Source: an uncultured Alphaproteobacteria bacterium (GTDB taxonomy: Bacteria; Pseudomonadota; Alphaproteobacteria; HIMB59; GCA-002718135). Taken from it: a stretch of 36,381 bases of DNA. Position 1 is the first letter of the stretch. Each line of letters starts with the position of its first letter. Made by a program: the position numbers and the translations under genes. Below the pieces are notes generated by a model. The model was given only the letters and a program-made list of their open reading frames with translations. It was not told the DNA's origin and did not search any database. The stretch is from positions 1-36,381 of the forward strand of contig CACFVT010000010.1 of NCBI GenBank assembly GCA_902569865.1, in the 5' to 3' direction. Positions 1 through 36,381 of the stretch are shown here, in pieces.

Positions 1-1325
1 CTTAATAAAGCTATGCTTTGTGTAAGTCATGACAGAACATTTCTTAGCAATTTTACTAATAAAGTTTTTTGGCTCGACAGAGGTGATTTAAAAATTAGCC
101 CAAAGGGTTTTAAAAATTTTGATAACTGGTCAGAAGAATTATTAAATCAAGAGGCTCGAGAATTAAGAAATAGAAAGCAATTTGTAAATTTAGAGGTTGA
201 ATGGGCGCAAAGAGGAGTCAAAGCAAGAGTTAAAAGAAATGTTAAAAGATTAGAGAGAGCAAAGCAATTAAAGGCTCAATTAGAAAAAAGATGAATCTTC
301 ATATAGATTTGCTATTCAATCTACAAAACCTATTGTATTTAAACCTTCTTCAGATAATTCTCGTTTTGTTGCTGAATTTTTTAAAGTAACTGTTAAATAT
401 CCTAAATCATCAAATAAAATTCTTAAGGATTTATCTGTTAAGATAACTAAAAATGATAGAATTGGACTTCTTGGTAAAAATGGAACTGGCAAATCGACAT
501 TTTTAAAAACTTTAATTGGTGAATTGGAAGCATCAAGTGGGAACATTAAGTTTAAAAAAAAATTTAGATTTCTCTTATTTTGATCAATTAAGAAATAATT
601 TAAATTCAAACAAATCTCTTAAAGAAATTTTAGTGCCAAATGGAGGTGATTATTTATCAGTTCAAGGAAAAGAAAGACATGTTTGCAGTTATTTGAAAGA
701 TTTTCAGTTTGATCCAAAAAGAGTTAATGATACAATTTTATCTTTATCAGGTGGACAGCAAAATAGATTATTGCTATCAAAAGTTTTATCAAATCCCAAA
801 ACTGGACTTATTTTAGATGAACCCACTAATGATCTTGATCTTGAGACAATGGACCTGCTTACTGAAATGTTAGCAAATTATAAAGGCACATTATTAATAG
901 TTTCACATGATAGAGATTTTTTAGACCAAACTGTTAATAAAATCATGTATTTTGAAGAGGGCGGTAAAGTATCAATGTTTCTTGGGGGATATAGTGATTT
1001 TTTTAATCATCAATCAAATCAAAAACAAGTTAATCAAGAAAAAAAGAAGATTCTTAGATCAAAAAAAAATAAAAGTAATGATAAGCTCTCTTTTAAATTC
1101 AAATTTGAATTAGAAAATATTCCAAATGAGATTGCAGAAATTGAGGAAGAAATATCTTTAATTAAAAATGAATTGAAAGATAATAATCTTTATATTAGCA
1201 ACCCAAATAGGTTTGAGGAAATAACAAACAAATTAATTATACTTGAGCAGGAGTATGAAAAAAAAGAAGCAAGATGGCTAGAATTATTAGAAATGGAAGA
1301 GGTAATCAATAAAGAAAATGAGTAA
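1..1325 (+). pseudogene. ABC-F family ATPase (Uup-like), 5' truncated by window edge, interrupted by two frameshifts (A6 at 284-289 and A9 at 554-562)
   Basis: Frame 1 gives ...CVSHDRTFLSNFTNKVFWLDRG...EWAQRGVKARVKRN; the middle part reads in another frame as ESSYRFAIQSTKPIV...RIGLLGKNGTGKSTFLKTLIGELEASSGNIKFK (Walker A); ORF 516-1325 supplies LSLSGGQQNRLLLSKVL..LILDEPTNDLD..LLIVSHDRDFLD and a Uup-like coiled-coil C-terminus ending ..WLELLEMEE. Together these make one ABC-F protein. Confidence 0.85.
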
Positions 1326-1488
1326 TAAATCAATTAATCTAATTGGGTGGATTCTTTTTATTATATCTGCTGTGGGCTTTGTGATTTCGAGTTTAGGAAA
1401 TTTTTGGGCTATGTTTTGAAGTTTATTTTTTCTTTTTGCTTGTTTGGTATTTCTAATTCCTTTTTTTAGAAAAGAAGATAAAGATTAA
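1318..1488 (+). pseudogene. Small two-TM membrane protein interrupted by an in-frame TGA at 1417-1419
   Basis: ATG overlaps the ABC-F stop (ATGAGTAA). Translation MSNKSINLIGWILFIISAVGFVISSLGNFWAMF[TGA]SLFFLFACLVFLIPFFRKEDKD*; both halves are hydrophobic and in the same frame. Confidence 0.5.
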
Positions 1489-2282
1489 TAGGCCTCATTT
1501 TTTTGAGGTTCTAATGTTTTATCTTTCATATCATCAATAACAGATTGTGCATGCGCTGACATCGATCTAAAATCAGAAGAGATAGTCACTAACTTAAATC
1601 CTAAATCTATCATTTCTTTTGCATATTTAGTTGTACCATTATGAATCCCAGCAATTTTACCTCTCTCATTAGCTTTTTTTGCAATAAGTTTTATATTTGA
1701 GAAAACTGGATCTTCTTTAACATCAAATTTAGGCTTAAGCCCGTAAGATGAACTCATATCAGCAGGACCAATATATACTCCTGTCAAATTAGGCACAGAT
1801 AAAATATCATCTAAATTATCAACTGCTTGCTGGGTCTCAATCATAGCAAAACTTAAAATATTTTCGTTAGCTTTAGAAAAATAATCGGAACCATAAACTA
1901 GTTGAGCTCTCATAGGGCCAAAACTTCTCTGACCTATTGGGGGGTAATAACAATATGAAACAAATTTTTCACAATCTTTTTTTGAATTAATCATTGGAGC
2001 TATAATACCAAGCACTCCTAGATCTAACATCCTCATTATAATTCCAGGCTCAGACCATGGTACTCTCACCATAGGTGTTGATTGACTGGATGATAGTGCT
2101 TGAAGCATAGGTAGGCTTGCAGCATAATCTGTTTGACCATGTTGCATATCAATCGTAATTGCATCCCAACCCATTTTTCCAAAAGCTTCTGCGGTAAAAG
2201 AATTAGGTATTGATAACCAAGCATTTACAACTGGCTTTTTTTTATTCCATATTTCTATCAAATTATTCATGAAGATTTCCAT
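1485..2282 (-). CDS. HpcH/HpaI aldolase family protein (2-oxo acid aldolase)
   Basis: Motifs AFGKMGWDAITIDMQHGQTDY, ...APMINSKKDCEKFVSYCYYPPIGQRSFGP, MIETQQAVDNLDDIL..VYIGPADMSSSYG. The start may be the internal M5 (2270). Confidence 0.88.
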   Translation of the reverse strand: MEIFMNNLIEIWNKKKPVVNAWLSIPNSFTAEAFGKMGWDAITIDMQHGQTDYAASLPMLQALSSSQSTPMVRVPWSEPGIIMRMLDLGVLGIIAPMINSKKDCEKFVSYCYYPPIGQRSFGPMRAQLVYGSDYFSKANENILSFAMIETQQAVDNLDDILSVPNLTGVYIGPADMSSSYGLKPKFDVKEDPVFSNIKLIAKKANERGKIAGIHNGTTKYAKEMIDLGFKLVTISSDFRSMSAHAQSVIDDMKDKTLEPQKNEAY

Positions 2283-2330
2283 TATATCAAATATGTTAAA
2301 ATTTAAATACTTAATTAAAAACTAATAAAT

Positions 2331-3437
2331 TTATTGGGTCAGTTTATATAAATGTGTATTCGGCTCATCCGCTATTAAAAATATTTCACCAACAGAATTA
2401 ATTTCTATATCTCTTATTCTGCCAATTTTATTTTTAAAAATAATTTTTTCATCTTTAAAATTATTGCCATCTCTTTCCAGTATTGATAAATATTGAAATT
2501 TTAGAGACCCAATTAATAAAGCATTTTTCCATTCAGGAAATAAATTGCCTTTGTAAAATTTTATGCCTCCAACACCAATAGAAGGAACCCAAATATGATT
2601 TGGTTTTAACAGACCTGGTTCCCAAGCTTTACCTTCTCCAATTTTAGTGCCAGAATAATTTTTACCTCCCCATGCAACTCGTTTCCATCCGTAGTTAGTT
2701 CCTTTTTTTACCTCTCCAATAAAATCACCTCCTTTTGGACCATGATTAGAAATGAACACTTTATTAGTTAAAGGATCAAGGTCCATGCCTTGAGGATTCC
2801 TCACTCCTATTTGATAGATAGAGGGTAACCATTTAGGATTTTGTAAGTAAGGATTATCTTTTGGTATGCTTCCATCTTTATTAATTCTAATTATACTGCC
2901 AATTGCATTACTAGGATCTTGGGCAATCATTCCTTTTCCTCTTTCGCCAATACTTACATATAAGTATTCATTTTTTATTGTCATTCTGGAACCAAAATGT
3001 CTTCCGTTGGTAATATATGGTAATGCTTCAAAAATTAATTGACTATCTACCAGTTTATTATTTTCTAACTTAGATCTAAAAACAGCAGTAGTGTAGCCAT
3101 AGTCTTTTTTAATAGAACAAGTAACCCACACATTATTTCCTTCACTTATAATATCAAGCAAACCTCCTTGTTCTCTACCATCAACAGGAATATCATGATC
3201 AATTTTAATGGACGTATTTTTTAATGTGTCTATTAACAAAATTTCATAGGATTTTTTTTGAGTAATCAATAATTGATCTGAGTTAACCCATGTCATCCCC
3301 CATGGATAGCTAAGGTTAGCATTAAACTCTGATAATTTAAGTGCAGTTGCTTGATTAGATAAAAAAAGTAAAATTAGAAAAAAATAAATAAATTTCATTG
3401 ATTGAGTTGTTTTAAATAATAAGTTAGCATTAATCAA
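2331..3437 (-). CDS. PQQ-dependent sugar dehydrogenase (soluble aldose/sorbosone dehydrogenase-like), secreted
   Basis: Motifs YPWGMTWVNSDQLLITQK, EQGGLLDI, NGRHFGSRM, YVSIGERGKG, IGVRNPQGMDLDP, HGPKGGDF, GTNYGWKRV. The likely start is the internal Met at about 3398, which begins a signal peptide (MKFIYFFLILLFLSNQATA). Confidence 0.85.
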   Translation of the reverse strand: MINANLLFKTTQSMKFIYFFLILLFLSNQATALKLSEFNANLSYPWGMTWVNSDQLLITQKKSYEILLIDTLKNTSIKIDHDIPVDGREQGGLLDIISEGNNVWVTCSIKKDYGYTTAVFRSKLENNKLVDSQLIFEALPYITNGRHFGSRMTIKNEYLYVSIGERGKGMIAQDPSNAIGSIIRINKDGSIPKDNPYLQNPKWLPSIYQIGVRNPQGMDLDPLTNKVFISNHGPKGGDFIGEVKKGTNYGWKRVAWGGKNYSGTKIGEGKAWEPGLLKPNHIWVPSIGVGGIKFYKGNLFPEWKNALLIGSLKFQYLSILERDGNNFKDEKIIFKNKIGRIRDIEINSVGEIFLIADEPNTHLYKLTQ

Positions 3438-3455
3438 ATAATTGATATTAAATTA

Positions 3456-4262
3456 ATGAAAAAATTAAAAATTTCACAAATTCAGTTTGAGGCCAAAGCA
3501 ACTCCATTTCAAAATGCCATACTATTAGAAGAATATTTTGAAAAAACAAAAAAATTTAAACCTAACTTAATTTGCACACCTGAATGCTCAAATATAATAA
3601 CAAATGATAAAAGTTATCTTTTAGAAAACACAACTGATGAAATTAATTGCCCAATAATTAAAATGGCTAAATCATATGCCAAAGAAAACAATCTCAATAT
3701 TAATATTGGATCATTGCTATTAAAGAAAAAAAATAAAAAAAAATTAGTTAACAGATCAATTTTTATAAATTCAAAAGGTAGTATTATAAAAAGATATGAC
3801 AAGATTCATATGTTTGATGTAAATATTAGCAAAAAGGAAACTCATAGGGAGTCAAAAACTTTTCAGGCAGGTAAGAGTGTTGTAAGCATCAATTTAAACA
3901 ATATTAAAATAGGCTTTACTATTTGTTATGATTTGAGATTTCCTCACTTATTTAGAAAACTTGCAAAAAAAGGATCTGAAATAATTCTTCTTCCTGCAGC
4001 TTTTACTGTTCCATCAGGAAAAGCTCATTGGGAAATAATGGTTCGCTCAAGAGCAATAGAAAATAGTCTTTTTGTTATTGCAACAAATATGTGTGGAACT
4101 CATCATTCAAACAGAAAAACTTATGGCCATTCATTATTAGTAAATCCTTGGGGTGAAATAGTAACTAGAGCTAAATCAAAACCAGCAATATTAAATACAG
4201 AGATTAATTTAAAGGAAGTAGGGGAAGCTCGCAGTAAAATTCCATCAATTTTTCATGCCTAA
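3456..4262 (+). CDS. Carbon-nitrogen hydrolase (nitrilase superfamily, Nit-like)
   Basis: Catalytic E/K/C contexts: LICTPECSN, RYDKIHMFDV, GFTICYDLRFPHLFR. Confidence 0.9.
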   Translation: MKKLKISQIQFEAKATPFQNAILLEEYFEKTKKFKPNLICTPECSNIITNDKSYLLENTTDEINCPIIKMAKSYAKENNLNINIGSLLLKKKNKKKLVNRSIFINSKGSIIKRYDKIHMFDVNISKKETHRESKTFQAGKSVVSINLNNIKIGFTICYDLRFPHLFRKLAKKGSEIILLPAAFTVPSGKAHWEIMVRSRAIENSLFVIATNMCGTHHSNRKTYGHSLLVNPWGEIVTRAKSKPAILNTEINLKEVGEARSKIPSIFHA

Positions 4263-4875
4263 AATTAAATCTTTACTAGATGGGATTGGTAATGAAAATG
4301 TAACCGAAAAATACTACGATGATTGGGCTATCAACTATGATCAGACACTTAAAAAATGGAATTACAAAGCACCCAAAAAAGCTGTAAAAATTTTAGGAAA
4401 AGTCAAAAGAAAATTTGATAACATTTTAGACTTGGCATGCGGAACTGGAATGTTTGCAGAAGAAATAAAAAAAAAATATAAAAAGATCATTATTGATGGT
4501 TGTGATATCTCTGAGCAAAGCCTTCAAATTGCAAAACAAAAAAAATTATATAGAAAATTATACAAAAAAAGTTTTGAAAAAAAAATCAAAATTACAAGTA
4601 AATATGATCTAATCAGCATGATTGGATCAATGACATATTGTCAAAAACCAAATATACTGTTCTCACTAGTTAATACTTATTTAAAAAAAAATGGTATTTT
4701 TATATTTTCTCATAGAATTGATTTATGGGAAAAGCAAAATTTTGATGCATTACTAGAAAAGTTCAAAAAAAATTTTACAATTAAATATCGTTCCAGACCT
4801 TTAAAATATTTACCAGAAAATACTGACTTTTCAAATAAAATAAAAATAAGAATTATTGTTTTAAAAAAAATTTAA
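4255..4875 (+). CDS. Class I SAM-dependent methyltransferase
   Basis: ILDLACGTGMFAEEI (motif I), IDGCDISEQSLQIA; overlaps the nitrilase end by 8 nt. Confidence 0.85.
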   Translation: MPKIKSLLDGIGNENVTEKYYDDWAINYDQTLKKWNYKAPKKAVKILGKVKRKFDNILDLACGTGMFAEEIKKKYKKIIIDGCDISEQSLQIAKQKKLYRKLYKKSFEKKIKITSKYDLISMIGSMTYCQKPNILFSLVNTYLKKNGIFIFSHRIDLWEKQNFDALLEKFKKNFTIKYRSRPLKYLPENTDFSNKIKIRIIVLKKI

Positions 4876-5261
4876 TTTTTCTTATTAAAAAGTTCCATTT
4901 TTTTTAATGTTTTTTGACTGACATGATGTTCTATTCCTTCTGCATCAGCCTCAGCAGTTTTATTATCTATACCAAGTTTTTTTAAGAAAGTTAAAACGAT
5001 GATGTGTCTTTTTTTTGATACGCTTGCAAGCTCCTGCCCCTTTAGTGTTAGAAATATAGATCTATATGGTTCCTTTTTAACATATCCTTGATTTTGTAGT
5101 CTCTGAATTGTTTTATTTGCTGTTGCTTGAGCTATACCTAATTTATTTGCAATATCGACAATTCTTGCCTCACCTTTTGAGTTTAAAAGATCAGCTATAA
5201 TTTCAAGATAATCCTCAGTATTTTCTGTTTTGTGCGCGTCTCTTACTTTTTCAAATGACAT
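4872..5261 (-). CDS. mntR: MntR-like DtxR-family metal-dependent transcriptional regulator
   Basis: EDYLEIIADLLNSKGEARIVDIANKLGIAQATANKTIQRLQNQGYVKKEPYRSIFLTLKGQELA...DAEGIEHHVSQKTL: N-terminal winged HTH plus metal-binding/dimerisation residues; divergent to a metal exporter. Confidence 0.85.
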   Translation of the reverse strand: MSFEKVRDAHKTENTEDYLEIIADLLNSKGEARIVDIANKLGIAQATANKTIQRLQNQGYVKKEPYRSIFLTLKGQELASVSKKRHIIVLTFLKKLGIDNKTAEADAEGIEHHVSQKTLKKMELFNKKN

Positions 5262-5304
5262 TATATTACTAGTTTAAATTTAAATTATATCTATAGCATT
5301 ATAA

Positions 5305-5320
5305 TATAGCCATAGCTATA
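5305..5320. promoter_or_regulatory. Candidate MntR operator palindrome TATAGC-CATA-GCTATA
   Basis: Perfect inverted repeat between divergent mntR (start 5261) and the exporter (start 5342); half-sites ATAGC-N4-GCTAT resemble the E. coli MntR box as remembered. A TATAAT (5300-5305) abuts it on the plus strand. Confidence 0.55.
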
Positions 5321-5341
5321 CTTTTTAGTTATAGATGCATT

Positions 5342-6505
5342 ATGAATGCATTGATTTCAGCTTTCAAAGATAAGCAAAAAATAATGTTTGCAAATGAGGG
5401 CAGGTTATTAAAAAAATCATTCTTTGGTCTTTTGATACTTGCTTTAGCTTTTCAGACTGGAGATTTTGGAGATGTTATACGTGAATCAATGGTTAATGCA
5501 TATCTTGCTGTATCAGTTTTTGTTGGTTTTACCCTTATTGTATTCATTGGTTTGGACTCTCTTACAAACTTTGATATCGGTTCTTTTTTAGATAAAACAA
5601 AAAAATTACATGTGCCAATTGCCTCTTTTCTTGGAGCAATACCAGGATGTGGTGGTGCAATAATTGTTGTCACACAATACATACAAGGCAGAATTTCTTT
5701 TGGATCTTTAGTAGCTGTTTTAACTGCAACAATGGGAGATGCTGCCTTTCTTATTCTTGCTATGGAACCATCAACAGGGTTATTAATTTTTTTCTTAGGT
5801 ATAGTTGTTGGTACAATCTCAGGTTACTTAGTTGATCTTTTACATGGCACTAATTTTATGATGGACAGTTATAAAATTGAAATTGAATTTGAAAAATTAA
5901 AAAAAACATTTGTCTCAAAGTTCAATATTTTTTGGATGATCTTATTTATTCCAGGATTTATTGTTGGCTTGCTTTTAGCCTTTCAAATTGATGTTGATAA
6001 CCTTTTATCATTACCATCCAATATTAGTTTTGTATTAATTTTAGGATCTGCAGGGGCAATTTTATCTATATTCATGTGGTCACTAAATCCTTTGAGCGAT
6101 TTTCAATGTTCTACAGATAAAAGCAGAGGGTTTATATCAAGAGTTGTTGATACTACAAACTTTGTTACAACTTGGGTAATAAGCGGGTTTTTAGTTTTTG
6201 AGATTTTTATGTATTTTACAAGTTTAGATCTTAAAATGTTTTTTGATTTGTGGCTTCCATTTGTTCCATTAATTGCAATTTTATTTGGTTTCTTACCTGG
6301 TTGCGGTCCACAAATTGTTGTAGCAACATTTTATTTAAATGGATATATTCCTTTGTCCGCTGAACTAGGTAATGCAATTTCTAATGATGGAGATGCATTG
6401 TTTCCAGCTATTGCACTTGCACCTAAAGCGGCAATCATGGCAACTATTTATAGTGCTTTTCCAGCGCTGATTGTTGCTTATAGCTACATGATTTTCTTTG
6501 AATAA
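5342..6505 (+). CDS. Putative manganese/heavy-metal exporter (10TM, ArsP_2-like)
   Basis: Polytopic membrane protein with two repeated motifs, IPGCGGAIIVVTQY and LPGCGPQIVVATFY, typical of putative 10TM heavy-metal exporters; beside mntR. Confidence 0.75.
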   Translation: MNALISAFKDKQKIMFANEGRLLKKSFFGLLILALAFQTGDFGDVIRESMVNAYLAVSVFVGFTLIVFIGLDSLTNFDIGSFLDKTKKLHVPIASFLGAIPGCGGAIIVVTQYIQGRISFGSLVAVLTATMGDAAFLILAMEPSTGLLIFFLGIVVGTISGYLVDLLHGTNFMMDSYKIEIEFEKLKKTFVSKFNIFWMILFIPGFIVGLLLAFQIDVDNLLSLPSNISFVLILGSAGAILSIFMWSLNPLSDFQCSTDKSRGFISRVVDTTNFVTTWVISGFLVFEIFMYFTSLDLKMFFDLWLPFVPLIAILFGFLPGCGPQIVVATFYLNGYIPLSAELGNAISNDGDALFPAIALAPKAAIMATIYSAFPALIVAYSYMIFFE

Positions 6506-6632
6506 AAAAAAATCAAACTTACCTTTTAAAATTTGCAAAACTTGTAACACGCTCTTTTACTGGAGAAAAAAGTGGCATAAAGATTGGGAAAATGTTCTTT
6601 ATTGTTCAAAAAAATGTTCAGAAAAGAAATAG
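6498..6632 (+). CDS. DUF2256 domain small zinc-ribbon-like protein (TTG start proposed)
   Basis: Not in ORF track. Translation (M)NKKKSNLPFKICKTCNTLFYWRKKWHKDWENVLYCSKKCSEKK*: the CxxC...WRKKW...YCSxxC pattern of DUF2256, next to a photolyase-related gene. Confidence 0.75.
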   Translation: MNKKKSNLPFKICKTCNTLFYWRKKWHKDWENVLYCSKKCSEKK

Positions 6633-6663
6633 ACTTATTAGTTTTTTGTCATAATTAATTAAT

Positions 6664-8157
6664 GTGAAAACAAAATCATTATTCATAATTCTTGGCAATC
6701 AGTTATTTCCATTAAATGAATTGAGTAACCACAAGGACTGTCAATTTTTAATGGCAGAAGATTACAATCTGTGTACTTATGAAAAGCATCATAAGCATAA
6801 ATTAATACTTTTCTTAACCAGTATGAGAAAATATGCCTTAAGTATAAAAAAGCAAAAATATTCTTTGAAATATTATAAATTGAATAAAAAAAATTCTTAC
6901 CTCTCTTATGAAGATAAAATTAAAGACTGTATAAAAATTAAAAAAATTTCAGAAATTAAAATGTATGAAATAGAAGATAAATTTTTTGAAAAAAGAATTG
7001 TCGATTTTGGTAAACAAAATAATTTAACTATTCATTTTATAAAAAGCCCTATGTTTTTTAGCTCTAGGGAAGATTTTAAGAGTTATTTAACAAAGTCCAA
7101 AAAACCTTTTATGGCAACCTTCTATAAGCAGCAAAGAATTGAAAAAAATATACTTGTTGATGACAATAAGCCAATTGGAGGTAAATGGAGTTTTGACGAG
7201 GAAAATAGAAAAAAAATTCCTGAAATTTTAATCACACCATCTCAACCTAAATTTAAAGATGATATTATTTTAGAAGATGTAAAGAAATTAGTTAATGAAT
7301 TATTTCCTGAACATCCTGGAGATACTAATAATTTTTGGTTAGGCACATCCAGAGATGAGGCTTTAAAAGCCCTTGATTTTTTTATTAAAGAAAAGATTGA
7401 AAATTTTGGTCATTATGAGGATGCTGTTAAAAAACATTCTCCATTTCTTTTTCACAGCGGATTAAGTCCCTATATAAATTTAGGTTTAATAACACCGAAA
7501 GAAGTAGTAACTAAAATATTATCCTCAAATAAGAAAAAAAATATTCCTATAAATAGTTTAGAAGGTTTTATAAGACAGATAATTGGCTGGAGAGAATTTA
7601 TGAGAGGAATTTATCAAAATTTTTCTGATCAACTTGAAAAAACAAATTACTTTAATCATAAAAGAAAACTTACTGAAGGTTGGTATAATGGAACAACGGG
7701 TATAGATCCAATTGATGATGCTATAAAGGATGTTGTAAAGTATGGATACACGCATCATATAATCAGACTTATGCATTTAAGTAATGTAATGACATTATCT
7801 ATGTTGCATCCAAAAGAAATTTATAAATGGTTTATGGAGATGTTTGTAGACTCCTCAGATTGGGTTATGTCACCTAATGTATATGGCATGGGAACTTTTA
7901 GTGATGGAGGTATTTTTTCCACTAAACCATATATTTGTGGTTCAAACTATATAATTAAAATGAGCAATTATAAAAAAGGCGAATGGTCAGATATTGTTGA
8001 TGGTCTGTATTGGAATTTCATTCATAATAATCAAGAATTGCTATCAAGAAACCCAAGAATGGGCATGGTTATGATGTCTTATAATAAATTGAAAAAGGAT
8101 AGAAAAGATTATTTGCTAAACATTGCAAATGAATTTATTGCTAAGAAAACGAAATAA
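6664..8157 (+). CDS. Cryptochrome/deoxyribodipyrimidine photolyase-related protein (FeS-BCP/PhrB-like family)
   Basis: LFIILGNQLFP, YKQQRIEKNILVDDNKPIGGKWSFDEENRKKIP, EGFIRQIIGWREFMRGIY, YGYTHHIIRLM, PNVYGMGTFSDGGIFSTKPY. GTG or nearby ATG start. Confidence 0.88.
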   Translation: MKTKSLFIILGNQLFPLNELSNHKDCQFLMAEDYNLCTYEKHHKHKLILFLTSMRKYALSIKKQKYSLKYYKLNKKNSYLSYEDKIKDCIKIKKISEIKMYEIEDKFFEKRIVDFGKQNNLTIHFIKSPMFFSSREDFKSYLTKSKKPFMATFYKQQRIEKNILVDDNKPIGGKWSFDEENRKKIPEILITPSQPKFKDDIILEDVKKLVNELFPEHPGDTNNFWLGTSRDEALKALDFFIKEKIENFGHYEDAVKKHSPFLFHSGLSPYINLGLITPKEVVTKILSSNKKKNIPINSLEGFIRQIIGWREFMRGIYQNFSDQLEKTNYFNHKRKLTEGWYNGTTGIDPIDDAIKDVVKYGYTHHIIRLMHLSNVMTLSMLHPKEIYKWFMEMFVDSSDWVMSPNVYGMGTFSDGGIFSTKPYICGSNYIIKMSNYKKGEWSDIVDGLYWNFIHNNQELLSRNPRMGMVMMSYNKLKKDRKDYLLNIANEFIAKKTK

Positions 8158-8164
8158 TTTTTGA

Positions 8165-8299
8165 ATGAAAGATAAAATTAATAAGAATAGAGCAGAGCAC
8201 AAAAAAAAACTTAAAGAAGTACGAATTTCTAGGTTAGAAAAACAGCTAAAGTCTAACATCTTAAAAAGAAAAAAAGCTTCAAAAAAAAATAATGGATAG
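8165..8299 (+). CDS. Small lysine-rich hypothetical protein (44 aa)
   Basis: MKDKINKNRAEHKKKLKEVRISRLEKQLKSNILKRKKASKKNNG*; fills the photolyase-murA gap and overlaps the murA start by 8 nt. Confidence 0.45.
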   Translation: MKDKINKNRAEHKKKLKEVRISRLEKQLKSNILKRKKASKKNNG

Positions 8300-9548
8300 A
8301 TTAGTAATAAAAGGCAAGGCTGATCTTAAGGGGTCAATTAAAATTAAAGGTTCTAAAAACTCTGCACTACCTATTATGGTAAGTGCTCTTTTATCTGAAA
8401 AGACATTAAAATTAAAAAATTTACCTAAACTTGATGATATCAAAAATATGTCAAAACTTCTCAGAAGTTATGGGGCAGTTATCAATACATCTAAAGATAA
8501 TTTAGAAATTAAATGTAATAATATTATCAATAGAGATGCTGACTATGACATAGTTAGAAAAATGAGGGCTTCAATTTTAATTTTAGGACCTCTATTAGCC
8601 AGATTTGGAAATGCAAGAATTTCACTTCCCGGAGGTTGTGCCATAGGCACAAGGCCAATTGATATTCATTTAGATGGACTCAAAAAATTAGGTGCTAATT
8701 TTGTAGTTGAAAATGGTTATGTTATTGGTCAGGTATCAAAACAATTGCATGGAAATAATATTATACTCCCTTTTCCAAGTGTAGGTGCTACAGAAAATAT
8801 ATTAATGGCTGCTTCAATTGCAAAAGGTAAAACAATTATTGAAAACGCTGCAATGGAGCCTGAAATATTAGATTTAGGTATGACTTTAAATAAAATGGGA
8901 GCAAAAATTAAAATTGAAAAAAAAGGTACCATAAAAATAGTTGGTGTAAAATCACTAACTAAAGCATCCCATAAAATTATGAGCGACAGAATTGTTGCTG
9001 GAACATTTGTAATTGCCGCAGTGATGTTAAATAAAAATTTTTTAGTGAAAGAAATTGAAAGCAGTCACATAGAAGCTTTAACTTCTATATTAATTAAGAT
9101 GGGAGCAAAGCTTAAAATTAATAAAAATTCAATTCAAATCATGCCTGCTAAAAGTTTAAATGGTATTAAAATTCATACTGCTCCATATCCTGGTTTTCCA
9201 ACTGATTTGCAAGCTCAAATTATGGCCTTAATGAGTTTAGCGAATAGTAATTCTCAAATTAAAGAAAACATTTTTGAAAATAGATTTATGCACGTACCGG
9301 AGCTTAATAGATTGGGTGCTAAGATAAAAGTTAAGAAAGATATTGCTTACATAGTAGGTAATAGAAATTTTAAAGGTGCACAAGTTATGGCAAGTGACTT
9401 AAGGGCAAGTGTGAGTTTAGTATTAGCTGCTATATGTGCAGAAGGTGAAAGTGTAATTAATCGAATTTATCATCTTGATAGAGGATATGAAAGAATTGAA
9501 AATACCCTTGGGAAGCTTGGCCCATCAATAAAAAGAGAAAAATGTTAA
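8292..9548 (+). CDS. murA: UDP-N-acetylglucosamine 1-carboxyvinyltransferase
   Basis: GSKNSALPIMVSALL, MRASILILGPLLARFG, SLPGGCAIGTRPIDIHL, MASDLRASVSLVLAA. Confidence 0.97.
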   Translation: MDRLVIKGKADLKGSIKIKGSKNSALPIMVSALLSEKTLKLKNLPKLDDIKNMSKLLRSYGAVINTSKDNLEIKCNNIINRDADYDIVRKMRASILILGPLLARFGNARISLPGGCAIGTRPIDIHLDGLKKLGANFVVENGYVIGQVSKQLHGNNIILPFPSVGATENILMAASIAKGKTIIENAAMEPEILDLGMTLNKMGAKIKIEKKGTIKIVGVKSLTKASHKIMSDRIVAGTFVIAAVMLNKNFLVKEIESSHIEALTSILIKMGAKLKINKNSIQIMPAKSLNGIKIHTAPYPGFPTDLQAQIMALMSLANSNSQIKENIFENRFMHVPELNRLGAKIKVKKDIAYIVGNRNFKGAQVMASDLRASVSLVLAAICAEGESVINRIYHLDRGYERIENTLGKLGPSIKREKC

Positions 9549-9594
9549 GTTTTTATAGTTTTTTTTAATCTCTAGATATAAAAGCCCAAAAATT

Positions 9595-10242
9595 ATGTCA
9601 AAATTTATTATAGCTATACCAAGGGGCAGAATAATTAAAGAGCTAAAACCAATATTAAAAAAGACAAGCTTTGCTCCAGAAAATGCAATGTTTGATGATA
9701 AATCAAGAAAGTTAACTTTTTTATCAAAAAATAGGGATATAAATTTTATTAAAGTCAGAGCTTTTGACGCATGCACATTTGTTGCATTTGGAGCAGCTCA
9801 GATTGGTATTGCTGGAGAGGATGTTATAAAAGAATTTAACTACTCTGAAATATATGCTCCTCTCGAATTAAATTTAGGACACTGTCGTTTATCTGTAGCC
9901 GCTCTTAAAAGCTTACTGAAAAAAGAAGATCCTGAAACTTGGAGCAATATAAGGGTTGCCACAAAATACCCTAATATAAGTAAAGAATATTTTGCGAGTA
10001 AGGGCATACAAGTTGAATCAATAAAATTAAATGGCTCAATGGAACTGGCTCCATCTTTAAATATGTGCAGAAGAATAGTAGATCTGGTTTCTACTGGAGC
10101 AACATTAAAGGCAAATGGCCTAAAAGAAATTGATGAGATTATGAAAGTTCAATCAAAATTAATTATTAATAGATCTTCTTTCAAAACAAATAATAAAAAA
10201 ATACAATCTATTATTGATGAATTTAAACTATTAATAAAATGA
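9595..10242 (+). CDS. hisG: ATP phosphoribosyltransferase catalytic subunit, short form
   Basis: IAIPRGRIIKEL...RAFDACTFVAFGAAQIGIAGEDVI...IVDLVSTGATLKANGL; 215 aa, no C-terminal regulatory domain. Confidence 0.93.
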   Translation: MSKFIIAIPRGRIIKELKPILKKTSFAPENAMFDDKSRKLTFLSKNRDINFIKVRAFDACTFVAFGAAQIGIAGEDVIKEFNYSEIYAPLELNLGHCRLSVAALKSLLKKEDPETWSNIRVATKYPNISKEYFASKGIQVESIKLNGSMELAPSLNMCRRIVDLVSTGATLKANGLKEIDEIMKVQSKLIINRSSFKTNNKKIQSIIDEFKLLIK

Positions 10243-11531
10243 AAGTTTTAAATTATAGTTCAAAGGATTTCTGGAACGAATTAGATAATCATCTTTCTTT
10301 GAGAGAGATAGAAACTAGTTCTAAAATTGAAAATGATGTTAAATCTATAATTGCAGACATAAAAAAATATGGTGATGATAAAATTATTCAATATGCAAAA
10401 GACTTTGATAATATTACACTGAGCACAGATGATATAAAGTTGAAAGATTTAAAAAAGTTTTATTCTTTTGATAATTTAAATAAAGATACTGTAGAGAGCT
10501 TTAGACTAGCTATAAAAAATGTAACAAAATTTCATGAAAAACAATTCCCTCAAGACTATGAGGTTGAAAATATGGATACAAAACTTAAATCTGTTTGGAA
10601 ACCAATAGATTCTGTTGGTCTTTATATCCCAGGAGGCAATGCTGTATATCCCTCATCTCTAATTATGAGTGTCGTACCAGCACAAATTGCTGGAGTTAAA
10701 AGAATTGTTTGTGTTACACCGCCATCTAACGATTTTAATCCATATATAGCTTTTTTATTAGATGAATTAAATATTTCTGAAGTTTTTCAAGTTGGAGGAG
10801 CTCAGGCTATTGCAGCGTTATCATATGGAACTCAAACAATTAAACCAGTAAATAAAATTTTTGGACCAGGCAATGCTTATGTTGCAGCTGCAAAAAAGCA
10901 AGTTTTTGGAAAAGTAGGTATTGATTTAGTAGCTGGTCCTTCCGAAATTATTGTTGTAGCAGATGAAAAAAACAACCCTAAATGGGTTGCCAGTGATCTT
11001 ATGGCTCAAGCTGAACATGATGAAAATGCACAGTCAATTTTAATTACAAATAGCAAGATATTTGCAGATCAAGTTTTGGAACAAATTCAAAATCTTCTTA
11101 ATACAGTGAGTAAAAAAAATATAATTAATTTAAGTTTGAAAAAAAATGGACTGATTGTGGTAATGGATGATTTATTATTATCTTACAAAATTATAAATAA
11201 AATAGCTCCAGAACATTTACATCTTCAATCAAGTGAAAAACAAAATATTCTAAAATATGTAAATAATGCTGGAGGAATATTCTTAGGAAATTATTCAACT
11301 GAAGCATTTGGAGATTATGTAGTTGGTACAAATCATATTTTACCTACATCAGGTGCGGCTAAATTTTCATCTGGTTTAGGTGTTTTAGATTTCATGAAAA
11401 AAAGCTCTATAGTTGAAATTAATAAGTCAAGTTTTGATAAATTATCAAAACATGTTGAGAATATATCTGATGTAGAAAATTTAGACGCGCATAAATTATC
11501 AGTTACAATTAGACAAACAAAACAAAATTAA
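10239..11531 (+). CDS. hisD: Histidinol dehydrogenase
   Basis: VGLYIPGGNAVYPSSLIMSVVPAQIAGV, IFGPGNAYVAAAKKQVFG, VGIDLVAGPSEI, DLMAQAEHDENAQ, AEHDE/HILPTSGAAKFSSGL. Confidence 0.97.
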   Translation: MKVLNYSSKDFWNELDNHLSLREIETSSKIENDVKSIIADIKKYGDDKIIQYAKDFDNITLSTDDIKLKDLKKFYSFDNLNKDTVESFRLAIKNVTKFHEKQFPQDYEVENMDTKLKSVWKPIDSVGLYIPGGNAVYPSSLIMSVVPAQIAGVKRIVCVTPPSNDFNPYIAFLLDELNISEVFQVGGAQAIAALSYGTQTIKPVNKIFGPGNAYVAAAKKQVFGKVGIDLVAGPSEIIVVADEKNNPKWVASDLMAQAEHDENAQSILITNSKIFADQVLEQIQNLLNTVSKKNIINLSLKKNGLIVVMDDLLLSYKIINKIAPEHLHLQSSEKQNILKYVNNAGGIFLGNYSTEAFGDYVVGTNHILPTSGAAKFSSGLGVLDFMKKSSIVEINKSSFDKLSKHVENISDVENLDAHKLSVTIRQTKQN

Positions 11532-11556
11532 TTATAAGTCCAAAAAAAGGAAATAA

Positions 11557-11775
11557 ATGCCAAAAGAAGGATCTATAGAATTTCAAGGTGTAGTATTAGA
11601 ACTTTTGCCTAATGCTATGTTTAAAGTTAAGTTAGAAAATGATCATGAAATTTTAGCACACTCATCTGGAAAAATGAGGAAGAATAGAATCAGGGTATTA
11701 GCTGGTGATAAAGTTACTGTTGAGATGACACCTTATGATTTAACTAAAGGTCGCATTACATTTAGATGGAAATAG
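11557..11775 (+). CDS. infA: Translation initiation factor IF-1
   Basis: [64 protein letters not shown]. Confidence 0.97.
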
Positions 11776-11936
11776 ATAAAAAAAGCAATATAGTTAATTT
11801 AAAGAAAAAAAAAAGTAAGTGTCCAACTTGCAAAAAAATTTCCAAAGACCCATTTACTCCATTTTGCTCAAAAAAATGTGCAGAATTAGATTTAATGAAA
11901 TGGCTTACTGATGAGCATCAAATAAACTTAAACTAA
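11766..11936 (+). CDS. yacG: DNA gyrase inhibitor YacG-like zinc protein
   Basis: Not in ORF track (56 aa). [60 protein letters not shown]..FCSxxCxxLDLxxW motif; overlaps the infA 3' end. Confidence 0.88.
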
Positions 11937-11996
11937 AAATTTTTTTATAATATTTAATTGAATTAAACCGGAAAACACTTTATCACTTTTCTCATT

Positions 11997-12072
<76 letters not shown>

Positions 12073-12144
12073 CTCAAACAATTAATACTCACTGCAGTAT
12101 AAATTTATATATCTAATTTTCATATATTTTAAAATTAGTATAAG

Positions 12145-13146
12145 ATGAATTTAATGAAATCAATTTTAGTATTTTCAAATGGAGAAAAAATTGGTGATGG
12201 CATAATAAAATTACCTTTACTTAATGAATTTAAAAGAAGACTACCTAATTACAAATTGTATTGGATGACTGATCAAGGAAGTACTGTATATGCATCAACT
12301 TTAAAAAATATTGCCTCTAATTATATTTATACTTTCTTTGAAAAAGCTAATCTTAACTATTTTTTTTCAAGGAAAATTTCAAATAAATTTGACTTAGAAA
12401 AAGAATATTTTGACATAATTTTTGATACGCAAAAATCGGTATTCAGAACCTTAACTCTTAAAAAAATTAAACATAAAACTTTTATTTCAGGGACAGCTTC
12501 AGGAATATTTTCTGATATTAAATTACCCAAAGAAATAAAAAATCAAAGAAAGTACTATTTAGAAAACTTATATGACCTACTTGATTTAATTGTAAATATG
12601 AAATTGGATAATGATTTTAGTCTTCCACTAAATGAAAATGTAGAAGAGGGTTTAAAAAAAATATTAAAACCAAATCAAGATTATGTCGGTATAGCTCCTG
12701 GAGCCGGTGAAAAGAATAAAATTTGGCCTATTCAGAATTATATTGCAATATGCAGATATTTGGAGACTAAAGATTGTAAATTGGTTTTTTATTTAGGGCC
12801 AAACGAAAAAGAATATGAGGAAGTTTTAAAAAGTCATTTTAAAAAAGCAATATTTTTAGAAAATGAATTGTTATTAAGTAATTATAGTAATATTGAAATA
12901 ATTATGACGTCAACAAAATTTTTAAAATTTGCTATTTCGAATGATAGTGGTGTTAGTCATATGCTTTCAACAAATCATTGCCCTTTAATCAAATTGTTTG
13001 GACCAAAAGATGCAAAAAAATTTACTCCAAGAATAAAAAACTTAATTACTATTTCATCATCTGAGGTTAATTCTGATAGAGTAGAGGATATTAAGGTTTC
13101 TAGAGTTATTAAAACCATTGAAGATATGAAATTTATTAATGTTTAA
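12145..13146 (+). CDS. Glycosyltransferase family 9 / heptosyltransferase-like
   Basis: GEKIGDGIIKLPLLNEFKRRLP, VGIAPGAGEKNKIWPIQNY, AISNDSGVSHMLSTNHCPLIKLFGPKD. Confidence 0.85.
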   Translation: MNLMKSILVFSNGEKIGDGIIKLPLLNEFKRRLPNYKLYWMTDQGSTVYASTLKNIASNYIYTFFEKANLNYFFSRKISNKFDLEKEYFDIIFDTQKSVFRTLTLKKIKHKTFISGTASGIFSDIKLPKEIKNQRKYYLENLYDLLDLIVNMKLDNDFSLPLNENVEEGLKKILKPNQDYVGIAPGAGEKNKIWPIQNYIAICRYLETKDCKLVFYLGPNEKEYEEVLKSHFKKAIFLENELLLSNYSNIEIIMTSTKFLKFAISNDSGVSHMLSTNHCPLIKLFGPKDAKKFTPRIKNLITISSSEVNSDRVEDIKVSRVIKTIEDMKFINV

Positions 13147-13843
13147 ATTTGAAAAATTAGTATTTGGTGATTTGGGATGGGGTGATGAATTTTTATTTGC
13201 AACCTTGATGACAATTACAGTTAGTATTCTTTCAATGGGACTTGGTTTATGTTTAGCAATAATTACAGTTTGGGCTAAGCTAATTACTAATAAAATTACT
13301 CGTTTAATTGCTAATTTTTATACTACTGTTGTAAGAGGCGTGCCTGAATTGTTGGTTATATATCTAATTTTTTTTGGAGGAAACTCTGTTGTGATGAGTG
13401 TCGCTAAACTTTTTGGTTACAATGGATATATTGAATTAAATGCTTTAACAATAGGCACAATTGCAATAGCTTTTATATCTGCCACTTATTCAAGCGAGGT
13501 TCTGAGAGCTGCATATTTAGCAGTCAACAAAGGGCAAGTAGAAGCGGCTAAGGCGCTAGGACTTAGTAAATTACAAATTTTTTTTAGAGTAATGGGCCCT
13601 CAAATATTAAGGCATGCTTTACCAGGTATTGGTAATGTATGGCAAATCACACTTAAAGATACATCTTTAATTTCTGTTACTGGATTAGTTGAGATAATGA
13701 GACAAACAAGAATTGCATCTAATGTAGAGCATTCTCCATTAACCTTTCTTGTTACAGCAGCATTTTTATATTTATTTCTTACAACTTTTTCTGGAAAATT
13801 TTTTAAAGTTTTAGAATTAAATTATTCTAAAGGATATAACTAA
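13139..13843 (+). CDS. Polar amino-acid ABC transporter permease (HisQ-like)
   Basis: TVVRGVPELLVIYLIFFGG, EVLRAAYLAVNKGQVEAAKALGLSKLQIFFRVMGPQILRHALPGIGN (EAA loop). Confidence 0.92.
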   Translation: MFKFEKLVFGDLGWGDEFLFATLMTITVSILSMGLGLCLAIITVWAKLITNKITRLIANFYTTVVRGVPELLVIYLIFFGGNSVVMSVAKLFGYNGYIELNALTIGTIAIAFISATYSSEVLRAAYLAVNKGQVEAAKALGLSKLQIFFRVMGPQILRHALPGIGNVWQITLKDTSLISVTGLVEIMRQTRIASNVEHSPLTFLVTAAFLYLFLTTFSGKFFKVLELNYSKGYN

Positions 13844-14556
13844 TGGAATATATTTTAGAATACCTAAATCAATCTTTATTATTCAGAAATTTTATTGAAG
13901 TTTTATTAGGATTAGATAACACATTATTGTTATTGATTATTTCACTTCCAGTAGGTTTTATTTTATCTCTAATATTTGCCATAGGACGAGTTTCAAAAAA
14001 TAAACTTATATCTAAAACTATTGCAAGTTATATTTTCATTATTAGAGGTACTCCATTGCTAGTTCAAATATATTTAATTTACTTTGGATTAGGTTCTATT
14101 GTTTATATTAGAGAAAGTTTTTTGTGGTATTTGCTTAGAGAACCATTTTGGTGTGGTGTTTTAGCACTCACTATAAATACTGTTGCTTATGGCAGTGAAA
14201 TTTTTAGAGGTGGTATACAATCTGTAACAAAAGGACAGATTGAGTCTGGTTTGTCGTTGGGATTTAGTAAATTAATGCTTTTAAGAAAGGTAATTTTACC
14301 TATTGCACTTAGAAAAGTCTTACCATCTTATGGGAATGAGTTAATTTTAATGGTCAAGGCAACATCGTTAGTAAGTCTTACAACTTATATGGAGATGACT
14401 GGTATTGCGAGAAAAATAATGGCAAAAACATTTGCGCCAGTGGAAGCATTTATAGCTGCAGGGATTTTATATTTATTTTTAAATTTTTTAATGGTTCAAT
14501 TTGTTAAATATTTAGAATGGAAGTACAATCCTCACTTAAGGCTATCGCAGAATTAA
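13843..14556 (+). CDS. Polar amino-acid ABC transporter permease (HisM-like)
   Basis: FIIRGTPLLVQIYLIYFGLG, EIFRGGIQSVTKGQIESGLSLGFSKLMLLRKVILPIALRKVLPSYGNE. Confidence 0.92.
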   Translation: MEYILEYLNQSLLFRNFIEVLLGLDNTLLLLIISLPVGFILSLIFAIGRVSKNKLISKTIASYIFIIRGTPLLVQIYLIYFGLGSIVYIRESFLWYLLREPFWCGVLALTINTVAYGSEIFRGGIQSVTKGQIESGLSLGFSKLMLLRKVILPIALRKVLPSYGNELILMVKATSLVSLTTYMEMTGIARKIMAKTFAPVEAFIAAGILYLFLNFLMVQFVKYLEWKYNPHLRLSQN

Positions 14557-14595
14557 TTTTGAAACTTTATATTATTTTAATACAATAATAGTAAT

Positions 14596-15489
14596 TTAAT
14601 GTTTATAATTTATATCAGCTAAACTCTTTGATAAGTAATTATATCCGATTTTGGCATATTCAAATGGATTAGCTTTTTTTGGATCTTGCTCAGCTTCAAT
14701 TATTAGCCATTTTTCATAATTATTTTCATACAAAATTTTAAATAGTGGCTCATAATTAATGCATCCATCTCCAGGAACGGTAAAAACACCATCTAAAAAA
14801 GATTCTCTAAAACTAAGGTCATTTTTGAGCGAATTATCTAAAATATCTTTTCGTATATCTTTGCAATGTACATGATTAATTTTTTTAACATAGTTTTTTA
14901 ATACTCTTTCATAGTTTGCTTGAGCAAAAAGCAAATGACCAGTATCATAAAGAAGAAAAGTATTTTCATTCGTATGGTCCATAAATCGATCAACATCATT
15001 TTCTGTTTGTATAATTGTTCCCATATGTTCGTGGTATGACATTGGAATACCTTCATCATATAAACGGTTAGAAATTTCATTTATTTTTTTGCAATATTTA
15101 GTAAATTCATCATCTTCTACATAAGGTCGAGTTGATAATTTTCTTGTTTGATCACCTTGAATTGATCCTGACACATCAGCAAAAACAAATATGTCAGCAT
15201 TAACCAATTTGAGCAAGCTTAAATGATCTTGCATTGCGGACCATTCCTCCTCGACAGATCTATTTCTTAAGAGAGATCCATACCACCCACCTGGCATTTT
15301 GAGATTATATTTATCGAGTAAAAAATTTGTAATTCCTGGATTTCTTGGAAATTTTCCACCAAGTTCTATGCCTGTAAATCCTGCTAAAGAAGCTTCCTCT
15401 AAGCATTGTTCAATAGGTGTGTCACCTCCTAGTTCTGGCATGTCATCGTTGCTCCATGCGATCGGTGCTATTCCCAATTTAATTTTCAT
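14596..15489 (-). CDS. Sugar phosphate isomerase/epimerase TIM-barrel protein, IolE (myo-inosose-2 dehydratase)-like
   Basis: LGIAPIAWSNDDMPELGGDTPIEQCLEEASLAGFTGIELGGKFP, MSYHEHMGTIIQTENDVDRFM, LLYDTGHLLFA, VHCKDIRK, VPGDGCINY, LIIEAEQDP. Confidence 0.88.
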   Translation of the reverse strand: MKIKLGIAPIAWSNDDMPELGGDTPIEQCLEEASLAGFTGIELGGKFPRNPGITNFLLDKYNLKMPGGWYGSLLRNRSVEEEWSAMQDHLSLLKLVNADIFVFADVSGSIQGDQTRKLSTRPYVEDDEFTKYCKKINEISNRLYDEGIPMSYHEHMGTIIQTENDVDRFMDHTNENTFLLYDTGHLLFAQANYERVLKNYVKKINHVHCKDIRKDILDNSLKNDLSFRESFLDGVFTVPGDGCINYEPLFKILYENNYEKWLIIEAEQDPKKANPFEYAKIGYNYLSKSLADINYKH

Positions 15490-15533
15490 TTTTTTTTATA
15501 TTTCATGATATGAAGAAAAAATAAAGAGCAAAT

Positions 15534-16355
15534 ATGAATATTCTTATAGTAGATGGTAATGAAAAGGAAGCCTCTGAAAGATATACTAAAATGGGTATGG
15601 ATACACAATATGAAGTATATAAAAATGTTCTAGAAAATTTATCAAATAATAATTTAAATATTTCATTAGTTCATCCCGCTATTAAAGATCAATATTTACC
15701 TCTTGGGGTTAGTTTGGATGATTTTGATGGCATAGCGTGGACAGGAAGTTTACTAAATATATACGATATGACACCATCAATAATAAAACAGATTGAGCTT
15801 GCAAAAAGTCTTTATACAAAAAAAAATAAAATATTTGGTAGTTGTTGGGGATTACATGTTTTAGTAACCGCTGCAGGTGGAAAGATTAGAAAAAATCCAA
15901 ATGGGTTAGAAGCTGTAGTAGCAAAAGAAATTGCAATCAATGATCAGGGTTTTCAACATCCAATGTATGAAGGAAAAAACAAAGTTTTCGATGCTTTTTG
16001 TTGGCATTATGATGATACTGAAAATTTACCTTCCAATGCTTCCATATTGGCTTCTAATGAAAAAAGTAAAGTTCAATCAATTGATTTTAATATAAATGAC
16101 TCAAGCGTTTGGGCAGTACAGTATCATCCAGAATTTGATCCATTGTGGATTGCTGGTTTAATGAAACAGAGAGAGGACATATTATTGAAAGAAAAAGCTT
16201 TTTCTGAAAAAAAATTTTTTGATGAAGAGTTAAAATTTTTTTCAAATTATATGAATAACCATGAAGAACAACATTTTAAAAAATATAAAGATTTAACTAA
16301 TATTAATCATCATACTTTAGAGTTATCTAATTGGATCAAGCAACTTAATTATTAA
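15534..16355 (+). CDS. Class I glutamine amidotransferase domain protein (GMP synthase-like)
   Basis: Nucleophile FGSCWGLHVL and catalytic VQYHPEFDP. Confidence 0.85.
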   Translation: MNILIVDGNEKEASERYTKMGMDTQYEVYKNVLENLSNNNLNISLVHPAIKDQYLPLGVSLDDFDGIAWTGSLLNIYDMTPSIIKQIELAKSLYTKKNKIFGSCWGLHVLVTAAGGKIRKNPNGLEAVVAKEIAINDQGFQHPMYEGKNKVFDAFCWHYDDTENLPSNASILASNEKSKVQSIDFNINDSSVWAVQYHPEFDPLWIAGLMKQREDILLKEKAFSEKKFFDEELKFFSNYMNNHEEQHFKKYKDLTNINHHTLELSNWIKQLNY

Positions 16356-17832
16356 GTGATATCAAGTTTTTAATAGTTTTTTTCCAGTTATAAATTCTTT
16401 TCTGCATAACTATTTTATTTTTTTTTGGTTTAGTTTCTTTATTTTTTTTCCAAAATCTTTTTATTTCGTTTATGTTATTAATTAATCCTGAATTAAGTCC
16501 TGCTAAATAAGCTGCACCAAGAGATGTGGTTTCTATATTTTCTGGTTTGATAATTTTTACTTGTGTTACATCTGATAAACTTTGAAGAAAGTTATTATTA
16601 TTTATCATTCCTCCATCAACTCTTATTTCTGTAATTTTAATTTTAGCATCTCTCTCCATTGATTCTATCAAATCTAATGTTTGGAATGAAATGCTGTCTA
16701 GTGTTGCTTTGATAATATCTGCCTGCGTGGTCTTTCTGGTTAATCCAAATATTGCTCCTCTTGTATTTGGTTCCCAATGAGGAGCTCCCAAACCTGTAAG
16801 AGCAGGTACAACAATAACTTTTTCATATCTATTGGCTTGAGAATAGATTTCATTAGTTTCTTTTGAATCCTTAAAAAATAACATATTATCTCTAAGCCAT
16901 TGAATTGCTGATCCAGCAACGAATATACTGCCTTCATAACAAAACATTTTTTTTCCATTAATTTTAAAAGCTACTGTTGTTAGAAGTTTATTTGAAGAAA
17001 TTTTAAATTTACTCCCTATGTTCATTAATAAAAAACACCCAGTTCCATAAGTGCTTTTTGATTGACCTGCATTAAAACATGCTTGACCTATTGTAGCCGC
17101 TTGTTGGTCACCTGCCATTCCACCTATTTCAATTTTACCACCAAATAATTGAGTTGTTCCAAAATTATATGAGTTTTCTTTTACCTCGGGCAACATATTT
17201 TTATCTATATTAAATAAATTTAAAAGTTCTTCAGACCATTTCTCTTTTTTTGGATCATAGATCATTGTCCTGGATGCATTTGTTATATCTGTTAAATGTG
17301 ATCTGCCTTCAGTGAGTTTCCAAAGTAACCAAGTATCAATAGTTCCGAATAGAATATTTTTATTAAGGACTTTTTTCTTTTTTTGAATATTATTTAATAT
17401 CCAGTTAATTTTTGTTGCTGAGAAATATGGATCTAATACTAATCCAGTAATTTTCTGAATGATTTTATCTTTTTTTTTTAATTTTAGTTTTTTGCAATAA
17501 TCAGCTGTTCTTCTATCTTGCCATACAATTGCTTTATGTAATGGTTTCCCAGTTAATTTATTCCATAAGACAGTTGTCTCTCTTTGATTTGTAATACCTA
17601 TAGAAATAATCTGAGTTGATTTAAGTTTATTTTTTTTTATTGTTAATTGTATTAACTTTTTTACATCATTCCAAATTTCTTCTGCATCATGTTCTACCCA
17701 CCCATCTTTTGGAAAAAATTGTTTAAATTCTTTTTGCTGAATACTTTTGATTATAAATTTATCATCATACAATACAACTCTTGAGCTAGTTGTGCCTTGA
17801 TCAATTGAGAGGATATATCTTTTCATAATCAA
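16345..17832 (-). CDS. glpK: Glycerol kinase
   Basis: ILSIDQGTTSSRVVLYD, GITNQRETTVLWNKLTGKPLHKAIVWQDRRTADYC, GMAGDQQAATIGQACF, PALTGLGAPHWEPNTRGAIFGLTR. Confidence 0.97.
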   Translation of the reverse strand: MIMKRYILSIDQGTTSSRVVLYDDKFIIKSIQQKEFKQFFPKDGWVEHDAEEIWNDVKKLIQLTIKKNKLKSTQIISIGITNQRETTVLWNKLTGKPLHKAIVWQDRRTADYCKKLKLKKKDKIIQKITGLVLDPYFSATKINWILNNIQKKKKVLNKNILFGTIDTWLLWKLTEGRSHLTDITNASRTMIYDPKKEKWSEELLNLFNIDKNMLPEVKENSYNFGTTQLFGGKIEIGGMAGDQQAATIGQACFNAGQSKSTYGTGCFLLMNIGSKFKISSNKLLTTVAFKINGKKMFCYEGSIFVAGSAIQWLRDNMLFFKDSKETNEIYSQANRYEKVIVVPALTGLGAPHWEPNTRGAIFGLTRKTTQADIIKATLDSISFQTLDLIESMERDAKIKITEIRVDGGMINNNNFLQSLSDVTQVKIIKPENIETTSLGAAYLAGLNSGLINNINEIKRFWKKNKETKPKKNKIVMQKRIYNWKKTIKNLISLNN

Positions 17833-19781
17833 ATATCAATTTGATCAGTAAAATTTGCATTTTCTTGAATAAATTTAAATCTATATTCAGCTTTTTTACC
17901 CATCAAAGATTCAAATAAATTTTCTGTTTTCCTCAATTCTTTTTTTCCTTGATTGATATTTACGTTTAACAATTTTCTTTTCTCTGGATTCATAGTAGTT
18001 GATTTCAGTTGTTCTGCTGGCATTTCGCCAAGTCCTTTGTAACGACTTAAGGTTACATGCATTTTATTGGAAAATTCTTTTTTAATAATTTTATCTTTTT
18101 CATATTCATCATATGCATAAAAAACTTTGTCTTTATGCTGTATTTTGAAAAGAGGGGGCATAGCTAAATATAACCTATTATTATCAATTATAGGTTTCAT
18201 GTATTTATAAATAAAAGTTATAAGCAATGTTGCAATGTGTGATCCATCAACATCAGCATCGGTCATTAAAATTATTTTTTCATATCTTAATTTTGATAAA
18301 TCAAAATTTTTACCAATACCACATCCAAGTGATTTTATTAGATTTTGAATTTCATTATTATCAGCAATTTTTGACAAACTAACACTAAAGACATTTAATA
18401 TTTTTCCTCTTAAAGGCAATATAGCTTGTAACTCTCTGTCTCGAGCTTGTTTGGCTGAACCTCCTGCGCTGTCACCCTCAACTATAAATAGTTCAGTACC
18501 TTCAATTTGCTTACTTGAACAGTCAACCAGTTTTCCTGGAAGTTTATTACGCTCTTTAATTGATTTTCTTTCTAGTTCTTTTATTTTAGTTAAATCCGTT
18601 CTTAATAATGATCTTTCAATCAAGGTTTTAATAAGTGTTTTAGTAATTTTATTATTTGAATTTAGCCATAATAAAAATTCATTTTGAATTATTGATTCCA
18701 GTCTTTTTTGCAGCTTTGGCATAATAATTCTTTTTTTTGTCTGACCCTCAAAACTAGGTTCGTTTATAAATATAGAAATAATTATGTCTGAATAATCTGT
18801 TAAATCATTAATATTTATATTTGATATTTTAGATACTTGGTTTTTTTGCCCATATAGTTTTATTGCTTTTAAAATTCCATTTTTAAAACCATTTTCATGT
18901 GAACCCCCATCAGGTGTTTCTATGGTATTACAGAATGAAATCAATGAAGCTTTTTCATTTTGATTAAAATTTATGAAGATTTCACATTTCTCATTATCAT
19001 CAATATTTTTAATTATTGAAAACTGGCTATCAAATAATTTAGCAGTATTCTTATTTTTTATATCTAAAAAATCAGCAATTCCATTTTTAAAATGAAATTT
19101 TTCATAATTTGGAGTGTTATCATTTATTAATTCTTTATCAATTTTAAAATCGATAATTGTTCTTGATACAAGTACGGCCTTCATTTTTATAAAATCATAT
19201 AATTTTTTTGGTGAAAATTGGGTTGTCTCAAAAATACTTTCATCAGGAGTAAAGATTATTTCAGTCCCTTTTTCATTTTTTTTACATTTTGTTATCTTAA
19301 TTTTAGTTTTAGGTTTCCCTTTTGAATATAATTGTGAATATTTTTTACTATTCTTATGTACATTGACCTCTAAAGAAGAACTTAGGGCATTTACAACAGA
19401 AATGCCAACACCGTGCAATCCTCCCGATGTCTTATAAGAATTATTATCAAATTTTCCTCCAGCGTGAAGCGTAGAAAGCACTATTTCTAAAGCTCTTTTA
19501 TTTTTAAATTTAGGATGAAAATCAATTGGTATACCTCTGCCATTATCTCTAATTTTAATTGATCCATCTTTTTTATAATGAAAAGAAACCTCACTTGCAT
19601 GCCCTGCAACGACTTCATCTATACTATTATCTAGCACTTCATTTACTAAGTGATGTAATCCTTGTTCATTTGTACTTCCTATGTACATGCCTGGTCTTTT
19701 TCTAACAGGTTCTAATCCCTCTAAAACTTCTATATTTTTTGCGGAGTAATTAGCTTTTTTAGTCATTACTTTTTTTATCAA
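17829..19781 (-). CDS. parE: DNA topoisomerase IV subunit B
   Basis: NIEVLEGLEPVRKRPGMYIGSTNEQGLHHLVNEVLDNSIDE, YKTSGGLHGVGISVVNALS, LFIVEGDSAGGSAKQARDRELQAILPLRGKILNV, YKGLGEMPAEQL. Confidence 0.93.
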   Translation of the reverse strand: MIKKVMTKKANYSAKNIEVLEGLEPVRKRPGMYIGSTNEQGLHHLVNEVLDNSIDEVVAGHASEVSFHYKKDGSIKIRDNGRGIPIDFHPKFKNKRALEIVLSTLHAGGKFDNNSYKTSGGLHGVGISVVNALSSSLEVNVHKNSKKYSQLYSKGKPKTKIKITKCKKNEKGTEIIFTPDESIFETTQFSPKKLYDFIKMKAVLVSRTIIDFKIDKELINDNTPNYEKFHFKNGIADFLDIKNKNTAKLFDSQFSIIKNIDDNEKCEIFINFNQNEKASLISFCNTIETPDGGSHENGFKNGILKAIKLYGQKNQVSKISNININDLTDYSDIIISIFINEPSFEGQTKKRIIMPKLQKRLESIIQNEFLLWLNSNNKITKTLIKTLIERSLLRTDLTKIKELERKSIKERNKLPGKLVDCSSKQIEGTELFIVEGDSAGGSAKQARDRELQAILPLRGKILNVFSVSLSKIADNNEIQNLIKSLGCGIGKNFDLSKLRYEKIILMTDADVDGSHIATLLITFIYKYMKPIIDNNRLYLAMPPLFKIQHKDKVFYAYDEYEKDKIIKKEFSNKMHVTLSRYKGLGEMPAEQLKSTTMNPEKRKLLNVNINQGKKELRKTENLFESLMGKKAEYRFKFIQENANFTDQIDI

Positions 19782-19805
19782 AAGTATCGAAAGAATGACA
19801 TAAAA

Positions 19806-19836
19806 AAAACCGTCTGAATAAAAGACGGTTTTTAAT
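19806..19836 (-). terminator. Rho-independent (possibly bidirectional) terminator downstream of glnA
   Basis: AAAACCGTCT-(GAATAAA)-AGACGGTTTT perfect stem, flanked by A and T runs, between glnA stop and parE start. Confidence 0.85.
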
Positions 19837-19870
19837 TATAATTTAATTTAGTTAAAAATTTTATAAATTT

Positions 19871-21304
19871 TTAGACATCATAATAAAGATTAAACTCATG
19901 TGGATGAGGTCTTAAATCCATTGGGCTAACCTCATTTTCCCTTTTGTAAGTAATATAAGTTTCAATGTTATCTTTAGTAAATACATCACCCTTAAGCAAA
20001 TATTTATGATCTTTTTCTAAAGCATCAAGAGACTCAGCAAGAGAACCAGGTGTTGAAGGAATTTTTGCTAAGACACTAGCTGGAGCTTCATAAATATTTA
20101 TGTCCGTAGGTTTACCTGGATTAATCTTATTTTTAACACCATCTAAACCTGCCATTAATATAGCTGAAAATGCTAGATAAGGATTTGAAGAAGGGTCTGG
20201 ACATCTAAACTCAATTCTTTTTGCTTTAGGGCTAGCTGTATAGTTATTAGGTATTCTAACTGATGCAGTTCTATTAGCAGCAGAATAAGCAATATTTACA
20301 GGTGCTTCAAATCCTGGCACTAATCGTTTATAAGAATTTGTTGTAGGTGCACAAAAAGCTAATAATGATGGAGCATGTTTTAATATTCCACCTATGTAAT
20401 AAAGTGCAAATTCACTTAAATCTGCATAATTCCCTTTTTTATACATCAGTGTTTTATTTTTTTTCCAGATACTAGAATGAACATGCATGCCTGATCCATT
20501 ATCTTCAAAAAGTGGTTTTGGCATAAATGTTGCAGTGAGACCATGAAGTTTAGCAACATTTTTAACAACATATTTATATTTCAATAAATCATCAGCCATT
20601 GATAATAGTGGTGAGAATTCTAAATCAATCTCACACTGTCCCCCAGTTGCAACTTCATGGTGCGAAGCTTCAACATTAATTCCGATATCCTCCATTGTTA
20701 AAACCATTTCAGTTCTAACATCTTGCAAACTATCAGATGGAGGTAATGGGAAATACCCCCCTTTATGTCTTGGCTTATGACCTAAATTTGGATTTTCATC
20801 TTTTCCTGTGTTCCAAGCTCCTTCAGTAGAGTCTACTTCATGAAAAGCAAAGTTAGAACCTGAGTCATACTTAACATCATTAAATACAAAAAACTCAGCT
20901 TCAGGGCCAAAATATGCTTTATCACCCATACCAGAAGATTTAAGATATTTTTCTGCCTTTTTTGCAATATATCTAGGATCTCTAGTATAACTTTCGTAAG
21001 TAATTGGATCAACAACATCGCAAGTAAATGCAATTGTTTTTTCAGAGTAAAAAGGATCAATGTATCCAGTAGTTACATCAGGTACCATAGCCATATCACT
21101 ATTTTCAATGGATTGAAATCCTCTAACAGATGAGCCATCAAAACCAACACCATCTTTAAACAAATCTTCAGTTAAATATTTAACTGGGATTGATATATGA
21201 TGTGTTGATCCAGGCATGTCTGTGAAACGAAGATCAACCATTTTTATTTCTTCATTTTTAATTTTTTTTAATAATTCTTTAGCAGTCTTGCATTTATATT
21301 TCAT
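19871..21304 (-). CDS. glnA: Glutamine synthetase type I
   Basis: VGFDGSSVRGFQSIENSDM, GPEAEFFVF, SHHEVATGGQCEIDLEF, NGSGMHVHSSIWK, SYKRLVPGFEAPVNIAYSAANRTASVRIP. Start placed at ATG 21304 behind GAGG; the ORF track extends to 21325. Confidence 0.96.
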   Translation of the reverse strand: MKYKCKTAKELLKKIKNEEIKMVDLRFTDMPGSTHHISIPVKYLTEDLFKDGVGFDGSSVRGFQSIENSDMAMVPDVTTGYIDPFYSEKTIAFTCDVVDPITYESYTRDPRYIAKKAEKYLKSSGMGDKAYFGPEAEFFVFNDVKYDSGSNFAFHEVDSTEGAWNTGKDENPNLGHKPRHKGGYFPLPPSDSLQDVRTEMVLTMEDIGINVEASHHEVATGGQCEIDLEFSPLLSMADDLLKYKYVVKNVAKLHGLTATFMPKPLFEDNGSGMHVHSSIWKKNKTLMYKKGNYADLSEFALYYIGGILKHAPSLLAFCAPTTNSYKRLVPGFEAPVNIAYSAANRTASVRIPNNYTASPKAKRIEFRCPDPSSNPYLAFSAILMAGLDGVKNKINPGKPTDINIYEAPASVLAKIPSTPGSLAESLDALEKDHKYLLKGDVFTKDNIETYITYKRENEVSPMDLRPHPHEFNLYYDV

Positions 21305-21327
21305 ATACACCTCATGTTCTAACATTG

Positions 21328-21352
21328 ACTAATTTCACCAATTGAAATTAGT
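21328..21352 (-). promoter_or_regulatory. 9-bp hairpin in the glnA leader (candidate riboswitch expression-platform element)
   Basis: ACTAATTTC-AATTGGT-GAAATTAGT on the minus strand, between the second glnA RNA copy and the SD. An ATGTT-AG-AACAT hairpin (21314-21325) directly precedes GAGG. Confidence 0.5.
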
Positions 21353-21396
21353 TTATTAATTACTTCATGCTCTAGTTATGAAATCTGCTTTTAATG

Positions 21397-21441
21397 CGTT
21401 CCTTCAGCTTAAGCTTACTTCCGACCCAAAAGGGTTGAACG
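21397..21441 (-). ncRNA. glnA RNA motif (glutamine riboswitch), copy 2, proximal to glnA
   Basis: Minus strand: CGTTC A ACCC-TTTT-GGGT CGGAAGTA AGCTTAAGCT GAAG GAACG; P1 CGTTC/GAACG, P2 ACCC/GGGT, third short hairpin AGC/GCT, conserved CGGAAGTA and GAAGGAACG cores. Confidence 0.87.
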
Positions 21442-21459
21442 ATTTATAACTTTTGCATG

Positions 21460-21512
21460 CGTTCCTTCGGTCAAAGACCTACTTCCGATTTAAGAAAATC
21501 TTAAATTGAACG
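21460..21512 (-). ncRNA. glnA RNA motif (glutamine riboswitch), copy 1, distal
   Basis: Minus strand: CGTTC A ATTTAAG-ATTTT-CTTAAAT CGGAAGTA GGTC-TTT-GACC GAAG GAACG; same cores as copy 2, different but compensatory stems. Confidence 0.87.
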
Positions 21513-21555
21513 ATTAAAAGTCTTTTATTAATTTTATTAAAAAAGTAAAGTTAAT

Positions 21556-23051
<1,496 letters not shown>

Positions 23052-23106
23052 TTTTTTGGTATAGCGAATAAACTTTATTAATAAAACTTAAATTTATTAA
23101 TTCAAC

Positions 23107-23184
23107 GGCGAACGTAGCTCAGTTGGTTAGAGCGCGGCCTTGTGGTGGCCGATGTCGTGGGTTCGAATCCCATCGTTCGCCCCA
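23107..23184 (+). tRNA. tRNA-His (GTG), G-1 and CCA encoded
   Basis: GGCGAACGTAGCTCAG...GGCCTTGTGGTGGCC...GGGTTCGAATCCC...GTTCGCCCCA; extra 5' G opposite C73. Confidence 0.97.
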
Positions 23185-23261
23185 AATATAATAAAAAACC
23201 ATTTATATTTTAAATTCTCTATTGTTTTTTATCGTATTCATCATAAAAGCGGCAGATTAAT

Positions 23262-23346
23262 GGGGCGATGGTGGAATTGGTAGACACGCTAGGTTTAGGT
23301 CCTAGTCTCGCGAGAGGTGAAGGTTCAAGTCCTTTTCGCCCTACCA
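23262..23346 (+). tRNA. tRNA-Leu (TAG), long variable arm, CCA encoded
   Basis: GGGGCGATGGTGGAATTGGTAGACACGCTAGGTTTAGGTCCTAGTCTCGCGAGAGG...GGTTCAAGTCC..TCGCCCTACCA. Confidence 0.96.
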
Positions 23347-23363
23347 TTAAAGGGGTATAGTTT

Positions 23364-24716
23364 ATGTCTATTAAGGAAATAAAATCAGGAACTCTTTACA
23401 AAGAGTTTGCGGTTGAAATACCGTATGATGAAGTTAATGTAATAATAGACTCAAAAATAAAGGAAATACTACCAACAGTGTCCTTACCTGGTTTTAGGAA
23501 GGGCAAAGCTCCTATTAATATAGTAAGAAAAAAATATGAGGACAATATTTTATCAGAAGCTATTGAAAAGTTAGTTCAAGATAAAACTAAAGATTTGCTA
23601 GATACAAATAATCTTAAACCATTTATTCAGCCTAGAGTAGATCTAAAAAAATATAAAAAAAATGAACCAGTTGAAGTTGAGGTTAAGATTAACTTAGAGC
23701 CAGAAATAAAATTAAAAGACTTTCAAAAGATTGAAATTAATAAGTATGAAATTGATTTAAATAAATCTTTAGTTGAAAAAAATTACAACGAGTTTTTAAG
23801 TAATCAAAAAAAATATTCTCCAATTAAAAACAATAGAGAAATAAAGAAATCAGATAAAGTTTTTATAAATTTATTATCAGAAGACTCATCTACTCCACAA
23901 TTTCTTAAAGAACAAAAAAATTTACCTATTATAATTGACTCTGAATTACAAATTTTACCTGAGTTGGGATCAAAAATAATGAAACAGAAATTAAAGAAAG
24001 GTGATAAAAATAAAATTAAACTAGACATATCAAAATCTTTAAAATTAGATAATGAAAAGATTGTTGAGTTTGACATTGAAATTCTTAATATTGAAGAATC
24101 CACACCTTTTGTTGTTGATAAAGAATTTCTTGAAAAAAATAACTTAAAAAACGAAGAAGAATTAAAAAATAATTTAGAAAAAAACTTAAAATCACAATAT
24201 CAAAATGGCTTAAAACAAATAGAAAAAAAACAATTGATGGATATTTTAGATAGGGAGCATAATTTTGATTTACCCCAAGGTATTGTAGATCAAGAGTTTA
24301 ATGATATATGGCACAGGATTGAGCATGCAAAAGAAAATAACTCACTTGATGAGGATGATAAAAAACTAAATGAAGAACAGCTTAAAAAAAGATATGAAAA
24401 AATTTCTAAAAGAAGAGTCAAACTTGCTATACTTTTACAATTTATTGCAAAAGAAAATAAAATTTCAGTTGATGAAAAAGAATTAACAAATGGAATGATG
24501 GCATATACATCTCAATATCCTGGTCAAGAGAAAGAAATTATGGAATATTTTAAGAAAAATCCATCTGCTATAGAAACTATCAGAGGACCTATTTTAGAAG
24601 AAAAAGTTGTTGAAAATGTTATTTCATCAGCAAAAATAATTAAAAAAATAATTGATAAAAAGGAATATGAATATTTAGAGAAAATTACTTTTGAAATTAA
24701 AAAGGAAAGATCATGA
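23364..24716 (+). CDS. tig: Trigger factor
   Basis: [44 protein letters not shown]; upstream of clpP-clpX-lon. Confidence 0.95.
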
Positions 24717-25330
24717 AAGATATAGAAAAAATAACTAATAATTTAATACCCATGGTTGTTGAACAATCTTCTCGTGGAGAAAGAGCATATGATATTTATT
24801 CAAGATTGCTTAAGGAAAGAATTATTTTCTTAACTGGACCAATTGACGATAACAATGCAAGTTTAATTTGTGCACAATTACTATTCCTTGAATCAGAAAA
24901 CCCAAATAAAGAAATATCTTTTTATATTAACTCACCAGGTGGAATAGTTTGGTCAGGTTTGGCCATATATGATACTATGCAATATATTTCTCCCAAAATA
25001 ATGACAATTTGTATAGGTCAGGCAGCATCAGCGGGTTCATTGTTGTTAACAGCTGGCGCAGAAGGTATGAGATTTTCACTACCTAACTCAAGGATTATGG
25101 TTCATCAGCCAAGTGGAGGATATCAAGGTCAGGTAACTGATATAGAAATACATACTAATGAAATTAAAAAAACTAAAGAAAGATTGAATCAAATTTATTC
25201 AAAACATACAAAAAAGAAAATAAGGGATATAGAAGATATTATGGAGAGAGATAAATATTTTTCTCCTGACGAAGCAATTAAATTTGGTTTAATTGATAAG
25301 ATAGTTGAAAGTAGAAAATCTAGTGAGTAA
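24713..25330 (+). CDS. clpP: ATP-dependent Clp protease proteolytic subunit
   Basis: [74 protein letters not shown]. Confidence 0.97.
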
Positions 25331-26585
25331 AAAAGAAGACAAAGATTCACTTTTTTGCTCTTTTTGCGGAAAAAGTCAAAAAGAAGTAAAAAAATTAATT
25401 GCTGGTCCAACAGTTTTTGTGTGTGATGAATGTGTTGAACTGTGTATGGATATAATCAAAGAAGATAATAAAAATAATAAGAAGAAATTAAAAACAAATA
25501 CTCCTAAACCATCAGAAATAAATAAATTTCTTGATGATTTTGTAATAGGGCAAGCAAAAGCTAAAAAAAACTTATCTGTTGCAGTTTACAATCATTATAA
25601 AAGATTAACTAATTCTGTATATGATGATGTAGAAATTTCTAAATCAAATATACTGCTTGTTGGTCCAACGGGAACAGGAAAAACGCTTCTTGCTCAAACT
25701 TTAGCAAAAGTTTTAGATGTGCCTTTTACTGTAGCCGATGCTACTAGTCTCACTGAAGCAGGGTACGTAGGTGAAGATGTTGAGAATATAATTTTAAAAT
25801 TACTACAAGCATCTGACTATAACGTAGAAAGGGCTCAAAAAGGAATTGTTTATATAGATGAAATAGACAAGATAAGTAGAAAAAGTGATAACCCATCAAT
25901 AACTAGAGATGTATCAGGCGAGGGAGTACAACAGGCTTTATTAAAAATTATGGAAGGCACAATAGCGAGTGTACCGCCACAAGGAGGAAGAAAACATCCT
26001 CAACAGGAATTTTTACACGTAGACACATCTAATATTTTATTTATTTGCGGAGGAGCTTTTTCTGGCTTAGAAAATATAATCAATCAAAGATTAAAAGGCT
26101 CATCAATTGGTTTTAATTCTTCCATAGTAGATTTTAATGAAAAGTCAGTTGGAGATTCCCTAATCAACCTTGAAAATGAAGACCTTTTAAAGTTTGGCAT
26201 GATTCCTGAATTTGTTGGAAGATTGCCTGTAGTAACAACTTTAGAGGAGCTTGATCTAAATATGCTTATTAGAATAATGCAAGAACCAAAAAATGCATTA
26301 ATAAAACAATATACAGCTTTATTTAAAATGGATGGTGTTAATCTGGAAATTAAAAATGATGCTTTAAAAGAAATCGCTAAACTCGCAATTCAACAAAAAA
26401 CTGGAGCTAGGGGGCTTAGATCTATTTTGGAGACATTGTTAATGGATTTAATGTTCAAAACACCAGATTATAAGGACTTAGAAAAAATACTAGTAAACAA
26501 AGACGTTGTTAATAGAAGCGCAGAACCAATAATGATTTATAATAATAAAAATACTAATCAAAAGATTTTAGTTAACAAGTCTTGA
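25323..26585 (+). CDS. clpX: ATP-dependent Clp protease ATP-binding subunit ClpX
   Basis: Zinc finger [56 protein letters not shown] start at 25323 proposed (ORF track starts 25305). Confidence 0.96.
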
Positions 26586-26619
26586 TTTTATTAAAAAAAT
26601 AATCATTTATTATACTTAT

Positions 26620-29013
26620 ATGAATAATACAATTTTACCTGTTCTTCCTTTAAGGGATATAGTTGTTTTCCCAAGCATGGTAGCTCCATTATTTGTTGGA
26701 AGAATACAATCTGTTAATGCCTTAAATCATGCAATGACTTCAGATAAAAAAATTTTTTTACTAGCACAAAAAAACTCTGAAATTGATAATCCAAAAAAAT
26801 CAGATCTTTATGCATGGGGAACAATAGCAAAAGTACTTCAACTTCTAAAACTTCCTGATGGCACAATAAAAGTTTTGGTTGAGGGAATTACTAGAGCAAG
26901 ATTAAATACTTTAAATTTATCTAATGATTTTTTAACAGCTAAAATAAATAAAATAGATACTAAACTTAAAAAAAATAACAATTTAAAAGCACTAGTAAAA
27001 ATTGTGATTGATCAATTCCAGGATTACTCAAAAGTAAATAAAAAAATACCATCTGATATAGTTAATAATTTAATTTCTATTAGTGATCCAAATAAAATAG
27101 CAGATGTAGTTTCTATTAATTTGAATATAAGTATGGAGCAAAAACAAGAACTACTTGAAATGCATGATTTGGAAAAACGATTAAATAAAATACATGTATA
27201 TTTAGTTTCTGAAATTGACTCTTTCCAAATGGAAAAAAAGATTAAAGGAAGAGTTAAGCGTCAAATGGAAAAGACTCAAAAAGAATATTATTTAAATGAA
27301 CAAATGAAAGCAATTCAGAAGGAGCTTGGTGATAACGATGATTCTGATGATATTGCTGAAATAGAAAAGAAAATTACTTCTGTTAAATTATCTGAAGAAG
27401 CAAATGAAAAGTGTAAATCAGAATTAAAAAAATTAAAAAATATGAGCCCAATGTCCGCAGAAGCAACTGTAATAAGAAATTATTTAGATTGGATTTTGTC
27501 AATACCGTGGAATTCTAAGTCAGAAATTTCAAAAAATATTAAAAAATCAAAAAAAATTCTAGAGGAAGATCATTATGGGCTTGATAAAGTAAAAGATAGA
27601 ATTTTAGAATATTTGGCTGTTCAAAAAAGAACAGAAAAATTAAAAGGACCAATTTTATGTTTAGTTGGACCTCCTGGAGTTGGTAAAACGTCTCTAGGTA
27701 AATCAATTGCAACTGCAACAGGAAGAAACTTTGTAAGAATGTCACTTGGTGGGATTAGAGATGAGGCAGAAATAAGAGGTCATAGAAAAACATATATTGG
27801 CTCAATGCCAGGTAGATTTATTCAATCGATGAAAAAAGCAAAGACATCAAATCCATTAATCTTGTTGGATGAAATTGATAAACTGGGATCAGATTGGAGA
27901 GGAGATCCATCATCTGCTCTACTTGAGGTTTTAGACCCCGAACAGAATGATAAATTTAATGATCATTATTTAGAGTTAGATTATAATTTATCCAATGTAA
28001 TGTTTGTATGCACAGCTAATACTCTAAACATACCTCCTGCATTACTTGACAGAATGGAGATTATAAGAATTCCTGGATATACTGAGAAAGAAAAAAATAA
28101 AATTGCACAAAAATATTTAATCCCTAAACAAATTAAAAATCATTATCTTAAAAATAGTGAAGTTAGATTTACAAACAAAAGTATAAATCAAATCATTAGA
28201 AATTATACTCGAGAAGCTGGTGTAAGAAATTTAGAAAAAGAAATATCTAAAGTATGCAGAAAAACCGTAAAATTATTGGAAACAAGTACTAATAAACTTG
28301 TAAAACTTAGCGATGAAAGACTTAAAGATTTTTTGGGTATCAGCAGATATAGATCAAGTGAAATTGAAAAGAAAAATTTAATTGGTGTTACAAATGGACT
28401 TGCTTGGACAGAAGTAGGGGGTGAAATTCTTTCAATAGAAGTGATATTATCAATTGGTAAGGGAAAGCTAACTATTACTGGAAAGCTTGGAGACGTAATG
28501 AGAGAATCAGTTCAGGCTGCAATTTCGTATGTAAGATCTCATAGTTTAAATCTTGGTATACATCCATTTGATTTCGACAAATTTGATATTCATGTCCATG
28601 TTCCAGAAGGGGCTACTCCGAAAGATGGACCAAGTGCAGGTATAGCAATTTTTAACTCATTAGTATCTTCTCTAACATCAAACAAAGTAAGAAAAGATAT
28701 TGCTATGACAGGTGAAATTACCTTGAGAGGCAGAGTTCTTCCTATAGGAGGACTTAAAGAAAAAATATATGCTGCTTCAAGAGCAGGAATTAAAAAAGTA
28801 TTAATTCCCGAAGAAAATAAGAACGAAATTATAGAATTTGATAAAGAAATTCTTAAAACAATAGAAATCATCCCTATAAGTGAAGCAAAGTCAATTTTAG
28901 AGCATTCACTTACTAAGCCCATTTCGCCACTAAATTTAACCGAATCAGAAATCCTTGAAGCACAAAAAAATAGATTTTCTGAGACTAATATAAAAGAAAA
29001 TTTAAGACATTAA
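26620..29013 (+). CDS. lon: ATP-dependent protease La
   Basis: LPVLPLRDIVVFPSMVAPLFVGR, CLVGPPGVGKTSLGKSIA, IHVHVPEGATPKDGPSAGIA (catalytic Ser), GEITLRGRVLPIGGLKEK. Confidence 0.98.
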   Translation: MNNTILPVLPLRDIVVFPSMVAPLFVGRIQSVNALNHAMTSDKKIFLLAQKNSEIDNPKKSDLYAWGTIAKVLQLLKLPDGTIKVLVEGITRARLNTLNLSNDFLTAKINKIDTKLKKNNNLKALVKIVIDQFQDYSKVNKKIPSDIVNNLISISDPNKIADVVSINLNISMEQKQELLEMHDLEKRLNKIHVYLVSEIDSFQMEKKIKGRVKRQMEKTQKEYYLNEQMKAIQKELGDNDDSDDIAEIEKKITSVKLSEEANEKCKSELKKLKNMSPMSAEATVIRNYLDWILSIPWNSKSEISKNIKKSKKILEEDHYGLDKVKDRILEYLAVQKRTEKLKGPILCLVGPPGVGKTSLGKSIATATGRNFVRMSLGGIRDEAEIRGHRKTYIGSMPGRFIQSMKKAKTSNPLILLDEIDKLGSDWRGDPSSALLEVLDPEQNDKFNDHYLELDYNLSNVMFVCTANTLNIPPALLDRMEIIRIPGYTEKEKNKIAQKYLIPKQIKNHYLKNSEVRFTNKSINQIIRNYTREAGVRNLEKEISKVCRKTVKLLETSTNKLVKLSDERLKDFLGISRYRSSEIEKKNLIGVTNGLAWTEVGGEILSIEVILSIGKGKLTITGKLGDVMRESVQAAISYVRSHSLNLGIHPFDFDKFDIHVHVPEGATPKDGPSAGIAIFNSLVSSLTSNKVRKDIAMTGEITLRGRVLPIGGLKEKIYAASRAGIKKVLIPEENKNEIIEFDKEILKTIEIIPISEAKSILEHSLTKPISPLNLTESEILEAQKNRFSETNIKENLRH

Positions 29014-29136
29014 TGGCAGATTTATTGATTATTTTTTAAAAATTCCTTCTAAACTGGGAATAATGTCAAATATTTATTGACTTCAAGCATGATGAAATAA
29101 TATTCATTAACTAAGATCAATGAAAAGGAGTTTAAT

Positions 29137-29412
29137 GTGAATAAAAATGACCTAATTGCATCAGTTGCTTCATCTGCTGGATTGTCTAAATCTGATGCCA
29201 CAAGAGCTATAGAAAGTTTATTAGATGCTGTCACTAATTCTCTAAAAAGAGATGAGAAAGTAAGTATTGTTGGTTTTGGTAATTTTAGTGTTAGTCATAG
29301 AAAAGCTACTACTGGAAGAAATCCAAGAACTGGTGAGTCTATACAAATACCTGCATCTAAAAGACCTAAATTTACTGTAGGTAAAGCTCTTAAAGACGCA
29401 GTAAATAACTAG
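29137..29412 (+). CDS. hup: HU family DNA-binding protein (GTG start)
   Basis: MNKNDLIASVASSAGLSKSDATRAIESLLDAV...VSIVGFGNFSVSHRKATTGRNPRTGESIQIPASKRPKFTVGKALKDAV. Confidence 0.96.
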   Translation: MNKNDLIASVASSAGLSKSDATRAIESLLDAVTNSLKRDEKVSIVGFGNFSVSHRKATTGRNPRTGESIQIPASKRPKFTVGKALKDAVNN

Positions 29413-29434
29413 TAAATAACAAATTTTTCTTGCA

Positions 29435-29468
29435 CCGGCTGTTAAAAATATTTAACAGCCGGTTTTGT
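29435..29468 (+). terminator. Rho-independent terminator after hup
   Basis: CCGGCTGTTAAA-AATA-TTTAACAGCCGG followed by TTTTGTTT; 12-bp perfect stem. Confidence 0.93.
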
Positions 29469-29471
29469 TTA

Positions 29472-29547
29472 GGGTGTTTAGCTCAGTTGGTAGAGCATCT
29501 CGTTTACACCGAGAGGGTCGGGAGTTCGAGTCTCTCAACACCCACCA
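29472..29547 (+). tRNA. tRNA-Val (TAC), CCA encoded
   Basis: GGGTGTTTAGCTCAG...CTCGTTTACACCGAG...GAGTTCGAGTCTC..AACACCCACCA. Confidence 0.97.
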
Positions 29548-29550
29548 TGC

Positions 29551-29627
29551 GCGGGAGTAGTTCAGCTGGTTAGAACGCTGCCCTGTCACGGCAGAGGTCG
29601 CGGGTTCGAATCCCGTCTCTCGCGCCA
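29551..29627 (+). tRNA. tRNA-Asp (GTC), CCA encoded
   Basis: GCGGGAGTAGTTCAG...TGCCCTGTCACGGCA...GGGTTCGAATCCC..CTCTCGCGCCA; 3 nt after tRNA-Val. Confidence 0.97.
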
Positions 29628-29779
29628 GTTTTAAGATTAGTTTTAAAAAATCCCTGCTATTCTAGTGGCAAAAAAATTATACTAATATTGAATATTAGGC
29701 CCAGAAATCCAGGATTGTTATCCTTGAATAATCAAAAAAATAGATTAGTTAATCATTTGTTTGTAGAAACATTTATAAA

Positions 29780-30145
29780 GTGGAAAATTATTTATCAGAA
29801 TATTTACCAATTTTAATTATAATTATTATTGGTTTTGCAATAGCAATTGGAATGACTACCCTATCTTTTGTGGTCGGGGAGAGAAAACCAGATAATGAAA
29901 AACTTTCTGCTTATGAGTGCGGCTTTGAAGCATTTGATGATGCTAGAGGAAGATTTGATGTAAGGTTTTATTTAGTTGCAATCCTGTTTATAATATTTGA
30001 TTTAGAAGTAGCTTTTTTATTTCCTTGGTCAATATCATTAGGAAGTATTGGCCTGTTTGGATTTTGGTCAATGATGATTTTTTTATTAATTCTTACCATT
30101 GGGTTTATTTACGAGTGGAAAAAAGGAGCTCTTGAATGGGAGTAG
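29780..30145 (+). CDS. nuoA: NADH-quinone oxidoreductase subunit A (GTG start)
   Basis: [43 protein letters not shown]. Confidence 0.97.
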
Positions 30146-30636
30146 AAATTAATGAAGATAATTTTGGTGATCAACTAAATTCTAAGGGATTTTTAGTTTC
30201 AAATTTTGATAAACTCTTAACATGGGCAAGAACTGGCTCTTTGTGGCCGATGACATTTGGCTTAGCCTGTTGTGGAGTTGAAATGATCCATACATATATG
30301 GCGAGATATGATCTTGATAGATACGGCGTAATTCCAAGAGGAAGTCCTCGTCAATCTGATGTAATGATTGTTGCCGGAACTCTAACTAACAAGATGGCAC
30401 CAGCACTAAGAAAAGTTTATGATCAAATGCCTGAACCCAGATGGGTAATATCTATGGGATCCTGCGCAAACGGTGGAGGATATTATCATTACTCTTATTC
30501 TGTTGTAAGAGGTTGTGATAGAATTGTCCCAGTCGATATTTATGTTCCTGGATGCCCTCCAACAGCAGAAGCCTTAGTATACGGCATTTTACAACTACAA
30601 AAAAAAATAAAAAGAAAAAATAAATTTGTAAGATAA
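30136..30636 (+). CDS. nuoB: NADH-quinone oxidoreductase subunit B
   Basis: [75 protein letters not shown]. Confidence 0.98.
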
Positions 30637-30639
30637 TAG

Positions 30640-31206
30640 ATGCTGGAAGATTTAAAAAAAATTTCTGATCTATCATCAATTGAGAATAAAAAAATATTTT
30701 ACCAAGCATTTTTTAAAAAAGAGAACATATTACAAATTTTAAATGAGTTAAAAGATAACGAATTATTTAGTTTTGATCAGTTAATTGACATAACTGCTAT
30801 AGATTATCCATCTAGAGAAAAGCGATTTGAGATGATTTATATTTTTTTAAGCATGAAAAAAAATAAAAGAATTATTTTAAAAACATCTATTAATGAAAAT
30901 GAAAGTATAGATAGTATCATTCAGATTTTTAAAGCATCAGATTGGTATGAAAGAGAGTGCTATGATTTGTTTGGCATCAAGTTCAATAATCACCCTGACT
31001 TAAGAAGAATTATGACTGATTATAATTTTGAAGGTCATCCTCTTAGAAAAGATTTTCCATTAACAGGACATAATGAAGTAAGATATGATGATGTTGAAAA
31101 GAAAGTTATTTATGAGCCTGTTAAATTAGCACAAGAATATAGAGATTTTGATTATACCTCTCCATGGGAGGGCATGCCTGAGGGCATTAATGATCATAAC
31201 GAGTAA
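30640..31206 (+). CDS. nuoC: NADH-quinone oxidoreductase subunit C
   Basis: [52 protein letters not shown]. Confidence 0.97.
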
Positions 31207-31214
31207 GAATAAAT

Positions 31215-32393
31215 ATGAAAGAAATAGAAGTAAACACAACAACTATTAATTTTGGACCTCAGCATCCAGCTGCACATGGAGTTTTGAGATTAGTAGTTGA
31301 GCTTGATGGTGAAGTTGTTGAGAGAGCAGAACCTCATATTGGATTGTTGCATAGAGGAACTGAAAAATTAATTGAATACAAAACTTACCTTCAAGCTGTT
31401 CCGTATTTTGATAGATTAGATTATGTTTCTCCTATGTGTCAAGAACATGCCTTTGCACTTGCTACTGAAAACCTTCTTAAAATTGAAGTGCCTCAAAGGG
31501 CTCAATATATAAGAGTTATTTTTGCTGAAATCACAAGATTATTAAATCACTTATTAAATATTCCTGCTTATGCCGCTGATATTGGCGCGGTTACTCCATT
31601 CTTATGGTGTTTTGAGGAACGTGAAAAACTTCTTCAGTTTCATGAAGCTGTATCAGGAGCTAGATTTCATGCAGCTTATTTTAGACCTGGAGGTGTCCAT
31701 CAAGACATGCCTGAAGGTATGGAAGAAAAATTAAATGAACATTTTAAAACCTTACCTAAATTTATTGATGATCTTGAAGATCTTTTGACAAACAATAGAA
31801 TATTAAGACAAAGATCTGTTGATATAGGAGTTATATCTAAGCAAGAAGCAATTGATTGGGGATGCACAGGCCCAGTCTTAAGAAGTGCAGGTGTTGCATG
31901 GGATTTGAGACGTTCTCAACCTTATGATGCATACGATAAAGTTGATTTTGAAGTACCTATTGGAAAAAAAGGTGATTGCTTTGATAGATATCTAGTTCGT
32001 ATTGAAGAAATGAGACAAAGTATTTCAATCATTCAACAATGTTTAACACAAATTAAGTCTGGAGAAATATCTGTAATTGATAATAAGATTACTCCTCCAA
32101 AAAGAAGCGAAATGAAACAATCTATGGAGTCATTAATTCATCATTTTAAATTATTTACAGAAGGATATAGAGTTCCAGAAGGTCAGACTTATAACGCAGT
32201 TGAAGCACCTAAAGGTGAGTTTGGTGTTTTTTTAGCTTCAGACGGTTCAAGTAAACCTTATAGATGTAAAATAAGAGCACCAGGTTTTGCCCATCTACAA
32301 ACACTTGATTTTTTATCAAAAGGGCATTTAATGGCAGACATAGCTGCCATTCTAGGAAGTCTTGATATTGTATTTGGGGAAATTGATCGATGA
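31215..32393 (+). CDS. nuoD: NADH-quinone oxidoreductase subunit D
   Basis: [42 protein letters not shown]-terminal [13 protein letters not shown]-like KIRAPGF motif. Confidence 0.98.
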
Positions 32394-32989
32394 AACACCC
32401 TGGCATGATAAATAAAGTTTATAATATTTCAGATGAAATCTTTAATTGGTCTGAAGAAAATTTTAAAAAAGCTGCAGTTATTATCAAAAAATATCCTGAC
32501 TCAAGACAACAAAGTGCAGTTATTCCACTACTTGATCTTGCCCAAAGACAAAATTCAGGATGGTTAAGTAAAACTGCTATTGAAAAAGTTGCTGAAAATT
32601 TAAGTATGTCATATATCCGTGTTTTAGAAGTTGCTACATTTTATTCTATGTTTAATCTTGAACCAGTTGGTGAAAATTTTGTTCAAATTTGCAGAACAAC
32701 TCCTTGCTGGTTAAGAGGTAGTGATAAGCTTGTTGATATTGCTAAAGAAGTTTCAAATACTAAACTAGGTGAAACTTCTAATGATAAAAAATTTACTATT
32801 GTTGAGGTTGAATGCTTAGGAGCTTGTTGTAATGCCCCTATGGTTCAAATAAATGATGATTACTATGAAGACCTGGATGAAGATAATTTTAAAAAAATAT
32901 TAACTGATTTAAAACAAAGCAAAAAAATTACCAAAGGTTCACAGATAGGAAGACAAACATCCCATCCTCAAAGAGAAAAAAATGCTTAG
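32390..32989 (+). CDS. nuoE: NADH-quinone oxidoreductase subunit E
   Basis: [30 protein letters not shown]...[17 protein letters not shown] (2Fe-2S ligands). Confidence 0.97.
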
Positions 32990-34259
32990 AGAAGAAGATA
33001 AAATTTTTAAAAATTTATATGGTTTTGATGACTGGTCTTTAACTGGAGCTAAAAGCAGAGGTGTGTGGTCTAATACTAAAGAAATCATTGAAAAAGGATC
33101 TGATTTTATTGTTGAAGAAATTAAAAGTAGTCAATTACGTGGAAGAGGTGGAGCTGGTTTTCCTGCAGGATTGAAATGGTCATTTATGCCAAAAGATTCT
33201 GGTAAGCCTCATTATTTAGTAGTCAATGCTGATGAATCTGAGCCTGGAACATGTAAAGACAGAGAAATAATGAGAAACGATCCACATCTTTTATTAGAAG
33301 GTTGTTTAATTGCTGGTTTTGCTATTCATGCAAATACTTGTTATATTTATATTAGGGGGGAATACTATGATGAAGCATCAAATCTTCAAAAAGCAATTGA
33401 TGAAGCGTACGAAAACAATTTAATTGGTCAGAATGCATGTGGAACTAACTGGAATTATGATATTTATTTGCACCGAGGTGCTGGAGCTTATATTTGTGGT
33501 GAAGAAACAGCTCTTTTAGAGAGTCTTGAAGGAAAAAAAGGTCAACCAAGATTAAAGCCTCCATTTCCAGCAGGTGCTGGATTATATGGATGTCCAACAA
33601 CAGTTACAAATGTTGAAACTATCGCTGTAGCGCCAACTATTATTAGAAAAGGAGCATCTTGGTTTAGCAGTTTAGGCAGAGAAAATAATACTGGTTCAAA
33701 AATATTTAGTATTTCAGGTCATGTAAATAACCCATGTAATGTTGAAGAAGAAATGGGTATCGGATTAAAAGAACTTATTGAAAATCATGCTGGTGGAGTA
33801 ATTGGTGGATGGGATAATTTATTAGCAGTAATCCCTGGAGGTGCTAGTGTTCCACTTATTCCAAAATCAATATGCGACACAGTTAAGATGGATTTTGATA
33901 GCTTAAAAGAAGTTCAAAGTGGTCTTGGCACAGCAGCAGTTATAGTAATGAATAAATCTACTGACATTGTTGACGCTATATGTCGGCTTTCTCATTTTTA
34001 TAAACATGAAAGCTGTGGTCAATGCACACCTTGTAGAGAAGGAACAGGTTGGATGTTTAGGATGATGGAAAAAATGGTTAAAGGTAGTGCGCAAGTTAAT
34101 GATATTGATAAGCTTTTAGATGTTAGTAAACAGGTAGAAGGTCATACTATTTGTGCTTTAGGAGATGCAGCTGCTTGGCCAATACAAGGACTTATGAGAC
34201 ACTTTAGGCCTGAAGTTGAGAGAAGAATAAAAAAATATCGATTTGGAGAAGTTGCATAA
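32982..34259 (+). CDS. nuoF: NADH-quinone oxidoreductase subunit F
   Basis: [85 protein letters not shown]. Confidence 0.98.
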
Positions 34260-36311
34260 TGCCTACAATTACTGTTGATAATAAAAAAGTTGAATTCGAA
34301 AATGGTATGACAGTAATGCAAGCCTGTGAATTAGCTGGTGCTGAAATTCCAAGATTTTGTTATCATGAAAAACTATCCATTGCTGGAAATTGCAGAATGT
34401 GCCTTGTAGAAATGGAGAAAGGCCCCCCAAAACCAATTGCTTCCTGTGCTATGCCTGCAGGAGATGGAATGGTGATTAAGACAGATTCTGAAATGGTTAA
34501 AAAGGCAAGAAAGGGTGTTATGGAATTTCTTTTGATAAACCATCCACTAGATTGTCCAATTTGTGATCAAGGAGGTGAGTGTGATCTTCAGGATCAAGCT
34601 CTTCATTATGGCTTTGATAAATCAAGATATGAAGAAAATAAAAGGGCTGTAAAAAACAAACACATGGGTCCATTAGTAAGCACCATTATGACAAGATGTA
34701 TTCATTGCACAAGATGTGTAAGATTCTCTACTGAGGTAGCTGGTGTCGACGATTTAGGGCTTCTTGGAAGAGGAGAGGATGCTGAAATTACAACTTATCT
34801 AGAAAAAACTATCGACTCTGAATTATCTGGAAATGTTATCGATTTATGTCCAGTAGGAGCTTTAACAAGTAAACCTTACGCATTTAAATCTAGACCTTGG
34901 GAATTAAGTAAAACTGAAACTCATGATGTTTTAGATGGAATTGGATCAAGTATAAGAGTTGATACAAAGGGTAAACAAGTTTTAAGAGTATTACCTCGTA
35001 TAAATGAAGATATAAATGAAGAATGGATTAATGATAAAACAAGATTTGCTATAGATGGCCTATCAAGACAAAGATTAGATAAAATTTATATCAGAGAAAA
35101 TAATAAACTAAATGTTTCTAACTGGGATAATGCATTAGATAAAATTAAAAATGAAATAAACAAAAGAGGGAAAGATAAAACTATAACTTTATCTGGAAAA
35201 TTTACAGATGCTGAAACTATAATAGCGACAAAACTTTTTTCAGCAGGGTTAGGTTCTGACTTGTATGATTGTAGATTTGATAACGCTCAGATTGTTCATA
35301 GCGAAGATGAAAGTTATAAATTTAATTCTTCTATTCAAGAAGTTGAAAATGCTGATGCAATTCTTTTGGTTGGATCTAACCCAAGATGGGAAGCAAGTGT
35401 TTTAAATGCAAGAATAAGAAAAGCTTTTATTGATAATAATTGTAAAGTAGGCCTTATTGGCCCTGATCTTGATTTGAATTACTCTTACTCAAAAATTTCT
35501 AATTCTTTAGGAGGACTTAATGATATTTTAGATAATAAATCAGAATTTTCTAAAGATTTATTTAACGCAAAAAATCCCCTAATCATTGTTGGAACATCAG
35601 CAATAAATACCAGTCAGGGCAGTTCAATTTTAAAAACTTGTGCTGAAATTGCTAAAAAATTACCAAACTTTTCAGGCTCTTTCAATCCCTTAAATGTTTT
35701 AAATCAAGATATATCAAGAGTGGGATCATTGGAACTTGGCTTTGTTAATGAATTTTTTGATGGTGATTTTTCAAAAAAAACTTAAAGAACAAATTTATAA
35801 ACATAAACCTGTAGTATTCTTATTAGGTTTAGATGAAATTGATCCAACATCGCTAGAAGAATCTTTTGTGGTATATTGTGGTCATCATGGTGATATCAAT
35901 GCTCAACATGCAGATATAATTTTGCCCACACCTGCATATACAGAAAAATCTTCTACTTTTATGAACATCGAAGGCAGGGTAATTCAAACATCTCGATGTC
36001 ATAATCCTTTGGGTGACTCAAAAGAAGAATGGAAAATATTTAGAGTTTTAAGTGATCTTCTTAGTTGTGGTTTAGATTTTAATAATCTTAATGATGTTAG
36101 AAAAAAATTAGTTAATGAAAATAAAAATTTCCTAGCTTTATTTGAAGTTAATAATTCATCTAAATTGTCTTTTTCATCTAAAGAAAAAATAAAAGATGAA
36201 AATATTTCATACAATATTAAGAATTTTTACATGAACGACTCAATTTCTAGATCTTCTGAAACTATGGCTAAGTGTACAAATGAAATACTTAACAAAGCCA
36301 AAGCTTCATGA
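34259..36311 (+). CDS. nuoG: NADH-quinone oxidoreductase subunit G, frameshifted at A8 (35773-35780)
   Basis: CYHEKLSIAGNCRMCLVEM, HPLDCPICDQGGECDLQD; frame 1 ends ..DGDFSKKT*, and frame 2 continues KLKEQIYKHKPVVFLLGLDEID...QHADIILPTPAYTEKSSTFMNIEGRVIQTSR, the normal NuoG C-terminus. Confidence 0.93.
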
Positions 36312-36381
36312 ATAATTTTTCATATTTAAATGATTTTATAATTCCAGGCAGCATAATTATAGCGCAGATACTGGCTGTGTT
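36308..36381 (+). CDS. nuoH: NADH-quinone oxidoreductase subunit H, N-terminus only (window edge)
   Basis: ATGA overlap with the nuoG stop; MNNFSYLNDFIIPGSIIIAQILAV..., position in nuo operon. Confidence 0.8.
   Translation, partial: MNNFSYLNDFIIPGSIIIAQILAV

Follow-up and report, generated by a model that had tools for sequence, protein, structure and literature searches.

Glutamine riboswitch doublets with a predicted shared switch helix before glnA in an alphaproteobacterial genus without GlnD

In the window, i.e., the whole stretch of 36,381 nucleotides analysed here, which comes from a marine alphaproteobacterium with a small genome, two glutamine aptamers stand in series upstream of glnA, the gene of type I glutamine synthetase (GS). 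This arrangement raises the question of whether the two copies act as separate riboswitches or operate one shared switch, and in which direction glutamine would then turn the gene. A sequence-only reading had placed two minus-strand copies about 18 nt apart between glnB and glnA, both facing glnA, in an apparent alphaproteobacterium, and had identified them as glutamine riboswitches with nearly identical cores and covarying stems. All of these points were borne out. The doublet forms the leader of glnA on the minus strand, with aptamer 1 at 21512-21460, an 18-nt linker at 21459-21442 and aptamer 2 at 21441-21397, and the minus-strand gene order is aminotransferase, glnB, riboswitch doublet, glnA, a gyrB/parE-like gene and glycerol kinase. 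The features of the locus are as follows.

21556..21897, minus strand: glnB (P-II), PF00543
21460..21512, minus strand: glutamine aptamer 1 (RF01739), from Rfam cmscan (59.9 bits) and sequence; stems, from sequence, P1 CGTTC/GAACG, P2 ATTTAAG/CTTAAAT and P3 GGTC/GACC
21397..21441, minus strand: glutamine aptamer 2 (RF01739), from Rfam cmscan (68.3 bits); P2 ACCC/GGGT and P3 AGC/GCT
21328..21352, minus strand: gene-specific hairpin P5, between the 3' element described below and the ribosome-binding site, from RNAalifold and partition functions
21310..21313, minus strand: glnA ribosome-binding site GAGG, from sequence
19871..21304, minus strand: glnA, type I glutamine synthetase, TIGR00653 at 652 bits

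Judged from the GAGG site and the conserved N-terminus, the ATG at 21304 is more likely to be the glnA start than the longest-ORF start at 21325. Elsewhere in the window, an ORF on the plus strand (5342-6505) scores well over the cut-off of the NCBIfam family of arsenic efflux proteins.

Both cmscan matches to RF01739 cover the full model length (21514-21456, E 5.8e-11, for aptamer 1; 21443-21393, E 2.8e-13, for aptamer 2) and exceed the gathering cut-off of 35 bits. They lie far beyond chance, because comparable scores in the window come from tRNAs only. The core segments CGGAAGTA and GAAGGAACG are the same in the two aptamers, and P2 and P3, though of different sequence, still pair; over 34 doublets these stems carry many two-sided compensatory changes, with at least one such change in 15 of the 30 predicted pairs. 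The solved structure of the glutamine-I aptamer shows hydrogen bonds from the ligand to G59:C1, the terminal pair of P1, and to G22 and C58 in the triple above, with P1 capped by a long-range base pair (PMC6698751). The ligand-contact nucleotides C1-G59, G2-C58, G22, G23 and C60 (CG..CGG..CG-C; contact positions from PMC6698751, construct numbering from PMC5393176) are present in both copies, so both would be expected to bind glutamine, and the suggestion of a "two-input" response finds no support, the contacts being the same in the two. Other features considered for the leader were rejected: further RNA families gave chance-level matches only, with Glutamine-II at 16.8 bits reflecting cross-similarity; as a linker promoter, TATAAAT would put the transcription start within P1 of aptamer 2, and a promoter scan found none there; and the lone viral-contig pattern match, which might have indicated phage carriage, is a chance match inside coding sequence.

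The comparison of copy number among relatives that had been proposed gave a clear outcome. Of the 37 genus genomes, 36 contain RF01739, and the copies are almost always paired into doublets whose linker is 16-18 nt long; nearly all of the 88 loci collected are doublets with a P1-stem spacing of 16 to 18 nt. The doublets precede three kinds of operon, namely glnA (29 of the fetched loci), amtB paralogues and an operon with a circularly permuted ATP-grasp gene (PF14403/PF04174). The doublet stands in sense orientation 5' of a nitrogen-metabolism gene in the window, and the window's own genome (1.03 Mb, 59% complete) holds a second doublet, 5' of an ammonium transporter gene; a 96% complete member of the genus has eight aptamers in four doublets. 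One Pelagibacteraceae bacterium MAG, SI047_bin126, also belongs to the genus (60-mers identical in 28/28), and the other close loci come from Alphaproteobacteria single-cell genomes. The sole member without an RF01739 match (G015, 82% complete) also lacks GlnD; its riboswitches may have been lost, have diverged or lie within an assembly gap. Four single aptamers, in L156, L181, L233 and L238, stand 5' of a divergent paralogue of amtB, whose product shares about 30% identity with the main AmtB, and the linker and its helix are absent from them.

Outside the genus, RF01739 was not found in 24 sampled genomes of the sister family of the same order, and among 385 genomes sampled across the class it occurs in two families only. 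The one locus examined in the second positive family (L243) has a single aptamer, again 5' of the ATP-grasp gene. The permuted ATP-grasp gene (PF14403) thus follows glutamine riboswitches, doublet or single, in two families of Alphaproteobacteria (L161, L170 and 18 similar loci; L243), which suggests a place in glutamine/nitrogen metabolism for its operon, so far poorly understood. In L161 and L170, a short ORF of about 17-20 codons, preceded by AAAGG in a hairpin loop, lies between the doublet and the ATP-grasp gene and ends at or beside the ATP-grasp start codon; translational coupling of the two is possible. When the amtB and ATP-grasp operons are compared, aptamer 1 resembles aptamer 1 (similarity 0.72) and aptamer 2 resembles aptamer 2 (0.76), with 0.61-0.71 between the two aptamers of one locus. 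Exchange between aptamer positions was therefore rejected, and the amtB/ATP-grasp doublet appears to have been copied as a unit; in glnA only aptamer 2 shows this same-position likeness.

What the doublets share beyond the aptamers is a pair of conserved segments, which form the two strands of a predicted helix that we call P0.

21442..21459, minus strand: conserved linker CATGCAAAAGTTATAAAT, 5' strand of P0, kept in about 80 doublets of the genus and complementary to 21384-21366
21365..21384, minus strand: conserved 3' element ATTTCATAACTAGAGCATGA, 3' strand of P0, from conservation, folding and complementarity

In the window, P0 consists of GCATG (21370-21366) with CATGC (21459-21455), ATAACT (21379-21374) with AGTTAT (21451-21446) and ATTT (21384-21381) with AAAT (21445-21442); it encloses aptamer 2 and sits directly beneath P1 of aptamer 1. 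The linker consensus is CATGCAAA(A)GTTAT(T/A)AAAT and that of the segment after aptamer 2 is ATTTC(C)ATA(A/G)CTA(G)AGCATGA. Both segments are kept over three unrelated operons in 36 genomes, whereas the leader 5' of aptamer 1 and the hairpin 3' of the element vary. Across the classes, CATGC pairs with GCATG, and AGTTAT pairs with ATAACT in glnA and with ATAGCT in the amtB and ATP-grasp leaders; the helix includes a small internal loop of A-rich mismatches, and AAAT/ATTT is present in most loci. P0 was predicted, with no helix specified beforehand, by a separate RNAalifold run in each class (32 glnA, 31 amtB and 18 ATP-grasp leaders). The classes were folded separately since the pooled MAFFT alignment, in which linker registers differ, misses all P0 pairs beyond CATGC/GCATG; this part is paired in 34 of 34 pooled sequences, two of them by G-U.

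A blind energy test, in which the linker was paired against the 45 nt 3' of aptamer 2 with shuffled targets as the control, gave a mean of -11.1 kcal/mol for P0 doublets vs. -5.2 kcal/mol for shuffled targets, with p<=0.01 in 53 of 57 distinct cases. Doublets without P0 gave -3.7 vs. -3.2 kcal/mol, and none of 7 reached p<=0.01. P0 was not present in the SAR86-type doublets or in the single aptamers. It recurs with altered sequence at the distant locus AG-899-J15 (GGTTA/TAACT) and, with a longer linker, in a TMED109 locus, where CATGC/GCATG is retained and pairs are added. This TMED109 doublet (Alphaproteobacteria, L104 7100-7330) has a 63-nt linker with a hairpin of its own, CATGC at the linker start, GCATGA downstream and an extra TACTATT/AATAGTA pairing. 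Covariation within P0 is thin: most pairs are invariant, and the changes are one-sided (A-U to G-U, U-A to U-G) or come from two outlying loci. Taken as a prediction from sequence conservation and complementarity, the existence of P0 is well supported.

The position of P0 bears on whether the two aptamers work separately. Tandem glnA RNAs, and glnA RNAs before glutamine synthetase, were noted in a 2010 survey (PMC2864571), and a 2022 survey counts 157 glutamine doublets and 4 triplets, classed as multi-platform and pseudo-cooperative (PMC9481103). The tandem arrangement, including that before glutamine synthetase, is thus already published, and two independent single-aptamer riboswitches in series, with incidental conservation of the linker, would agree with this classification as well as with the SAR86-type doublets, whose linkers are 6-9 nt long without P0. 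However, no terminator, hairpin or ribosome-binding site was seen between the aptamers in the 18-nt linker, and a single gene follows; because all three are absent there, only one expression platform exists, and the glnA doublet does not have the separate platform per aptamer that defines a pseudo-cooperative tandem. The co-conservation of the linker with the downstream element also speaks against independence, which we regard as quite improbable. P0 instead looks like one shared switch helix, and the doublet as modelled combines two aptamers, a structured linker (P0) and a single expression platform, in the manner of glycine tandems. P0 may accordingly offer a structural basis for a steeper or cooperative response.

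How a shared helix could reach glnA is suggested by a second pairing partner of the 3' element.

21298..21305, minus strand: TATGAAAT, around the glnA start codon; its complement ATTTCATA lies in the 3' element (21384-21377), and the two would form a proposed masking helix that cannot coexist with P0

We consider it moderately probable that the glnA leader is a doublet of class-I glutamine aptamers sharing one expression platform, in which P0 opens and closes as a glutamine-OFF switch that took the place of a protein cascade. At low glutamine, P0 would be formed, the glnA start codon accessible and GS made. When glutamine occupies aptamer 1, the first linker nucleotide, C60, which we take to be the capping partner of aptamer 1 in the pair G23-C60, would enter the long-range pair that caps P1; P0 would be deprived of its end and melt, and the freed 3' element could then pair with the AUG region (ATTTCATA/TATGAAAT), halting glnA translation. 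Aptamer 2, enclosed by P0, would have its part in the same switch. In the 2015 structure of Ren et al., a linchpin G-C pair reportedly arises on ligand binding while a short helix beneath P1 melts.

Partition functions, whose values are energy-model output computed without ligand, show the two pairings to be mutually exclusive. When both aptamers are kept folded, the glnA leaders divide between P0 and the pairing of element and start codon; the AUG is 79% unpaired with P0 forced and 3% unpaired with the linker barred. Withholding C60 alone lowers P0 in glnA from 0.47 to 0.02 and AUG opening from 0.40 to 0.04, and withholding the first linker nucleotide lowers P0 in the ATP-grasp leaders from 0.76 to 0.14; in the amtB leaders, the AUG changes little (0.71 to 0.68). 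The glutamine-OFF direction is favoured because of these results and the reported helix melting, and it fits GS/AmtB physiology too.

The opposite direction, in which ligand-bound aptamers stabilise P0, free the start codon and raise GS and AmtB with glutamine, has some evidence of its own: when the aptamers are constrained to their fold, P0 in glnA rises from 0.10 to 0.46, a folded aptamer 2 brings the P0 strands together, and the naive reading of this is an ON switch, as proven for cyanobacterial gifB. Both cyanobacterial glutamine riboswitches tested are ON switches according to a 2018 review, but these known cases govern a GS inhibitor and related small proteins, and such a response would be contrary to nitrogen-assimilation logic for glnA and amtB. 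P0 moreover adjoins P1 of aptamer 1, the site of the ligand and the capping pair. A glutamine-ON switch is thus unlikely in our estimation.

The gene-specific side of the leader invites another alternative, in which P0, like the leader-linker helix of glycine riboswitches, is a scaffold for contacts between the aptamers only and control acts at some other step, e.g., the P5 hairpin, Rho or an RNase. P0 occurs in all three operons, whereas a start-site complement is clear for glnA alone, and P5 keeps its structure with a sequence that differs from operon to operon. The energy of the element:start pairing is -9.0 for the cognate glnA vs. -6.1 and -4.8 for gene-swapped partners; the amtB and ATP-grasp cognates pair no better than swapped or shuffled ones, and start-site pairing was rejected as a general rule. 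However, in glnA this pairing is strong and excludes P0, and we rate the scaffold as rather unlikely. No terminator was found for P5 or the leader, and no T-run follows P5 within the window. A C/CC difference in the element, once read as covariation with the glnA/amtB start sites, was dropped because the CC of the amtB/ATP-grasp leaders pairs with GG in a small spacer hairpin (GGA..TCC).

The glutamine-OFF reading gains a wider setting from the proteins that usually sense glutamine. GlnD is present in none of 37 genus genomes vs. 24 of 24 in the sister family, and it is also absent from the 96% complete member. The genus genomes are 55-89% complete, and a sampling gap is very unlikely given 37 consistent absences and that in the 96% complete member. 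GlnE was found in 0 of 10 genus members tested vs. 5 of 6 in the sister family. Two protein loops are remodelled, in keeping with the absence of both enzymes. The window's glnB product has an altered T-loop, TGGID..YDDEF, replacing TELYRGAEYVVDF, and TGGIDxxxxYDDEF or a close variant occurs in 27/27 genus members read, with TELYRGAEYVVDF in the sister family. The adenylylation loop of the window's GS is degenerate (INxYxA.. replacing KNLYDLPPEE), and in 28/28 genus members KNLYDLPPEE has become INLYAASDEV, INIYEAPASV or a close variant. In the sister family, which has no glutamine riboswitches, GlnD, GlnE (in 5/6), the T-loop of P-II and the adenylylation loop of GS are all retained; the glnB-glnA gap there is some tens of bases with no riboswitch, and the GS start, ATGGA(C/T)AAA, lacks the complement to the element. 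RNA thus appears to have taken over glutamine sensing from the lost GlnD/P-II/GlnE cascade in this lineage. GlnD had no match in 111 of 385 genomes of the class; its absence is not rare, and therefore cascade loss does not require a riboswitch. The full proposal, i.e., a cooperative single-platform switch whose inter-aptamer helix is opened by glutamine, in a regulon of 3-4 operons that replaces GlnD-PII-GlnE sensing throughout the genus, is advanced tentatively, at slightly less than even confidence.

The sequence-only reading was right that glnA RNAs had been described mainly from cyanobacteria and marine metagenomes; the 2018 review gives the associations with GS, PII and ammonium transporters as known from environmental sequences only. 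The glnA- and amtB-linked riboswitches, known in 2018 only from uncultured environmental sequences, are now placed in a defined genus, and P0 is a concrete switch helix that can be mutated and whose direction of action is predicted. Set against the sister family, the genus combines RNA glutamine sensing with the disappearance of GlnD and GlnE, of the T-loop in P-II and of the adenylylation loop in GS. Two things can thereby be put to the test, namely genuine cooperativity in glutamine doublets and the capacity of riboswitches to take over from the classic nitrogen cascade. The available parts of the 2010 and 2022 surveys (PMC2864571, PMC9481103) mention no conserved linker, closing helix or host lineage of glnA-linked doublets. 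In the open full-text literature, no description was found of the linker-element helix, the host genus or a link to GlnD/GlnE loss, and no experiments were found on glnA- or amtB-linked glutamine riboswitches.

Among known systems, the closest is the glutamine-I (glnA) riboswitch RF01739 itself, with the same sequence, structure, ligand-contact nucleotides and association with nitrogen-metabolism genes. Its tested example is the ON switch of gifB in a cyanobacterium, whereas the doublets described here have P0 and belong to an alphaproteobacterial genus, where they stand 5' of glnA, amtB and an ATP-grasp operon. The tandems of the 2010 and 2022 surveys (PMC2864571, PMC9481103) are likewise doublets 5' of nitrogen genes. 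SAR86-type doublets (L053, L099, L108 and L115, the last including a triplet) have the same aptamer class in series, but their linkers are 6-9 nt long, apart from the 24 nt that precede the third copy of the triplet, and P0 is absent. The triplet, in Pseudomonadota AH-736-J14 (about 5675-5800, minus strand), has three glutamine aptamers with gaps of 7 nt and then 24 nt. The tandem glycine riboswitch likewise has two like aptamers, one platform and a structured linker; in glycine doublets, the linker interacts with the leader, whereas here it pairs with the segment 3' of aptamer 2.
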